Below are positions 1-64,000 of a DNA stretch of 64,000 nt, piece after piece; position 1 is the first letter of the stretch, and the number at the start of each line of letters is the position of its first letter. The notes under the pieces were generated by a model. It made no database searches. It was not told where the DNA came from and worked only from the letters and a program-made list of their open reading frames with translations. The translations under genes were made by a program, and so were the position numbers. The stretch comes from Curvibacter microcysteis (GTDB lineage: Bacteria; Pseudomonadota; Gammaproteobacteria; Burkholderiales; Burkholderiaceae_C): the NCBI RefSeq assembly GCF_028649455.1, contig NZ_JAQSIO010000003.1:186001-250000 (forward strand), in the 5' to 3' direction.

Positions 1-338
1 AGGTGCAGGCCCAAGCCATGCTGGGCAGCCAGCCCTGGTTGCTCAATGTGAACCTGCCCAACCTGCCGCTGGACCAGTTCAAGCCCGCACGCGTGTGCCG
101 CCTGGGCCGCCGTCACGCGGCGGAGCCGGTGATCACGCAGCAAAGCCCGCGTGGTGAGACCATGTACTGGATCGGCAGCGCTGGCCCAGCCATGGACGAG
201 GCCGAAGGCACGGACTTCCATGCCACCGCCCTGGGGCATGTCGCCATCACTCCCTTGAAGGTGGACCTGACCGACCACGACCACCTGGGTGACTGGGTGC
301 AGACCGCTGCCAAGCTCCACGCCGGGGCGGGGGCATGA
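1..338 (+). CDS. surE: 5'/3'-nucleotidase SurE, C-terminal part (cut by window edge)
   Basis: This is the last 111 or so codons of SurE, a metal-dependent nucleotidase that dephosphorylates nucleoside monophosphates in the cytoplasm. The visible part has the NVNLPN segment near its beginning and the [18 protein letters not shown] block typical of the SurE C-terminus. The N-terminal DDG metal-binding region lies outside the window, so activity cannot be judged. The frame is open to the left edge, so the GTG at position 3 is an internal valine codon. The stop overlaps the pcm start as ATGA. Followed by pcm, nlpD and rpoS, it forms the classical proteobacterial stationary-phase cluster. Confidence 0.93.
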
Positions 339-1168
339 ACAACCGGCGCCCCGGTTTTCCGGCTCGGCTTGATCAGGCGGTGGCCAGCCCCGGTGCGCGC
401 AGTGCCACGTCCGCGCCGCTGGCGGTTGCATCCACGCGGCCTGCCGCTGCCAAGCCCTTGCGTCCCAGCGCGGGTGACCGGCCGCCCAGCCTGGCCATGC
501 CCACCGGCCTGGGCATGGACTCGGCCGCGGTGCGCCAGCGCATGGTGCAAAAGTTGGCGGCACAGGGCGTGCAGTCGCCAGCTGTGTTGGCAGCCATGGG
601 CGCGGTGGAGCGGCACCGCTTTGTCGACAGCGCACTGGTCAACCAGGCCTATGAAGACACCAGCCTGCCGATCGGCCTGGGGCAGACCATTTCCAAGCCC
701 AATGTGGTGGCCCGCATGCTGGAGCTGCTGACCCAGGCGCCCATCGCTCAGAGCGCTGGCGGCTTGAGCCGCGTGCTTGAGATCGGGACGGGCTGCGGCT
801 ACCAGGCCGCGGTGCTCAGCCAACTGGCGCGCGAGGTCTACAGCATTGAACGCCTGCGCGGCCTGCACGAGAAAGCCCGCGACAACCTGCGCCCGCTGCG
901 TCTGGCCAATCTGCACCTGCTGCTGGGCGACGGCATGCTTGGCTTTGAGAAGGGCGCGCCGTATGCGGGCATCGTGGCGGCCGCTGGTGGCGAGGCCGTG
1001 CCCGAGGCCTGGTGCCAGCAGTTGGCGATGGGCGGGCGCTTGGTGGCGCCAACCGTCATGGCGGATGGCAAGCAAGCTTTGGTCGTGATTGACAAAACCC
1101 TTCACGGTTTGCAGCAAACGGTTTTGGAGGCGGTGCACTTTGTCCCTCTAAAATCGGGCATCGCTTGA
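335..1168 (+). CDS. pcm: Protein-L-isoaspartate O-methyltransferase
   Basis: This 277-residue SAM-dependent methyltransferase repairs isoaspartyl residues in aged proteins. The SAM-binding motif is clear ([19 protein letters not shown], about residues 147-165), followed by the acidic motif YSIERL. An earlier block ([20 protein letters not shown], then GQTISKP) matches the family's N-terminal catalytic region. The protein is about 70 residues longer than the E. coli enzyme because of an Ala/Pro/Arg-rich N-terminal extension. That extension may be real, or the true start may lie further in. It overlaps the surE stop by four bases, suggesting coupled translation, and nlpD follows after 13 bases. 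Confidence 0.93.
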
Positions 1169-1181
1169 AGGGAAGATATCT

Positions 1182-2057
1182 ATGTGGGGTTGGCAAGGTC
1201 GGGGTGCAGTGGGGTCGATGGTGGTGGTGGCGCTGCTGATGGCCGGATGCGCCTCCAAGACCACAAACCGGGCACCGGTGGAAGAACGTGGCGCGCAATC
1301 GTCTTCTGGTGAGGCCGTGGCGCCGTCGGTCGCGGTTGCTGCTCCGGTCAAGCCCCTGCCGGGCGCAGAGAACGCCGGCAAACCTGGCTACTACAGCGTC
1401 AAGCCTGGCGACACCCTGATCCGCATCGGTCTGGAGACGGGGCAAAACTGGCGTGACCTGGTGCGTTGGAACGGCCTGGACAACCCCAACCTGATCGAAG
1501 TCGGCCAAGTGCTGCGCGTGGTGCCGCCGAGCGCCACGGTGGCCGAGAGCGGCGCTGTCACCCGTCCCGTGGGCGCCGCGGTGGTGGCCCCGGTCCCGGC
1601 CGGCAGCACGCGCGCCAACGGCACACCGACGGCCACCGCCACCCCAGCGCCAGCGCCCGCAGCGCCGGCCGCGGCAGCGCCTTCCGAAGACGACCCTGGT
1701 TTCATGTGGCCCACGTCGGGCGCCTTGCTGGCGGGCTTTGACGAAGCCAAAAACAAGGGCCTGGACTTGGCAGGCAAGGCGGGTGACCCCGTCCTGGCCG
1801 CCGCCGATGGCCGTGTTGTGTATGCCGGGGCCGGCCTGCGTGGCTATGGCAACCTGATCATCCTCAAGCACAACAACACCTTCCTCACGGCCTATGCGCA
1901 CAACCAACTGCTGTTGGTCAAAGAGGACCAGGCGGTGCGCAAGGGGCAAAAAATCGCGGAGATGGGCAACAGCGATGCCGACCGTGTGAAACTGCATTTC
2001 GAAATCCGCCGGCAGGGCAAGCCGGTGGATCCGAGTCGCTACCTGCCAGCCCGCTAG
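1182..2057 (+). CDS. nlpD: NlpD-like lipoprotein with LysM and degenerate M23 peptidase domains
   Basis: This 291-residue outer-membrane lipoprotein carries a lipobox (LLMAGC, Cys about residue 22). A LysM peptidoglycan-binding domain ([10 protein letters not shown] through VGQVLRV, about 67-110) is followed by a Pro/Ala-rich linker and a C-terminal LytM/M23 domain (about 180-291). The M23 metal ligands look lost: the first motif reads GLDLAG rather than H-x3-D, and the last is KLHFEIR rather than HxH. NlpD proteins with such domains act by activating the amidase AmiC during cell division. A ribosome site (AAGGGAAG) lies just ahead of the ATG. The position between pcm and rpoS supports the name; in enterobacteria the rpoS promoter lies inside nlpD. 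Confidence 0.93.
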
Positions 2058-2077
2058 CCTCTTCACAAGGTCAGGCC

Positions 2078-3076
2078 ATGAAAAAGCGCAACGGTGAACG
2101 TCCCTCTGGTCCTTCCGATGCGCTTGAGCCTGAGTCGTCAGGCCGCAGTCCGGGCCACGCTGAAGACGATCCGGTCGAGGAGGGCGATGCCGGGCCCTTG
2201 ATCGAGCCCCTGGCGGCCGATGCCGAAGGCGGGGATGCGCTGACCCTGTACCTGCGCGAAGTACGCCGCACGCGCTTGTTTTCCCCCCAGGAAGAGTTCG
2301 AGGTCGCCACCCGGGCGCGGGCTGGTGACTTCGAGGCGCGGCAGTCCATGATCGAGCACAACCTGCGCCTGGTGGTCAGCATCGCCAAGGGCTATGCGGC
2401 CCGGGGTGTGCCCATGTCCGACCTGATCGAAGAGGGCAATCTGGGCCTGATGCACGCCATCGACAAATTCGAGCCTGAGCGCGGCTTTCGTTTTTCCACC
2501 TACGCCACCTGGTGGATTCGGCAGGCGGTGGAGCGGGCGGTCATGAACCAAAGCCGTGTGGTGCGCCTGCCTGTGCATGTGGTGCGCGAGCTGCAGCAGG
2601 TGCTGCGTGCGCGCCGCTCTCTGGAAAACGACCCCAGCTTTGCCGCTCAGCGCCCCGATGGCGTGCGCGTGGAGGACGTGGCCGCCTTCTTGGGCCGGGA
2701 GGTGCAGGAGGTGGCTGAATTGCTGGCCCTGGCCGAGGCCCCGCGCTCGCTGGATGCCGCGCTGGATCGATCCGGTGATGAGCACACGCTGGGTGACATG
2801 TTGGTCGATGAGCACAACCTGGACCCCACCGGTGTCACGCAGGACCACCAGGTGGAGCTGCTGCTGGACCAGTGGGTGGACAACCTGTCCGCGCGCGAGA
2901 AGGAGGTGCTGACCGGTCGTTTCGGCCTGCACGACCGCGAGCCCGAGACCCTGGAGGTGCTGAGCGAGCGCTTGGGCCTCACGCGCGAGCGGGTCCGGCA
3001 GATTCAGAACGAAGCCTTGTTCAAGCTCAAGCGGTCTTTGGCGCGCCAGGGCATCACCCGCGACGCCTTATTGTGA
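2078..3076 (+). CDS. rpoS: RNA polymerase sigma factor RpoS (sigma-38)
   Basis: This 332-residue sigma70-family factor directs stationary-phase and general stress transcription. Region 1.2 is seen as [21 protein letters not shown]. Region 2 carries [16 protein letters not shown] and [18 protein letters not shown] (about 87-155), with region 3 after it. Region 4 has the helix-turn-helix ending [16 protein letters not shown] near 305-320. An acidic N-terminal stretch of about 45 residues is variable in this family. The start is taken at the ATG with AAGG upstream, 20 bases after nlpD. It closes the surE-pcm-nlpD-rpoS cluster, the strongest support for RpoS over another group-2 sigma factor. Confidence 0.95.
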
Positions 3077-3153
3077 TTCGTGGACGAGGTGCTGGTGGCG
3101 GTGGGGGGCGCACTTTGCGCAGGGGCACCCGCCGGTCCTGAGACAATTGGGGC

Positions 3154-4692
3154 ATGACAACCGATTCCTTGCATTCCACGCCCACTGAGACCGCCGCTCC
3201 AGGTCTCTCCACTGTCGCTGCCGAGACCCCGGCAGAGGCCCCTGCTGACTCCACTGTGCCTGGCCACGGCGACCTGCTGGCCCCGGGGACCGAGTTGCCC
3301 CCTGGCTGGCTGGCCGTCAATGCCTTGGACCTGGAAGCGCAAGGCGTGGCCCGCCGCGCCGACGGCAAGGTGGTGTTCATTGATGGCGCCCTGCCTTTTG
3401 AGCTGGTCAGCGCCCAGGTGAACCGCAAGAAGAACAACTGGGAACAAGCCACGCTGACCGAAATTCACCGCGAGTCCTCACAGCGTGTGCGGCCTGGCTG
3501 TGCTCACTTCGGCCTGCACGCTGGCGCTTGCGGCGGCTGCAAGATGCAGCACTTGCAAGTCAGCGCTCAGGTGGCGGTCAAGCAGCGGGTGCTGGAGGAC
3601 AACCTCTGGCACCTGGGCAAGGTCAAGGCCGAGAACCTGCTGCGTCCGATTGAAGGCCCGGCCTGGGGCTACCGCTACCGTGCGCGCCTGTCGGTGCGCC
3701 ATGTGGTCAAAAAGGGCACGGTGCTGGTGGGCTTCCACGAACGCAAGAGCCGCTATGTGGCCGACATGCGGGAGTGCCCCGTGCTGCCGCCTCATGTCAA
3801 CGCCATGCTCTTGCCTTTGCGCGAGCTGATCGCTGGCATGGAAGCGCGCGACACCTGCCCGCAAATCGAGCTGGCCTGCGGTGACCATGTCACCGCCCTG
3901 GTACTGCGCCACCTGGAGCCGCTGAGCGCAGCCGATCTGGAGCGCTTGCAGGCCTTCGCCGATCAGCATGGCGTGCAGTGGTGGTTGCAGTCCAAAGGCC
4001 CTGACACGGTGCGCTTGATGAAGGCCGACAGTCCGGTGTTGTCCTATGCCTTGCCTGAGTTCGGCATCACCATGCCTTTCAAGCCGACTGACTTCACCCA
4101 GGTCAACCCGCACATCAACCGGGTGCTGGTGACGCGGGCCCTGCGCCTGCTTGAGGTGCAGCGCGATGAACGCGTGATCGACTGGTTCTGTGGCTTGGGC
4201 AACTTCACGCTGCCATTGGCGACCCAGGCCCGCGAGGTGCTGGGCATTGAGGGCAGCGAGACCCTGGTGGCCCGCTCGCGCGAGAACTACTTGGCCAACC
4301 AGGCGACTCGGCCCGCCGGTGGCGCGCTGTGCCCGACGGGCTTCGTGGCGCGCAACCTGTTCGAGATGACGCCTGAGATGCTGGTGGCCGATGGCTATGC
4401 CGATCGCTGGTTGGTCGATCCTCCACGCGAAGGGGCATTCGCCTTGGCCAAGGCCTTGAGCGACCTGCACCAGCAGCACCTGGCCCAGCCCGGCAGCTTG
4501 CCGGCTGGCTGGACAGCGCCCAAGCGCATTGTCTATGTGAGTTGCAACCCCGCCACCTTGGCTCGCGACGCAGGTTTGTTGGTGCACCAGGGGGGCTACC
4601 GTTGCGTGGCCGCTGGCGCTGTCAATATGTTCCCGCACACCGCCCACGTGGAGAGCATGGCGGTCTTTGAACGCACCGAGGCTTGGTTGTAA
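3154..4692 (+). CDS. rlmD: 23S rRNA (uracil-1939-C5)-methyltransferase RlmD
   Basis: This 512-residue TrmA/RumA-family enzyme transfers a methyl group from SAM to C5 of U1939 in 23S rRNA. After a disordered Thr/Ala/Pro-rich N-terminus comes a TRAM-like domain (about 60-105) and then an Fe-S cluster Cys cluster, [20 protein letters not shown], near residues 114-133. The SAM domain shows [16 protein letters not shown], and the catalytic Cys motif [12 protein letters not shown] is near residue 465. The C-terminus [16 protein letters not shown] is diagnostic of the family. It lies 77 bases after rpoS and probably has its own promoter. No clear ribosome site was found. Confidence 0.94.
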
Positions 4693-4802
4693 ACACCCGC
4701 AGCTATCAGTTCAGGTTTGGCCGCGCCCCACGCGGCGGACCTGGTGCAACGGGCACACCCTGAGCCCGCTGGGGCTTGGATCCAAGCAGAGTTTGGTCAG
4801 AC

Positions 4803-5168
4803 TCAGTGCTTGTCCGAGCCCTTGCCTTTTTTCGGCTTGGCTTCTTCGACAACTTCTTCCTTGGGCTTGGCGTCGCTTGGAGGCGGGGGGGCCACCGGCA
4901 CCGGGATCACCGAGGGCGCGCCCTCGATCTTGTTTTCCCGCATGTAGGCGTCCATTTCCTTCCAGCCTTCAAATACCGCCGCCTTCAAGGCCTTGGGGTT
5001 GAGGGTGTAGCAGTCCTCGATGCCGCGCTGGGCGTAGCGGCAGGCACTGCCTGTGGCCTTGGAGTCTGCTTCGCGTTGCACAGTCTTGGGGTCAGGCCCC
5101 AGGCCGGGAATGTCGCAACCGGCGAGCAGCAAAGCTGGGACAAGGAGAAGCAAGCGAAAAAACATCAT
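4803..5168 (-). CDS. Small hypothetical lipoprotein
   Basis: This 121-residue protein has a typical lipoprotein signal: hydrophobic segment FRLLLLVPALLLAGC with the lipobox Cys at residue 18. The mature part has two further cysteines (ACRYAQRGIEDCY), which could form a disulfide, then a region ending in a charged Pro/Lys/Glu-rich tail (APPPPSDAKPKEEVVEEAKP). The domain is not recognised. Two consecutive ATG codons are possible starts. It stands alone, with BI-1 upstream on the same strand 131 bases away beyond a terminator. It is probably an envelope protein; no function can be assigned. Confidence 0.7.
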   Translation of the reverse strand: MMFFRLLLLVPALLLAGCDIPGLGPDPKTVQREADSKATGSACRYAQRGIEDCYTLNPKALKAAVFEGWKEMDAYMRENKIEGAPSVIPVPVAPPPPSDAKPKEEVVEEAKPKKGKGSDKH

Positions 5169-5253
5169 TCAACCCGACGGTGGTGTTGAGTTCATTATCG
5201 GCACTAGTCGCGCCGAGTTGAACGAGTTGGCAGGGCTGTCGCGGTCGGGCATG

Positions 5254-5277
5254 AAAAAAGGCCCCGCAGGGCCTTTT
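5254..5277 (-). terminator. Intrinsic terminator of the BI-1 family gene
   Basis: On the minus strand a 9-bp stem (AAAAGGCCC with GGGCCTTTT, loop TGCG) is followed by a run of six T. It lies just after the stop of the Bax-inhibitor-1 gene at 5299. Its A/T symmetry could also allow weak function on the other strand, but no plus-strand gene ends here. Confidence 0.85.
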
Positions 5278-5298
5278 GGGAGGAGCGCTGAGCTGCCC

Positions 5299-6000
5299 TC
5301 AGTCACGTTCGCCGCCGAAGATGCCCAGCAGGGACAGCAAGCTCTGGAACACGTTGAACAGGTCCAGGTACAGCGACAGGGTGGCCGAGATGTAGTTGGT
5401 CTCACCGCCGTCGATGATCTGCTTGAGGTCATAGAGCATGTAGGCGCTGAAGATGCCAATCGAGGCCACCGACAGGGCCAGCATGCCAGCCGTCGAGCCC
5501 ACAAAGGCATTCACCAAGCTGCCCACCAGCAACACCAGCACGCCCACGAAGAGCCACTTGCCCATGCCAGAAATGTCCCGCTTGATGACCGTGGCCAAGC
5601 TGGCCATGACGAAGAACACACCGGCGGTACCGCCGAAGGCCGTCATGATCAACTCAGGGCCATTCTTGAAGCCCAGCACCATGGAGATCAGGCGCGACAG
5701 CATCAAGCCCATGAAGAAGGTAAAGCCCAGCAGCACAGGCACGCCCGTGGCTGAATGCTTGGTCTTCTCGATGGCGAACATGAAGCCGAAGGCCCCGGCC
5801 AAAAAGACGACCAAGCCGACACCGCCACTGAGGACGGAGGCCAAATTGGTCGCGACACCGACCCAGGCACCCAGCACGGTGGGAACCAGGCTCAAGGCCA
5901 GCAGCCAGTAGGTGTTGCGCAGCACGCGGTGGCGTTGTTCTTGTGACAGCGCCTGACCGTAGCCGACAGACAGATCGACGTTCTGGAAAGGTTGGTTCAT
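5299..6000 (-). CDS. Bax inhibitor-1 / YccA-family membrane protein
   Basis: This 233-residue polytopic inner-membrane protein has about seven hydrophobic segments (for example YWLLALSLVPTVLGAWVGVA and WLFVGVLVLLVGSLVNAFV). The C-terminal signature SAYMLYDLKQIIDGG includes the conserved Asp pair of the BI-1/LFG/YccA family. YccA in E. coli interacts with and protects SecY from FtsH; others of the family leak calcium or protons. The ATG at 6000 is chosen because GGAGA lies upstream (GGAGATTCCGTC-ATG). A longer open frame to 6204 exists, but its extra 68 codons have no family resemblance. A terminator follows. Confidence 0.9.
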   Translation of the reverse strand: MNQPFQNVDLSVGYGQALSQEQRHRVLRNTYWLLALSLVPTVLGAWVGVATNLASVLSGGVGLVVFLAGAFGFMFAIEKTKHSATGVPVLLGFTFFMGLMLSRLISMVLGFKNGPELIMTAFGGTAGVFFVMASLATVIKRDISGMGKWLFVGVLVLLVGSLVNAFVGSTAGMLALSVASIGIFSAYMLYDLKQIIDGGETNYISATLSLYLDLFNVFQSLLSLLGIFGGERD

Positions 6001-6120
6001 GACGGAATCTCCATTGAAGCACCGCAACAGCGGTTCCTGGATTCTATGTGGGGAGCCCCCATGCTTTTTAAAGAGGGCCGAAGGTTTGAAGGGCTTTGAT
6101 CGCTCGTTCGTCGACTGAAA

Positions 6121-6164
6121 GTGAAAGTTGTTTTTCACAGGGCAGCCCACTGTGTGTGTCACAG
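6121..6164. promoter_or_regulatory. Two palindromes in the divergent BI-1 / GlcG intergenic region
   Basis: Two inverted repeats sit between the divergent genes: GTGAAA-gttgtt-TTTCAC at 6121-6138 and CTGTG-tgtgt-CACAG at 6150-6164. Their location suits binding sites for a regulator of one or both promoters. The second slightly recalls a CRP-type half-site pair but lacks the usual spacing. No regulator can be named. Confidence 0.3.
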
Positions 6165-6216
6165 CACCGTTATCCTTGAGGGCTGTGTTGAATTGATTTG
6201 TCAAGAAGGGTCATCC

Positions 6217-6624
6217 ATGAAAACCAAGTCCGTGCTCGAATTGTCCGACGTCAAGGCCATTGCGGCCGCTGCTGAAGCCGAAGCCATCAAGAACAACTGG
6301 GCCGTGACGATCGCCATCGTCGACGACGGCGGTCACCTGCTGTGGCTGCAACGCCTGGACGGCGCCGCGGCCATCTCCTCGCACATTGCCCCCGCCAAAG
6401 CCCACACGGCTGCCCTGGGCCGCCGCGAGAGCAAGGTCTACGAGGACATCGTCAATGGTGGCCGTTACTCTTTCCTGAGCGTGCCCGAGATCAAGGGCTT
6501 GCTCGAAGGCGGCGTGGCCATCCTGAAGGACGGCCAATGCATCGGTGCCGTCGGCGTGAGCGGCGTCAAGTCGAGCGAAGACGCTCAGATCGCCAAGGCT
6601 GGCATCGCCGCCATCGGCCTTTGA
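6217..6624 (+). CDS. GlcG/HbpS-family heme-binding-like protein
   Basis: This 135-residue cytoplasmic protein belongs to the GlcG/HbpS (DUF336) family. It has the characteristic early segment VTIAIVDDGGHLLWLQRLDGA and the central G-G-V-A-I...G-x-x-I-G-A-V-G-V-S-G block (GGVAILKDGQCIGAVGVSG). Members are found near glycolate or propanediol genes or bind heme, but the biochemical role of this short cytosolic form is not established. The start at 6217 has a strong AAGAAGGG site at 6203-6210. The gene is monocistronic, divergent from the BI-1 gene, and ends before a strong terminator. Confidence 0.85.
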   Translation: MKTKSVLELSDVKAIAAAAEAEAIKNNWAVTIAIVDDGGHLLWLQRLDGAAAISSHIAPAKAHTAALGRRESKVYEDIVNGGRYSFLSVPEIKGLLEGGVAILKDGQCIGAVGVSGVKSSEDAQIAKAGIAAIGL

Positions 6625-6681
6625 GGTGACGGCCTCACCGGGGCGCCTTTCGGGGCGGGCTCGGTGTTCGCTGAGCTCAAC

Positions 6682-6711
6682 AAAAAGCCGTCCCTCGGGA
6701 CGGCTTTTTTT
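6682..6711 (+). terminator. Intrinsic terminator after the GlcG-like gene (probably bidirectional)
   Basis: AAAAAGCCGTCC pairs perfectly with GGACGGCTTTTT around a CTCG loop, and the arm runs on into T residues. The A-run at the left gives a T-run on the other strand, so it can also end the tonB-exbB-exbD transcript arriving from the right (exbD stops at 6751). Confidence 0.9.
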
Positions 6712-6750
6712 GTGGGCACTGGCGCGGGCATGAGCCCGGGCGCTGCCCAC

Positions 6751-7161
6751 TCAGCGGGCTGGTTCGGTGATGAAGCCGATTTTACGGATGCCCGCCAGCT
6801 GGGCCGCGGCCATGGCCTGGGCCACGCGCTCGTAGCGCACCTCGCGGTCACCGCGCAGGTGCAGTTCGGGCTGGGGCTGCTGGCTGGCGGCGTTGTCCAG
6901 CATGGCCTTCAACGCACCGTCTTCGACGCGGTTCTCGTTCCAAAAGTAGCTGCCATCGGCCGCCACCGAGAGGCGGATGGTTTCGGGCTTGGCATCTTGT
7001 GGCTGGTTGCTGGCGCGTGGCAGGTCCACGTTCACCGAGTGTTTCATGACCGGGATGGTGATGATGAAGATGATCAGCAGCACCAACATGACGTCCACCA
7101 GCGGGGTCATGTTGATCTCGCTCATCACCTCATCGGATTCGTCCTGACGTCCGAAAGCCAT
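6751..7161 (-). CDS. exbD: Biopolymer transport protein ExbD
   Basis: This 136-residue inner-membrane subunit of the TonB-ExbB-ExbD energy transducer has a short cytosolic N-terminus (SDEVMSEINMTPLVDVMLV) containing the essential membrane aspartate in the LVDVMLVLLI segment. A single transmembrane helix (about 20-40) precedes a periplasmic domain ending GIRKIGFITEP. The family couples the proton motive force to TonB movement. It starts two bases after the exbB stop, so translation is probably coupled. The tonB-linked context favours ExbD over TolR. Confidence 0.93.
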   Translation of the reverse strand: MAFGRQDESDEVMSEINMTPLVDVMLVLLIIFIITIPVMKHSVNVDLPRASNQPQDAKPETIRLSVAADGSYFWNENRVEDGALKAMLDNAASQQPQPELHLRGDREVRYERVAQAMAAAQLAGIRKIGFITEPAR

Positions 7162-7163
7162 GC

Positions 7164-7880
7164 TCAGCTGCCTTTCTTGAGCGGCACCACGGTGCCCGAT
7201 CCGCCTGCGTGCACACGGGCGCCGGTCACGAAGAAGGCGTGCAGATCATGGGCAAAGCTGTTGAGCTTGTTCAAGATGGCCTTGTTGCCACGCACCAGGG
7301 CGTTGTAGCCCAGCACGGCGGGGATGGCGACGGCCAGGCCCAGGGCGGTCATGATCAGGGCTTCGCCGACTGGGCCAGCCACTTTGTCGATGGTCGCCTG
7401 GCCTGCCGAGCCAATGCCCAGCAGCGCGTGGTAGATGCCCCAGACGGTGCCGAACAGGCCCACAAACGGGGCTGTTGAGCCCACGGAGGCCAGCACGGCC
7501 AGGCCGCCTTGCAGGCGCGCTGTGAACTCGTCGATGCCATTGCGCAGGCAGCGCGTCACCCAGTCGCTGACGTCCAGGCTGTCGTGCAGGTGCACCTTGG
7601 TGTTGCTGTGGTGGTCGGTCGCGTCACGGCCCGCCAGGGCCAGTTGGCGGAAGGGGTTGTCGTTGTCCGTGCCCAGGCTGTTGAGGCCGCTGCTGAAGTC
7701 GGGGTTGTGCCAGAAGTCTTCCGCGTTGTGGGCGTGCTTCTTGTATTTGATGATGTCCAGGGCCTTGAGGATGATCACGATCCACGAGGCCAGGGACATG
7801 CCCAGCAACAGCAGTGCCACCACTTTGGTGACCAGGTCGCCTTGGGCCCAGACGTGGGCCAATCCGAATTCGGTTTCCAT
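7164..7880 (-). CDS. exbB: MotA/TolQ/ExbB-family proton channel protein ExbB
   Basis: This 238-residue inner-membrane channel subunit has a first transmembrane helix near 20-40 (VALLLLGMSLASWIVIILKAL). A long cytosolic region is followed by two further helices carrying the family signature (LASVGSTAPFVGLFGTVWGI and GEALIMTALGLAVAIPAVL). It forms the proton channel with ExbD that energises TonB. A good ribosome site, GGAGTT, precedes the ATG. It lies 15 bases after tonB and is immediately followed by exbD, so the three form one transcription unit. Confidence 0.95.
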   Translation of the reverse strand: METEFGLAHVWAQGDLVTKVVALLLLGMSLASWIVIILKALDIIKYKKHAHNAEDFWHNPDFSSGLNSLGTDNDNPFRQLALAGRDATDHHSNTKVHLHDSLDVSDWVTRCLRNGIDEFTARLQGGLAVLASVGSTAPFVGLFGTVWGIYHALLGIGSAGQATIDKVAGPVGEALIMTALGLAVAIPAVLGYNALVRGNKAILNKLNSFAHDLHAFFVTGARVHAGGSGTVVPLKKGS

Positions 7881-7895
7881 TTAAAACTCCGTGAA

Positions 7896-8606
7896 TTATT
7901 CAAGAACAAAATTAAGCGGCACTTGGAACCACATGGTCTCGGCCACGCCACCGCGTTTGCCTGGCACATAGCGCCAGCGCATGACCGTGGTCAGCGCGGC
8001 CTGGTCCAGCCGGTCAAAACCGCTGGACTGTTTGAGTTCGGCCTTCTGAGGCAGGCCGTCGGCACCAATCAAGACCCGCACGATCACCTTGCCTTGTTCA
8101 CCCAAGCGCTTGCTGATGGCCGGGTAGGTGGGCTTGGGATTTTGCAGGTAGTCGGCGTCGCTGGAGGGCAGCTCGACCTTGACTGGCGCTGGCGGTGCCG
8201 GAGGGGAGGGCGGTGCGGCAGCCACTGGGGCCGCCATGGGCGGAGCGGGCGGCTGCGGCGCGGCCACTCCTGTCGGGGCGTTGGGGGCGGGCGTCGGGTC
8301 AGCGATGGCCACAGGTTGCGGCGCCGGCGGCAAGGGGCTGGGGCGCGGCGTGACCGATTTCTGTGGCACCACCTTGGGTTGCGGTGCCGGCGGTGGTGGC
8401 GGGGCCTTGGGCTTGGGCGGCTCGATCAGTTCACTGAGCATTTCGGCGGGCACGATGACTTCGGCGGCGCGTCGGATCAGGCCCGATTGCAAGGCCCACA
8501 GGGCCGCAACGTGGAACAGCACGACACCGATCACGATGACCGTGTTGCGGCTCATGGCCGGCAGGAACACGCGTGCCTGCGAGGAGGGGGATGGCATGGC
8601 TGTCAT
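7896..8606 (-). CDS. tonB: Energy transducer TonB
   Basis: This 236-residue TonB has an N-terminal membrane anchor (VIVIGVVLFHVAALWAL, about 23-40) and a long Pro/Ala/Lys-rich periplasmic spacer (for example KPKAPPPPPAPQPKVVPQKS). The C-terminal TonB domain contains YPAISKRLGEQGKVIVRVLI and ends VPLNFVLE. It delivers proton-motive energy to outer-membrane iron-siderophore and heme receptors. No receptor gene lies in this window. The start could be 8606 or the next Met three codons in; neither has a strong ribosome site. Upstream genes on the same strand are a possible small membrane peptide and a bfd-like gene. Confidence 0.93.
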   Translation of the reverse strand: MTAMPSPSSQARVFLPAMSRNTVIVIGVVLFHVAALWALQSGLIRRAAEVIVPAEMLSELIEPPKPKAPPPPPAPQPKVVPQKSVTPRPSPLPPAPQPVAIADPTPAPNAPTGVAAPQPPAPPMAAPVAAAPPSPPAPPAPVKVELPSSDADYLQNPKPTYPAISKRLGEQGKVIVRVLIGADGLPQKAELKQSSGFDRLDQAALTTVMRWRYVPGKRGGVAETMWFQVPLNFVLE

Positions 8607-8653
8607 GAAAAAGAGGGGGGGGCAGGAACCAGTGGGTCAGCTCATGCCCGAGC

Positions 8654-8728
8654 TTACTTGCGAAAAATCCACCAGGCCGAACCGATGACGAGAATCAGGC
8701 TGCCGCCGAGTGATGTGAGGAGTTCCAT
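8654..8728 (-). CDS. Possible 24-residue membrane peptide between bfd and tonB
   Basis: A 25-codon reading frame (including stop) begins MELLTSLGGSLILVIG and ends SAWWIFRK: one hydrophobic helix with a positively charged C-terminus, a pattern common in bacterial single-helix membrane peptides. GGAAAG lies six bases upstream of its ATG. It overlaps the last 34 bases of the bfd-like gene in another frame and precedes tonB by 47 bases. No homologue is recognised, and it could be chance. Conservation in relatives would decide. Confidence 0.4.
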   Translation of the reverse strand: MELLTSLGGSLILVIGSAWWIFRK

Positions 8729-8967
8729 GCTCTGCTTTCCGTGATGTGGCTGGCGAGCTGGATGACCTGGCCTTGGGGCTGCGCATGAATGGCGGCCACA
8801 GGATGGGAAGCACTGCACTGTTGCACGACGTCGCGGGCGCAGCCTTCGCAGCGGCCACATTGGGTGGCGACCCCCAGTTCGAACTGGATGTCGTCAAAGC
8901 TCATGCCAGCGCGTGCATGGCGGGCGATTTCGCGGTCGGACACTCGGCGGCAAACACAGACAATCAT
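8695..8967 (-). CDS. bfd: Bacterioferritin-associated ferredoxin-like (2Fe-2S) protein
   Basis: This 90-residue protein has the BFD-type [2Fe-2S] signature. MIVCVCRRVSDREI gives Cys4 and Cys6, and QCGRCEGCARDVV gives the second cysteine pair, a C-x-C...C-x2-C arrangement. Bfd transfers electrons to bacterioferritin to release stored iron. The C-terminal 35 residues are longer than in E. coli Bfd. The ATG at 8967 is preferred because the family begins with this motif; the longer open frame to 9147 crosses the Fur-box candidate. It is first in the tonB-exbB-exbD unit, consistent with iron-starvation control. Confidence 0.85.
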   Translation of the reverse strand: MIVCVCRRVSDREIARHARAGMSFDDIQFELGVATQCGRCEGCARDVVQQCSASHPVAAIHAQPQGQVIQLASHITESRAWNSSHHSAAA

Positions 8968-9012
8968 GGCGTACAGGCAGGTTGGGCTGGCTGTTGAAAG
9001 GAGTCTCAGTAT

Positions 9013-9033
9013 AAATGCGAATCTATCGCATTT
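9013..9033. promoter_or_regulatory. Fur-box candidate upstream of bfd-tonB-exbB-exbD
   Basis: A perfect inverted repeat, AAATGCGA-atcta-TCGCATTT, lies 46 bases upstream of the bfd start. Read on the minus strand its core TGCGATAGATTCGCA fits the 7-1-7 Fur pattern well. An iron-responsive operator ahead of a TonB energising operon is expected, so function and position agree. A promoter should overlap it, but clear -35 and -10 hexamers were not picked out. Confidence 0.7.
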
Positions 9034-9156
9034 GCAATAACTTCTTGATTGAGCGCTGGGCCCGAGGTGCTTCATCCCATGTGCCGACCTCGCATGGCCG
9101 TGCGTTGGATGGCGCCAACGGGTCTGGCCTTGGATGTCATTCGGCACAACACCATG

Positions 9157-9180
9157 AAAAAAGCCACCTTGCGGTGGCTT
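9157..9180 (-). terminator. Intrinsic terminator of the SWIB-domain gene
   Basis: On the minus strand AAGCCACC pairs with GGTGGCTT around a GCAA loop and is followed by six T. It lies 22 bases beyond the stop of the SWIB gene and separates it from the bfd operon read in the same direction. Confidence 0.88.
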
Positions 9181-9201
9181 CTTTGTTCGACCGAAGGTCG
9201 T

Positions 9202-9636
9202 TTATTTGACGTGCTTGCCGATCAGGGCGGCGAGTTCAAACATGGAGACCTGGGCCTTGCCGAAGATGTCCTTGAGCTTGGCGTCGCCATTGATCAAGCG
9301 CTTGTTGGCCTTGTCTTGCAGGTCGTGCTTCTTGATGTAGACCCAGAGCTTGCTGACGATCTCGGTGCGGGGCAGGGGCGTGTTGCCCACCACAGCGGCC
9401 AGTGCAGCGCTGGGGGTCAAAGCCTTCATGAAAGCCGCGTTGGGCGTGCGCTTCTTGGCTGGTGCCTTGGCTGCCGCCTTCTTGGCGGGTGCAGCGGCTG
9501 CTTTGGCGGGGGCCTTGGCAGCTACTTTTTTGGCAGCAGGAGCCGCTGCCTTCTTGGCAGGAGTCGCAGCCTTGGTTGCCGGCGCGGCCTTTTTAGCAGG
9601 CGCTTTTTTTGCCGGGGCTTTCTTTGCAGTTGCCAT
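9202..9636 (-). CDS. SWIB/MDM2-domain protein with histone H1-like Lys/Ala N-terminus
   Basis: This 144-residue protein has two parts. Residues 1-65 are almost only Ala, Lys and Pro, in repeated KKAPAKKA/AAPAKKAAAKA units like the tail of histone H1 and of bacterial HctB/AlgP-type proteins. Residues 66-144 are a SWIB domain (NAAFMKALTPSAALAAVVG, then LWVYIKKHDLQD and INGDAKLKDIFG). The basic tail should bind DNA, while SWIB domains usually mediate protein contacts in eukaryotic chromatin remodelling and occur in chlamydial topoisomerase. It is probably a nucleoid-associated protein. It is monocistronic with its own terminator. Confidence 0.9.
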   Translation of the reverse strand: MATAKKAPAKKAPAKKAAPATKAATPAKKAAAPAAKKVAAKAPAKAAAAPAKKAAAKAPAKKRTPNAAFMKALTPSAALAAVVGNTPLPRTEIVSKLWVYIKKHDLQDKANKRLINGDAKLKDIFGKAQVSMFELAALIGKHVK

Positions 9637-10005
9637 GATTGAATTTTCCTTTTGGAAGTTGACTAATCACCAGCCAAACACTGCGTTCCTGCTGGCATAC
9701 CGGATGCTAATGGAGAAAAAACGGCTTTCCAAGGGGAAACGCATCTTTTTCGCCCTTCATTGTTGCGTCCATGTGTCGCTGCACCCATTTGGGGCCAGGC
9801 CTTGTGGCGCAAGGTCCCTGCTGCCACGGTAGGGGGCGCTTGTCGGTGCGTTGACCTGTTGGCATCTGATGTGATGAGCTGCCTCTCGGCTTGGTGGTGA
9901 AGCGCGTCTTGTTTTGTATGCTCTGGGGCTGATGGCCCATCTCTTGCGCGAGGCCCTGGGGTGGGAGTCTGTTCTCCCCTTTTCACTCAGAAAGTAGCTT
10001 GCACC
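9637..10005. other. Intergenic region between the SWIB gene and the RraA-like gene
   Basis: These 369 bases separate two divergent genes and must hold both promoters. No convincing protein frame was seen. A small hairpin GGGAG-tctgtt-CTCCC followed by CTTTT lies at 9963-9982, just ahead of the RraA-like start. The A/T-richer part near 9640-9760 is next to the SWIB gene. Confidence 0.5.
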
Positions 10006-10512
10006 ATGACAGTCTCTGCTCCCGCCTTCAGTACCTGCGATCTGTGCGACCTCCATAAGAACGATGGCAGTGGTCGCTTTCGCGTCTTGCCGCCCGTGTT
10101 TCAGTCCTTCGGTGGGGTCGCGGCCTTTGCTGGGCCGGTGGTGACGCTCAAGGTGTTTGAGGACAACACCCTGGTCAAGCAGGCTTTGGATGAGCCAGGC
10201 CTGGGCCGTGTGTTGGTGGTGGATGGTGGCGGTTCGCTGCGCCGGGCACTGGTCGGTGGCAACCTCGCCAAGTCGGCGGCGCTCAATGGCTGGGCTGGCG
10301 TGGTGGTGGATGGTTGTGTGCGTGATGTGGCCGAACTCAATGCCGAGTCGGTGGGTATCCGGGCCCTGGCCTTGATTCCGCTGCCGACCGAAAAACGCAA
10401 CGAGGGCCAGCGCGATGTCCCGGTGCAAATCCAGGGCGTCTGGGTGCAGCCAGGTGACTGGCTGTATGCCGATGCCGATGGCATCGTCGTGGCCCATCAG
10501 GCCCTGGTTTAA
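10006..10512 (+). CDS. RraA-family protein (RNase E inhibitor / aldolase family)
   Basis: This 168-residue protein has the RraA fold signature: [19 protein letters not shown] early, then [22 protein letters not shown] and [17 protein letters not shown]. These contain the G-G-x-L and D-G-x-x-R-D elements shared with 4-hydroxy-4-methyl-2-oxoglutarate/oxaloacetate aldolases. Because the catalytic-type residues are kept, an aldolase or decarboxylase role is as likely as inhibition of RNase E. The ATG at 10006 is chosen by the conserved N-terminus (STCDLCDL). It is convergent with the DMT exporter: the two stop codons overlap at 10509-10512. Confidence 0.88.
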
Positions 10513-11453
10513 GGCTCGGACTGGGCGGCCGCTCGCTCTGGCAGGGTGGCCAGCACCACGCCGGCCAGGGCAATGCCAAAAGCCATCATTTGCAGTCCTG
10601 TCATCGGCTCACCCAGAAACAAGACGCCGACGGTGGCCGCTGTCAGCGGCAGCATCACCGTGAACAGCCCCGCTTGTGCAGCGGGCACGGTGCGCAGCCC
10701 AGTCATCCACAGCCAGACTGTCCAGACACTGGCGGCCAAGGCATAGAACACCAGCAGCAGCCAATAGCGCAGGTCCACGCTGCCAAAGTCAAAAGACAGG
10801 GCTTGGTAAAGCCCCAGTGGGGTGGTCAGCGCCAGGCCCCACAGGTTGATCAGGGCGCTGATGCGCCGCGCGCCCAGGGCGCCTGTGAGTCGTTTGCCGA
10901 TCACGGCATAGGCGCTTTCGCAGAGCACGGCACCCATGACCAACAGGTTGCCCAACCACACCTGATTGCCGGTGGTCGCGATGGGCCCTGCATCGGGCTT
11001 GTTGAGCGTGAACAGGCTGATGCCCAGCACGGCGAGCGCGATGGCCGCCATGACACGGGCTGAAATGTGTTCTCTGAGAAACAGCCAGCTCATCAGCGCC
11101 ACGCAGGCGGGAATGGCAGACATGATCACGCCCGTGGCCACCACGGTGGTCATGCTGACGCCGGTCAACATCAGGATCGAAAAAAGAAAGTTGCCGAACA
11201 GGGACTCGAGGAACACCAGCTTGCGGGTGTTGGGGCTCATGGGGGCTTCTTGCGCAGGGCGGCGTGTCCAATGCGCCATGGCCAGGGCCCCAATGCCAAA
11301 ACGCAACCAGGCGAGCAAAAAAACCGGCAGGATCAAGGTCAGTGGCTTGGACAGCGCCACATAGCTGCCCACCAGGGCCATGCTGGCCGCCAGACACAGG
11401 CAGGCCACGGGACGGCTGGGCGACAAGGATTTGGACAAGGAATCGACGTGCAT
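10509..11453 (-). CDS. EamA/DMT-superfamily transporter
   Basis: This 314-residue inner-membrane protein has about ten hydrophobic helices arranged as two EamA repeats. The first begins [20 protein letters not shown] and the second runs from about residue 160 to the end ([20 protein letters not shown]). The conserved E-P of the last repeat is present. Members export metabolites or amino acids, but the substrate cannot be told. The ATG at 11453 is preferred because the longer frame upstream runs antisense through the next gene. Only 15 bases separate it from the divergent cyclotransferase-like gene. Confidence 0.85.
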
Positions 11454-11468
11454 GAATTCACCGAAACA

Positions 11469-11939
11469 ATGACGAACGCCATGATGCCCGATGCGCAGGG
11501 GGGCTCCGCGTCCGACGCGCGTGCAGCGGCTCTGACTTGGGTCTTTGTGTATGGCACTTTGCGGCGTGGCGGTAGCAACGACATCAACCGCCTGGACCCT
11601 GAGCCCGAATGGGTGGGGACGGCTCACTTGCGAGGCCAGTTGTTTGACCTCGGGCCTTACCCGGGTCTGCGTTTGTTGTCAGCCAGCGACCCTGGCGGTT
11701 GTGATGTGGTGGGTGAGGTGTATGCCATCACGCCGGCGCTGGAGGCGGTTCTGGACCGCATTGAAGAAATTTCGGGCGCTGAGGACGACGAGTACCAGCG
11801 GCGTCAGATCAGCGTCATGGTGCAAGGCCATGCTCGCACCTGCCTGGTGTATGAGATCCACCCGAGTCGGGTGCGCGCTCGCCCCGAAATTGGGCACGGC
11901 GACTGGATGCGCCACGTGATGGAGCGTTCTGCCAGTTGA
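11469..11939 (+). CDS. Gamma-glutamylcyclotransferase (AIG2/GGCT-like) family protein
   Basis: This protein of about 156 residues has the family hallmark VFVYGTLRRGG near residue 22 and the acidic segment LDRIEEISGAEDDEY, whose glutamate matches the proposed catalytic Glu. The C-terminus YEIHPSRV fits the domain. Such enzymes release 5-oxoproline from gamma-glutamyl compounds. Three in-frame ATG codons (11469, 11481, 11484) are possible starts and none has a good ribosome site, so the N-terminus is uncertain. It is divergent from the DMT exporter; aceA follows on the same strand after a 271-base regulatory gap. Confidence 0.82.
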   Translation: MTNAMMPDAQGGSASDARAAALTWVFVYGTLRRGGSNDINRLDPEPEWVGTAHLRGQLFDLGPYPGLRLLSASDPGGCDVVGEVYAITPALEAVLDRIEEISGAEDDEYQRRQISVMVQGHARTCLVYEIHPSRVRARPEIGHGDWMRHVMERSAS

Positions 11940-12014
11940 GTCGGGTCAACCTATTTCATCTGGCATTTTTGGATTTCTTAATGTGAAAAATCAGCGGTGC
12001 TGCACTGCGGCAAT

Positions 12015-12031
12015 TTTCTCAATATGAGAAA
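12015..12031. promoter_or_regulatory. Palindrome upstream of aceA (TTTCTC/GAGAAA)
   Basis: TTTCTC-aatat-GAGAAA is a perfect inverted repeat in the AT-rich region before isocitrate lyase. Immediately after it, GAAAT-ggt-ATTTC (12028-12040) is a second short palindrome that loosely resembles an IclR-type site. It may be an operator or an activator site; the regulator is unknown. Confidence 0.4.
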
Positions 12032-12089
12032 TGGTATTTCGTATTGAGGAATGATGTTGATAAGTTGTTGTTTTTAAAAGAATAAAAAA

Positions 12090-12136
12090 ATGTCTTGTAT
12101 AAGACATAAGATTGTCTTTGACTCTTATAGAAGACT
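12090..12136. promoter_or_regulatory. Tandem palindromic operators upstream of aceA
   Basis: Two related sites sit 75-121 bases before the aceA start: ATGTCTT-gtat-AAGACAT (12090-12107, perfect) and ACTCTTATAGAAGACT (12121-12136, imperfect). Their centres are about 30 bases apart, close to three helical turns, which suits two dimers binding one DNA face. The motif is unlike anything else in the window. A carbon-source regulator of the glyoxylate shunt is the natural candidate, but none is encoded nearby. Confidence 0.6.
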
Positions 12137-12210
12137 TAAAGTTAGTCCATCGGCATCGCAATTGCATCAGCAACGAAGCCGGCCCCTTTTAATCAACCAG
12201 GAGTGAACAC

Positions 12211-13530
12211 ATGCCGCAATCCCTCACCGAACAATTGAGCCGCGAACAGCAAATTGCCGCCCTCGAAAAGGACTGGGCCCAAAACCCCCGTTGGAAGGGC
12301 ATCAAGCGCGGTTACACCGCCGCTGACGTGGTGCGTCTGCGTGGCTCCTTCCAAGTCGAGCACACCCTGGCCCGCCGCGGTGCAGAAAAGCTCTGGAACC
12401 TGGTCAACAACGAGCCCTACGTCAATTGCCTGGGCGCTCTGACGGGTGGTCAAGCCATGCAGCAAGTCAAGGCTGGTATCAAGGCCATTTACCTGTCGGG
12501 CTGGCAAGTCGCCGCCGACAACAACGAGTACTCGGCCATGTACCCGGACCAGTCGCTGTACCCCGTGGATTCGGTGCCGAAGGTGGTGGAGCGAATCAAC
12601 AACGCGTTCACCCGCGCTGATGAAATTCAATGGTCCAAGGGTGTGAACCCCGGCGATGCGGGCTACATCGACTACCACGCCCCGATCGTGGCCGATGCTG
12701 AGGCTGGTTTTGGTGGCGTGCTCAACGCCTACGAACTGATGAAGGCCATGATCCGCGCTGGTGCCGGTGGCGTTCACTTCGAAGACCAACTGGCTTCGGT
12801 CAAGAAGTGCGGTCACATGGGTGGCAAGGTGCTGGTGCCGACCCAAGAAGCGGTGCAAAAGCTGATCGCTGCCCGCATGGCTGCCGACGTCTACGGCGTG
12901 CCGACCCTGGTGATTGCCCGTACCGATGCTGAAGCCGCCGACCTGTTGACCAGCGACTATGACGAAAACGACAAGCCTTTCCTGACCGGTGAGCGCACCG
13001 CCGAAGGCTTCTACAAGACCAAGAAGGGCATCGACCAAGCCATCTCGCGCGCTGTGGCCTATGCCGACTACGCCGACCTGGTGTGGTGCGAAACCGGCAC
13101 GCCTGACCTCGAGTTCGCCAAGAAGTTTGCGGATGCCGTGCATGCCAAGCACCCCGGCAAGATGCTGGCTTACAACTGCTCGCCTTCCTTCAACTGGAAG
13201 AAGAACCTCGACGACGCCACCATCGCCAAGTTCCAGCGCGAACTGGGTGCCATGGGTTACAAGTACCAGTTCATCACCTTGGCTGGTATCCACAACATGT
13301 GGTACGGCATGTTCGACCTGGCCCAAGACTACGTGGCCCGCGGCATGTCGGCTTACGTCGAAAAGGTGCAAGAGCCCGAGTTCGCTGCCCGCGAGCGTGG
13401 CTACACCTTCGTGTCGCACCAACAAGAAGTGGGCACGGGTTACTTCGACGACGTCACCACGGTGATCCAAGGCGGCAAGTCCAGCGTGACCGCGCTGACC
13501 GGTTCGACCGAAGAAGAACAGTTCCACTGA
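12211..13530 (+). CDS. aceA: Isocitrate lyase
   Basis: This 439-residue enzyme of the glyoxylate shunt cleaves isocitrate to glyoxylate and succinate, allowing growth on acetate or fatty acids. The catalytic signature [14 protein letters not shown] is present at about residues 196-209. Around it lie the barrel motifs [32 protein letters not shown] and [13 protein letters not shown] typical of the family. A strong AGGAGTG ribosome site precedes the ATG. Codon use is strongly biased (CTG, AAG), suggesting high expression. It is monocistronic, with palindromic operators upstream and a UUCG-loop terminator downstream. Malate synthase is not in the window. Confidence 0.97.
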
Positions 13531-13551
13531 TCTGTTTGAGACTCCGCTTTC

Positions 13552-13575
13552 AACCCGGCTTCGGCCGGGTTTTTT
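13552..13575 (+). terminator. Intrinsic terminator of aceA
   Basis: AACCCGGC pairs with GCCGGGTT around a very stable TTCG tetraloop and is followed by TTTT. It lies 21 bases after the aceA stop and isolates aceA from the thrS promoter. Confidence 0.95.
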
Positions 13576-13608
13576 GTGGCTGTCGGAGGTGCTCTTGCCG
13601 TCTCAAAG

Positions 13609-13637
13609 TTGGCAGTCACTGGGCTTGCCGTTAAAAT
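13609..13637 (+). promoter_or_regulatory. Sigma70-type promoter of the thrS leader
   Basis: TTGGCA (13609-13614) and TAAAAT (13632-13637) are separated by exactly 17 bases; each matches consensus at five of six positions. Initiation would be near 13644, giving a leader of about 180 bases before thrS that contains the threonine-rich frame and a terminator. Confidence 0.75.
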
Positions 13638-13680
13638 CGAGAGATCTCAACCTGCAAGAGCGAGAAAGGCAAGACTGGTT

Positions 13681-13722
13681 ATGACACCGCGAACTACCCC
13701 GGAGACTCTCCTGGCCTCTTGA
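13681..13722 (+). CDS. Putative threonine-rich leader peptide of thrS
   Basis: A 13-codon frame encodes MTPRTTPETLLAS, with four threonine codons (ACA, ACT, ACC, ACT) among its first nine. GAAAGG lies 11 bases upstream of the ATG. The codons cover the segment CGCGAAC (13688-13694), which can pair with GTTCGCG (13731-13737). The latter can instead pair with the 5' arm of the terminator at 13766. A ribosome stalled on Thr codons for lack of charged tRNA would block the first pairing and favour read-through into thrS. The reading frame is seen; the mechanism is inferred by analogy with thr, his and pheST leaders. Confidence 0.7.
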   Translation: MTPRTTPETLLAS

Positions 13723-13765
13723 GGCCCAAGGTTCGCGCCTGCTCACTTTTCTTGCTTCCCAGATC

Positions 13766-13792
13766 AAAGCGCGGCCTTCACCGCGCTTTTTT
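13766..13792 (+). terminator. Attenuator terminator in the thrS leader
   Basis: AAAGCGCGG pairs with CCGCGCTTT around CCTTCA and runs into six T, 36 bases before the thrS start. Its 5' arm (GCGCGG, 13769-13774) is also complementary to TCGCGC at 13733-13738, giving an alternative antiterminator pairing. Lying downstream of a promoter and a Thr-rich frame, it is best read as a regulated attenuator and not as the end of a gene. Confidence 0.85.
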
Positions 13793-13827
13793 CTTGTCCG
13801 TTTTTCTCTGCTCAACCCACAGACAAC

Positions 13828-15735
13828 ATGATTCAGATCACGCTCCCCGACGGCTCCAAACGTGAATTTCCCGGTCCCGTGACCGTGGCCGAAGTGGCTG
13901 CCTCCATCGGCACTGGCCTGGCCAAGGCAGCCTTGGCCGGCAAGATTGATGGCAAAGTTGTGGACACCAGCCACACCATCACGGCGGACAGCCCACTGTC
14001 CATCATCACCGCCAAAGATGCCGACGGTCTGGAGGTGATCCGCCACTCGACAGCCCACTTGCTGGCTTATGCGGTCAAGGAGCTGTTCCCGGATGCCCAG
14101 GTCACCATTGGCCCGGTGATCGAGCACGGGTTTTACTACGACTTCTCCTACAAGCGCCCCTTCACGCCTGAAGATCTGGCCGCCATCGAGAAGCGCATGG
14201 GTGAATTGGCCGCCAAGGACGAGCCCGTGGTGCGCCGAGTGCTGCCGCGTGACGAGGCGGTGGCTTACTTCAAGGGCTTGGGTGAACACTACAAGGCCGA
14301 GATCATTGCGAGCATCCCGTCCAATGAGGATGTGTCGCTTTATCGCGAAGGCAATTTCGAAGACCTGTGTCGCGGCCCCCACGTGCCCAGCACGGGCAAG
14401 CTGAAGTTCTTCAAGCTCATGAAGGTGGCCGGCGCCTATTGGCGTGGGGATCACCGCAATGAAATGCTGCAGCGGGTATATGGCACGGCTTGGACCACCA
14501 AGGACGAGTTGCAGCAGTACCTGACCATGCTCGAAGAGGCGGAGAAGCGCGATCACCGCAAGCTGGGGCGCGAGCTGGACTTGTTCCACATTGACGAGCA
14601 CTCGCCCGGCACCGTGTTCTGGCATCCCAAGGGCTGGACCCTGTGGCAGGAGGTGGAGCAGTACATGCGCCGCGTCTACCGTGAGAATGGGTATCAGGAA
14701 GTCAAGGGCCCGCAAATCATCGACAAGTCGCTGTGGGAGAAGACGGGTCACTGGGACAAATACCGTGAAAACATGTTCACGACCGAGAGCGAAAAGCGTG
14801 ACTACGCGCTCAAGCCCATGAACTGCCCGGGTCACATCCTGATCTTCAAGCAAGGCATCAAGAGCTACCGTGACCTGCCGCTGCGCTTTGGCGAGTTCGG
14901 CCAATGCCATCGCAACGAGCCCACCGGGGGTTTGCACGGCATCATGCGCGTGCGGGCCTTCACGCAAGACGATGGCCACATCTTCTGCACTGAAGACCAA
15001 ATCCAATCGGAAGTGGTCGCCTTCACCACCTTGCTGCAAAAGGTCTACAAAGACTTTGGCTTCAGCGACATCATCTACAAGCTGTCGACCCGCCCTGAAA
15101 AACGCATTGGCTCGGAAGAGAGCTGGGACCGCGCTGAAAACGCCCTGGCCGAAGGTCTGCGCGCTTCGGGTTGCGAGTTTGAATACCTGCCGGGTGAGGG
15201 CGCTTTCTACGGTCCCAAGATCGAGTACACGCTCAAAGACGCGCTGGGTCGTCCTTGGCAGTGCGGCACCATCCAGGTGGATCCGAACATGCCCGAGCGT
15301 CTGGATGCGGAGTTTGTGGGTGAAGATGGCTCACGCCACCGGCCCATCATGCTGCACCGCGCCATCGTGGGCAGCCTCGAGCGTTTCATCGGGATTTTGA
15401 TCGAGCAGCACGCGGGCGCACTGCCCACATGGCTGGCGCCGGTGCATGTTTCGGTGCTCAACATCACCGATTCCCAGGCAGACTACTGTCGCGATCTGGC
15501 CAAATTGCTTGAGAATCAAGGGCTTAGGGTTCAATTGGATCTGCGCAACGAGAAAATTACGTATAAAATACGGGAGCATTCGTTGCAAAAGCTTCCTTAC
15601 ATCCTTGTCGTCGGTGACAAAGAGAAGGCAGCCGGTGCCGTCGCAGTGCGCGCCCGGGGGAACAAAGACCTCGGTGTGATGTCCCTTGAAGCCTTCTCTG
15701 AACTGATCGCCTCGGACATCGCTTCTAAAGCCTGA
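13828..15735 (+). CDS. thrS: Threonyl-tRNA synthetase
   Basis: This 635-residue class II synthetase charges tRNA-Thr. Domains in order are TGS (1-61, starting [14 protein letters not shown]), the editing/SAD domain with HxxxH (about 72-77, HSTAHLLAY) and the catalytic core. The core has MNCPGH with its zinc Cys (about 332-336), motif 2 ([14 protein letters not shown]) and motif 3 ([14 protein letters not shown]). An anticodon-binding domain follows (about 535-635). The length is normal. It heads the thrS-infC-rpmI-rplT-pheST group and is probably governed by the attenuator in its leader. Confidence 0.97.
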
Positions 15736-15750
15736 TTTTTCGTGAAACCA

Positions 15751-15796
15751 GCTTTAGCCGGCGTGCATCGTCGGTTGAAGCTACGTTTTTTGTAGC
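15751..15796 (+). promoter_or_regulatory. Long hairpins between thrS and infC
   Basis: GCTTTAGCCGGC (15751-15762) pairs with GTCGGTTGAAGC (15770-15781) in a 12-bp stem with some G-T pairs and a 7-base loop. A second, overlapping hairpin GCTAC-GTTTTTT-GTAGC occupies 15780-15796 and shares bases with the first. Both lie immediately before the infC ribosome site (TAAGGA, 15806-15811). They may form a processing site, a weak terminator or part of infC translational control. Confidence 0.5.
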
Positions 15797-15819
15797 ATAT
15801 TGTTTTAAGGATTCGAGCC

Positions 15820-16416
15820 ATCGCTACTGAATTTCGTGATCGCCGCCAGCGGGAAGAGCGCAAGCACCGTCTGAACCGTGAAATCATGGCCCCGGAAGTT
15901 CGTCTTTCCGGCCCTGAGAACGAGCCCATCGGCATCGTCAGCCTGGCGGAAGCACTCCGCATGGCGGGTGAACTGGATGTGGATCTGGTTGAAATTGCGG
16001 CCACAGCGAACCCGCCTGTCTGTCGTTTGATGGACTACGGCAAGTTCAAGTATCAGGAGCAAAAAAAGGCTGCTGAAGCGAAGTCCAAGCAAAAAGTCAT
16101 CGAAGTCAAAGAAATCAAGTTCCGTCCAGGGACTGATGACGGCGACTACAACATCAAGATGCGCAACATCAAGCGCTTCTTGGACGATGGCGACAAATGC
16201 AAGATCACCTTGCGGTTCCGTGGTCGGGAAATCACCCACCAAGAGATCGGCATGGCCTTGTTGCAACGGATTCGTGACGAACTGGCTGACCTCATCGTGG
16301 TCGAGCAGTTCCCGAAGCTGGAAGGGCGTCAGATGGTCATGATGATCGCCCCTGGTAAGCGTCGGTCGGTGGCTGTCAAGCCTGATGCCGCACCAGCCGC
16401 GACCAGCGCAGCGTGA
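15820..16416 (+). CDS. infC: Translation initiation factor IF-3 (ATC start)
   Basis: This 198-residue IF-3 binds the 30S subunit and rejects non-canonical start codons. The N-domain begins [19 protein letters not shown], followed by [16 protein letters not shown]. The C-domain contains [19 protein letters not shown] and [16 protein letters not shown]. The rare ATC start at 15820 is chosen because IF-3 proteins extend upstream of the first in-frame ATG (15886) and TAAGGA sits nine bases away. Rare AUU/AUC starts are the known basis of infC autoregulation. An in-frame ATT at 15811 overlaps the ribosome site and is less likely. The tail is Ala/Pro-rich. Confidence 0.93.
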
Positions 16417-16592
16417 TGGTTTGACAAAGAACACTGCCGGGCGCCTTGGGGTGTCTGGTGGCAGGGTGCAGGTTCCGACCTGGTGCCCAGGTCGGGTGTT
16501 GCAAGACACCTGACCGACCAAGTGGCTCGGGGCCATCAAGGCTGCAAGGAGTTTGCAGACGCCTCACGAGCACAATGAAAAGGAGCATTCAC
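16417..16592 (+). promoter_or_regulatory. Structured leader of rpmI-rplT with mutually exclusive stems
   Basis: The 176 bases between infC and rpmI hold a perfect 9-bp hairpin, CCGACCTGG-tgc-CCAGGTCGG (16475-16495). Its 3' arm can instead pair downstream: GGTCGG (16490-16495) with CCGACC (16514-16519). GGTGTCT (16450-16456) can also pair with AGACACC (16504-16510). In E. coli the rpmI-rplT mRNA is repressed by L20 binding a pseudoknot upstream of rpmI. This leader is a candidate functional counterpart; L20 binding is inferred only. Confidence 0.55.
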
Positions 16593-16796
16593 ATGCCCAA
16601 AATGAAGACCAAGAGCAGCGCAAAGAAGCGCTTTCGAGTTCGTCCGGGTGGCACCGTCAAGCGCGGTCAAGCCTTCAAGCGTCACATCTTGACCAAGAAG
16701 ACCACCAAGAACAAGCGTCACCTCCGTGGTGCAGTGGCTGTGCATGAGACCAACATGGGTCACATGGCGCAAATGCTGCCTGGTGCTGGCCTGTAA
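16593..16796 (+). CDS. rpmI: 50S ribosomal protein L35
   Basis: This 67-residue basic protein is recognisable along its whole length: [20 protein letters not shown] at the start, [19 protein letters not shown] in the middle. It is a component of the large ribosomal subunit. AAAGGAG lies seven bases upstream of the ATG. It forms an operon with rplT 26 bases downstream and is probably co-regulated with it through the structured leader before it. Confidence 0.97.
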
Positions 16797-16822
16797 TCAA
16801 CTGACGAACAAGGAGTAATTCA

Positions 16823-17182
16823 ATGCCTCGCGTCAAACGTGGTGTAACGGCCCGTGCCCGTCACAAAAAAGTTCTGGCCCTTGCTAAGGGTTTCCGTGGT
16901 CGCCGCGGTAATGTCTTCCGGATCGCCAAACAAGCGGTCATGAAGGCTGGGCAATATGCCTACCGCGACCGCCGTACCAAGAAGCGTGTGTTCCGCCAGT
17001 TGTGGATCGCCCGTATCAACGCCGCTGCGCGTGAACTGGGTCTGACCTACAGCCAGTTCGCCAACGGCCTGAAGAAGGCTTCCATCGAGATCGACCGCAA
17101 GATGCTGGCCGACCTCGCTGTGCATGACAAGGCTGCCTTCGGCAGCATCGTGAACCAAGTCAAGGCCAAGCTGGCTGCTTGA
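16823..17182 (+). CDS. rplT: 50S ribosomal protein L20
   Basis: This 119-residue protein is essential for early assembly of the large subunit. It has the typical basic N-terminal tail ([19 protein letters not shown], then [18 protein letters not shown]) and a globular C-domain ([17 protein letters not shown]). AAGGAGT precedes the ATG. In many bacteria L20 is the translational repressor of its own operon, which gives the upstream structured leader a plausible ligand. A terminator-like hairpin lies between it and pheS. Confidence 0.98.
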
Positions 17183-17196
17183 TTTTTTCACGGCTA

Positions 17197-17269
17197 CGCC
17201 CCGCTTCACCGTGGGGCGCTGCGAACAAGAAACAAGGGCTAGGGCTTTCATAAAGCTTTAGCCCTTTTT
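17197..17269 (+). terminator. Two hairpins, the second an intrinsic terminator, between rplT and pheS
   Basis: CGCCCC (17197-17202) pairs with GGGGCG (17213-17218). Then a 14-bp stem AGGGCTAGGGCTTT / AAAGCTTTAGCCCT (17235-17265, loop CAT) is followed by TTTT. The terminator ends 17 bases before the pheS start and would limit read-through from the ribosomal genes. E. coli pheST is controlled by an attenuator with a Phe-rich peptide (pheM). No Phe-rich frame was found here, so simple partial termination is the safer reading. Confidence 0.8.
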
Positions 17270-17286
17270 CATTGACAAGAGAATTT

Positions 17287-18339
17287 ATGAACGAGTTGGA
17301 CGCACTGGTCGACAGCGCCAGACAAGGTTTTGAGCAAGCTGCCACCCCGGCCGATCTGGAGAACGCCAAAGCGGTGTTTCTGGGCAAGTCGGGCCGCATC
17401 ACGGAGTTGATGAAGGGATTGGCCAGCCTGTCGATTGATGAGAAGAAGGCCCGTGGTGCCGTCATCAACCAGGCCAAGCAAGCCATTGAGGCCGCATTGA
17501 ACGCGCGCCGTCAGGCCCTGGCCGATGCCGAACTGGACGCCCAACTCAAGGCTGAAGCGCTGGACGTGAGCCTGCCGGGCCGTCAGGCCGGGCAGGGCGG
17601 TTTGCACCCGGTCTCGCTGACCTTGGAGCGCATCGAAGGCATCTTCGGCTCCATGGGTTTTGATGTGGCCCAAGGCCCTGAAATTGAGTCCGACTGGTTC
17701 AACTTCACCGCACTCAACACGCCTGAAGATCACCCGGCGCGCTCCATGCACGACACCTTCTATGTGGAAGGTGGTTCGGCCAAGGCGCCCAACCTGCTGC
17801 GCACCCACACCAGCCCGATGCAAATTCGCCACGCGGTGCAGCATGTGAACAGCCACCGGGCCCTGCTCGATGCCGGCGAAACCATGCCCGAAATCCGTGT
17901 CATTGCTCCGGGCCGAACCTACCGAGTCGACAGCGACGCCACACACTCGCCCATGTTCCACCAGTGCGAAGGCTTGTGGATTGGCGCCAATGTCAGCTTC
18001 AAGGACTTGAAGGTCGTCTTCACCGACTTCTGCCGCACTTTCTTTGAGTCGGACGACCTGGTCCTGCGTTTCCGTCCCAGCTTTTTCCCCTTCACCGAAC
18101 CCAGCGCTGAGATCGACATTCAGTTCCAGAGCGGCCCCCTGGCCGGCCGCTGGTTGGAAGTGGCCGGATCGGGCCAGGTCCACCCGAACGTGGTGCGCAA
18201 CATGGGCTTGGACCCCGAAAAATACATTGGCTTTGCCTTCGGCATGGGCCCCGACCGCCTGACCATGCTGCGTTACGGGGTGAACGATTTGCGCCTGTTC
18301 TTTGATGGCGACATCCGTTTCCTGTCCCAGTTCCAGTAA
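17287..18339 (+). CDS. pheS: Phenylalanyl-tRNA synthetase alpha subunit
   Basis: This 350-residue catalytic subunit of the alpha2-beta2 PheRS begins with an N-terminal coiled-coil tRNA-binding region (1-90). The class II core contains [13 protein letters not shown], the motif [18 protein letters not shown], the phenylalanine-binding segment [17 protein letters not shown] and the final [18 protein letters not shown]. The ATG at 17287 follows AAGAGA. A TTG five codons upstream is also in frame but is less likely. It is followed by pheT after 81 bases. Confidence 0.97.
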
Positions 18340-18420
18340 GTTTTTTCGGGGCGGGTCTGCCGGGTGCGTCGCGCGATCGCGGCGAGGCCGGCCCAGCCTC
18401 TCATTCACCGAGTTCTGACT

Positions 18421-20856
18421 ATGCAATTTCCTGAATCCTGGTTGCGTGAATTCTGCAACCCGCCGCTGACGACAGCTGAGCTGTCCGAAGCCCTGACCAT
18501 GGCGGGCCTGGAGGTGGAAGAGTTGACGCCCGTGGCGCCGCCTTTCACCAAAATCGTCGTGGGCGAGATCAAGCAGGCTGAGCAACACCCCAACGCTGAC
18601 CGCCTGCGCGTGTGCCAGGTGGATGTGGGCCAGCCCGAGCTGCTCAACATCGTCTGCGGTGCGCCGAATGCACGCGTGGGCATCCGCGTCCCTTGCGCCT
18701 TGGTGGGGGCCGAGTTGCCCCCGGGCGACGACGGCAAACCCTTTTTGATCAAGGTCGGCAAGCTGCGCGGTGTCGAGAGCCAGGGCATGCTGTGCTCGGC
18801 GCGCGAACTGAAGCTGTCCGATGACCATGGTGGCCTGCTGGAACTCCCGGCTGATGCGCCATTGGGTCAGAACATCCGAGAGTACCTGAACCTCGATGAC
18901 ACCTTGTTCACCCTCAAGCTCACGCCCAACCTGGCCCACTGCCTGAGTGTTCACGGCATTGCCCGCGAGGTGTCGGCGTTGACTGGAGCGCCGCTCAAGA
19001 GCCCCAGCTTCCCTGCGGTGGCTGCCGTCCATGACCAGCGCCTGCCTGTCAGCATCAGCGCACCGGACCTGTGTGGTCGCTTTTCTGGCCGCGTGCTGCG
19101 CAACGTCAACCCGCGTGCCGCCACTCCACAGTGGATGGTGGACCGCCTGGCGCGCTGCGGCCAGCGCAGCGTAGCCCCCTTGGTCGACATCTCCAACTAC
19201 GTGATGTTCGAACTGGGCCGTCCCTCGCACATTTTTGACCTGGACAAGATCCACGGTGGCTTGGACGTGCGTTGGGGTCGTGTCGGTGAGTCGCTCAAGC
19301 TGCTCAACGGCAACACCATCACCGTCGATGAAGAAGTCGGCGTGATCGCCGACGCCGAGCAGGTCGAGTCCTTGGCCGGCATCATGGGCGGTGACTCGAC
19401 AGCAGTCTCCGACGACACCCGCAATGTCTATGTGGAAGCCGCTTTCTGGTGGCCCAAGGCGGTGGCCGGGCGTTCGCGTCGCTACAACTTCTCGACCGAT
19501 GCAGGTCACCGTTTCGAGCGCGGTGTGGACCCTGAACTGACGGTGGAGCACATCGAGCGCATCACCCAGTTGATTTTGGACATCTGTGGCGGCGAAGCCG
19601 GTCCGGTGGACGATGTTCGCGTCACCGTGCCCACGCCCCAACCCGTGACCTTGCGCGTGGCGCGCGCCGTCAAGGTGATCGGTATGCCGCTGTCGCAAGA
19701 GCGCTGTGCGTTGGCGCTGCGCCGTCTGGGGCTCGACGTGTCGGAAGGCGAGGGCACGCTGACCGTGACGCCGCCGTCTTACCGTTTCGACCTGACCCTC
19801 GAAGAAGACTTGATCGAAGAAGTCGCGCGCATGGTGGGGTACAACAACCTGCCGACCACGCCCCCGCTGGCTCCGATCACGCCCAAGCTGCGCGCGGAGA
19901 ACCAGCGAAGCCCCTTTGCGGTGCGCCGTCAGCTGGCCGGTCTGGGCTACCAAGAGACCATCAACTTCAGCTTTGTTGAAGAAGCTTGGGAACATGAGCT
20001 CGCCGGCAACCCTGCGCCCATCAAGCTGCTCAACCCCATTGCCAGCCAGATGAGCGTGATGCGCTCCTCGCTGATCGGTTCTTTGCTGCAGGTGCTGAAG
20101 TTCAACATCGATCGCAAAGCCTCGCGAGTGCGCGTGTTCGAGTTGGGCCGCGTCTTCCTGCGGGATGCGTCGGTCACCGACTCCATCACCACGGTGGCAG
20201 GGTTCCATCAGCCCATGCGGGTGGCGGGTGCTGCTTGGGGGGCTCAGGCCAGCACCCAATGGGGCCTGGCCGAGCGCGCTGTTGATTTCTATGACGTGAA
20301 GGGTGATCTGGAGGCTTTGCTGGCCCCGTTCAAGCCCAGCTTTGTCGCTGCTGAACACCCCGCTTTGCACCCAGGTCGCACGGCTGCCGTGCATTTGAAC
20401 GGCGAAGTGATCGGTCACGTGGGCGAGTTGCACCCGCGCTGGCGCCAGAAGTGGGGCTTTGCCAGCTCGCCTGTGTTGTTTGAGCTGGCGCTGGATCCCG
20501 TGCTGGCGCGTCAGGTGCCGGCTTTTGAAGCCGTCTCTCGCCTGCAGCCTGTGACGCGAGACATCGCTGTGGTGGCGGCTGATCAGGTCAGCTTTGGGGC
20601 CGTCGAGCAGTCGATCCGTGCCGCTGCGACCGGTGGTCTGTTGCGTGATGTGACGCTGTTTGACTTGTACCGCCCCAAGCCGCAAAAAGACGCTTCCGCC
20701 GCACCCTCGGGTCTGAGCGTGGGTGAAAAGAGCCTGGCGATTCGCCTGACCCTGCATGGCGGCGAAATCAGCCTGACCGACGAGCAAATCGAAGCCACCG
20801 TGCAAGCTGTGCTGAAGCAGCTTGAGGCGGACACTGGCGCTCGTTTGCGTGTTTGA
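18421..20856 (+). CDS. pheT: Phenylalanyl-tRNA synthetase beta subunit
   Basis: This 811-residue subunit is needed for tRNA binding and editing. Domains in order are an N-terminal fold ([17 protein letters not shown]), an EMAP-like tRNA-binding domain ([21 protein letters not shown], about 44-150), and the B3/B4 editing region with [17 protein letters not shown]5 domain, the inactive synthetase-like core ([18 protein letters not shown]) and the C-terminal FDX-ACB domain ([13 protein letters not shown] to the end) follow. The start is taken at the conserved MQF, although a longer frame opens at 18364. The stop is 16 bases before ihfA, in the standard order. Confidence 0.97.
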
Positions 20857-20872
20857 CGAGGACCACAGCCCT

Positions 20873-21208
20873 ATGGTGAGCCCTGAAATCGAATTTGCAG
20901 TCGACGATCTGGAGACCCCTGCGCTGACCAAGGCGCAGTTGGCTGACTTGTTGTTCGAGCACATTGGCTTGAACAAGCGCGAGTCCAAGGACATGGTTGA
21001 TGCGTTCTTTGACCTGGTCTCTGAAAGTCTGGTGCGCGGCGATGATGTCAAGATTTCGGGTTTTGGCAATTTTCAGATCCGCACCAAGGCGCCTCGTCCT
21101 GGGCGCAACCCACGCACCGGCGAAGCGATCCCGATTCGGGCCCGCCGTGTGGTGACCTTCCATGCCAGCCACAAGCTCAAAGAGCAGATCCAGGGCGAGG
21201 GCAGTTGA
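20873..21208 (+). CDS. ihfA: Integration host factor alpha subunit
   Basis: This 111-residue HU/IHF-family DNA-bending protein has [29 protein letters not shown]-type helices. The core [20 protein letters not shown] leads into the beta-arm [18 protein letters not shown], with the conserved Pro that intercalates into DNA. It forms a heterodimer with IhfB to bend specific sites in transcription and recombination. The position directly after pheT identifies alpha rather than beta. The N-terminal ten acidic residues are longer than in E. coli. A MerR-type gene follows. Confidence 0.95.
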
Positions 21209-21516
21209 GTTGAAGGGCGCCCCGCGTCGCCTGAGCTGATCTGGCTTCGGTTGGCGTGGCGGCCCGGCAGGTCTCCCTTCGCGCGGGGGCATTGGAGGCG
21301 CGGCATCTTTGGCGTTTTCATTCCCCTTCGCTTGGGCGGGAGGCATACTGATGAGGCCTTGGCTTCAAGGTTTTTTTCGTGGCTTGGCCCGCTGTTCTCT
21401 GTGATCTGCCTGCTTCCGTCAATTCGGAATTAACTCTCGTTTGTCTTGATCGGCTGTCTGGCGTTTGTGCCGCTGCTGAAGTACCCTAAAAGCTTTCCGT
21501 GTCGTCAGAGATTCCC
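21209..21516. other. Intergenic region between ihfA and the MerR-type gene
   Basis: These 308 bases contain no frame with recognisable protein character; a 60-codon open frame at 21251-21433 has no ribosome site or known motif. No clear terminator after ihfA was found. A weak promoter-like pair (TTGTGC, 16 bases, TAAAAG) sits shortly before the MerR gene. Confidence 0.4.
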
Positions 21517-21951
21517 ATGGCAAACGCCTTGCCCCCCATCCCAGTCAAGCGCTACTTCACCATTGGAGAAGTGGGCGAGTTGTGTGGCGTCAAGCCTCAC
21601 GTTCTCAGGTACTGGGAGCAGGAGTTCACGCAGTTGCGTCCCATGAAGCGCCGGGGCAACCGGCGCTATTACCAGCACCACGAGGTGTTGATGATTCGCC
21701 GCATCCGTGACCTGCTGTATGACCAGGGCTTCACCATCAGTGGGGCGCGCAACAAGCTGCAAGAGGGGGCTGGTGCCGCCTTGTCAGTGGCTGCCTCGCT
21801 CGGCGATGAGGCCGCGGCCATCGCTGTCGAAGGAACCAAGGGCGTGAACGATGAAATGTCGGCAGCCTTGCTGGCCGTGCCATCCCATGAGTTGCAAGGC
21901 CTTCGGCAAGAATTAGTTGAGATTTTTGAGCTTCTCGCCGAAGCCGCCTAA
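21517..21951 (+). CDS. MerR-family transcriptional regulator
   Basis: This 144-residue protein has an N-terminal winged helix-turn-helix (FTIGEVGELCGVKPHVLRYW, about 14-33, then RRGNRRYYQHHEVLMIRRIR). A short helical C-terminus follows, without the cysteines used by metal-sensing MerR proteins. Genes of this type directly follow ihfA in many betaproteobacteria; their target is not known. The ATG at 21517 is preferred to the GTG at 21499 because the family N-terminus is short. tRNA-Pro begins 26 bases after the stop. Confidence 0.9.
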   Translation: MANALPPIPVKRYFTIGEVGELCGVKPHVLRYWEQEFTQLRPMKRRGNRRYYQHHEVLMIRRIRDLLYDQGFTISGARNKLQEGAGAALSVAASLGDEAAAIAVEGTKGVNDEMSAALLAVPSHELQGLRQELVEIFELLAEAA

Positions 21952-21960
21952 AAACCGTTA

Positions 21961-21966
21961 TATAAT
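21961..21966 (+). promoter_or_regulatory. -10 element before tRNA-Pro
   Basis: A perfect TATAAT lies 12 bases upstream of the tRNA-Pro 5' end, right after the MerR stop codon. A matching -35 hexamer at normal spacing was not obvious, so strength is uncertain. Confidence 0.5.
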
Positions 21967-21977
21967 TTAATTCTTGT

Positions 21978-22054
21978 CGGCGTGTAGCGCAGCCTGGTAG
22001 CGCACTTGCATGGGGTGCAAGGGGTCGCGAGTTCGAATCCCGCCACGCCGACCA
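21978..22054 (+). tRNA. tRNA-Pro (anticodon GGG)
   Basis: The 77-base cloverleaf is complete. Acceptor CGGCGTG pairs with CACGCCG; the D arm contains AGCCTGGTAGCGC. The anticodon stem CTTGC/GCAAG holds the loop ATGGGGT with anticodon GGG. The T arm has GTTCGAATC, and the 3' CCA is encoded. It reads proline codons CCC/CCU. It is followed by a strong terminator. Confidence 0.97.
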
Positions 22055-22070
22055 TTTTATTCGAAGACCA

Positions 22071-22104
22071 ACGGGTCTCAGCCAAAAGCTGAGGCCCGTT
22101 TTTC
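22071..22104 (+). terminator. Intrinsic terminator after tRNA-Pro
   Basis: ACGGGTCTCAGC pairs along all 12 positions (one G-T) with GCTGAGGCCCGT around CAAAA and is followed by five T. Confidence 0.95.
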
Positions 22105-22276
22105 TTTTCCGAATGGGGATTCACCTCAATCCGAGCACCTCGGCTGAATTGGAGTTGGCTGATGTGCCTTGCCTTGGGGGTTATTGGCTGGCCCTCGGCA
22201 TGCTTCATGTGCCCTCGCTACCATTTGCTCGCTGCCGGGGCCACTTTGCCTGAACCGGTGGCAAAGAAGCTGAGTC

Positions 22277-22441
22277 ATGAGCGCCAACCACCACTCCTTT
22301 CGGGGTAACAAGTCATCTTTGCCGAGCAAACCTTGTGTCGCCTGTGGGCGCCCCATGACCTGGCGGCGCCGCTGGGCCAAGACCTGGGACGAGGTCAAGT
22401 ACTGCTCTGAGGCCTGCCGGCGCGCCAAGGGGTCGGCATGA
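22277..22441 (+). CDS. DUF2256 zinc-ribbon-like small protein
   Basis: This 54-residue protein has four cysteines in two pairs, C20-x2-C23 (PCVACGRPMTWRRRWAKTW) and C43-x3-C47 (KYCSEACRRAK), matching the DUF2256 pattern in which the cysteines probably bind zinc. The family is commonly found beside photolyase/cryptochrome genes, as here. Its stop overlaps the next gene's start as ATGA, strong evidence that it is translated and coupled. The role is unknown; regulation or assembly of the flavoprotein is only a guess. Confidence 0.85.
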   Translation: MSANHHSFRGNKSSLPSKPCVACGRPMTWRRRWAKTWDEVKYCSEACRRAKGSA

Positions 22442-23637
22442 ACTCGGATCCATCTTTTGATCCCACTCTCAGCGCCGCGCGGGCCCGCTTGGCGTCGGTG
22501 GATCCTGAGGTCTATGCACGTACCCGCAACCATTTAGCGGCCGGCGCCACGGGTCTGGGGCCCTACCTCACCCACGGTTTGCTCAGCACTGACGAGGTCC
22601 TGCGCGCGGTCACGGCGCGCTACCCTTTGCAGGTGCAAGACAAGCTGGTGTTCGAGTTGGGCTGGCGTGCTTATTACCGCCATGTGTGGGCGCACCGGGG
22701 TGCGGCGGTGGGTGAATCTGTTCACGCGGGGCCTTTGACTGAGGCCGCCTATGCCCTCAGCCTGCCGAATGACCTCCGTCAGGGCGTCACCGGGGTTCCG
22801 GTGATCGACCAGTCTGTGCGATGTCTCTATCACACCGGCTACCTGCACAACCACGCGCGCCTCTGGTTGGCCAGCTACGTGGTGCATGTGCGCAAAGTGC
22901 ATTGGCGTGTCGGTGCCGATTGGTTGTACGGCCATTTGCTGGACGGCGACCTGGCCAGCAATTTCATGAGTTGGCAGTGGGTGGCAGGCACCAGCAGCAG
23001 CAAGCCTTATCTGTTCAATGCCGAGAATGTCGCTCGATTCGCGCCGGCGCCTTGGCACAGCCCGGGCAGCGTGGTCGACACGGATTACGAGACCCTGGAA
23101 CGCCGAGCGCGGGACCCCGTTTGGCAGCCCTCGGTGGCCCATTTGCCAGGCGTGGAGCCTTTGGCTGAGCCTGGTTTGCGAAGTGCGCCACCGGCTGTCT
23201 TGGGTTTCACGTCGCCCCTTGCTCATGACGTGGCCGGACGGGACGTGTGGTTGGTCCATCCCTGGAGTCTGGGGCCCTCGCCTGAGGGCTTGTCGGAAGA
23301 CGTGTGTGTGTTGGCGTTGTCGGTGGCCGATTTTCACCGGCAGCACCCCTGGAGCGAGCGGCGCTGGCAATTCGTCGGGCAACGCATGGCTGAGTTGACC
23401 CCGTTGCGCTGGCATGGCGAGTCGACACAGATCATGGCGGCCCTGGGTGCAGCGCGCCGGGTGCGCTGCCTGGATGAGCCGCATGTGAGCCCCTGGCTCA
23501 CTCAGTGGGCTGAGTGCCAAGCGCCCGAGCCCGTGTTCGCGCCTGTGGCTGGGCGCTGTGATTCGTTCTCGGCCTGGTGGAAGCAGGCAGTCCCCGCCCG
23601 CGGTGCGGTACGGGACACCTTGTTGCAGCGGGCTTGA
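22438..23637 (+). CDS. Photolyase-family FAD-binding protein with unusual domain order
   Basis: This 399-residue protein starts almost directly with the photolyase FAD-binding domain (residues about 10-225). That domain includes LVFELGWRAYYRHVW, GVTGVPVIDQSVRCLY, LHNHARLWLASYVVH and GDLASNFMSWQWVAGT, which line the flavin pocket. The usual N-terminal Rossmann-type antenna domain is missing. Instead the C-terminal half (about 268-360) looks like such a domain: GRDVWLVHPW, VCVLALSVADF, then SERRWQFVGQRMAEL. It may therefore be a permuted photolyase relative. It could repair light damage or act in signalling. It sits between DUF2256 and a second photolyase gene. Confidence 0.82.
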   Translation: MNSDPSFDPTLSAARARLASVDPEVYARTRNHLAAGATGLGPYLTHGLLSTDEVLRAVTARYPLQVQDKLVFELGWRAYYRHVWAHRGAAVGESVHAGPLTEAAYALSLPNDLRQGVTGVPVIDQSVRCLYHTGYLHNHARLWLASYVVHVRKVHWRVGADWLYGHLLDGDLASNFMSWQWVAGTSSSKPYLFNAENVARFAPAPWHSPGSVVDTDYETLERRARDPVWQPSVAHLPGVEPLAEPGLRSAPPAVLGFTSPLAHDVAGRDVWLVHPWSLGPSPEGLSEDVCVLALSVADFHRQHPWSERRWQFVGQRMAELTPLRWHGESTQIMAALGAARRVRCLDEPHVSPWLTQWAECQAPEPVFAPVAGRCDSFSAWWKQAVPARGAVRDTLLQRA

Positions 23638-23643
23638 GTGAAC

Positions 23644-25119
23644 ATGGCGGCGCCCACGGCTCTGGTCTGGTTCAAGCGCGATTTGCGTGTGCGTGACCAC
23701 GCCCCCCTGGCGCAGGCCCAGCAGTTTGAGTGCGCCCTTGGTTTGGTGCTGATCGAGCCCAGCTGGCTCCGCAGCCCGGAGTGCGATCCTCGCCATGTGG
23801 CGTTTTTGTTGGATGCTGTGGCGGCCCTGCGGGTGGATCTGGCCGCACGTGGTCTGCCTTTGTTGGTGCGTGTCGGAGAGGCGGTGCCGGTGTTGCAGGC
23901 CCTGCGTGACGAGTTCGGCGTCACGCACCTGCTCAGCCATGAAGAAACCGGCCCCGGCTGGAGCTACACGCGCGATCTGGCGGTGGCCGACTGGTGTCGC
24001 CACCAAGGGGTCGTCTGGCGCGAATGGGCGCAGACCGGTGTGGTGCGCCGCTTGCGTTCGCGCAGTGGCTGGGCTGGTCGTTGGGCGCAGCGCATGAATG
24101 CGCTTGAGGCCCCGCGCGTGCGCGGCTTCAAAGGCCCTGCGGGTCTGGCGCCTGAGCCGATCCCTGACTGGGGCGATCTGGGTTTGTCGGCGCCGGCCGT
24201 GCAGCCACCACCCGCCGGCGAGTGGGTGGCCTGGGACACCTTGCAGGGCTTTTTGGCGGGGCGGGGGCGTGACTACCGGAGGGCTCTGTCGAGCCCGTTG
24301 ACGGCTGAGACCGCTTGCAGTCGGCTCAGTGCCCACTTGGCCTTCGGCACCATCTCGATGCGGTGTGTGCACCAGGCCACGGCGTCGACCCTGCTCGGCA
24401 CACCGGACCGCGATCTGGCCTATGGCCTGCGTGGCTTTGCTTCGCGTCTGCGCTGGCACTGTCATTTCATGCAGAAACTCGAAGATCAACCCGATCTGGA
24501 GTGGCGTAACCTGGCCCGATCGGTGGATGGCTTGCGTCCAGGGGATGGCGTGCATCCAGACCCGGTGAACCAGGCCTTGTTGCAGGCATGGTGTGAGGGC
24601 CGAACGGGGTACCCCATGGTGGACGCCTGCATGCGTCAACTTCGCGCCACGGGCTGGTTGAACTTCCGCATGCGGGCGATGCTGGTCAGCTTTGCGGCCT
24701 ACCACCTGGGCCTGCATTGGCGTGAGCCCGGCTTGTTTTTGGCCCGGCAGTTCTTGGATTTTGAGCCCGGCATCCACTGGAGCCAGATGCAAATGCAATC
24801 CGGCACCACAGGCATCAACACCTTGCGCATCTACTCACCCGCCAAGCAGGCGCTCGACCATGACCCTCAGGGCCAGTACCGACGCCAATGGCTGCCGGAG
24901 TACGGCAGTTGCGCCTACCCTGAGCCCATCGTGGACGAGCGCACTGCGCTGGCCCGGATCAAGCTTCAGTTGTATGGGCTGCGCCAGCAGCCTGAAGCAC
25001 GGGCCGAGGCGGCGGCCATTCAGCAGCAGCATGGGTCTCGCAAAAGTGGCTTGCCTCCCAGCCCAAGCCGGTCTCGCCGCCCGCCTGTGGTGGATGAGGC
25101 GCAGGGCAGTTTGTTCTGA
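23644..25119 (+). CDS. Deoxyribodipyrimidine photolyase / cryptochrome family protein
   Basis: This protein of about 491 residues has the standard layout. An N-terminal Rossmann antenna domain (LVWFKRDLRVRDHAPLAQA, about 1-140) is followed by a C-terminal FAD domain (GRTGYPMVDACMRQLRATGW, NFRMRAMLVSFAAYHL, ending LDFEPGIHWSQMQMQSGTTG). Photolyases split UV-induced dimers using light; this sequence type (HWSQMQMQSGTTG) could also be a cryptochrome-like sensor. A GTG two codons upstream (23638) is an alternative start and would abut the previous stop. The tail (KSGLPPSPSRSRRPP) is probably disordered. Confidence 0.88.
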   Translation: MAAPTALVWFKRDLRVRDHAPLAQAQQFECALGLVLIEPSWLRSPECDPRHVAFLLDAVAALRVDLAARGLPLLVRVGEAVPVLQALRDEFGVTHLLSHEETGPGWSYTRDLAVADWCRHQGVVWREWAQTGVVRRLRSRSGWAGRWAQRMNALEAPRVRGFKGPAGLAPEPIPDWGDLGLSAPAVQPPPAGEWVAWDTLQGFLAGRGRDYRRALSSPLTAETACSRLSAHLAFGTISMRCVHQATASTLLGTPDRDLAYGLRGFASRLRWHCHFMQKLEDQPDLEWRNLARSVDGLRPGDGVHPDPVNQALLQAWCEGRTGYPMVDACMRQLRATGWLNFRMRAMLVSFAAYHLGLHWREPGLFLARQFLDFEPGIHWSQMQMQSGTTGINTLRIYSPAKQALDHDPQGQYRRQWLPEYGSCAYPEPIVDERTALARIKLQLYGLRQQPEARAEAAAIQQQHGSRKSGLPPSPSRSRRPPVVDEAQGSLF

Positions 25120-25210
25120 GCCTTGTGCCAGGCCGCTTTTCCATCCAGGGCAGATGGGGCAGTCAGGGGGGGGGCTGAGGAGGAGAGAAATGGCATTGCT
25201 CACCCGATGG

Positions 25211-25229
25211 AGGTGATTCGATATCACCT
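25211..25229. promoter_or_regulatory. Palindrome AGGTGAT/ATCACCT upstream of the carrier-protein operon
   Basis: AGGTGAT-tcgat-ATCACCT is a perfect 19-base inverted repeat about 80 bases before the -35 element. The same half-sites GGTGAT and ATCACC reappear at 25321-25326 and 25336-25341, flanking and overlapping the -10, with a 9-base gap. Repetition of one half-site at a distal and a promoter-proximal position fits a repressor that loops DNA. The regulator is unknown. Confidence 0.5.
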
Positions 25230-25266
25230 TGTGGGTGGGGCCTGACGGGCCATGCCAATTAGTTCA

Positions 25267-25283
25267 CCGATCGTCCAGATCGG
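25267..25283. promoter_or_regulatory. Palindrome CCGATC/GATCGG upstream of the carrier-protein operon
   Basis: CCGATC-gtcca-GATCGG is a perfect 17-base inverted repeat ending 25 bases before the putative -35. Its half-sites differ from the AGGTGAT repeat, so a second regulator or an activator site is possible. Confidence 0.4.
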
Positions 25284-25308
25284 AGGGCTTCAAGAGGGGC
25301 GTGCTCGG

Positions 25309-25337
25309 TTGTAAGGGGGGGGTGATGAGGCTATGAT
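25309..25337 (+). promoter_or_regulatory. Sigma70-like promoter of the carrier-protein operon
   Basis: TTGTAA (25309-25314) and TATGAT (25332-25337) lie 17 bases apart, matching consensus at four and five of six positions. Transcription would begin near 25344, leaving a leader of about 100 bases. The -10 overlaps one of two ATCACC half-sites. Confidence 0.5.
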
Positions 25338-25446
25338 CACCGAAGCATTTTGTTACTAATGTGGCGGCTTGTTGTACTTACGGTGGCACCTGCCGCACAG
25401 ACCGCTTCGCCACGCCGCCGCCCCCGATTCTTCCTCCCGAAAAACC

Positions 25447-25698
25447 ATGAACACCGCATTGCGTGAGATTTTTGCCAAGCAAGGTCGCTTGGCACAGGCC
25501 CTGGAAGGGCTCAATGACGACGCCGACCTGTTTGCAGCGGGTTTGGACAGCCTGGCCATCGTCAATGTGATGTTGGCGGTGGAAGACCGCTTCGAGGTTG
25601 AGATCCCTGACGAGCATTTGAACCGGGCGACCTTCTCCAGCATCTCGGCCCTCGCCGCGGTGTTGCGCAAGTTGCAGGCTGAGCAGCATTCCGCATGA
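25447..25698 (+). CDS. Acyl/aminoacyl carrier protein
   Basis: This 83-residue four-helix carrier protein has its phosphopantetheine attachment serine in AAGLDSLAIVNVM (Ser35) and acidic helix faces. It is not the fatty-acid ACP: its sequence differs, and its partners are an amino acid:[carrier protein] ligase and a flavoenzyme. It should carry an amino acid as a thioester. It is the first gene of the seven-gene operon. The start at 25447 is the only ATG consistent with the domain length. The stop overlaps the next start as ATGA. Confidence 0.9.
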   Translation: MNTALREIFAKQGRLAQALEGLNDDADLFAAGLDSLAIVNVMLAVEDRFEVEIPDEHLNRATFSSISALAAVLRKLQAEQHSA

Positions 25699-26903
25699 GC
25701 GCCGTCGTCGAGCGTGAGCTGACCACGGACGCTTCAGCCTCTGGCGTCGCGTCGGATTGGCGCGCCGGTGCCGCAGCCATTGCTGCCGCAGCCGCTCGCC
25801 ATGCCGATGCGGTGGACCGCGAAGGGCGCTTCCCTGCGGAGGCGGTGCAGGCCATGCGCGACTCCGGCCTGCTGGCGGCGTGGGTTCCGAAGGCGCTCGG
25901 GGGTCCAGGCCACAGCCTGCGCGAGATCGCTGCCATGTGCCACCAGATCGGCGCGGCCTGCGGGGCCAGCGGCATGATCTTCGCCATGCATCAGATCAAG
26001 CTGTCGTCGGTGGTGCACCACGCGGGATCGTCCGCTTGGTACCGTCAACTGCAACAGCGCGTGGTGGCTGAATCATTGCTGCTTGGCTCGGTCACTTCCG
26101 AGGTGGGCGTGGGTGGGGACATTCGCCGTTCTCTGGCCGCCGTGCAGCGTGACGGTGATCATTTCAGCTTGCAAAAGCATGGCTCGGTGGTGTCTTACGG
26201 CGCCTACGCCGATGCTTTGTTGATCACCGCCCGGGCCGACGAGCAGGCCCCGCCCAACGGCCAAGTCATGGTGACGGTGCTGAAGGACCAATACCAACTC
26301 GAAAAGACCGGCCAGTGGGACGCCATGGGCATGCGCGGTACTTGCAGCGACGCCTTCATGATTCGGGCCCAGGCCCCCGCCGAGCAGATTTTCGAAGCGC
26401 CCTTTGCCGACATCATTGCCAACACCATGTTGCCGGTGTCCCACATCCTGTGGGCCAGTGTGTGGTTTGGCATCGCCAACAGCGCCTTGCTGCGAGTGCG
26501 TGCCCACCTGCGTGCGGCCATGAAGGCCGGTGGGGGTAACCTGCCTGCTGCAGCGACCCAGTTGCCCGATCTGGTGGCCCAGATGCAGTTGCTGCACGCT
26601 CGCCTGCAGTCGGCCATCACCCGCTTTGAAGCAGCGCTGGCCACGGGCCATGGTCCCTTGCCCATGTCGCTGACCACCGACCTGACCTTGCTCAAGAGCA
26701 CCATGTCCGAAGGTTGCCTGGCCGTGGTCCAGCAGTCCTTGAGCACGGTGGGCTTTGCCGGCTACCGCACCGAGAGCCCGGCTGCCATGGGCCGCCACCT
26801 GCGTGACTTGCACTCCGCGCCCCTGATGATCAACAACGCGCGCCTGATCGAAACCATGAGCAGCTTCTTGCTCCTGGACCCTTTGCAGTTTGGACTTGCC
26901 TGA
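25695..26903 (+). CDS. Acyl-CoA dehydrogenase-fold flavoenzyme
   Basis: This 402-residue protein has the N-terminal helical, middle beta and C-terminal helical domains of acyl-CoA dehydrogenases. Examples are ACGASGMIFAMHQIK, LLGSVTSEVGVGGDIRRS and KTGQWDAMGMRGTCSDAF. The C-terminal segment after FAGYRTESPAAMGRHLRD reads LHSAPLMINNARL, so the catalytic glutamate of the usual YEGT motif is not where expected. That pattern recalls type-2 dehydrogenases and flavin monooxygenases of the same fold. Its substrate is probably an aminoacyl group on the neighbouring carrier protein; oxidation or hydroxylation cannot be distinguished. Confidence 0.85.
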   Translation: MSAVVERELTTDASASGVASDWRAGAAAIAAAAARHADAVDREGRFPAEAVQAMRDSGLLAAWVPKALGGPGHSLREIAAMCHQIGAACGASGMIFAMHQIKLSSVVHHAGSSAWYRQLQQRVVAESLLLGSVTSEVGVGGDIRRSLAAVQRDGDHFSLQKHGSVVSYGAYADALLITARADEQAPPNGQVMVTVLKDQYQLEKTGQWDAMGMRGTCSDAFMIRAQAPAEQIFEAPFADIIANTMLPVSHILWASVWFGIANSALLRVRAHLRAAMKAGGGNLPAAATQLPDLVAQMQLLHARLQSAITRFEAALATGHGPLPMSLTTDLTLLKSTMSEGCLAVVQQSLSTVGFAGYRTESPAAMGRHLRDLHSAPLMINNARLIETMSSFLLLDPLQFGLA

Positions 26904-26904
26904 C

Positions 26905-27816
26905 ATGGATGCCACCCCCACTTTCCTTGAGCAACTGATTGCCGCCGGCCACCTGATCCCCATGGGGGTCGATGGCCTGTATGGCAAGAGTGGCGTTTTT
27001 GAAGACATCCTCAACAAGCTCGACGCACTGATCAGCCGCCATGGGGCTGCTCAGCAGGCCGAGGTGATGCGCTTTCCGCCCGCCATCTCGCAGCAGAACT
27101 TTGAGGAGAGCGAGTACCTCAAGACCTTCCCGCACTTTGCCGGCACTGTGCACTGCTTTTGCGGTGACGAGCGCGAGCACCGCCGCGTGCTGGACTGTGT
27201 TGCCGAGGGCAAGGACTGGACCGAAGGCCAAAAAGCCTCGGGCGTGGTGCTGACGCCTGCAGCCTGCTACCCCTCCTACCCCGTGATCGCGCGTCGCGGC
27301 CCCCTGAGCGAAGAGGGCGTGACCCTGGACCTGCTGTCCTACTGCTTCCGCCATGAGCCTTCGCTGGAGCCCACCCGCCTGCAACTGTTCCGCATGCGCG
27401 AATATGTGCGGATGGGCACCCCCGACCAGGTGCTGGCTTTCCGCCAGCATTGGCTGGAAGAGGGCGAGAAGATGATGCGCTCGCTGGCCCTCCCCTTGAT
27501 CATCGACGTCGCCAACGACCCCTTCTTTGGCCGAGCAGGCCGCGTGCTGGCCGCCAGCCAGCGCGAGCAAAAGCTCAAATTCGAATTGCTGGTGCCCGTC
27601 AACAGCGAAGAGAGCCCGACCGCCTGCCTGAGCTTCAACTACCACATGGACCACTTTGGCCTGATCTGGGCGCTGCGCACCCCGGGCGATGAAGTCGCTC
27701 ACACCGCCTGCGTGGGCTTTGGTCTGGAGCGCATCACCCTGGCGCTGTTCCGCCACCATGGGTTCGACCCCAAGGCCTGGCCTACCGAGGTGCAAGCGGT
27801 GCTTGGAGGGTTTTGA
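26905..27816 (+). CDS. Amino acid:[carrier protein] ligase (class II aaRS homologue)
   Basis: This 303-residue protein resembles the catalytic domain of the atypical, methanogen-type seryl-tRNA synthetase but lacks a tRNA-binding domain. Motif 2 is seen as CFRHEPSLEPTRLQLFRMRE (about 147-166) and motif 3 as CVGFGLERITLALFRHHGF (269-287). Cys121, Glu166 and Cys269 have the spacing of the zinc ligands recalled for the Bradyrhizobium ligase. Such enzymes make aminoacyl-AMP from glycine or alanine and load it onto the phosphopantetheine of a dedicated carrier protein. The neighbouring carrier protein and flavoenzyme match the known gene context. It starts one base after the previous stop. Confidence 0.9.
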   Translation: MDATPTFLEQLIAAGHLIPMGVDGLYGKSGVFEDILNKLDALISRHGAAQQAEVMRFPPAISQQNFEESEYLKTFPHFAGTVHCFCGDEREHRRVLDCVAEGKDWTEGQKASGVVLTPAACYPSYPVIARRGPLSEEGVTLDLLSYCFRHEPSLEPTRLQLFRMREYVRMGTPDQVLAFRQHWLEEGEKMMRSLALPLIIDVANDPFFGRAGRVLAASQREQKLKFELLVPVNSEESPTACLSFNYHMDHFGLIWALRTPGDEVAHTACVGFGLERITLALFRHHGFDPKAWPTEVQAVLGGF

Positions 27817-28772
27817 TGCCCGCGGTCGCGCCTGTTTTCACCCCGCACCCTGTTCACGCCCCCGAACGCCACTGGCCCCAGTCCAACTGCAGCCTGGACC
27901 TGTGGATCGGCTATCTGCACAGCCTGGGCCTGGCTCCGGAAGCGCTGATGGGCGCCTTGGTGCAATTGGACTTTGAGGGTGACCAGTTCGGTTTTTGCAA
28001 ATTCGATGCGGCGGATCTGAGCCGCATGCACGGCCTGGTGTTGCGCGAATTGGCTTTGTACGATCGTTTGCAGGACCACATCGTGACCCAGGTTGATCGG
28101 GGCCACCTGGTGCTGGTCGAATTGGATGGCTTCCACCTGCCGGACACGGCGGGCACCTCGTACCACCGAGAGCACAGCAAGACCACGGTTGGCATTCAGG
28201 CCATCGACCCGGTGCGCCAGACCCTGAGTTACTTCCACAACTCGGGCTTTTACACCCTGAGTGGTGACGACTACGCGGCCCTGTTCGCGGTGGATGCACA
28301 AGACCGCCAGGCCACGGGCGCCTTGCTGCCCTACACCGAGTACCTGCTGCGCAAGCAGCCCGCCCTGCAAGGCGAGGCCTTGAAGGACGCGGCTCGCCAG
28401 GCCCTGCGCCAACACCTGGCCGGTGCGCCAGGCGAGAACCCGTTTCGGGCCTACCAGCGACAGTACGACGCCGACCTGGCCAGGGTCATTGCGCGCGGCA
28501 ATGACTATTTCCACCTCTACGCCTTCAACCACTTCCGCCAGTTCGGTTCGGTGTTTGGCCTGCTTGAAGCGTTCTTTCGCTGGCTGGGTGACGAGGCTTT
28601 GCAACCCTTGGCCGAGCATTGCGATCAGATCGCGGCCAAGGCCAAGCTGATGCAGTTCCGCGTGGTCCGGGCCGTGGCCCGACAGCGCCCTGACGACTCC
28701 GGTCTGATCCTCAACGACATCGCTGCGCATTGGGATGCCGTGATGGTCGGCCTGCGGCCCTACCGCGACTGA
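27816..28772 (+). CDS. DUF1839 family protein, possible papain/BtrH-like acyltransferase
   Basis: This 318-residue protein is assigned to DUF1839 by its conserved NCSLDLWIGYLHSLGL start (Cys25) and the block YHREHSKTTVGIQAIDP with YFHNSGFYTLSGDDY (about 116-153). The order Cys, then H-x2-H-x5-G...D, then a Tyr/His-Asn turn resembles papain-like transferases such as BtrH, which moves an aminoacyl group from a carrier protein to an aminoglycoside. A Cys25-His120-Asp131 triad is my inference. Translation is coupled to the ligase (TGATG). It is probably the step that uses the loaded carrier protein. Confidence 0.75.
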   Translation: MPAVAPVFTPHPVHAPERHWPQSNCSLDLWIGYLHSLGLAPEALMGALVQLDFEGDQFGFCKFDAADLSRMHGLVLRELALYDRLQDHIVTQVDRGHLVLVELDGFHLPDTAGTSYHREHSKTTVGIQAIDPVRQTLSYFHNSGFYTLSGDDYAALFAVDAQDRQATGALLPYTEYLLRKQPALQGEALKDAARQALRQHLAGAPGENPFRAYQRQYDADLARVIARGNDYFHLYAFNHFRQFGSVFGLLEAFFRWLGDEALQPLAEHCDQIAAKAKLMQFRVVRAVARQRPDDSGLILNDIAAHWDAVMVGLRPYRD

Positions 28773-28775
28773 GCC

Positions 28776-31256
28776 ATGAGCTCCCGCCTGTCTGACTGGA
28801 CCCTGCAGGAAACCGCAGCAGGGCAATGGAGTGAACCGCCGGTGGGTGAGGGCACCTGGCTGCCAGCACCCGTGCCGGGCACGGTGTGCGAAGCCTTGGC
28901 CGCCGCCGGTCGCTTCGACCTGAACGCGCCGCGCGCGCTGCAAGGCAGCGACTTCTGGTACCGCTGTGACTGGCCTGCCAGCCCGGCTGGAAAACTGCAC
29001 ATGGACGGTTTGGCCGGTTCGGTCGAAATCTGGTTGGGTTCGACCCTGTTGGGTCGCCATGCCCACATGGGTGTGCCCCTTGAATTGGACTTGCCTGCTC
29101 AGGCGGCCGGTCAGTTGTACCTGTGCGTGCGCGGCCAAGCTTCGGCACCCAAGCGGGCTGGTCGGGCCCGTTGGCGGCCCCGCATGATTCAGCCGGCTTC
29201 CCTGCGCGATGTGCGCCAGACCTTGCTGGGCCACATGCCAGGCTGGTGCCCCGAGTGGGTGCCGCTGGGCCCCTACCAAGCCGTGCGCTTTGTGCCCGCG
29301 GATGCACCGTCTCCGGCTTGGTCGATGCAAAGCGTGCAGGCCGAGGCGCGGGAGGGCCAGGCCCACCTCAGCCTGCGCTTGCAGGGCCCAACCCCGTTGC
29401 CAGCTTTGCCTTACTTGCTGTGTGCTGGTCAGCGCCTGGCCTTGCAGCCGGTGGGGGCGGGCGTCTACTGTTTTGAGGGCATCGTCCCAGGCGCTGCGCT
29501 GTGGACGCCACACACGCATGGCGTGCCGGCCTGCCATGCCCTCAGCGTGCAGGTGCCAGAGGCCCCTGCCTTGAGCCAGGACCTGGGTGAACTGGGGTTT
29601 CGTCACGTCACGGTGGACACGACCGAGGGTGGTTTTGCCCTGCGCGTCAATGGCCTGTCGGTGTTTTGCCGAGGTGTGTGCTGGACGCCGACTGATTTGC
29701 TGCGTCTGCGCTCGGACCCGGCGGCTTTGCAACGCCAAATCGATTGGCTGGTCCAGGGCGGCGCCAACATGGTCCGCGTGGGCGGCACCATGTGGTACGA
29801 AGACGAGGCCTTTTACCGCGCCTGCAACCGGGCTGGTCTGCTGGTCTGGCAGGACTTCATGCTGGCCAACTTTGACTACCCTGCGCGGGATGCCGCCTTC
29901 ATGGCCGAACTGCAGACAGAGGCCACCTACTTCCTGACCCGCACCCGCCAGCACCCCTGTTTGGCCATGTTGTGTGGCGGCAGCGAGGTGCGCCAGCAAG
30001 CCGAGATGCTGGGCGTGGACTGGCCTGAGGACGACCGCGTGTTCACCGGCCTGCTTGCGCGCCTGAGTGCGGCGCTGCGGCCTGACGTGCCCTACGTGGC
30101 CAACACCCCTTGGGGTGGGGCGCCAGTGTTCAACACCTCGCAAGGCGTCAGCCACTACTACGGCGTGGGCGCCTACATGCGTGGCTTCGACGATGCACGC
30201 CGGGCCCAAGTGCGATTTGCCAGCGAGTGCCTGGCCCTGGCCCATGTGCCCGCCGAGGCCGACCTGGCAGCCGATTTGGCGCGCCATCCGCTGGACACCC
30301 ACTGGAAGCGGGGCACGCCGCGCGACCTGGGCGCCTCCTGGGACTTTGACGATGTTCGCGACCACTATGTGCAAACGCTCTATGGCGTGGAGCCCGCGCG
30401 CCTGCGCCGTGAAGACCCGGTCCGCTACCTGGATCTGGGCCGCGCCGTGTCCTGTGACTTGGTCGAGGCCGTGTTCTCGGAGTGGCGTCGAGCAGCCAGC
30501 CCCTGCGCCGGCGGCCTGGTTTGGCAGTGGCGCGATCTGCGCCCCGGTGCTGGCTGGGGCCTGCTGGACGAGGCGGGGCAACCCAAGCCTGTCTGGCACG
30601 CCCTGTCCCGGCACTGGCAGCCCCTGCAACTGTTGATCACCGATGAAGGCCTCAATGGCCTGGATCTGCACGTGGTGCACGAGGGCGATCAAGCGCTGGA
30701 CCTGGTGCTGAGCCTGCAGGCTTTGCGTGACGGTCAGCGCGTGGTCGTCGAGGGGCAGCGCCGCTTCACGGTGGCGGGTCGCGGTCAGCAGCGTTTCAGC
30801 AGCACCGAGCTGTTGGGGCGCTTTTTCGACACCACTTACGCTTACCGTTTTGGTCCCCCAGCGCACGACGTGTGCGTGGCGACCTTGCGTGCGGCCCGCA
30901 GCCAGGCCCTTCTGGGGTGGGCGGTGCACCTGCCGCAGCGGGCGTTGCCCCGGGCCGAACTGGGTTGGCAGACCCGCCTCGAGCGCGACGACCAAGGGCT
31001 GGCCTTGTATGTGACGGCCAGCCGCTTCAGCCAGTACCTGCATTTCAGCAGTGCCAGTCACCGGCCTGAGGTGGACTGGTTCCACCTGCCACCCGGGGTG
31101 GAGCAGTGCATCCGCCTGCAGCCCCGCGAAGGCGTGACCGTGGAGCCCGCGCTGGCGGGCGGCAGTTTGGGGGCCTTGAACAGCCTCAGCGAGCGCTGGA
31201 TTCGTTTCAGCGAAGCGATCGAGCGTTCGACGCCGGCAGCCGGAGACGCGCCATGA
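28776..31256 (+). CDS. Glycoside hydrolase family 2 protein (beta-mannosidase-like)
   Basis: This 826-residue protein has the GH2 layout: a jelly-roll sugar-binding domain (1-175, GSDFWYRCDWPASPAGKLHM), an immunoglobulin-like domain, and a TIM barrel (about 285-600, VNGLSVFCRGVCWTPTDLL, QGGANMVRVGGTMWYED). C-terminal beta domains follow. The likely acid/base is Glu404 in GGSEVRQQ and the likely nucleophile Glu484 in FASECLA, so catalysis appears preserved. No signal peptide is visible, so it should act in the cytoplasm. Within this operon it could trim or transfer a sugar on the product. It starts three bases after the previous stop. Confidence 0.85.
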   Translation: MSSRLSDWTLQETAAGQWSEPPVGEGTWLPAPVPGTVCEALAAAGRFDLNAPRALQGSDFWYRCDWPASPAGKLHMDGLAGSVEIWLGSTLLGRHAHMGVPLELDLPAQAAGQLYLCVRGQASAPKRAGRARWRPRMIQPASLRDVRQTLLGHMPGWCPEWVPLGPYQAVRFVPADAPSPAWSMQSVQAEAREGQAHLSLRLQGPTPLPALPYLLCAGQRLALQPVGAGVYCFEGIVPGAALWTPHTHGVPACHALSVQVPEAPALSQDLGELGFRHVTVDTTEGGFALRVNGLSVFCRGVCWTPTDLLRLRSDPAALQRQIDWLVQGGANMVRVGGTMWYEDEAFYRACNRAGLLVWQDFMLANFDYPARDAAFMAELQTEATYFLTRTRQHPCLAMLCGGSEVRQQAEMLGVDWPEDDRVFTGLLARLSAALRPDVPYVANTPWGGAPVFNTSQGVSHYYGVGAYMRGFDDARRAQVRFASECLALAHVPAEADLAADLARHPLDTHWKRGTPRDLGASWDFDDVRDHYVQTLYGVEPARLRREDPVRYLDLGRAVSCDLVEAVFSEWRRAASPCAGGLVWQWRDLRPGAGWGLLDEAGQPKPVWHALSRHWQPLQLLITDEGLNGLDLHVVHEGDQALDLVLSLQALRDGQRVVVEGQRRFTVAGRGQQRFSSTELLGRFFDTTYAYRFGPPAHDVCVATLRAARSQALLGWAVHLPQRALPRAELGWQTRLERDDQGLALYVTASRFSQYLHFSSASHRPEVDWFHLPPGVEQCIRLQPREGVTVEPALAGGSLGALNSLSERWIRFSEAIERSTPAAGDAP

Positions 31257-33019
31257 CGCCCATCGTCATCCACAACACCCCGGTCCAGTGGCATGCCCCG
31301 GCCTCGGGCGATCTGCGCCATGTGGTTCTGCTGTGCAACACCTTGGGGGATGAGGGGCTGTACGTCTATCGGCCCCTGGTGGCCTTGGCAGAGGACTTGG
31401 CCCAAGCCGGCCTGGGGGTGTTGCGTTTCAGCTTTCCCGACCAAGACGATGGTGTGGACCTGGCGCCCGACGCCGACGCCATCGCCGAGTCTTTGAACAC
31501 CTTGCAGGCTTTGCTGGCCTGGGTGCAGCGGCAGTGGCCTGGCGTGGCGGTCAGCCTGTGCGGTTATCGCATGGGCGCCTTGCTGGCCGCTGAAGTGGCG
31601 GCCCGCAGCCCCGGTCTGCTGGGGCTGGCTTTGCTGGCACCGGTGCCATCCGGTCGCCTGGTGCTGCGCGAGCTGGCGCTCAAAGCGGGGCAGGGCGTGG
31701 CTGCAGACGCTGCCCTGGTGCAGGACGGCTGGCATCTGTCGCCCGCGTCGCGCCAGACGCTGGCAGGGCTGGATTGGCAGGCCTTGCTGCAGCAATCACC
31801 ACCCCATGGTTTGGTGCTCAGCGACACCGGATTGCGCGCGGCCGAGAAACTGGCGGGCGGCTTGGCTCAGGCGGGTGCAACCGGTTGGCGCGTCCAAGCC
31901 GCGGAGGATTTGGTGAGCCTGCGCGCTTACTCGCATCTGGTCACCGTGCCTGAGGTGGCCTTTTCGGAGCTGGTCCGATGGTTGGTGGGCTTGCCTCTGC
32001 CGGCTGCTGTGCCGCAGCCTGCCCCGAGGCTTGATCTGCCAGCGCCGTCAGCCCTGAACTTGCCCCAAGGCACCGAGCGCTCGCTGCGCTTGGGGCCGCA
32101 AGGCCGCTTGGCCGGTGTGCTGTGCACGCCGCCCGGCTGCGAGGCCTCATCGGCCCGGGCTGACTCACCCTGCTTGTTGATTCTCAACACCGCCGGGAAC
32201 CCCAGTGCGGGGCAAAGCCGCAGCGCGGTTCAGCTCGCACGGGCCTTGGCGGTGCAAGGGGTGAGTTCGCTGCGCGTCGATGTGCGTGGCAATGGAAACA
32301 GCTTGCCGGTGCAGCGTGGGCGCAATTGGGCCATGTACACCGAGGCCCCCATTGAGGACGTGAGCGCTGCCTTGGACTGCCTGCAGCAACAGGGCTGGGC
32401 TCAGCCGGCAGTGTTCGGTTTGTGCTCGGGCGCCTACCTGGCCTTGCAGGCCGCCGTCCAGGACCCGCGCATGGGGCGCTTGTTGCTGGTCAATCTGCAA
32501 AGTTTTCTGTGGCAGGGCGAGCCCTTTGGCGCGGAACTCGAGGCGCCAGTGGGCAGCAGTGAAGCCGGCGATGGCGTGCAACTCAAGCACATGGGGCGCT
32601 ACAAGCAAATCATCTTCACGCTCGACTTCTGGCGCCGTCTGTTGGCGGGCGAAGTGCATGTGTGGGGCGTCACTCGGCGACTCGTGGCCAGACTGAGTCT
32701 GCGCGTGGCCAGCCGCGTGCAGGCCAGCCTGCCCGCTGGCTGGGTGCTGTTGCCCCAGCAAGCCGAAGTGCAAGAGCGCATGGCGCGGCTGACCCGCCGT
32801 GCCCTGCCCATCACCTTGATTTATGGCGACACCGATGCCGGCCTCAATGAGCTGGAGGCCTTGTTTGGGCGCCAAGGTCAGCGACTGACCCGCCAGCCCG
32901 GTGTGGCTTTGCATTTGGTGGCCGATGCCGACCACATGTTCATCGACCCGCCGTCTTTGCAAACCTTGATTCGACAGGTGGGCGAGGCCTTGTGCACGCC
33001 TGCCGCGAGACCCGCATGA
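31253..33019 (+). CDS. Fused double alpha/beta hydrolase (exosortase-associated-like)
   Basis: This 588-residue protein contains two alpha/beta-hydrolase domains. The first (1-255) has the nucleophile elbow CGYRMGALLA, where Arg106 replaces the usual Ser, so it is probably inactive. The second (about 280-588) has the elbow FGLCSGAYLAL with Cys391 as nucleophile, a likely acid in YGDTDAGLNE (Asp526 or Asp528) and His561 in ADADHMF, so it may be active. These two elbow types resemble the separate hydrolase 2 and hydrolase 1 of exosortase-A polysaccharide clusters, here apparently fused. It overlaps the GH2 stop by four bases. The substrate is unknown. Confidence 0.82.
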   Translation: MTPIVIHNTPVQWHAPASGDLRHVVLLCNTLGDEGLYVYRPLVALAEDLAQAGLGVLRFSFPDQDDGVDLAPDADAIAESLNTLQALLAWVQRQWPGVAVSLCGYRMGALLAAEVAARSPGLLGLALLAPVPSGRLVLRELALKAGQGVAADAALVQDGWHLSPASRQTLAGLDWQALLQQSPPHGLVLSDTGLRAAEKLAGGLAQAGATGWRVQAAEDLVSLRAYSHLVTVPEVAFSELVRWLVGLPLPAAVPQPAPRLDLPAPSALNLPQGTERSLRLGPQGRLAGVLCTPPGCEASSARADSPCLLILNTAGNPSAGQSRSAVQLARALAVQGVSSLRVDVRGNGNSLPVQRGRNWAMYTEAPIEDVSAALDCLQQQGWAQPAVFGLCSGAYLALQAAVQDPRMGRLLLVNLQSFLWQGEPFGAELEAPVGSSEAGDGVQLKHMGRYKQIIFTLDFWRRLLAGEVHVWGVTRRLVARLSLRVASRVQASLPAGWVLLPQQAEVQERMARLTRRALPITLIYGDTDAGLNELEALFGRQGQRLTRQPGVALHLVADADHMFIDPPSLQTLIRQVGEALCTPAARPA

Positions 33020-34260
33020 GTGTTCTTGACGCCCCTGACAAAGTCACCGGCCTGCAGCTTCAACGGATCCCTCTGAGCTGCTTGGCCGACTTGGCGCCCC
33101 ACCGCGCCGAGTGGTTGGGCTTGTTGGCGCAAATCCCCACGGCCTTGCCTTTCCAGACCCCGGAGTGGTGCTGGGCCTGGTGGCAGACCTTTGCGGTCCA
33201 GAGCCGCTTTCGCCGTGACCACCTGTCCTTGATGCTGCTGCGGGAGCAGGGGCGCTTGGTGGGCCTCTGGCCGCTGGTGCGTTCTTTGTCGGGCTGGGGG
33301 CCCTTGGTCTTGATCAGCCAATGGCGCCCTCTGGGGGCCGATCCCAATCTGACCGAGCTGCGCACCCCCTTGGTCCTGCCCGGCTACGAAGCGGCCGTGG
33401 CCCGGTATTGGCTGGACTTGGTCGAGCGCCAACCCGGCATGCACCAGGTCATCCTGCCCAGCGATGTGCTGGGCCAGGAGTTGGCGCGGCGCAGCGGACT
33501 GGTTCGCTTGGGCCAGCGCGAGGTGCCCAATTACGTCCTGCAGCCGGGCTCGGACTGGCCGGCCTTCAAGACGGGCCTCAAGCGCAACATCAAGGAGTCG
33601 CTGCGCCGCTGTTACAACTCGCTGGCGCGCGAGGGCTTGTCGCCCCAGTTGGAGGTGCTGAGCGATCCGGCCGCCTTGCGCGAGCAACTGCCTGAGTTCT
33701 ACCGCCTCCATGGGCTGCGCGCTGACCAGGCTGACACCATTGCCCACCCCGACTATTTTGAGTCGGCCCAGCACCGCCGCTTCATCGATGGATTGTTGGA
33801 TCAGGCCGGGGAGGGGGCGGCCCTCGGGGTGCGGCTGTTTGTCCTTCGTGTGTCCGGGCAGGCCGTGGCCATGCGGCTGGCCTTCCAGACGCGGCAAGAG
33901 CTGTATCTCTATTACTCAGGCTATGAGCCTGCCTGGGGCCGTTTCAGTGTCATGACCACCTTGGTCAGTGAGTTGATCCAATGGGCCCAGGCCCAAGGCT
34001 TGAGCACGGTCAATTTGTCCGTGGGGCGTGATGTCTCCAAAACCCGGTGGGGCCCGCAAGAGCGCTTGTTTGGTGACCACTATCTGGCCGGCGCGGGCCC
34101 GATCAACCGATTCTTGATGAGGGCCTTGGTGCGACGCCGGGGCCTGAGCGCGGGCTACCTGACGGCGGAGCAGGCGGCGCAACAAGCCCTTGAAGATGCC
34201 CAGGCCGAGGCGGCGGAAGCATCCCTTCTGCCGCCTCAAAGCGCCCAGCGGGCGGCTTGA
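33016..34260 (+). CDS. FemAB/CelD-like GNAT acyltransferase
   Basis: This 414-residue protein has two GNAT-like halves. The N-terminal part has FQTPEWCWAWWQTFA. The second carries KTGLKRNIKESLRRCYNSL and FVLRVSGQAVAMRLAFQ, then LYYSGYEPAWGRFSVMTTL and SVGRDVSKTRWGPQE. This layout belongs to the BioF2-like/CelD/FemAB group, which transfers acyl or aminoacyl groups to polysaccharides or peptidoglycan precursors. It is the last gene of the operon and overlaps the hydrolase stop (ATGA). It is a candidate for final transfer of the carrier-bound group. No signal peptide is seen. Confidence 0.82.
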   Translation: MSVLDAPDKVTGLQLQRIPLSCLADLAPHRAEWLGLLAQIPTALPFQTPEWCWAWWQTFAVQSRFRRDHLSLMLLREQGRLVGLWPLVRSLSGWGPLVLISQWRPLGADPNLTELRTPLVLPGYEAAVARYWLDLVERQPGMHQVILPSDVLGQELARRSGLVRLGQREVPNYVLQPGSDWPAFKTGLKRNIKESLRRCYNSLAREGLSPQLEVLSDPAALREQLPEFYRLHGLRADQADTIAHPDYFESAQHRRFIDGLLDQAGEGAALGVRLFVLRVSGQAVAMRLAFQTRQELYLYYSGYEPAWGRFSVMTTLVSELIQWAQAQGLSTVNLSVGRDVSKTRWGPQERLFGDHYLAGAGPINRFLMRALVRRRGLSAGYLTAEQAAQQALEDAQAEAAEASLLPPQSAQRAA

Positions 34261-34546
34261 AGCGAGCGAACGCGCGCTCCCGGTGCGCTCGCCCCAGCCC
34301 TGTGCAAAAGGGGCTGCCCAGGCATGGCGGGCGGGGCCAATCGCGCACCGCGCTGGCGTCTCTACGTACTTTCGCGCACCAAGACAAGTCAGACATTCCT
34401 GTCCCTGGGCTGGGATTAGTGGCACAATCGCGTCCGCATAAGGCCCTTCCCCAGCCACTGTCGCATCCGCCAACCGGTTCAGCCGTGTCGCGGAAGGTTT
34501 ACTAACCAGCTAATGTTTCCCTCAGGGAAGCGGAGGTCAGCGGAAT

Positions 34547-37423
34547 ATGAGCGATTCTTCGTCTGTCTACCAAGCCTACCAAGGCAACACCTATCTCTTC
34601 GGGGGCAACGCGCCCTACGTTGAAGAGATGTACGAAAACTACCTGGCCAACCCCGGTAGCGTGCCTGACAACTGGCGCGATTACTTCGACGCCCTGCAGC
34701 ACGTGCCTGCCGTCGACGGCTCCAATGCCCGTGACGTGCCCCACCTGCCCGTCATCAACGCTTTCGCCGAACGCGCCAAGCAAGGTCAAACCAAGGTTGT
34801 CTTGGCCAGTGCCGACGCCGAAATGGGCCGCAAGCGCACCGCTGTTCAACAACTGATCGCTGCTTACCGCAACGTCGGCGCTCGTTGGGCCGACCTGGAT
34901 CCGCTCAAGCGCACCGAGCGCGCTCAAATTCCGCAACTCGAAACCTCTTACTACGGCTTCACCGATGCCGACCAAGAGACCGTGTTCAACATCAGCAACA
35001 CCTTCTTCGGCAAGGACACCATGTCCCTGCGCGAGTTGCTGAACGCCCTGCGTGAAACCTACTGCGGCACCATTGGCGCCGAGTACATGCACACCACCGA
35101 CCAGGACCAAAAGGCCTGGTGGCAAAAGAAGCTGGAAAGCATTCGCAGCAAGCCGAATTTCGGCGCTGACAAAAAGAAGCACATCCTCGACCGCCTGACC
35201 GCTGCCGAAGGCCTGGAACGTTACCTGCACACCAAGTACGTCGGTCAAAAGCGCTTCTCGCTCGAAGGCGGTGAGAGCTTCATCGCGGCCATGGACGAGC
35301 TGATCCAATCGGCTGGCGCCAAGGGCGTGCAAGAAATCGTCATCGGCATGGCCCACCGCGGCCGTCTGAACGTGCTGGTCAACACCCTGGGCAAGATGCC
35401 CAAGGACCTGTTCGCCGAGTTCGACCACACCGCGCCTGAAGAACTGCCGGCCGGTGACGTGAAGTACCACCAAGGTTTCAGCTCCGACGTGACCACCCCT
35501 GGCGGCCCGGTTCACCTGTCGCTGGCCTTCAACCCCTCGCACCTGGAAATCGTCAACCCGGTGGTCGAAGGCTCGGTGCGTGCCCGCATGGACCGCCGCA
35601 ACGACCCGCTGGGCAACCAAGTGCTGCCGGTGCTGGTGCACGGTGACGCTGCTTTCGGCGGTCAAGGCGTGAACCAGGAAACCCTGGCCCTGGCCCAAAC
35701 CCGTGGCTACACCACGGGCGGCACGGTGCACATCATCATCAACAACCAGATCGGTTTCACCACCAGCGACCCGCGCGACATGCGCTCCAGCGCGTTCTGC
35801 ACCGACATCGTCAAGATGGTCGAGGCCCCGGTGCTGCACGTCAACGGTGACGATCCTGAAGCCGTCGTGCTGGCCATGCAACTGGCGCTTGAATTCCGCA
35901 TGGAATTCCGCCAGGACGTGGTCGTGGACATCACTTGCTTCCGCAAGCTGGGCCACAACGAGCAAGACACCCCCAGCCTGACCCAGCCGCTGATGTACAA
36001 GAAGATCGCCGCCCACCCGGGCACGCGCCGTCTGTACGCCGACAAGCTGGCCACCCAAGGCCTGGGCGCGACCCTGGGCGACGACATGGTCAAGGAATAC
36101 CGTGCCGCCATGGATGCCGGCCGCCACACCGTTGACCCGGTGCTGACGAACTTCAAGAGCAAGTTCGCCGTGGACTGGAGCCCTTACCTGGGCAAGAAGT
36201 GGACCGACGCGGGTGACACCGCCATCCCGGCTGCCGAATGGCACCGTCTGGCCACCAAGATCACCACCATCCCGGCCAGCGTGACCCCGCACCAGCTCGT
36301 GAAGAAGGTGTACGACGACCGCGCTGCCATGGGCCGTGGTGACATCCCAGTGGACTGGGGCATGGGTGAAACCATGGCCTTTGCCTCCCTGGTGGCCAGT
36401 GGCTACCCCGTGCGTCTGTCCGGCGAAGATTGCGGCCGTGGCACCTTCACCCACCGCCATGCCGTGATTCACGACCAAAACCGTGAAAAGTGGGACACCG
36501 GTACCTACCTGCCGCTGCAAAACGTGGCTGAGAACCAAGCCCCGTTCGTGGTCATCGACTCCATCCTGTCTGAAGAGGCGGTGCTGGGCTTTGAGTACGG
36601 CTACGCCTCCAACGACCCCAACACCCTGGTGATCTGGGAAGCCCAGTTCGGCGACTTCGCCAACGGCGCCCAAGTGGTGATCGACCAGTTCATCGCTTCG
36701 GGTGAAGTGAAGTGGGGCCGCGTCAATGGTCTGACCCTGATGCTGCCGCACGGCTACGAAGGCCAAGGCCCTGAGCACAGCTCGGCCCGCCTGGAGCGCT
36801 TCATGCAGCTGTCGGCCGACACCAACATGCAAGTGGTGCAACCGACGACCGCCAGCCAGATCTTCCACGTCCTGCGTCGTCAGATGGTGCGCAACCTGCG
36901 CAAGCCGCTGATCATCATGACGCCCAAGTCGCTGCTGCGTAACAAGGACGCCACCTCCCCGCTGGTCGAATTCACCAAGGGCAGCTTCCAGACCGTCATT
37001 GGCGACCAGAAGGACGAAGTCAGCAAGAAGGCCGACAAGGTCAAGCGCGTCATCGCCTGCTCGGGCAAGGTTTACTACGACCTGGCCAAGAAGCGCGACG
37101 AAAAGGGGGCCGACGACGTGGCCGTGATTCGCGTCGAACAGCTCTACCCCTTCCCGCACAAGGCTTTTGCCGCTGAGCTCAAGAAGTACCCGAACGCCAC
37201 CGAAATCGTGTGGTGCCAGGACGAGCCGCAAAACCAAGGTGCTTGGTTCTTCGTGCAGCACTACATCCACGAAAACATGCTGGACGGCCAGAAGCTGGGT
37301 TACTCGGGTCGCGCAGCATCTGCTTCGCCGGCCGTGGGTTACTCGCACCTGCACCAGGAACAACAAAAGGCGCTGGTCGACGGCGCTTTCGCCAAGCTCA
37401 AGGGTTTTGTGCTGACCAAGTAA
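34547..37423 (+). CDS. sucA: 2-oxoglutarate dehydrogenase E1 component
   Basis: This 958-residue thiamine-diphosphate enzyme of the TCA cycle decarboxylates 2-oxoglutarate and passes succinyl to SucB. The start MSDSSSVYQAYQGNTYLFGG includes the short E2-binding tail. IGMAHRGRLNVLVN and the ThDP motif GDAAFGGQGVNQETLAL extend to INNQIGFTTSDP. The transketolase-like part has RLSGEDCGRGTFTHRHAV and GQGPEHSSARLERFMQL. Codon use is strongly biased, indicating high expression. GGAGGT lies upstream of the ATG. It is followed by sucB (48 bases) and lpdA. Confidence 0.97.
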   Translation: MSDSSSVYQAYQGNTYLFGGNAPYVEEMYENYLANPGSVPDNWRDYFDALQHVPAVDGSNARDVPHLPVINAFAERAKQGQTKVVLASADAEMGRKRTAVQQLIAAYRNVGARWADLDPLKRTERAQIPQLETSYYGFTDADQETVFNISNTFFGKDTMSLRELLNALRETYCGTIGAEYMHTTDQDQKAWWQKKLESIRSKPNFGADKKKHILDRLTAAEGLERYLHTKYVGQKRFSLEGGESFIAAMDELIQSAGAKGVQEIVIGMAHRGRLNVLVNTLGKMPKDLFAEFDHTAPEELPAGDVKYHQGFSSDVTTPGGPVHLSLAFNPSHLEIVNPVVEGSVRARMDRRNDPLGNQVLPVLVHGDAAFGGQGVNQETLALAQTRGYTTGGTVHIIINNQIGFTTSDPRDMRSSAFCTDIVKMVEAPVLHVNGDDPEAVVLAMQLALEFRMEFRQDVVVDITCFRKLGHNEQDTPSLTQPLMYKKIAAHPGTRRLYADKLATQGLGATLGDDMVKEYRAAMDAGRHTVDPVLTNFKSKFAVDWSPYLGKKWTDAGDTAIPAAEWHRLATKITTIPASVTPHQLVKKVYDDRAAMGRGDIPVDWGMGETMAFASLVASGYPVRLSGEDCGRGTFTHRHAVIHDQNREKWDTGTYLPLQNVAENQAPFVVIDSILSEEAVLGFEYGYASNDPNTLVIWEAQFGDFANGAQVVIDQFIASGEVKWGRVNGLTLMLPHGYEGQGPEHSSARLERFMQLSADTNMQVVQPTTASQIFHVLRRQMVRNLRKPLIIMTPKSLLRNKDATSPLVEFTKGSFQTVIGDQKDEVSKKADKVKRVIACSGKVYYDLAKKRDEKGADDVAVIRVEQLYPFPHKAFAAELKKYPNATEIVWCQDEPQNQGAWFFVQHYIHENMLDGQKLGYSGRAASASPAVGYSHLHQEQQKALVDGAFAKLKGFVLTK

Positions 37424-37471
37424 GGTCATCTCTACCCCCTCGAACCAGAACAAGATACTGAAAGAATTGAA

Positions 37472-38725
37472 ATGGCAATCGTAGAAGTCAAAGTCCCCCA
37501 GCTGTCTGAATCCGTGGCCGAAGCCACCATGCTGAACTGGAAGAAGAAGGCCGGCGAAGCCGTGACCGCCGACGAAATCCTGATCGAGATCGAAACCGAC
37601 AAGGTCGTGCTCGAAGTGCCGGCGCCCGCCTCGGGCGTGCTGGCCGAGATCGTGCAAGGCGACGGCGCCACCGTCACTGCCGACCAGTTGATCGCTCGCA
37701 TCGACACCGAAGGCAAGGCTGGCGCAGCCGCTCCTGCCGCCGCCGCCCCGGCCGCTGCACCTGCTGCCGCCCCGGCTGCTGCTGCCGTTTCGGCCTCCAA
37801 GGCTGATGTGGCCATGCCCGCCGCCGCCAAGCTGCTCGCCGACAACGGCCTGTCGGTCAGTGCCGTCGCTGGCACCGGCAAGGACGGTCGCGTCACCAAG
37901 GGTGATGTGCTGGGTGCGGTCGCTGCTGGCGCCAAGCCGGCTGCCGCTCCGTCGGTGATCCCGACGGGTGCTCCCACCAAGTCGCTGCCGCAAGTGGCTG
38001 CACCGGCTGCCCCGAGCCTGGGCGATCGCCCGGAACAACGCGTGCCGATGAGCCGCCTGCGTGCCCGCGTGGCCGAGCGTCTGCTGCAATCGCAATCGAC
38101 CAACGCCATCCTGACCACCTTCAACGAAGTGAACATGGCCCCGGTCATGGACATGCGCAAGAAGTTCCAGGACGCTTTCACCAAGGAACACGGCGTCAAG
38201 ATCGGCTTCATGAGCTTCTTCGTCAAGGCTGCCGTGCACGCCCTGAAGAAGTACCCGGTGCTGAACGCTTCGGTCGACGGCAACGACATCGTCTACCACG
38301 GCTACTTCGACATCGGTATCGCTGTCGGTTCGCCGCGTGGCCTGGTGGTGCCGATCCTGCGCAACGCCGACCAAATGAGCTTTGCCGACATCGAAAAGAA
38401 GATCGCTGAATTCGGCCAAAAGGCCAAGGACGGCAAGCTGGGCATTGAAGAAATGACCGGCGGTACCTTCTCGATCTCCAACGGCGGTACCTTCGGCTCC
38501 ATGCTGTCGACCCCCATCATCAACCCGCCGCAATCGGCCATCCTGGGCGTGCACGCGACCAAGGACCGCGCCGTGGTCGAAAACGGTCAAGTGGTGGTTC
38601 GCCCGATCAACTACCTGGCCATGTCCTATGACCACCGCATCATCGACGGCCGCGAAGCCGTGCTGGGCCTGGTCGCCATGAAGGAAGCGCTGGAAGATCC
38701 GTCGCGCCTGCTGTTCGACATCTGA
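37472..38725 (+). CDS. sucB: Dihydrolipoamide succinyltransferase (E2 of 2-oxoglutarate dehydrogenase)
   Basis: This 417-residue E2 core protein has an N-terminal lipoyl domain with the lipoylated lysine in [13 protein letters not shown] (about residue 43). An Ala/Pro-rich linker precedes the peripheral subunit-binding domain ([20 protein letters not shown]). The catalytic domain ends in [17 protein letters not shown], where the His and Asp of HRxxDG are catalytic. It carries succinyl from SucA to CoA. It is co-transcribed with sucA; a terminator-like hairpin separates it from lpdA. Confidence 0.97.
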
Positions 38726-38769
38726 GCGGGTTTGAGTGACCCCTGCAGACCGGCCTGACCGGTTTGCCT

Positions 38770-38817
38770 AACCCACTCCGGTTGTCGCCTCGGCTGACGC
38801 GCAGCCGGGTGGGTTTT
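38770..38817 (+). terminator. Terminator-like hairpin between sucB and lpdA
   Basis: AACCCAC-T-CCGG pairs with CCGG-GTGGGTT (one bulged T, 38770-38815) and is followed by TT. The loop contains CGGCT, which can pair with AGCCG, an alternative inner stem. It may reduce lpdA transcription relative to sucAB, or be an mRNA-stabilising structure, because the T-run is short. Confidence 0.6.
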
Positions 38818-38842
38818 GTTTCAACTGATTCAAGAGATTTTT

Positions 38843-40270
38843 ATGAGCAAACAATTTGACGTCATCGTGATCGGCGGCGGCCCTGGCGGCTACATCGCGG
38901 CCATCCGCGCAGCCCAACTGGGCTTCCAGGTCGCATGTATCGACGAATGGAAGAACGAAAAGGGTGGCCCGGCCCCCGGCGGCACCTGCACCAACGTCGG
39001 TTGCATTCCGTCCAAGGCCCTGCTGCAGTCGTCCGAGCACTTCGAGCAAGCGAACCACCACTTTGCCGACCACGGCATCAAGGTGTCGGACGTCAGCATC
39101 GATGTGGCCAAGATGATCGGCCGCAAGGACACCGTCGTGAAGCAAAACAACGACGGCATCCTGTACTTGTTCAAGAAGAACAAGGTCAGCTTCTTCCATG
39201 GCCGTGGCTCTTTCGCCAAGGCCGTCGAAGGCGGTTACGAAATCCAGGTCGCTGGCAGCGCCAACGAAACCCTGACCGGCAAGCAGATCATCATCGCCAC
39301 GGGCTCCAACGCCCGCGCGCTGCCGGGTACCCCGTTTGATGAAGTCAAGGTGCTGTCGAACGACGGCGCCCTGCGCATCAACGCTGTGCCGAAGAAGCTG
39401 GCCCTGATCGGCTCTGGCGTGATCGGCCTCGAAATGGGCTCGGTCTGGCGCCGTCTGGGCTCTGAAGTCACCATCCTCGAAGGTCTGCCGACCTTCCTGG
39501 GCGCGGTCGACGAACAGATCGCCAAGGAAGCCAAGAAGGCCTTCGACAAGCAAGGCCTGAAGATCGAACTCGGCGTCAAGGTCGGCGAGATCAAGACCAC
39601 CGACGCGGGCGTCAGCGTGGCCTACACCAACGCCAAGGGTGAAGCCCTGTCGCTGGACGTGGACAAGCTGATCGTCTCGATCGGCCGCGTGCCCAACACC
39701 ATCGGCCTCAATGTCGAAGCGGTGGGCCTGCAACTCGACGAGCGCGGTGCCATCGTGGTCGACGGCGACTGCAAGACCAACCTGCCGGGCGTGTGGGCCG
39801 TGGGTGACGTGGTGCGTGGCCCGATGCTGGCGCACAAGGCGGAAGAAGAAGGTGTGGCCGTGGCTGAGCGCATTGCCGGCCAACATGGTCACGTCAACTT
39901 CAACACCATTCCCTGGGTCATCTACACCAGCCCGGAAATCGCCTGGGTCGGCCGCACCGAGCAGCAGCTCAAGGCCGATGGCGTCAAGTACAAGGCCGGC
40001 ACCTTCCCGTTCCTGGCCAACGGCCGTGCCCGCGCCTTGGGCGACACCACCGGCATGGTGAAGTTCTTGGCTGACGCCACCACCGACGAAATCCTGGGCG
40101 TTCACATCGTGGGCCCGATGGCCAGCGAGCTGATAGCCGAAGCCGTGGTCGCCATGGAGTTCAAGGCCAGCGCCGAAGACATCGCGCGCATCTGCCACGC
40201 CCACCCCTCGCTGTCGGAAGCGACCAAAGAAGCTGCGCTGGCTGTTGACAAGCGCACGCTGAACTTCTGA
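38843..40270 (+). CDS. lpdA: Dihydrolipoyl dehydrogenase
   Basis: This 475-residue FAD disulfide oxidoreductase (E3) reoxidises the lipoyl group of SucB using NAD. The FAD-binding motif [20 protein letters not shown] is at the N-terminus. The redox disulfide [16 protein letters not shown] is near residues 49-64, the NAD motif [17 protein letters not shown] near 190, and the C-terminal His-Glu pair is in [10 protein letters not shown]. The ATG at 38843 is chosen because the flavin motif follows closely, although a longer frame exists. It lies downstream of sucAB and a hairpin. Confidence 0.96.
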
Positions 40271-40275
40271 TTCGC

Positions 40276-41385
40276 ATGTCGGGATCTGATGCCGTTCTCT
40301 CCGCCTACCAGGCGGAGCTTCAAGCGCGGGGTTTCCAAAGTGACCCCGCGCAGCTTCGGGCCGTCGAGGCCTTGCAACGCTGCGCCAACGAGTGGGCTGA
40401 CTACAAGGAAAAGCGCTCCAATTCGCTCAAGAAGCTGATCAATCGGCCACAGATCCCGCGTGGCGTGTACATGTATGGCGGGGTCGGGCGGGGCAAAAGC
40501 TTTCTGATGGATTGCTTTTTCAACGCCGTCCCGCTGCGCCGCAAGGTGCGCCTGCATTTTCATGAGTTCATGCGTGAAGTCCACCGCGAGTTGGTGGCCT
40601 TGCAAGGCACGGTGAACCCTTTGGATGTGCTGGGCGCGCGCATTGCCAAGCGCTACAAGCTGATTTGTTTTGACGAGTTCCACGTGGCGGACATCACCGA
40701 CGCCATGATCCTGCACCGCTTGCTGGTCGCCTTGTTCGACAACGGCGTGGGCTTTGTCACCACGTCAAATTTCAAGCCGGACGCGCTGTACCCCGATGGG
40801 CTGCACCGCGACCGCATCCTGCCCGCCATCGACCTGCTCAACCAGCGCATGGAAGTGGTCAATGTGGACAACGGCACCGACTACCGTCGGCGCACGCTGG
40901 AGCAGGTCAATGCCTACATGACGCCCCTGGGCGCCCAGGCCGACGCGGACATGCGCGAGGCCTTTGAGCGCCTGGCTGAGGTCAAGGAAGAAGACCCCAT
41001 CATGCGCATCGAGTCGCGTGAAATCCATGCCCTGCGCAAGGCCGGTGGCGTGGTGTGGTTTGACTTCAAAACCCTGTGCGGCGGGCCGCGTTCGCAAAAC
41101 GATTACCTCGAAATCGCCACCCAGTTCCACACGGTGCTGCTCAGCAGCGTGCCCCACATGCCGGTGCGCATGGCGTCTGAGGCGCGGCGTTTTACCTGGC
41201 TGGTCGATGTGCTGTATGACCGCCGTGTCAAGCTGATCATGTCGGCAGCCGTGGCGCCGGAAGAGCTCTACACCGAAGGGCCCATGTCGCATGAGTTTCC
41301 GCGCACCGTGTCGCGTCTCAACGAGATGCGTTCGGCTGAGTTCCTGGCGCTGGAACGCCGCGTGGTCGACACGGGGCTGACATGA
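40276..41385 (+). CDS. zapE: AFG1-family ATPase ZapE
   Basis: This 369-residue AFG1/ZapE ATPase associates with the division ring under stress. Walker A is MYGGVGRGKSFLMD (about 65-78) and Walker B is LICFDEFHVAD. The sensor region contains FVTTSNFKPDALYPDGLHRD and the C-terminal part VWFDFKTLCGGPRSQNDYLEI. Length and motifs are normal. It follows lpdA after five bases, so it is probably transcribed with it. Its stop overlaps the next start (ATGA). Confidence 0.92.
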   Translation: MSGSDAVLSAYQAELQARGFQSDPAQLRAVEALQRCANEWADYKEKRSNSLKKLINRPQIPRGVYMYGGVGRGKSFLMDCFFNAVPLRRKVRLHFHEFMREVHRELVALQGTVNPLDVLGARIAKRYKLICFDEFHVADITDAMILHRLLVALFDNGVGFVTTSNFKPDALYPDGLHRDRILPAIDLLNQRMEVVNVDNGTDYRRRTLEQVNAYMTPLGAQADADMREAFERLAEVKEEDPIMRIESREIHALRKAGGVVWFDFKTLCGGPRSQNDYLEIATQFHTVLLSSVPHMPVRMASEARRFTWLVDVLYDRRVKLIMSAAVAPEELYTEGPMSHEFPRTVSRLNEMRSAEFLALERRVVDTGLT

Positions 41386-42059
41386 GTCCGGTCTGGCGCT
41401 CGGCTGCCCTGGCGTGGGCTTTGTGTGGGGCGCTCGGTGCATTCGCCGACACCCCCAGCGTTGCCCCAGTGAACCCCGTGGAGGTCGAACGGCTGCGCAT
41501 CGAGCAAGAGCGGGCCGCTGAAATGCTGCGCCAGCAGGGGGTCGAGTCTGGTTGCTACCAGCGTTTCGCGGTCAACGACTGTCTGATCCAAAGCCGGATC
41601 AAGCACCGCGAGGTGCTGTCTGACCTCAAGCGCCAAGAGGTCCAGCTCAACGACCGGGAACGCCGCTTTCGTTCCGCTGAGCAATTGCGCCGGATCGAGG
41701 AAAAGGTGTCTTCCCCTGAGCGCGACATCGATTTGATGAACCGTGAGCAACAAGCCCAGCGCACGGAGCGTGATCGCCAGGAAAACGCCCAGAAGAAGGC
41801 GACTGATGCCGTCAACCAGGTGAAGGAGCGGGCTGACCGCCGCGCCGAGCAACAGCGCCGCCTGGAGCAGGCTCAACAAGAAGACGCGGACCGACAACTC
41901 AAGGCCCAAGCGGCGGCCGACGAGAAAAAGCGCTACGACGACAAGGTGCGCGATGCGGCTCAGCATCGGCAGCAGCTGGAGCAGGACCTGAAGAACCGGG
42001 CCGGCGCTCGCGCAGCGCCTTTGCCCTCGCCCAGCGCGGTGCCCGCCGTCAAGCCCTGA
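41382..42059 (+). CDS. Hypothetical periplasmic coiled-coil protein
   Basis: This 225-residue protein has a predicted signal peptide (MSPVWRSAALAWALCGALGAFA, cleaved near residue 22). It is otherwise dominated by charged heptad-like sequence rich in Glu, Arg, Gln and Lys (for example RRAEQQRRLEQAQQEDADRQ), strongly suggesting a long coiled coil. Two cysteines near residues 58 and 67 (SGCYQRFAVNDCLIQ) may form a disulfide. A Pro/Ala tail ends it. No family is recognised. It is translationally coupled to zapE, which hints at an envelope or division role without proving it. Confidence 0.75.
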   Translation: MSPVWRSAALAWALCGALGAFADTPSVAPVNPVEVERLRIEQERAAEMLRQQGVESGCYQRFAVNDCLIQSRIKHREVLSDLKRQEVQLNDRERRFRSAEQLRRIEEKVSSPERDIDLMNREQQAQRTERDRQENAQKKATDAVNQVKERADRRAEQQRRLEQAQQEDADRQLKAQAAADEKKRYDDKVRDAAQHRQQLEQDLKNRAGARAAPLPSPSAVPAVKP

Positions 42060-42133
42060 GCCCTGAGCCGGGCCAATCAACCGCTGTTTTCAGGCGGGGG
42101 CTGGGTGTTGGCTTGGAGTTGGGAGGCCCGGTG

Positions 42134-42916
42134 TCAGGGCTGGGGTTTGGCAGCGGGCGCCGCCAGAGGCTCAACCCGCACCACCACCAAAGACAGGTTG
42201 TCGCCGCCGCCGCGCGCACGTTGGCGCGCTTTGTCGATCAAGAACTCGGTGGCTTCACGCGGTGACAGGCCGGCCAGCACCGAGCCCAGCTCGGCCGAGG
42301 TGAAGTAGTGCCAGACCCCGTCGCTGCAGGCCATCAGGGTGTCACCGGGCCGCAGGCACCTGATTTGGTGGCGAGCCATGGGAGGCTCGGCTTCGGTGCC
42401 CAGGCAGCCCACCAGGATGTTGGACTGGGGGTGGCTGTTGGCCTGCTCTTCGCTGATCTCGCCGCGCTCGACCAAGGCTTGCACATAGGAGTGGTCCAGT
42501 GTGCGCTTGACCAATTGACCCTCGTGGAAGTGGTAGATGCGCGAGTCACCGGTGTGCATCCAGTGGCACTCGCCATTGGGCATGATGAGAAAGGCGGCCA
42601 GGGTGCTGTGGGGCTCCTGCTCCGCCGAGATAGCGGTCAGCTTGATCACCAGGTGGGCTTCGTGCACCAGTTGTTCGAGCAGGGACGACGGTGTGTCATC
42701 CTCTGGCGCGAAGCGCTCAAACAGTTGGCGTGCGCTCATCATGACCTGGTCGGACGCCTTGCGCCCGCCACTGCGGCCCCCCATGCCATCGGCCACCACA
42801 GCCAGCACGCAGCCGTTGACGCGCGGGTGGCTCAGCAAGGCCACCTGATCCTGTTGGTATTCTCGATCGCCCTTGTGGATGCCGGTCGAAGCGGTAAGTC
42901 GGTAACCTTGGGTCAT
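42134..42916 (-). CDS. PP2C-family serine/threonine protein phosphatase
   Basis: This 260-residue PPM phosphatase has all the usual metal-binding motifs: GDREYQQDQVALL near the start, VLAVVADGMGGRSGG (the DGMGG Asp), HTGDSRIYHFHEG, LMACSDGVWHYF and the terminal GGGDNLSLVVVRVEP. It removes phosphate from Ser/Thr residues in a two-metal reaction. No membrane segment is seen. The ATG at 42916 is chosen because the family N-terminus begins shortly after it; the longer frame overlaps the divergent helicase promoter region. No kinase partner lies in the window. Confidence 0.92.
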   Translation of the reverse strand: MTQGYRLTASTGIHKGDREYQQDQVALLSHPRVNGCVLAVVADGMGGRSGGRKASDQVMMSARQLFERFAPEDDTPSSLLEQLVHEAHLVIKLTAISAEQEPHSTLAAFLIMPNGECHWMHTGDSRIYHFHEGQLVKRTLDHSYVQALVERGEISEEQANSHPQSNILVGCLGTEAEPPMARHQIRCLRPGDTLMACSDGVWHYFTSAELGSVLAGLSPREATEFLIDKARQRARGGGDNLSLVVVRVEPLAAPAAKPQP

Positions 42917-43074
42917 GATGTGGGGCGTCAACCAGCAGGAAATTCGGTGAACAGAGCGCTCTATTATCGTGTCAAGAAATGTTTCCGTCGTGACGATTGG
43001 CGGTTCAATCTGGGGGGTAAAACCGACTTGCAAGGCGTCCAATCTCGACGCGCGCCCATTTGGCGGGAGTCCGC

Positions 43075-45147
43075 ATGACCTGGCTGGATCAGGTCACGGC
43101 CGCGCTGGGGCCAGGCGGTGCACTGCAACAGGCGCAGCCTGGTTTTCAGCCCCGGTCAGCACAGCTGCAGTTGGCCCAGGCGGTGGGCCAGGTCTTGCAG
43201 GAAGGCGGTGTGCTGGTGGCCGAGGCTGGGACCGGGGTGGGTAAAACCTATGCCTACCTGTTGCCTGTGTTGCTCAGTGCACAGCGGGTGATTCTGTCCA
43301 CGGCGACGCGCAATTTGCAGGACCAGCTGTTCACCCGGGACCTGCCGCGCCTCATGAAGGCCCTGGGACTGTCGAGGCGGGTGGCGCTGCTCAAGGGGCG
43401 CAACAGTTACCTGTGCACCCAGCGCCTGTCCCAGGCCCGGCGCGAGGCGCACCACCTCGATGACCAGGCCTGGCGCCAACTGGCCCAGGTCGAGCATTGG
43501 GCCCAGGGCACGCGCACGGGCGATTTGGCGGAATTGCCTGAATTGGACGACGTCTCTCCCTTGATCCCCTGGATCACCTCCACCCGCGACAACTGCCTGG
43601 GCACCCGTTGTGCTGGTTGGCAGGCTTGCCATGTGAACGAGGCCCGGCGCCAAGCCTTGACGGCGGATTTGGTGGTGGTCAACCACCACCTGTTTTTTTC
43701 CGACCAACAACTGCGTGACGCTGGGGTGGCTGAGCTTCTGCCCAGCCGGCAGGCGGTGATCTTTGACGAGGCCCATCGGCTCAATGAGATCGGTGTGCAG
43801 TTCATGGGGCGCCAGTTCAGTGCCCGCAGTTGGCGCCGTCTCGCCACCGAGTTGCTGGATGAGGGCACGCGCTGGGCGCGGGGTTTTCAACCTTGGCCCG
43901 AACTCGCGTCGCTGATGGAGCGCCAAATGCGGGACTTCGAGACTTGGGTCGCAGCGGCGGCCCGTCGGCCCGAGGCGCGTCTGCAGTGGCTGGGACTCAG
44001 CCCTGAAGGCCTGGAGGCGACAGCTTGGCAGCAGCGCCTGAGCGGGCTGCAGGCCCTGCTGGCCCGGGTGCACCAGGCGTTGACCCTGACCCAGGAGGCC
44101 GCGCCAGAGCTGCGTCGGCTGGCCCAGCGGACCGATGAGCTTCGTGGTGTCTTGACCAGCCTGACCCAGGCAGGGGAGGGCGGGGGCACTGTGCGTTGGT
44201 TGGAAACTGGCCGCCACACGCGCCTGCTGGAGGTGCCTTTGCACATCGCCGAGCACTTGCAAGCCTTGATGGCGGCTGAATCGTCCCCGGCGCAGCGCGA
44301 GGCTGAGCTCACCCCGGGCCTCGCAAGCCCTCGGCCTGCGTGGATTTTCACCTCAGCCACCTTGGGTTTGGATGAGGCTTTGAGCTGGTTCACCCAGCCC
44401 TGTGGACTGGGCGATGTGGCCCAGGTGCTGCGGGTGGGCAGTCCCTTTGACTATGCACGCCAGGCCGCCTGGCATGTGCCCGAAGGCCTGCCCGAAGCGC
44501 AAGACCCAGACCACGCCTGGGCCTTGTCGCAATGGCTGCTGGCGCCGGTGCGTCAATTGGGAGGGCGAACCTTGGTGTTGGCCACATCCTTGCGCGCCCT
44601 GGGGGAGCTGGCCAAGGGCTTGCAAGAGGGGCTGCAGGGCTCGGGCATTGAGGTGCTGGTGCAAGGGCAGGGCTCCCGCCGACGCTTGCTGGAGCGTTTT
44701 CGCCAGGGCGACGGGGAGCGGCCCTGCGTGCTTGTCGCGTCAGGGGCCTTCTGGGAGGGGGTGGATGTGCCCGGGCCGGCGTTGCAGATGCTGGTCATCG
44801 ACAAGCTGCCTTTTCCGGTGCCGGACGACCCTTTGGTTTTGGCACGCAGCGCCGCGCTCAAGGCGCAGGGGCGCACGCCGTTTCAGGATTTTGTGTTGCC
44901 AGAGACCGCCATGGCGCTCAAGCAGGGGGCAGGCCGCTTGATTCGCAGCGAGCATGACCGAGGGGTGCTGGTGCTGGCGGATGAGCGCCTGCTGCAGCGC
45001 AGCTATGGCGCGCGCTTGTTGGCTGCACTCCCCGCCATGCCCTGCCTGGTGGATCAGGCGGCGCTGATGCAGGCGCTCGCCGCGTTGCGCTCGCCTGAAG
45101 GAAGACTTACCAGATCTTCCACCACGGATCCGACGCCTTGTTCTTGA
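43075..45147 (+). CDS. DinG/YoaA-family ATP-dependent DNA helicase
   Basis: This 690-residue XPD-like superfamily 2 helicase has Walker A in AEAGTGVGKTYAYLLPV (near residue 47) and a DEAH box in AVIFDEAHRLNE. A likely iron-sulfur cluster is formed by cysteines in NSYLCTQRL and DNCLGTRCAGWQACHV. The C-terminal helicase motifs include VASGAFWEGVDVPG and ALKQGAGRLIRS. It probably unwinds forked DNA or D/R-loops during repair. YoaA is as likely as DinG, so no symbol is given. It is divergent from the phosphatase. Its 3' end overlaps the convergent bamD by 41 bases. Confidence 0.9.
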   Translation: MTWLDQVTAALGPGGALQQAQPGFQPRSAQLQLAQAVGQVLQEGGVLVAEAGTGVGKTYAYLLPVLLSAQRVILSTATRNLQDQLFTRDLPRLMKALGLSRRVALLKGRNSYLCTQRLSQARREAHHLDDQAWRQLAQVEHWAQGTRTGDLAELPELDDVSPLIPWITSTRDNCLGTRCAGWQACHVNEARRQALTADLVVVNHHLFFSDQQLRDAGVAELLPSRQAVIFDEAHRLNEIGVQFMGRQFSARSWRRLATELLDEGTRWARGFQPWPELASLMERQMRDFETWVAAAARRPEARLQWLGLSPEGLEATAWQQRLSGLQALLARVHQALTLTQEAAPELRRLAQRTDELRGVLTSLTQAGEGGGTVRWLETGRHTRLLEVPLHIAEHLQALMAAESSPAQREAELTPGLASPRPAWIFTSATLGLDEALSWFTQPCGLGDVAQVLRVGSPFDYARQAAWHVPEGLPEAQDPDHAWALSQWLLAPVRQLGGRTLVLATSLRALGELAKGLQEGLQGSGIEVLVQGQGSRRRLLERFRQGDGERPCVLVASGAFWEGVDVPGPALQMLVIDKLPFPVPDDPLVLARSAALKAQGRTPFQDFVLPETAMALKQGAGRLIRSEHDRGVLVLADERLLQRSYGARLLAALPAMPCLVDQAALMQALAALRSPEGRLTRSSTTDPTPCS

Positions 45148-45925
45148 GGCTGCGGTTGCTGAGATCCGCGCCGTCGGCGTAGTTCTTTTCGAGCACGCGG
45201 CGCGCATCGTCGCGCAGCTGGGTCATGCCCAGGGCGTCATACGACTTGGCCAGGATCACCAGCGCCTCTTGGGCTGCCGGCACATCGCGGTACTCGGTGA
45301 CCGCGATTTGGGCGCGATTGATGGCGGCCACATAGGCGCCGCGCGAGTAGTAGTAGCGCGCCACATGCACTTCGTACTGGGCCAGCGAATTCACGATGTA
45401 AATCATGCGCTGGCGGGCGTCGGGCGTGTAGCGCGAGTCGGGGAAGCGGGTGCTCAGCTCTTTGAAGGACTCGAAGGAGTCCTTGGCCGCCTTTTGGTCA
45501 CGTTCAGACAAGTCCTGGCGCGTGATGTTGGCAAACAGGCCCAGGTTGTCGTTGAAGTTGACAATGCCCTTCATGTAGAGTGCATAGTCCATCCCCGGGC
45601 TGGCGGGGTGCAGACGGATGAAGCGGTCCAAGGTCGCAATGGCTTGGGCTTGTTCGCCGGCCTTGTACTGGGCGTAGGCCTTCTCCAACTCGGCCTGTTG
45701 GGCCAAGGGAGTGCCTGCGGCACGCCCTTCCAGTTTCTCGAACAGCGGTACGGCCTTGTCGTAAGCGCCGGCGCTGACTTCGTCCTTGGCTTCGCTGTAA
45801 ATGCGGCTGGTACTCCAGCCGGCAGTCTTGTCGACATTGGTGGTGCTGGAGCAGCCCATCAACAGCGCAGACAGGGAGGCAACCAGCGCGAACGCGGGGA
45901 CCACGGATAATTTGGCACGTAGCAT
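45107..45925 (-). CDS. bamD: Outer membrane assembly lipoprotein BamD
   Basis: This 272-residue lipoprotein has the signal ending LSALLMGCSSTTN (lipidated Cys near residue 24) and five TPR-like helix pairs. Examples are SEAKDEVSAGAYDKAVPLFEKLE, YALYMKGIVNFNDNLG, and SFESFKELSTRFPDSRYTPDARQRM, the last typical of BamD/ComL. It works with BamA to insert beta-barrel proteins in the outer membrane. The start at 45925 is fixed by the signal peptide. It is divergent from rluD, and its stop lies within the helicase gene's 3' end. BamB is encoded near 56 kb. Confidence 0.94.
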   Translation of the reverse strand: MLRAKLSVVPAFALVASLSALLMGCSSTTNVDKTAGWSTSRIYSEAKDEVSAGAYDKAVPLFEKLEGRAAGTPLAQQAELEKAYAQYKAGEQAQAIATLDRFIRLHPASPGMDYALYMKGIVNFNDNLGLFANITRQDLSERDQKAAKDSFESFKELSTRFPDSRYTPDARQRMIYIVNSLAQYEVHVARYYYSRGAYVAAINRAQIAVTEYRDVPAAQEALVILAKSYDALGMTQLRDDARRVLEKNYADGADLSNRSLKNKASDPWWKIW

Positions 45926-45953
45926 CACTGGAAACCTCTTGAAGCAAAGCAAA

Positions 45954-47045
45954 TTGATTATATCGGCGGGGCCTGAGGCGCCAGCCCAGGATTCCCGTCT
46001 CTTGCCCGCGCTTGACGCGCTGCTGGATGAACCCACCCTGTCAGACGAGGCCGATGCGGCCGCTGACGAGGGCACCGACGACAGCGCCAGCGAGCTGCGC
46101 GTGGGTGAAGTTCCTTTGGCTGGACACGGCAGTCGGCTCGACAAGGCCTTGACCGAACTGGTCAATGAATTCTCACGCAGCTACTTGCAGCAGTTGATCG
46201 AGGAGGGCGCGGTCCTGCTCAACGACCAGCCCGTGCGCAAGGCCTCGCAAAAGGTCAAGGTGGGCGATCGTTTGCAGGTGGAGTTGCGTCCGACGCCGCA
46301 GAGCCAGGCCTTCAAACCGGAGGCCATGGCCTTGGACGTGGTGTACGAGGACGCCGACTTGTTGGTGGTCAACAAGCCCGCAGGCCTGGTCGTCCACCCC
46401 GCGCCAGGGCACTGGAGCGGCACCTTGCTCAATGGCCTGCTGGCCCATCACGCTGGGGCGTCCTTGCTGCCCCGTGCGGGCATCGTGCACCGCCTGGACC
46501 GTGACACCAGTGGGCTGATGGTGGTGGCCAAAACCCGCTTGACCATGGACCGGCTGGTGCAGCTGATCGCTGCCCGCGAGGTCAGCCGCCAATACCTGGC
46601 CCTGGCGCACCGACCCTGGGTCGGTTCGCGCTCGGTCACGGTGGAAGCCCCCATCGGCCGCGATCCGCGCAATCGCCTGCGCATGGCCGTGGTGGACCTG
46701 GACCATCAATCCGGCAAGACCGCCCGCACCGACATCCAATTGCTGGAGTCCACGGACCAGGGTTGCTGGGTGCGTTGCAAGCTGCACACGGGCCGTACCC
46801 ATCAGATTCGCGTGCACATGGCCCACCTGGGGCATCCCTTGTTGGCCGATGGGCTGTATGGGGGGGCGCCGGCGGCGGGCATGGCGCGTCAGGCCTTGCA
46901 TGCCTGGCGTCTGGCCTTTGCCCATCCGACGAGTCAGGAGCCCTTGGCTTTTGAAATCGCATTGCCGGCGGATTTGCAGGCTGCGTTGGCCGATTGGGGT
47001 CTGCGTTACAATCCGGGCACTGCGTCCAGCGCGCCCCAGGGCTGA
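45954..47045 (+). CDS. rluD: 23S rRNA pseudouridine synthase RluD (start uncertain)
   Basis: This enzyme isomerises uridines 1911/1915/1917 of 23S rRNA. An acidic, probably disordered N-terminus is followed by an S4 RNA-binding domain (SRLDKALTELVNEFSRSYLQ). The catalytic domain has the signature GIVHRLDRDTSGLMVVAKT containing the catalytic Asp, and HTGRTHQIRVHMAHLGHPLL. No ATG is available in frame upstream of the S4 domain. TTG at 45954 (363 residues) or GTG at 46101 (314 residues) are the options, neither with a clear ribosome site. It is divergent from bamD, the usual neighbour. Confidence 0.9.
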   Translation: MIISAGPEAPAQDSRLLPALDALLDEPTLSDEADAAADEGTDDSASELRVGEVPLAGHGSRLDKALTELVNEFSRSYLQQLIEEGAVLLNDQPVRKASQKVKVGDRLQVELRPTPQSQAFKPEAMALDVVYEDADLLVVNKPAGLVVHPAPGHWSGTLLNGLLAHHAGASLLPRAGIVHRLDRDTSGLMVVAKTRLTMDRLVQLIAAREVSRQYLALAHRPWVGSRSVTVEAPIGRDPRNRLRMAVVDLDHQSGKTARTDIQLLESTDQGCWVRCKLHTGRTHQIRVHMAHLGHPLLADGLYGGAPAAGMARQALHAWRLAFAHPTSQEPLAFEIALPADLQAALADWGLRYNPGTASSAPQG

Positions 47046-47186
47046 TCATCGCCCCGCCTTCGACGCCCGGACCCCGGTCTGGGACTTGCTCCCCGACCCT
47101 CGGTTGGCTTCTCGACCGCCTTGTTGCTCCTTGCCCCCGTGACGGCCTTCGGCCCTCCCGGGCGCCTACCCCGGAAATTTTTGACC

Positions 47187-47924
47187 ATGAACACGACGGA
47201 TGCCCGGCGTATCCTCGAAACCGCTCTGATCTGTGCGACGCAGCCTTTGTCGGTGCGCGAGCTGCGGGTGCTGTTCGATGATGTGCTGGGTGCTGACACC
47301 CTCAAATCGCTGCTGACCGAGCTGCAATCCGAGTGGTCGCAGCGCGGCGTGGAGTTGGTTTGTGTGTCCAGTGGTTGGCGCTTCCAGAGTCGGCCCGAGA
47401 TGCGGCCCTACCTGGACCGATTGAACCCTGAAAAGCCGCCGCGCTACACCCGTGCCGCGCTGGAAACACTGGCGATCATTGCCTACCGCCAGCCGGTGAC
47501 CCGGGGCGACATCGAAGACATCCGCGGCGTCACGGTCAATTCCTTGGTGCTCAAACAGCTCGAGGACCGTGGTTGGGTGGAGGTGATTGGCCATCGCGAA
47601 ACCGTGGGGCGGCCCTCATTGTTTGCCACCACCCGCCAATTTTTGGATGACCTGGGTCTGGCCTCGCTGGATCAATTGCCCGCGCTCGACGATGCCGAGC
47701 ACCAGGCCCGCATTCTTCAATCGCTGCAGTCCGGGCCAGGCCTGGACGAGCCGGAGTTGCCTTTGGGTGACGGCGTGGCGGAACCCGCCCCCGCCTCCAT
47801 CGCCATGACGGCCGAGCAGCCTGCCGCCAGCCCTGTTGCTGGCACCGATTCAAACGCCTCCGAGCTCCCGGGACTCGATGGCGATCTCTTCACTGTCCCC
47901 GGGACAGGCCACGCCCATGAATGA
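47187..47924 (+). CDS. scpB: Segregation and condensation protein ScpB
   Basis: This 245-residue kleisin-associated winged-helix protein of the SMC-ScpAB chromosome condensin has [20 protein letters not shown] at the N-terminus. The second winged helix contains [27 protein letters not shown] (shared family core), [18 protein letters not shown] and GRPSLFATT. The last 70 residues are acidic and Pro/Ala-rich and probably disordered. ScpA and SMC are not in the window. The ATG at 47187 is supported by the family N-terminus. It overlaps the rluB start by eight bases. Confidence 0.93.
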
Positions 47925-49329
47925 TTCAGTCAAGCCCCCATCGGATTCCGATGTGAGTCCCGAAACCGCCGCTGCCGCCGACGCTGTCACCCCGGCACGC
48001 AAGCGCTCGGCCAAGCCGCCCCGCGCATTGGGGAGCGCTGACGCTGCGCCCACCGAACGCGGCCCGCGCAGCGAACGCAGCCCGCGCGCTGCCGCCGCCC
48101 CGGAGGCGCCCGCCATTCGTTTTGAAGACGTGGTGTCTGGCCAATTCGATGCGGAAGAAGCGTCCGAGCCGACGGAAGCTGCACCACTCAAGCGCGTGCT
48201 GGCACCCCAAGTCGAGACCCCGAAGCTGCACAAAGTGCTGGCGCAGGCGGGTCTGGGCTCGCGTCTGGAGATGGAGCAGCTGATCCTGGAAGGGCGCATC
48301 TCGGTCAACAACGAGCCCGCTCACATCGGTCAGCGCGTGCAGTATGGCGATCAGGTGAAGGTCAACGGCAAGCCGATTCGCTACCGCATCGACCCGCCGC
48401 CGCCGCGCGTGATTGCCTACCACAAGCCGGTTGGTGAAGTCGTGACCCACGACGACCCGCAGAACCGCCCCACGGTGTTCCGCCGCCTGCCCCGCCTGCA
48501 ACAGGGCAAGTGGCAGTCGGTGGGCCGCCTGGACTTGAACACCGAAGGTTTGTTGTTGTTGACCAGCTCGGGTGAGTTGGCCAATCAGCTGATGCACCCT
48601 CGCTTTGGCCTGGAGCGCGAGTACGCCGTGCGCGTGCTGGGGGCTTTGAGCAAGGAAGAAAAAGAGCGCTTGTTGACCGGTGTGCAGCTGGACGACGGCA
48701 TGGCCCAGTTCGGCTCCATCGAAGACGGTGGCGGCGAGGGTTCCAATTGCTGGTACCGCGTCACCATCTCTGAAGGCCGCAACCGCGAAGTGCGCCGCAT
48801 GCTGGAGGCCGTGGGCCACGCGGTCAGCCGCCTGATCCGCATCCGTTATGGCGCCATGGTGCTGCCGCGTGGTCTGCGCCGCGGTGCCTGGGTCGAGTTG
48901 GATGAGGGTGACATCCGTGGCCTGGTGCAGGCTGCCGGTGTGCGTGAAGACGCCCCGGCGCGCGCGTCCAATGAGGCCGGCGCTGCGCGTGGCAAGCGCC
49001 CCAACAATGCCCCTCGCCGCCGCCCAGCGGGTCCCGGCCCGCGGGGCAACACGGACTTCAAGCGCGGAGGTCAGCCCGACCCGCTGACCACTGGGGTGAC
49101 GGCGGGCCGTCGTCCGGACCGCGCTCCGCGTCCGGCACCGGCCGGCGGTCAGCCCGATCCGATGAAGACTTCGGTGGGCTACATCGGTGCGGACAGCTTC
49201 TCGCGTGCTCGCCAGAACAAGCCGTCCAGTGGAGGCCCGCGTGGCGCCGGTGGGCGTGGCAATTTCGGGGGCACCGGCGGCGGTGGCCGCCGCAGCGGTG
49301 GCGGTGGGGGCGGTGGTCGCAGCCGCTAA
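47917..49329 (+). CDS. rluB: 23S rRNA pseudouridine synthase RluB with long RG-rich tail
   Basis: This 470-residue RsuA-family synthase modifies U2605 of 23S rRNA. A disordered N-terminal 95 residues precedes an S4 domain ([20 protein letters not shown]). The catalytic domain has [21 protein letters not shown], with the catalytic Asp, and [19 protein letters not shown]. The C-terminal 120 residues are unusual: Arg/Pro then Gly/Arg-rich ([13 protein letters not shown] at the end), like RGG RNA-binding tails. Translation is coupled to scpB through an eight-base overlap, a common gene pair. Confidence 0.93.
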
Positions 49330-49386
49330 AGCCCTTGCTTGACCCGGTGTCAAGGCAATTGCACAGGACCGGGTTAGAATCCGAGG

Positions 49387-49404
49387 TTTTGCCAAGTGGC
49401 AAAA
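49387..49404 (+). promoter_or_regulatory. Hairpin TTTTGCC/GGCAAAA before ndk
   Basis: TTTTGCC-aagt-GGCAAAA is a perfect 7-bp stem 31 bases before the ndk start. It may be a weak terminator of rluB, an operator or an mRNA 5' structure; its short stem and missing downstream T-run make termination doubtful. Confidence 0.4.
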
Positions 49405-49434
49405 ATTACAAAAAACCAGTTTCAGGAATTCATC

Positions 49435-49860
49435 ATGGCCATCGAACGTACCCTCTCCATCATCAAGCCTGACGCCGTTGCCAAGAACGTCGTCGGTCAA
49501 ATCCTGGCCCGCTTCGAAGCTGCCGGTCTGAAGATCGCCGCTGCTCGCCTGGCCCAACTGTCGCGCGCTGAAGCCGAACAGTTCTACGCTGTGCACGCTG
49601 CCCGTCCTTTCTTCAAGGACCTGGTGGACTTCATGATCTCCGGCCCCGTCATGATCCAAGTTCTGGAAGGCGAAAACGCCATCCTGAAGAACCGTGAACT
49701 GATGGGCGCTACCGACCCGAAGAAGGCTGACGCTGGCACCATCCGTGCTGACTTCGCTGACAGCATCGACGCCAACGCCGTGCACGGTTCGGACGCTCCG
49801 GAAACCGCCGCCGTTGAAATCGCCTTCTTCTTCGCTGGCCTGAACGTTTACGCCCGTTAA
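49435..49860 (+). CDS. ndk: Nucleoside diphosphate kinase
   Basis: This 141-residue enzyme transfers the gamma phosphate of ATP to nucleoside diphosphates through a phosphohistidine. The start [20 protein letters not shown] is typical. The active-site motif is [20 protein letters not shown], with the catalytic His at about residue 117. Codon use is highly biased. A ribosome site (AGGAATT) precedes the ATG. It is followed by rlmN after 17 bases, a frequent neighbour. Confidence 0.97.
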
Positions 49861-49877
49861 TTCGGCGCGCGCATGCA

Positions 49878-51029
49878 ATGACAGCCAATCTGCTTGATTT
49901 TGACCTTGACGGGTTGGCTGCGTTCTGCGACCAGCTGGGTGAGAAGCGGTTCCGCGCCACCCAGCTTTTCCGTTGGATCCACCAGCGTGGTGAGTCTAAC
50001 TTTGACCAGATGACCGATCTGGCCAAATCGCTTCGCGAGAAGCTCAAGGTCCATGCCCATGTGGCGGGCCTGTCGGTCTTGAGTCGCCATGATTCCGCAG
50101 ATGGCACCATCAAGTGGCTGTTCAATGTCGGGGATGGCAATGCCGTCGAAGCGGTCTTCATCCCAGAAGACGATCGAGGCACGCTTTGTATTTCCTCCCA
50201 GGCCGGCTGCGCCGTGGGATGTCGTTTTTGTTCGACTGGGCATCAAGGCTTCAGTCGCAACTTGAGCACGGGCGAAATCGTCGCCCAGCTGTGGTTTGCC
50301 GAGCATTTTCTGCGCCGCCACCTGAACACCCCGGATCGTGTGATCTCCAATGTGGTGATGATGGGCATGGGCGAGCCCTTGCAGAACTACAGCGCCTTGG
50401 TGCCGGCCCTCAAGACCATGCTGGACGACCATGGCTACGGCCTGTCGCGCCGCCGTGTCACGGTCTCGACCTCGGGTGTGGTGCCCATGATGCAGCGCCT
50501 GTCGCAGGACTGTCCTGTGGCCTTGGCCGTGTCGCTGCACGCGCCCAACGACCCGCTGCGTGACAACCTGGTCCCGCTGAATCGGAAGTACCCGATTGCC
50601 GAGTTGCTCGACGCTTGCAATCAGTACCTGGAATTTGCACCGCGCGACTTCATCACGTTCGAATATTGCATGCTCGACGGCGTCAACGACACGCCCGAAC
50701 ATGCCCAGCAACTGGTGAAGCTGGTGCGCCAGCACGCCACTGGCAAAGGGGTGTGGTGCAAATTCAACCTCATCCCCTTCAATCCTTTCCCCGCATCTGG
50801 TTTGCTGCGTTCGCCAGCGCCCCAGGTGCAGGCCTTTGCCAAAATCCTTCTTGATGCTGGTATCGTCACCACGGTGCGCAAAACCCGGGGCGACGACATC
50901 GACGCTGCCTGTGGCCAATTGGCGGGTGATGTGCGCGACCGAACGCGGGTGAATGAGCGCATCGCTCAGCAGCGCACCATCGTGCTCAAGCCCGTGACCG
51001 ATTTGACTGCCAACAACAAGGAGGCTTGA
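49878..51029 (+). CDS. rlmN: Dual-specificity rRNA/tRNA adenine-C2 methyltransferase RlmN
   Basis: This 383-residue radical-SAM enzyme methylates A2503 of 23S rRNA and A37 of some tRNAs. The [4Fe-4S] motif is CAVGCRFC within [19 protein letters not shown] (about 110-125). [15 protein letters not shown] and [14 protein letters not shown] follow. The C-terminal catalytic cysteine lies in DIDAACGQL, and NLIPFNPFP is conserved. It is translationally linked to the pilus gene after it (TGATG). The order ndk-rlmN-pilW-rodZ-ispG-hisS is conserved in betaproteobacteria. Confidence 0.96.
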
Positions 51030-51871
51030 TGGAGACTGCCATGGACTGGCAATGGCTTCGTCGCACCGTTTGCAGCGGACTGTCTGCGCTGTGCTTGGCC
51101 GGGGCAGGTTTCGGCTTGTCCGCTTGTGGCAGCAACCCGGCGGTGCCCAGCGCACAGGACGTCAGCGACGCAGCCAACGCCCAGGTCGAAGAGGGTGAGG
51201 CCCGTCGGCGAGCCCGGATTCGCCTGGAGCTCGCATCGAACTACTTTGACCAAGGCAAGACCGTGGTGGCACTGGACGAGGTGCGCCAGGTCCTGGTGGC
51301 GGACCCCAGCTTTGCCGAGGCGTACAACCTGCGCGGCCTGATCTACATGCGCTTGGACGATGATCGCCAGGCCGAAGAAGCTTTCAAGCGCGCCCTGGCG
51401 CTGAGCCCGCGCGACTCGAATGTGTTGCACAACTATGGTTGGATGCTGTGCCAGCGCAAGCGCTACAGCGAGGCCAGCGAGGCGTTCAATCAAGCGCTCA
51501 ACAATGTGCTTTATGGCGACAAGGCCAAAACCTACATGGCTCAAGGCCTCTGTCAGGCCCGTGCGGGGCAAAAGGCCGAAGCAGAGCGAAACCTCAGCAA
51601 GGCTTTTGAGCTCGATGCGGCCAACCCGATCACCAGCTTCAACCTGTCGGTGTTGTTGTACCAGCGTGCGGACCTGACGCGGGCGCAGTTCTACATCCGC
51701 CGCCTCAACAACAGCGAGTATGCAAATGCCGAATCCTTGTGGTTGGGCATTCGTGTGGAGCGACGCCTGGGTGATCGAGTGGCCATGCAGCAGCTGGCAG
51801 AGCAGTTGAAAAAGCGGTTCCCGCAGTCCCGGGAGCTGATGTCCTACGAGCGGGGAGCGTTTGATGAGTGA
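51029..51871 (+). CDS. pilW: Type IV pilus biogenesis lipoprotein PilW/PilF
   Basis: This 280-residue TPR lipoprotein has a signal ending GFGLSACGSNP (lipidated Cys about residue 34) and about six tetratricopeptide motifs. Examples are RLELASNYFDQGKTVVALDE, AYNLRGLIYMRLDDDRQAEEAF and VLHNYGWMLCQRKRYSEASE. It pilots secretin assembly for type IV pili in the outer membrane. A strong AAGGAGG lies close to the ATG at 51029; a second in-frame ATG at 51041 is possible. No other pilus genes are in this window, as is usual for this locus. Confidence 0.9.
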   Translation: METAMDWQWLRRTVCSGLSALCLAGAGFGLSACGSNPAVPSAQDVSDAANAQVEEGEARRRARIRLELASNYFDQGKTVVALDEVRQVLVADPSFAEAYNLRGLIYMRLDDDRQAEEAFKRALALSPRDSNVLHNYGWMLCQRKRYSEASEAFNQALNNVLYGDKAKTYMAQGLCQARAGQKAEAERNLSKAFELDAANPITSFNLSVLLYQRADLTRAQFYIRRLNNSEYANAESLWLGIRVERRLGDRVAMQQLAEQLKKRFPQSRELMSYERGAFDE

Positions 51872-52838
51872 GTTGGAACTCGGGGCGGGCACTCCCCCCG
51901 TCCCACAGGCTTCGGCGGGCCAGCTTTTGAAACAAGCCCGCGAAGCAGCAGGCATGCATGTGGCCGCTTTGGCCGTGGCCTTGAAAGTCCCGGTCAGCAA
52001 GCTGGAGGCGCTGGAAGCCGACCGCTTTGACCAGTTGCCTGATGCCGTGTTTGTGCGCGCCCTGGCTTCCAGCGTGTGCCGCAGTTTGCGTGTGGATGCA
52101 ACGCCGATTCTGGCGCTCTTGCCGCAAACCCAGCAGCCTCGCCTGAACCCGAACGATGCGGGCATCAACACGCCGTTCAGGGCGCCCCATGAGCGTCGCC
52201 TGCGTCTGGTGCCCGAGCAGTGGTTCAACCCCACCTTGCTGGCGGTGCCGCTTTTGTGCGTGGGGGCCTTGGCCATTTACTTATGGCCGCGGGCCAGTGA
52301 GATTTCGGCACTTTCGGACGCGGCGCCTGCGCCGGTGCTGTCGACGCCAGCCGAGCTGGCATCCCCTGAACCCGCCACCACGCCGGCTCAAGCGTCTGCC
52401 AGTCCCGAGCCGGCCGCTGTGGCTGCGCCAGGCACCCGTTCGGACATCGTCAGTTCCCAGGCCAGCTCCCCCCCGGCCTCCGCACCGCCGCTGCCGGCCT
52501 CACCCCCTGCGCCTGCTGCCCCGGTGCTTGAAGCCAAGCCGGTTCCAGTGGCGGCGCCTGCGGCGGCGCCAGCCCCCGCAGAGGCGGCCGCACCGGCCGC
52601 GGCGTCGGTGCTCAGTTTCAGTGCCTCCGGAACCTCCTGGATCAAAGTCACCGATGCCCGTGGCACCGTGACTCTGCAAAAGACCCTGAGCGCAGGGGAG
52701 ACCGCCACGGCCACGGGCCAGGCGCCTTTTGCCGTGGTGGTCGGTAAGGTCGATGTGACGCAGTTACAAGTGCGCGGTCAGCCGTTTGATTTGCAATCTG
52801 TGGCCCGTGAAAACGTGGCCCGGTTCGAGGTGAAGTGA
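51864..52838 (+). CDS. rodZ: RodZ-like cytoskeletal protein (HTH, TM, DUF4115)
   Basis: This 324-residue protein has an N-terminal Cro-like helix-turn-helix ([24 protein letters not shown]-type, 19-90) and a single transmembrane helix ([18 protein letters not shown], about 126-143). A long Ala/Pro linker (about 150-245) leads to a periplasmic DUF4115 domain ([20 protein letters not shown] to the end). RodZ links MreB filaments to the membrane during rod-shape maintenance. It overlaps pilW by eight bases. The symbol is by domain order and location. Confidence 0.85.
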
Positions 52839-52840
52839 AA

Positions 52841-54145
52841 ATGAGTGAGCGTGCCGCCCCGGTGTGGGGCCTGGAACCGATTGCGACCTCCCAGCCGCGT
52901 CCCCGTCGTTCGCGCCAGGCGGTGACGTCCTGGGGCAGTCACCACGTCACCGTGGGGGGGGATGCGCCCGTGCGCGTGCAGTCCATGACCAACACCGACA
53001 CGGTGGACGTGATCGGCACGGCCATCCAGGTCAAGGAATTGGCTCTCGCGGGCTCCGAGATGGTGCGCATCACGGTCAACACGCCCGAGGCCGCAGCGGC
53101 TGTGCCGCACATCCGCGAGCAGCTCGACCGCATGGGCATTGCCGTGCCATTGATCGGCGACTTTCATTACAACGGCCACCGTTTGCTGACTGAGCACCCA
53201 GCTTGTGCCGAGGCTTTGTCCAAGTACCGAATCAACCCAGGCAATGTGGGCAAGGGCGACAAGCACGACCGCCAGTTCGGTCAGATGATTGATGCGGCCA
53301 TTCGCTGGAACAAGCCGGTGCGCATTGGCGTGAACTGGGGCAGTCTGGACCAAGAGCTGTTAGCCAGCCTGATGGACACGAACAGCCAGCGCGCCCAGCC
53401 CTGGAGCGCGCGCCAGGTCATGTACGAAGCGCTGATCACCTCGGCCATCACTTCGGCGCAGCGCGCTGAAGAAATGGGCTTGGCTGGCAATCAGATCATT
53501 CTGTCCTGCAAGGTCAGTGGCGTGCAGGACCTGATTGCGGTCTACCGCGAGCTGGCACGCCGCAGCGACTATGCCTTGCACCTGGGCCTGACCGAGGCCG
53601 GCATGGGCACCAAGGGCACGGTGGCTTCGGCCACCGCCTTGTCCATCCTGCTGCAAGAGGGCATTGGCGACACCATTCGCGTGTCGTTGACACCCCAGCC
53701 CGGTGAAGCCCGCACCCAAGAGGTGGTGATCGCTTCCGAAATTCTGCAAGCCCTGGGTTTGCGGGTGTTCGTGCCCAGCGTCACGGCCTGCCCGGGCTGT
53801 GGTCGCACCACCAGTACCACCTTCCAGGAGTTGGCCAAGCAGATCGATGACTTTCTGCGTGCCCAGATGCCGGTGTGGCGTTCGCAGTACCCGGGGGTGG
53901 AAAACCTCAAGGTGGCTGTCATGGGCTGCATCGTCAACGGCCCGGGCGAAAGCAAGCACGCCGACATTGGCATCAGCTTGCCGGGCAACGGCGAGGCACC
54001 TGCTGCACCGGTCTTCATTGACGGTGAAAAAGCCCTGACCTTGCGCGGCGAGAACATCGCTGCCGAATTCCACCAGATCGTCGAAAACTACATTGAAAAG
54101 CGCTTTGGTGCGGCCGCTGCGGCGTCTGCCACCAAGTCTGTCTGA
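52841..54145 (+). CDS. ispG: 4-hydroxy-3-methylbut-2-enyl diphosphate synthase IspG
   Basis: This 434-residue iron-sulfur enzyme of the MEP isoprenoid pathway reduces MEcPP to HMBPP. The N-terminal TIM barrel shows [13 protein letters not shown] and [15 protein letters not shown]. The C-terminal domain has the [4Fe-4S] cysteines in [17 protein letters not shown] and [17 protein letters not shown]. It has the longer insert seen in many proteobacterial forms. The ATG at 52841 follows GAGGTGAA; a GTG two codons earlier overlaps the rodZ stop. It is followed by hisS after seven bases. Confidence 0.96.
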
Positions 54146-54152
54146 GAAAGCT

Positions 54153-55490
54153 ATGTCCGAGAAACCCCTGGCAGCCGCTGCGGCTGCGGCGTCTGCGCCC
54201 CGATTTGAAAAGCTCTCTGCCGTCAAAGGCATGAACGACATCCTGCCGCCAGAATCGGCGCGCTGGGAGTGGCTGGAAGACAAGGTGCGCCAATTGATGG
54301 CGCGTCACGCCTACCGCAACATCCGCACCCCCATCGTCGAGCCCACGCCCCTGTTCGTGCGCGGTCTGGGCGAGGTCACCGACATCGTCGAAAAGGAGAT
54401 GTACTCCTTTGAAGATAAGCTCAATGGCGAGGCCCTGACGCTGCGCCCCGAAAACACCGCCGGTGTGGTGCGGGCCGTTGCCGAGCACTCCATGCTCTAC
54501 GACGGTGGCAAGCGCCTGTACTACATGGGCCCGATGTTTCGCCACGAGCGCCCACAGCGCGGTCGTTACCGCCAATTCCACCAAATCGGAGCCGAAGCAT
54601 TGGGTTTTCCGGGTGCGGAAGTGGATGCCGAACTGATTTTGTTGGCGAATGCGCTTTGGCAAGAACTGGGCTTGAAGGATGTGCGCCTGGAACTCAACAG
54701 CCTGGGTCAGCCTGACGAACGTCGCGCCCACCGCGCCGCCCTGATCACTTACCTCGAGCAGCACCAGGACGCCCTGGATGAGGACGCCAAGCGCCGCCTC
54801 TACAGCAACCCGCTGCGCATCCTGGACACCAAGAACCCCGCCATGCGCGAGGTCGTGGAAGCCGCACCGCGTTTGATCGATTTCTTGGGTGAGGCCTCGC
54901 TGGCGCACTTCAACACGGTCAAGGGCATTTTGGACGCTTGCGGCGTGGCCTACACCATCAACCCGCGCTTGGTGCGCGGCATGGACTACTACAACCTCAC
55001 GGTGTTTGAGTTCATCACTGAAAGTCTGGGTTCGCAGGGCACGATTTGCGGCGGGGGTCGTTATGACTACCTGATCGAACAAATCGGCGGCAAGGCCGCA
55101 CCAGCGGTGGGCTGGGCTTTGGGGGTGGAGCGCGTGCTGGAGTTGCTGCGAGAGCAGGCGCCGACCCAGGCCCCGGCGCCGGATGTGTACGCCATCGTGC
55201 CCGATGCCGCTGCGCTGCCGCAGGTGCTCAGCACCCTGACCCAGTTGCGCGCTTTGGGCGTGTCGGTGCAAATGCACGCAGGCTCGGCCGAGTCTTGGGG
55301 CAGCATGAAGTCGCAGTTCAAGAAGGCCGATGGCAGTGGCGCCCGTTACGCCCTGATCTTCGGTGGTGATGAGCTGGCCCGAGGCGAAGTGACCGTGAAA
55401 GCGCTGCGCGATGGTGCGGGCGGGGCCCAGCAAGCCCAACCGCTGGCCACCCTGGCGCAGTGGGCGATCACCCTACAATCCCAACATTAA
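54153..55490 (+). CDS. hisS: Histidyl-tRNA synthetase
   Basis: This 445-residue class II synthetase starts with an Ala-rich stretch. Motif 1 lies around [20 protein letters not shown]. Motif 2 is [18 protein letters not shown] (about 129-146). The histidine-specific motif is [16 protein letters not shown], and motif 3 is [20 protein letters not shown]. The C-terminal anticodon-binding domain spans about 345-445. Length is normal apart from a roughly 15-residue Ala-rich N-terminus. It is followed by yfgM and bamB, a conserved arrangement. Confidence 0.97.
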
Positions 55491-55502
55491 CTCCAGAATC
55501 CC

Positions 55503-56180
55503 ATGGCCTCTCATCTCGACCTCGAAGAACAAGAACAGCTCGACCAGCTCAAGCACTTCTGGACCCGTTATGGCAATGCCATCACCTGGGTGTTGATCGT
55601 CATCTTGGCGGGTGTGGCCGCTTGGAATGGTTACCAGTACTGGCAACGCACCCAGGCGGCTCAAGCCTCGGCGCTGTATGACGAACTGGAACGCGCCGCG
55701 ATTGCGCAGGACGTGCAAAAGATCGCACGCGTGCAAGAAGACCTGCGCGCCAAGTATGGTCGCACCACCTACGCGGCCCAAGGCAGTTTGCTGGCCGCCC
55801 AGTTGTTGTCTGAAAAGGGCAACAACGACGCGGCCACTGCGGCTCTGACCTGGGTCATCAACGAAGGCAGCGATGACGGCATCAAGGCCGTGGCGCGTCT
55901 GCGTCTGGTGTCTCTGCAAATCGAGGCCAAGGCCTATGACGACGCCCTGAAGACGCTGTCGACCAGCGTCCCGCGTGAGTTTGAAGCCCTGGCGGCCGAT
56001 CGCAAAGGCGATGTTCTGGCCTTGCAAGGCAAGGCCGACGAAGCCGTGGTTGAGTACCGCAAGGCCTATAAATCGCTGGATCTGCGCACTGAATACCGTC
56101 GCCTGGTCGAGGCCAAGCTCAATGCCTTGGGCGTTGATGTCAAGGACGGCGCTGCCACCCAAAACGAGGACAAGAAGTGA
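55503..56180 (+). CDS. yfgM: YfgM-family tetratricopeptide membrane protein
   Basis: This 225-residue protein has a short cytosolic N-terminus (LDLEEQEQLDQLKHFWTRYG) and one membrane helix (AITWVLIVILAGVAAWNGYQYW, about 24-45). A periplasmic TPR-like domain follows (AQLLSEKGNNDAATAALTWVI, LALQGKADEAVVEYRKAYK). YfgM associates with the SecYEG translocon and the chaperone PpiD. It lies between hisS and bamB as in many proteobacteria. It is translationally coupled to bamB (TGATG). Confidence 0.92.
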   Translation: MASHLDLEEQEQLDQLKHFWTRYGNAITWVLIVILAGVAAWNGYQYWQRTQAAQASALYDELERAAIAQDVQKIARVQEDLRAKYGRTTYAAQGSLLAAQLLSEKGNNDAATAALTWVINEGSDDGIKAVARLRLVSLQIEAKAYDDALKTLSTSVPREFEALAADRKGDVLALQGKADEAVVEYRKAYKSLDLRTEYRRLVEAKLNALGVDVKDGAATQNEDKK

Positions 56181-57322
56181 TGCTTTCTTCCCGCCAGTTC
56201 GTCACCCGCCCAGCCCTGACGGCGGTGCTGGCCGCCTCCCTGGTTTTTTTGACGGCTTGCAGTTCCAGCTCGGGGCGCCCCAAGCCAGCCGAGTTGCAGC
56301 CCGTGGTGGCCCTGGTGGGCGTCAAGCCCGCGTGGTCGGCGCAGATCGGTGCGCTGGACTTCTCTGCGGAAGCCCAGGTCACGGGATCGGTGGTCACGGT
56401 GGCCTCTTCGCGCGGTCAGGTGTCGGCGCTGGATGTGTCGTCTGGGCGTGAGCTCTGGCGTGCTGATGCCAAGGGCGAGTTGTCCGCTGGTGTCGGTGGT
56501 GATGGGCAGCAGGCGGCGGTCGTGACGACCGAGAACGAGCTCGTGGTGCTTGCCGCAGGCCGTGAGCTGTGGCGCCAAAAGTTGTCAGCCCAGGTGTTCA
56601 CAGCACCGCTGGTGGCCGGTGGCCGCGTGTTTGTGTTGGCGGCTGACCGTTCGGTGCAGGCCTTTGATGGCCAGACGGGTCGCAAACTCTGGAGCCAACA
56701 GCGCCCGGGCGAAGCCCTGGTGCTGCAGCAACCCGGCGTGCTGATGGCGGTGCGCGACACCCTGGTGGTGGGGCTGTCGTCGCGTCTGACCGGCCTCAAT
56801 CCCTCCAACGGCAGCATCCGTTGGGAAGCGCCCTTGGCCACCCCGCGGGGTACCAACGATGTGGAGCGCTTGGTTGACCTGGTGGGCCGGGTGAGCCGTG
56901 TCGATGATTCGGTGTGCGCGCGCGCCTTCCAGGCCGCCATTGGTTGCGTGCAAACCAACCGCGGCACGGTCAGTTGGAGCAAGCCCTCCAATGGTTATGT
57001 TGGTGTCCATGGCGATGCCGCGACGGTGTTCAGCACGGAAGGCGATGGCCGTTTGGTCGCCTGGCGCCGTGCCGACGGTGAACGTCTTTGGTCCAGCGAC
57101 CGTCTGCAGTACCGTCGCTTGACCGCTCCTTTGTTGCTGGGTCGCTCGATCGCCATTGGCGACGATGCTGGCTTCGTGCATTTGCTGTCCCGTGAGGATG
57201 GCAGTCTTCTCAACCGTTTGAGCACCGACGGCTCGCCCATTGTGGTGGCACCGGTGCTGGCGGATGGGGTTTTGATAGTGGTCACCCGCAAGGGTGGCGT
57301 GTTTGCATTCCGTCCGGAATGA
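56180..57322 (+). CDS. bamB: Outer membrane assembly lipoprotein BamB
   Basis: This 380-residue lipoprotein has the signal AALAASLVFLTACSSSS-like region ending in the lipobox LTAC. It forms an eight-bladed PQQ-type beta propeller with repeats such as GQVSALDVSSGRELWRADAK, RSVQAFDGQTGRKLWSQQRP and GRLVAWRRADGERLWSSDRL. It assists BamA in outer-membrane protein insertion, complementing BamD encoded at about 45.5 kb. The ATG at 56180 overlaps the yfgM stop; a GTG one codon earlier is possible. It is followed by der 17 bases later. Confidence 0.95.
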   Translation: MLSSRQFVTRPALTAVLAASLVFLTACSSSSGRPKPAELQPVVALVGVKPAWSAQIGALDFSAEAQVTGSVVTVASSRGQVSALDVSSGRELWRADAKGELSAGVGGDGQQAAVVTTENELVVLAAGRELWRQKLSAQVFTAPLVAGGRVFVLAADRSVQAFDGQTGRKLWSQQRPGEALVLQQPGVLMAVRDTLVVGLSSRLTGLNPSNGSIRWEAPLATPRGTNDVERLVDLVGRVSRVDDSVCARAFQAAIGCVQTNRGTVSWSKPSNGYVGVHGDAATVFSTEGDGRLVAWRRADGERLWSSDRLQYRRLTAPLLLGRSIAIGDDAGFVHLLSREDGSLLNRLSTDGSPIVVAPVLADGVLIVVTRKGGVFAFRPE

Positions 57323-57339
57323 TGCGGCGGTGATGCTTC

Positions 57340-58683
57340 ATGAAACCAGTGATTGCGCTTGTCGGGCGCCCCAATGTCGGCAAGTCAACTTTATTTAACC
57401 GTCTGACCAAGACCCGCGACGCCATCGTCGCGGATTTTGCCGGTCTGACCCGCGACCGCCACTACGGCAACGGCCGTCAAGGCAAGCACGAGTACATCGT
57501 GATTGACACCGGCGGCTTCGAGCCCGATGCCGCCAGCGGCATCTACAAAGAAATGGCCAAGCAGACGCAGCAGGCTGTGGCCGAGGCGGATGTGGTGGTG
57601 TTTGTGGTCGATGCGCGTGCCGGTTTGTCGGCCCAAGACCACGACATCGCCAACTACCTGCGTCGCCTGGGCAAGCCCTGCGTGCTGGTGGCCAACAAGG
57701 CCGAAGGCATGAAGGAGGGCATGCAGCTCTCCGAGTTCTATGAGCTTGGCCTGGGCGAGGTTTACCCGGTGTCAGCGGCACACGGCCAAGGCATTCGCGG
57801 TTTGGTCGAACTGGCCCTCGAGCCGCTTCACTTGCCCGACCCCGAAGAAGATGCTGAAGAAGCGGATGCGGGCGTCATCAAGCTGGCGGTGGCAGGTCGA
57901 CCCAATGTGGGCAAGTCCACTCTGATCAACACCTGGTTGGGCGAGGAACGCCTGGTGGCTTTCGACATGCCGGGCACCACGCGGGACGCCATCTCGGTGC
58001 CTTTCGAGCGCCAAGGCCAGCGCTATGAATTGGTCGACACGGCGGGCCTGCGCCGCAAGGGCAAGGTGTTTGAGGCGATCGAGAAATTCTCTGTCGTCAA
58101 GACCTTGCAGGCGATTGAGTCGGCGAACGTGGTCTTGCTCTTGCTGGATGCAACCCAAGGCGTGACCGACCAGGACGCGCACATTGCAGGCTACATCTTG
58201 GAGAGCGGCCGTGCCGTGGTGATCGCCATCAACAAGTGGGATGCGGTCGATGAATACCAGCGTCAACTGGTGGAGCGTTCGATTGAAACGCGCCTGTCGT
58301 TCCTGAAGTTTGCCTCGCTGCACTACATCTCGGCGCGCAAGCGTCAGGGGCTGGGTCCTTTGTGGTCTGCCATCGCGCAAGCCCACAAGTCGGCGACTTG
58401 CAAAATGCCCACGCCGGTGCTCACGCGCCTGCTGTTGGAGGCGGTGCAGTTCCAGACGCCCAAGAAGACCGGCATGTACCGCCCTAAGCTGCGTTACGCC
58501 CACCAAGGTGGCATGAACCCGCCAGTGATCGTGATCCACGGCAATTCGTTGGAGCACGTCACGGAGGCTTACAAGCGCTTCCTGGAAGGTCGTTTCCGCA
58601 AGGAATTCAACCTCGTGGGCACGCCTTTGCGCATTGAGTTGAAGACCTCGGCCAACCCCTACGCTGACAAAGACAGCGACTGA
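57340..58683 (+). CDS. der: Ribosome biogenesis GTPase Der (EngA)
   Basis: This 447-residue double GTPase is essential for 50S assembly. The first domain has G1 [18 protein letters not shown] (about 6-23), G2/G3 DRHYGNG and VIDTGGFEP, and G4 ANKAEG. The second has G1 [18 protein letters not shown] (about 184), G3 [13 protein letters not shown] and G4 INKWDAV. The C-terminal KH-like domain contains [14 protein letters not shown]. It follows bamB in the conserved order and precedes hfq. Confidence 0.97.
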
Positions 58684-58814
58684 TGCCAGACTGATCCCAG
58701 GTACGCCAGCTTTGGTGTACCTGTGGACTGTTAAATAAAGCCTTGTGTCTTGTGCGGGTCAAGGCCTGTGGTAAGGTGGCACTTTCCAACAACATTTTGA
58801 ACACGGAGAATATC

Positions 58815-59066
58815 GTGAGCAATAAAGGGCAGCTTCTTCAAGACCCATTCCTGAACGCACTGCGCCGTGAGCATGTGCCGGTGTCGATTTACCTCGTCAA
58901 CGGTATCAAGCTTCAAGGCCAGATCGAGTCGTTCGATCAGTACGTGGTGTTGCTTCGCAATACCGTGACTCAGATGGTTTACAAGCATGCAATCTCGACC
59001 ATTGTGCCGGGGCGTGCTGTGAACTTCTCCACTGCCGAAGCTGCAGATACCGCAGCCGCTCAGTGA
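58815..59066 (+). CDS. hfq: RNA chaperone Hfq (GTG start)
   Basis: This 83-residue hexameric Sm-like protein pairs small RNAs with mRNAs. The Sm1 motif is [20 protein letters not shown] and the Sm2 motif [10 protein letters not shown], with [17 protein letters not shown] as its N-terminus. The GTG start at 58815 is chosen because Hfq begins with (M/V)SNKGQ and GGAGAA lies just upstream. A short Ala/Thr tail follows the Sm core. It has a very strong terminator before hflX. Confidence 0.96.
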
Positions 59067-59071
59067 TACGG

Positions 59072-59111
59072 AAGCCGGCCGTCCCCCGAGAGGGGGGCGG
59101 CCGGCTTTTTT
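59072..59111 (+). terminator. Strong intrinsic terminator between hfq and hflX
   Basis: A 16-bp, almost all-GC stem (AAGCCGGCCGTCCCCC with GGGGGGCGGCCGGCTT, one G-T pair) closes a GAGA tetraloop and is followed by T residues. It ends 15 bases before the putative hflX start. Confidence 0.95.
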
Positions 59112-59126
59112 ACAGGCTTCGTACAT

Positions 59127-60299
59127 TTGACTGACAAGAATTCTCCGGCGCCCACCCCCGTCATCCTCGTGGGGGTGGACCTGGGTGGTCCCCATTTCGA
59201 TGCCGACCTCGAAGAGTTGGGCTTGCTGGCCCAAACCGCAGGCCTGGTCCCGGTGGCTCGCATCACCTGCAAACGCCGTGCTCCCGATGCTGCCCTTTTT
59301 GTGGGCAGCGGCAAAGCCGACGAAATCCGCTTCATGGCCGAGCAGCACGGTGCGGTCGAGGTCCTGTTTGACCAGTCCTTGAGCCCTGCGCAGCAGCGCA
59401 ATCTGGAGCGCCACCTCGGCCTCCCGGTCAACGACCGAACTTTGCTGATTCTCGAAATCTTTGCCCAGCGCGCACGCAGCTTCGAAGGCAAGCTGCAGGT
59501 GGAGCTGGCTCGGCTGCAGTACATCAGCACCCGCCTGGTGCGGCGCTGGTCCCACTTGGAGCGTCAACGCGGTGGCATTGGCACCCGCGGCGGTCCGGGT
59601 GAAACCCAGATCGAGCTGGACCGCCGCATGATTGGTGAGTCCATCAAGCGCACCAAAGAACGGTTGGAAAAGGTCAAGCGTCAGCGCAACACCCAGCGCC
59701 GTCAACGCGAGCGCCGCGACACCTTCAACATCTCCTTGGTGGGCTACACCAACGCCGGCAAATCCACGCTCTTCAATGCCTTGGTCAAGGCCCGCGCCTA
59801 TGCCGCTGACCAGTTGTTTGCCACGCTGGACACCACCACCCGTCAGCTCTATCTGGGTGAGGCTGGGCGTTCGGTGTCCTTGTCCGACACGGTGGGGTTC
59901 ATTCGCGATTTGCCTCACGGGTTGATCGACGCATTCCAGGCCACACTGCAAGAAGCGGCGGACGCCGATCTGCTGCTGCATGTGGTGGACGCCGCCAACC
60001 CTGACTACCCAGAGCAGCTGCAGGAAGTGCTGCGCGTTCTGGGCGAAATCGGCGCGGCCGATGTGCCGCAGCTGCTGGTCTTCAACAAACTCGACGCCAT
60101 TGAGGCCGAGCAAAAGCCGTTGAACCTTCTGGACACCTTCGAGCTCGAAGGACGGCAGGTTACACGGGTGTTTTTGAGTGCGCGCAGTGGCGAAGGTTTG
60201 CCCGTCCTGCGCCAGCAGTTGGCCGCGTTGGCTCTGGCCCACGCTCAGCCTGGAGAACCCGGAGACGGTGGCCCGGAATTGGCCATTGAACCGGTCTGA
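59127..60299 (+). CDS. hflX: GTPase HflX (apparent TTG start)
   Basis: This 390-residue ribosome-associated GTPase splits stalled ribosomes under stress. The N-terminal domain has FVGSGKADEIRFMAEQHGA and LFDQSLSPAQQRNLERHLG. A glycine-rich linker (RGGIGTRGGPGETQIELDRR) leads to the G domain with ISLVGYTNAGKSTLFNAL (about 204-221), SLSDTVGFIRDLPH and FNKLDAIE. No ATG is available upstream of the conserved start, so TTG at 59127 is used, without an obvious ribosome site. It lies directly after the hfq terminator, in the conserved hfq-hflX-hflKC order. Confidence 0.93.
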   Translation: MTDKNSPAPTPVILVGVDLGGPHFDADLEELGLLAQTAGLVPVARITCKRRAPDAALFVGSGKADEIRFMAEQHGAVEVLFDQSLSPAQQRNLERHLGLPVNDRTLLILEIFAQRARSFEGKLQVELARLQYISTRLVRRWSHLERQRGGIGTRGGPGETQIELDRRMIGESIKRTKERLEKVKRQRNTQRRQRERRDTFNISLVGYTNAGKSTLFNALVKARAYAADQLFATLDTTTRQLYLGEAGRSVSLSDTVGFIRDLPHGLIDAFQATLQEAADADLLLHVVDAANPDYPEQLQEVLRVLGEIGAADVPQLLVFNKLDAIEAEQKPLNLLDTFELEGRQVTRVFLSARSGEGLPVLRQQLAALALAHAQPGEPGDGGPELAIEPV

Positions 60300-60339
60300 T
60301 TGGGCACAATCGGGAACGAACAAGAAAAGAGCAACGCTA

Positions 60340-61683
60340 ATGAACTTCAATACCAAGGCCTTGGGCTGGACATCGGTGTCCGGTCGCATCAGGGGGATGT
60401 TCAATCTCAACGACCCCCGCTGGGGGCGCGGTGATGATTCGTCGGGTGAACGGGGTCGTCCTGAGAAGGACTCCCGCGAGCCGAACAAAGGGCAGGGCGC
60501 TCAGCCGCCAGACCTGGATGAACTGTGGCGTGACCTCAATCGCAAGCTGGGCAAGCTTTTTGGCGGCAGTGGTGGTGGCCAAGGCGGCGGCTCCGGTGGC
60601 AAGGGCTCGGGTGGTGGTTACCAACCCGACCTGAAGAACGCGGGTCTGGGGGTTGGCTTGGTCGCGGCGGTCGCGCTGCTGATCTGGCTGGGCACCGGCT
60701 TCTTCATCGTGCAAGAAGGTCAGCAAGCGGTGATCACCCAATTCGGCCGTTACAAGTCGACTGTGGGCGCTGGCTTCAACTGGCGTCTGCCGTACCCCAT
60801 TCAGCGCCATGAATTGGTGTTCGTGACCCAAATTCGCTCGGTGGATGTGGGGCGCGACACGGTGATCAAGAGCACGGGCTTGCGTGAGTCGGCCATGCTG
60901 ACCGAGGACGAGAACATCGTCGAAATCAAGTTTGCGGTGCAGTACCGCCTCAACGATGCGCGTGCCTGGTTGTTCGAGTCCAAGAACCCTGGCGAAGCCG
61001 TGGTGCAGGCGGCTGAAACCGCGGTGCGCGAAGTCGTGGGCAAGATGCGCATGGACACGGCGTTGGCCGACGAGCGCGACCAGATCGCCCCGCGTGTGCG
61101 CGCCCTGATGCAAAGCATCCTGGACCGCTACAAGGTCGGCGTCGAGGTGGTCGGCATCAACCTGCAGCAAGGTGGCGTGCGCCCACCCGAGCAAGTGCAG
61201 GCGGCTTTTGACGATGTGCTCAAGGCCGGTCAAGAGCGCGAGCGCGCCAAGAACGAAGCCCAAGCCTATGCCAACGACGTGGTCCCGCGTGCCGTGGGTT
61301 CGGCTTCGCGCCTGAAGGAAGAGGCTGACGCGTACAAGGCCCGCATCGTGGCCCAGGCGCAGGGGGATGCTCAGCGCTTCAAGTCGGTGTTGACCGAGTA
61401 CCAGAAGGCGCCTCAGGTCACCCGTGACCGCATGTACATCGACACCATGCAGCAGATCTACGGCAACGTCAGCAAGGTGCTGATCGAGTCTCGCCAAGGT
61501 GGCAACATGCTGTACATGCCTTTGGACAAGCTGCTGCAGATGCCTGCAACGGCTGCGCCTGTGGACGCGGCTTCGCCGGCAGCGGTGCCGGCGGCGCAAG
61601 CGCCAGCCAGCAGCAGTTCCAATTTTTCCAGCGACGCCCGGGCCCGTGACAACGGCCGCTCGCGTGATCGCGACTCGCGATAG
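60340..61683 (+). CDS. hflK: FtsH protease modulator HflK
   Basis: This 447-residue SPFH/band-7 membrane protein forms the HflKC complex around FtsH. A Gly-rich cytosolic N-terminus (GGSGGGQGGGSGGKGSGGG) precedes one membrane helix (LGVGLVAAVALLIWLGTGFF, about 103-122). The SPFH domain begins VQEGQQAVITQFGRYKSTVG, followed by the coiled region ERERAKNEAQAYANDVVPRA and a Ser/Arg-rich tail. The ATG at 60340 is chosen; MFNLNDPRWG nineteen codons later is an alternative. It is followed by hflC after 11 bases. Confidence 0.95.
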   Translation: MNFNTKALGWTSVSGRIRGMFNLNDPRWGRGDDSSGERGRPEKDSREPNKGQGAQPPDLDELWRDLNRKLGKLFGGSGGGQGGGSGGKGSGGGYQPDLKNAGLGVGLVAAVALLIWLGTGFFIVQEGQQAVITQFGRYKSTVGAGFNWRLPYPIQRHELVFVTQIRSVDVGRDTVIKSTGLRESAMLTEDENIVEIKFAVQYRLNDARAWLFESKNPGEAVVQAAETAVREVVGKMRMDTALADERDQIAPRVRALMQSILDRYKVGVEVVGINLQQGGVRPPEQVQAAFDDVLKAGQERERAKNEAQAYANDVVPRAVGSASRLKEEADAYKARIVAQAQGDAQRFKSVLTEYQKAPQVTRDRMYIDTMQQIYGNVSKVLIESRQGGNMLYMPLDKLLQMPATAAPVDAASPAAVPAAQAPASSSSNFSSDARARDNGRSRDRDSR

Positions 61684-61694
61684 GGAGTAGCTTC

Positions 61695-62603
61695 GTGAAC
61701 CGAATCGGATTTTTCATTTCCTCCCTGCTGGTCCTGCTGGCCTTGGGCAGCTCCACCTTGTTCGTGGTCGATCAACGCCAGTTTGGGGTGGTCTATGCGT
61801 TGGGGCAGATCAAGGAAGTCATCACCGAGCCCGGCCTCAACTTCAAGTTGCCGCCGCCGTTCCAAAATGTGTCCTACATCGACAAGCGCCTGCTGACGCT
61901 GGACGGCAACGACATCGAGCCCATGCTGACGGCCGAGAAGCAACGCGTCGTGATCGACTGGTACGTGCGCTGGCGCATCACGGATCCGGGTGAATACATC
62001 CGCAACGTGGGCTTGGACGAAAGCGCGGGCGCCAATCAGCTCAACCGAGTGGTGCGCAATGCCTTCCAGGAGGAAGTCAACAAGCGCACCGTGAAAGAGC
62101 TGCTCTCGCTCAAGCGCGATGCGCTGATGACCGACGTGCGCCGCGAAGTGCTGGCGGTCGTCAAGGGCGCCAAGCCTTGGGGCGTTGACGTGGTCGATGT
62201 GCGCATCACCCGTGTCGACTATGTGGACGCCATCACCGAGTCGGTCTACCGCCGCATGGAGGCCGAGCGCAAGCGCGTGGCCAATGAACTGCGTTCCACC
62301 GGCGGAGCCGAGGGCGAAAAAATCCGAGCCGACGCTGACCGCCAGCGCGAAGTCACCATTGCCAATGCCTACCGCGAAGCCCAGCAGATCAAGGGCGAGG
62401 GCGACGCCGAGGCCGCCCGCATTTACGCTGAGGCTTTTGGCAAGGACCCGGCCTTTGCCCAGTTCTACCGCAGCCTGGATGCGTACAAGGCCACGCTCAA
62501 CAAGAAGAGCGATGTCGTGGTGGTGGACCCTTCCAGCTCGGAGTTCTTCCGTGTCTTCCGCGGCGGGGCTGGTGCCGCTGGTGCGGCCGCCGCCAAGAAG
62601 TGA
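61695..62603 (+). CDS. hflC: FtsH protease modulator HflC (GTG start)
   Basis: This 302-residue partner of HflK has an N-terminal membrane helix (IGFFISSLLVLLALGSSTLF) and an SPFH domain (VDQRQFGVVYALGQIKEVIT, RVVIDWYVRWRITDP). A C-terminal helical part follows with RRMEAERKRVANELRSTGG and IKGEGDAEAARIYAEAFGKD. The GTG at 61695 is preceded by GGGAG. The pair restrains FtsH activity at the inner membrane; ftsH is not in the window. It is followed by a DUF2065 gene. Confidence 0.96.
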   Translation: MNRIGFFISSLLVLLALGSSTLFVVDQRQFGVVYALGQIKEVITEPGLNFKLPPPFQNVSYIDKRLLTLDGNDIEPMLTAEKQRVVIDWYVRWRITDPGEYIRNVGLDESAGANQLNRVVRNAFQEEVNKRTVKELLSLKRDALMTDVRREVLAVVKGAKPWGVDVVDVRITRVDYVDAITESVYRRMEAERKRVANELRSTGGAEGEKIRADADRQREVTIANAYREAQQIKGEGDAEAARIYAEAFGKDPAFAQFYRSLDAYKATLNKKSDVVVVDPSSSEFFRVFRGGAGAAGAAAAKK

Positions 62604-62612
62604 GTCCCGGTT

Positions 62613-62801
62613 TTGGAGCTCGATGCCCTGTGGCTGGCGCTGGCCTTCGTCCTGGTGATTGAGGGGCTGTTCCCTTTCATTTCACCCGGTGGCTGGCGCC
62701 AAACGTTCAGCCGTCTTTTGCAGTTGCAAGACGGTCAAATTCGCTTCGTAGGCCTGCTCAGCATCCTCGCTGGTTTGGCCTTGGTGTGGGCACTCTCCTG
62801 A
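62613..62801 (+). CDS. DUF2065 small membrane protein
   Basis: This 62-residue protein has two hydrophobic helices ([20 protein letters not shown] and [17 protein letters not shown]) separated by a polar loop ([20 protein letters not shown]). It matches DUF2065, a family regularly encoded between hflC and hisZ/purA. The start is TTG at 62613, since no in-frame ATG precedes the first helix. Its function is unknown; an FtsH-HflKC link is suggested only by location. Confidence 0.88.
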
Positions 62802-62854
62802 GTGGCCCCGCCAACATCTGTAAAATCGCGGTTTTAACAGCCCCCCCTTTATCC

Positions 62855-64000
62855 ATGTCTGCTTGGGTCCTGCCGGATCACATTGCCGATGTCCTGCCTT
62901 CTGAGGCACGGCACATCGAAGAACTGCGCCGCGCCCTGCTCGACACGGCGCGTGGCTACGGCTATGAGTTGGTAATGCCGCCGCTGCTCGAGCACCTTGA
63001 ATCGCTGCTGACCGGTACCGGCGAAGCGCTCGACCTCCTGACCTTTAAACTGGTGGACCAGCTCTCGGGCCGAACCATGGGTTTGCGTGCGGACACCACC
63101 TCGCAGGTGGCCCGCATCGATGCCCATTTGCTCAACCGCCAAGGGGTCACCCGCCTGTGTTACTGCGGCCCGGTGCTGCACACCCGACCAGACCGTCCCC
63201 ATGCCACGCGGGAGCCGCTGCAGTTTGGTGCCGAGATCTACGGCCACGCCGGTCCTGAAGCTGATCTTGAGGCCGTGCAACTGGCCCTGGAATGCCTGCG
63301 CTCAGCGCGGGTGTCGGGCGTCAGCGTCGATCTGGCCGATGCTCGGATCTTGCGTGGTTTGCTCCGTGGTCTGGACATCGAGCCTGCCCGTCTGAACGAC
63401 CTGCAACAAGCCTTGGCCGCCAAAGCGGGCAGTGAGTTGCGTTCGATCACCGCCCAGTTGCCAACCCCCGTGCGGGAATTGCTGCAAGCCCTGCCGGGTC
63501 TGTATGGCGATGTCTCCGTGCTGGACGAAGCGAGCCGTGTGTTCGCCGCTCACCCAGCCCTGTTGGAGGCCATTGCCCAGCTGCGCTGGCTCGCTGCCCA
63601 ATTGGGTGACGTCAACGTCACCTTTGATTTGGCCGACATGCGCGGCTACGCCTACTACAGCGGCGCACGCTTCTCGGTCTTTGTGCCGGGCGCCAGCGAC
63701 GCCTTGGTACGGGGCGGTCGCTACGATGAGGTGGGTGCGGTGTTTGGTCGCAACCGACCGGCCGCGGGCTTCAGCTTGGACCTGCGCGAGCTGGTCGGGG
63801 TGGTGGCGCCGCGTGCACTCAAGGCCGCCATCCGGGCGCCTTGGGGTCTGGATTCGGCCTTGCGCGCGGCGGTGGCCGCCTTGCGCGAACAAGGCGAAAC
63901 AGTGGTCTGTGTCTTGCCAGGCCATGAGAGTGAAGTCGATGAGTTCCATTGCGATCGCCAACTGGTCTCCAGTGCCGGTCAGTGGGTCGTGAAATCCCTT
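62855..64000 (+). CDS. hisZ: ATP phosphoribosyltransferase regulatory subunit HisZ (3' end cut)
   Basis: 382 codons are visible and the frame is open to the window edge, so only the last few residues or the stop are missing. HisZ is a catalytically inactive histidyl-tRNA-synthetase paralogue that activates the short form of HisG in histidine biosynthesis. Synthetase-like motifs are seen as [57 protein letters not shown] and [25 protein letters not shown] element lies about 35 bases upstream. The usual downstream gene purA would lie outside the window. Confidence 0.94.

Follow-up and report, generated by a model that had tools for sequence, protein, structure and literature searches.

The classical ribosome-mediated attenuators are the thr, his, ilv, trp and pheST leaders of enteric bacteria, in which a short frame is rich in codons for the cognate amino acid, a first RNA segment lies inside those codons, segments 1:2, 2:3 and 3:4 form alternative pairings, and an intrinsic terminator stands just ahead of the gene. 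Control of thrS, the gene for threonyl-tRNA synthetase (ThrRS), is familiar in other forms. In the textbook case, the operator of E. coli thrS, ThrRS binds a mimic of the tRNA-Thr anticodon and represses its own translation, and in the Firmicutes the T-box thrS leaders attenuate transcription according to tRNA charging, reading the tRNA directly and with no translation involved. Attenuation through a leader peptide is a known kind of regulation, and at thrS we found one precedent for it, thrL of Streptomyces lividans TK24, a Thr leader peptide (MKRVRPFLETTPGFVPAR) situated before thrS and proposed to be an attenuator (PMC8079986, in the part available to us). No thrS attenuator in Proteobacteria was found in the accessible portions of the literature, including those of PMC2965389, PMC4833913, PMC6315756 and PMC8910356, and a 2010 survey cited in PMC4833913 (Lopatovskaya, Seliverstov, Lyubetsky, Mol Biol 44:128) may already list thrS.

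The leader described here lies ahead of thrS in 64,000 nucleotides of Curvibacter microcysteis DNA (the window, i.e., the whole stretch that was analysed), and we consider it very likely to be a ribosome-mediated transcription attenuator. It has each of the classical features listed above, and it falls within the sequence-based definition of the classical attenuators. Unlike the classical thr attenuator, it would control threonyl-tRNA synthetase and not threonine biosynthesis, and unlike classical attenuators in general it has an unusually conserved block at its start and, in the window's clade, a co-varying hairpin around its stop codon. With the E. coli operator it shares the gene and the outcome, ThrRS being kept in step with charging, but an anticodon-mimic hairpin of the E. 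coli type was not found in the window leader. With the T-box leaders it would share the attenuation of thrS transcription by the charging state of tRNA, and an Rfam scan gave no T-box match at the leader. As far as the available part of PMC8079986 goes, Streptomyces thrL resembles it in being a short peptide with Thr codons upstream of thrS and differs in having two Thr codons, a leaderless start and no clear terminator; thrL also belongs to another phylum and, on comparison of the published peptide by eye, is unrelated in sequence. The view of the initial annotation that a Thr-codon attenuator on thrS appears to lie outside the textbooks has to be tempered by the Streptomyces precedent.

The features of the leader are all on the forward strand. 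The preceding gene, probably isocitrate lyase, is followed by a separate terminator-like site (13552–13571). A sigma-70 type promoter, TTGGCA-17-TAAAAT at 13609–13637, is the predicted driver of the leader and thrS; it scores 10 of 12 matches and is the one such site in 13000–14500, versus a mean of 0.2 in shuffles. Of the 220 leaders that extend far enough upstream, 136 carry a TAnAAT hexamer between -72 and -44 relative to their ATG, where 2.95 were expected. The probable ribosome binding site, AGAAAGG (13663–13669), is separated from the ATG by 11 bases, a long spacing for such a site, and was recognised by its sequence and by conservation, A-15, A-14 and G-12 upstream of the ATG being kept in 92–95% of 224 leaders. 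The conserved block GGTTATGACACCGCGAAC surrounds the start codon (13677–13694), and the leader frame, MTPRTTPETLLAS, has 13 codons (13681–13722), of which four among the first nine are Thr (codons 2, 5, 6 and 9). The intrinsic terminator (13766–13792) consists of a hairpin at 13766–13789 followed by T's, and it ends 35 bases ahead of thrS (13828–15735, 635 aa), the predicted controlled gene, named here by recognition from its sequence and by synteny. Matches to thrS at E ≤ 0.001 were obtained in 60 of the 60 genomes searched, our own included, the exceptional ones being a weak match in G016 (7.1e-9) and matches in part or in pieces in G008 and G035; the thrS of a genome of the same genus, G006, is 98% identical to that of the window. 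The leader RNA (13643–13795) folds at -56.7 kcal/mol; the mean of 200 shuffles is -41.7 (sd 4.3), giving a z of -3.5. ARAGORN found no tRNA upstream of thrS in the window, and no Rfam family, Thr_leader and T-box included, reached its gathering score at this locus, either in the scan of the window or in that of 13600–13840, the latter giving three weak matches only (13.5–13.8 bits, E 2.0–4.3). Such a layout alone could be chance in GC-rich DNA; conservation shows that there is more to it.

The mechanism that we propose runs as follows. Transcription would start just past 13637, and a ribosome would translate the 13-codon leader. With charged tRNA-Thr plentiful, the ribosome would reach the stop codon and leave, and segment 1 (CGCGAACT, 13688–13695), which lies within the Thr codons, would pair with segment 2 (AAGGTTCGCGC, 13728–13738), placing segment 3 out of reach; segment 3 (GCGCGGCCTT, 13769–13778), which makes up both the loop and the 5' arm of the terminator hairpin, would then be free of segment 2, the terminator would form, and thrS would remain untranscribed. 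With charged tRNA-Thr short, the ribosome would stall at Thr codons 5–6 and cover segment 1, and segment 2 would pair with its alternative partner, segment 3, as an antiterminator before the 3' terminator arm was made; the terminator would come too late, and thrS would be transcribed. A shortage of charged tRNA-Thr should thereby raise its own synthetase.

Promoter, frame, complementary segments and terminator all lie where the initial annotation had placed them. CGCGAAC (13688–13694) is complementary to GTTCGCG (13731–13737), and TCGCGC (13733–13738) pairs with GCGCGG (13769–13774), one of the pairs being G-U. The predicted antiterminator is longer than had been proposed, AAGGU-u-CGCGC (13728–13738) with GCGCGGCCUU (13769–13778), and the proposed set of elements, itself borne out, had omitted a hairpin that encloses the stop codon (GGCCT/AGGCC, 13713–13726), in which RNAfold pairs 13713–13717 with 13722–13726.

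Folding computations predict that, once a ribosome stalls, segment 2 exchanges segment 1 for the terminator arm as its partner. In the window, the upstream pairing of segment 3 before the 3' arm is made is 0.13 with no ribosome on the leader and rises to 1.0 when one is stalled at codons 5–7, and the means for 86 leaders are 0.54 and 0.88, respectively; with segment 2 of the same 86 leaders shuffled, they are 0.71 and 0.75, i.e., a mean gain on stalling of 0.344 for native leaders versus 0.039 for shuffled ones. When the 3' arm is added to the stalled leader of the window, the terminator is again part of the minimum-energy fold, and since the terminator wins at equilibrium, antitermination must be kinetic, with the antiterminator forming first. 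A ribosome at the stop codon masks segment 2 incompletely (0.88 in the window, mean 0.645, with footprints that were simple and differed slightly), so termination under plenty probably needs release of the ribosome and re-pairing of 1:2.

The block GGTTATGACACCGCGAAC was found, with at most 2 mismatches, in 158 of 200 same-family genomes; as a chance control, the block pattern read backwards matched 24 of 200 at the same threshold. Among the exact matches listed for titled genome records, 117 of 119 precede thrS by less than 600 bases, 2 are too close to a sequence end to tell, and the genera represented include Burkholderia, Paraburkholderia, Cupriavidus, Massilia, Janthinobacterium, Undibacterium, Variovorax, Rhodoferax, Comamonas, Acidovorax and Roseateles. 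This position puts the block, and with it a short frame rich in Thr codons, ahead of a gene for the charging of that same amino acid. In same-family genomes anchored on thrS (own included; L052 and L090 were dropped as they had no thrS), the block is upstream in 28 of 33 and exact in 26 of the 28, and the leader is missing in five (L007, L008, L015, L018 and L030). L007 and L008, two same-genus genomes of 2.4 and 2.3 Mb, have lost the leader peptide but still have the terminator and, close to it, a TAAAAT box that resembles a promoter element.

For further analyses, 224 distinct leaders were assembled, 115 from the genome set and 109 from titled records. They were gathered via the 18-base block (exact, or with at most 2 mismatches) and retained if the core of the block had one of six spellings; part of the constancy of codons 2–5 among them therefore stems from this selection. 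Codons 6–12 lie outside the search pattern, and there Thr accounts for 465 of 1547 codons in frame, whereas reading the two other frames gives 17 and 53. At codon 6, 169 of the 224 leaders have Thr, spelled ACG in 64, ACA in 44, ACC in 36 and ACT in 25, and codon 7 is Thr in 114. That Thr is kept with free third positions, and in one frame only, shows at the level of sequence that selection acts on the amino acid, and selection of that sort would imply that the leader is translated. By the rule that we applied, a terminator is present between leader and gene in 212 of the 224.

The sample was extended to other families of the same order, with 97 genomes whose regions upstream of thrS were examined (L260–L339 and L033–L050). 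A tRNA gene, always tRNA-Val, lies upstream of thrS in 71 of the 97, and a leader may for that reason be transcribed from the tRNA promoter; in 24 of the 97 the tRNA-Val ends at most 110 bases from thrS, leaving no room for a leader, and with these excluded from the Thr count, 73 regions remained. Short frames in which 3 or more of 5 codons are Thr occur in 23 of the 73 (0.6 expected) and frames with 4 or more in 13 (0.0 expected), the other 50 staying below 3 in 5. None of the control residues (Ala, Gly, Pro, Val, Ser, Leu, Arg and Cys) came near the Thr enrichment in these 73 regions, the largest excesses being Val, 4 versus 0.7 expected, and Ser at the level of at least 4 of 5, 1 versus 0.0. 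Only 4 of the 97 regions have the exact block. The peptides with Thr runs (for example MSFRTTTTGTLNLG, MFKRTTTTRISR, MKHWRTTTTRYSHAC, MFRTSTTTQS and MQLNRTTTTS, and also MAVRTTTTHP, inside which the listed best frame begins) diverge while the Thr run persists, often directly after an Arg codon (CGAAC). It had been reasoned at the outset that the attenuator would fall if related genomes conserved neither Thr codons nor competing pairings; both are conserved, and in the thrS upstream regions of relatives the Thr-rich frame, the competing pairings and the terminator all recur. The presumed thrS attenuator is conserved widely in the order and is very probably functional.

The sequence of segment 2 differs by clade, being GTTCGCG in the window's clade (58 leaders) and TAGTCGGCCGCGG, GTAGTCCGCGCG or CTAGTCGAGG in others (34, 18 and 27 leaders), with 87 of the 224 fitting none of the four forms. 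Judged by eye, each form is matched by a corresponding partner in the terminator: TCGCGC has GCGCGG in the window's clade, CTAGTCG has CGGCTAG in Massilia-like leaders, and TCGAGG has CCTCGA in Burkholderia and CCTTGG in Cupriavidus. Pairing energies were compared after the 12 leaders without terminator had been left out, using 87 nonredundant leaders of the 185 within limits. Bearing in mind that the permutation and rank tests ignored relatedness, so that their strength is an upper limit, segments 2 and 3 pair at -14.66 kcal/mol with their own partner versus -13.42 when partners are swapped between species (0 of 20000 permutations as good, z -5.5); the whole 5' part pairs with segment 2 at -24.74 versus -23.51 (again 0 of 20000); and relative to the mean of shuffles of segment 2, pairing 1:2 is stronger in 69 of the 87 leaders and 2:3 in 79. 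Swapping partners had a weak effect on segment 1 alone (codons 2–8) with segment 2 (z -1.6), a consequence of how little segment 1 differs between leaders. A direct pairing of segment 1 with segment 3 was also considered; it is possible, but showed no co-evolution (z -0.4), and it was not adopted.

Rows for alignment were picked by segment 2 form, and the three alignments comprise 38 of 44, 26 of 37 and 17 of 17 selected leaders. In alignment A1 (the window's clade, 38 rows selected for TCGCG), pairs changed on both sides in 34 cells versus 14.4 in shuffles, with 21 of these cells in the stop-codon hairpin and 13 on the loop side of the terminator. All five pairs of the stop-codon hairpin vary on both sides and 85.7% of its cells are paired, in a register that is one base off in the window. 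Helix 1:2, nearly invariant in A1, showed no covariation there (0 cells), and in clades A2 and A3 RNAalifold recovered the terminator and small local hairpins and not 1:2, so that pairing energies, in place of covariation, carry the case for 1:2 outside A1. With segment 1 inside the Thr codons, the 1:2, 2:3 and 3:4 pairings come out by computation as mutually exclusive.

One property of the leader is not what attenuation would lead one to look for. Codons 2–4 (ACA CCG CGA) hardly vary among the leaders, third positions included, even though five genes of the window seldom use ACA (7 of 116 Thr codons, 6.0%) or CGA (9 of 160 Arg codons, 5.6%). This near-invariance exceeds what attenuation needs, and pairing with segment 2 leaves that of ACA unaccounted for. 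A structured RNA that binds ThrRS or another protein, an autogenous control like that of E. coli thrS in which the Thr codons would be incidental, is a reading favoured by an 18-base block whose invariance goes far beyond the needs of a leader peptide, the rare ACA and CGA third positions included. It draws also on the sister orders, where, among 40 of the 77 other-order genomes with a thrS match (L340–L379, mostly from the top of the list), 21 have upstream of thrS a hairpin with the signature of the tRNA-Thr anticodon arm. The loops of these hairpins are CGT in 15, GGT in 5 and AGT in 1, and 20 of the 21 begin 33–44 bases before thrS; a looser hairpin scan of the same orders gave 18 of 40 versus 3.8 expected. 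In our leaders the same signature is absent from the last 75 bases before thrS (0 of 224), its 6 matches in the 97 other-family regions are the T arm of tRNA-Val, and hairpins with a CGT loop are at chance (20 of 224 with 21.5 expected, and 15 of 97 with 11.4 expected). Retention of Thr from codon 6 on, with its free third positions and single frame, and of Thr codons in divergent families that lack the block, also speaks against protein binding, and we regard this reading as improbable.

A Thr-rich leader is found in at most 1 of the 40 other-order genomes, 0.6 being expected. An enrichment of Val there (9 versus 1.3) was discarded as an artefact, as several of the listed frames run through a tRNA-Val gene. 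In the regions scanned the two types of control were not seen together, which points to replacement of one by the other, and suggests that a large order in the class of E. coli (classes being as grouped by the genome tool) controls thrS by a different logic, with sensing by the translating ribosome instead of by the enzyme ThrRS.

The near-invariant start could also be read as an arrest leader, in which nascent MTPRT would stall the ribosome on some other signal and the Thr codons would merely tune the response. The MTPRT start is indeed near-invariant in the window's own family, but MTP is lost in many leaders of other families (MFRT, MSFRT, MAVRT, MNFRT), in which the Thr runs stay, and arrest peptides usually act when longer, making this reading less probable still than protein binding. 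Least credible of all is that the terminator simply marks an end of transcription or acts as a partial terminator (in other families that of the tRNA-Val gene immediately upstream) and that the leader frame is a product of chance, as might be read from the tRNA-Val genes that leave no room for a leader and from the two same-genus genomes that keep the terminator without it, given that the window has no upstream tRNA, a preceding gene with its own terminator-like site and a mere 35 bases between terminator and thrS, and given the Thr statistics and competing pairings that speak for a leader.

With attenuation retained as the preferred reading, the start block may still hold something more. GGU and ACC can form a mini hairpin whose loop holds the start codon AUG, invariant in the aligned leaders, and alternative GCG/CGC stems, seen by eye in some relatives (L034, L262, L265, L266 and L321), suggest such a start-codon hairpin, short of proof. 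Speculatively, and with rather less than even expectation that it will hold, the thrS attenuator of Burkholderiales could be a dual device. Sensing of charged tRNA-Thr would fall to the Thr codons, and the block would hold a second layer (a start-codon hairpin, an RNA polymerase pause signal or the nascent peptide MTPRT) that sets the timing of leader translation or responds to some other signal; the device as a whole would stand in for the ThrRS anticodon-mimic operator of the sister orders.

A regulatory replacement at an essential gene becomes directly testable in easily grown bacteria, and the leader is a candidate sensor of Thr starvation common to the genera with the exact block. The 224 leaders are, in addition, natural variants in which to study the co-evolution of leader codons, pairings and terminators.

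Some minor observations concern thrS and its surroundings. Three genomes (G237, G281 and G320) have second, divergent copies of thrS, with 56–58% identity to the window protein. Downstream of thrS, a frame with its first ATG at 15886, presumably infC, reaches upstream of that codon (15820–15885) and, judged by eye, apparently starts with an ATC codon at 15820, resembling the AUU start codon of E. coli infC, which serves the autoregulation of IF3. Farther along the window, a sucA RNA motif (RF01070) lies on the forward strand at 34461–34542, with a score of 87.8 bits.
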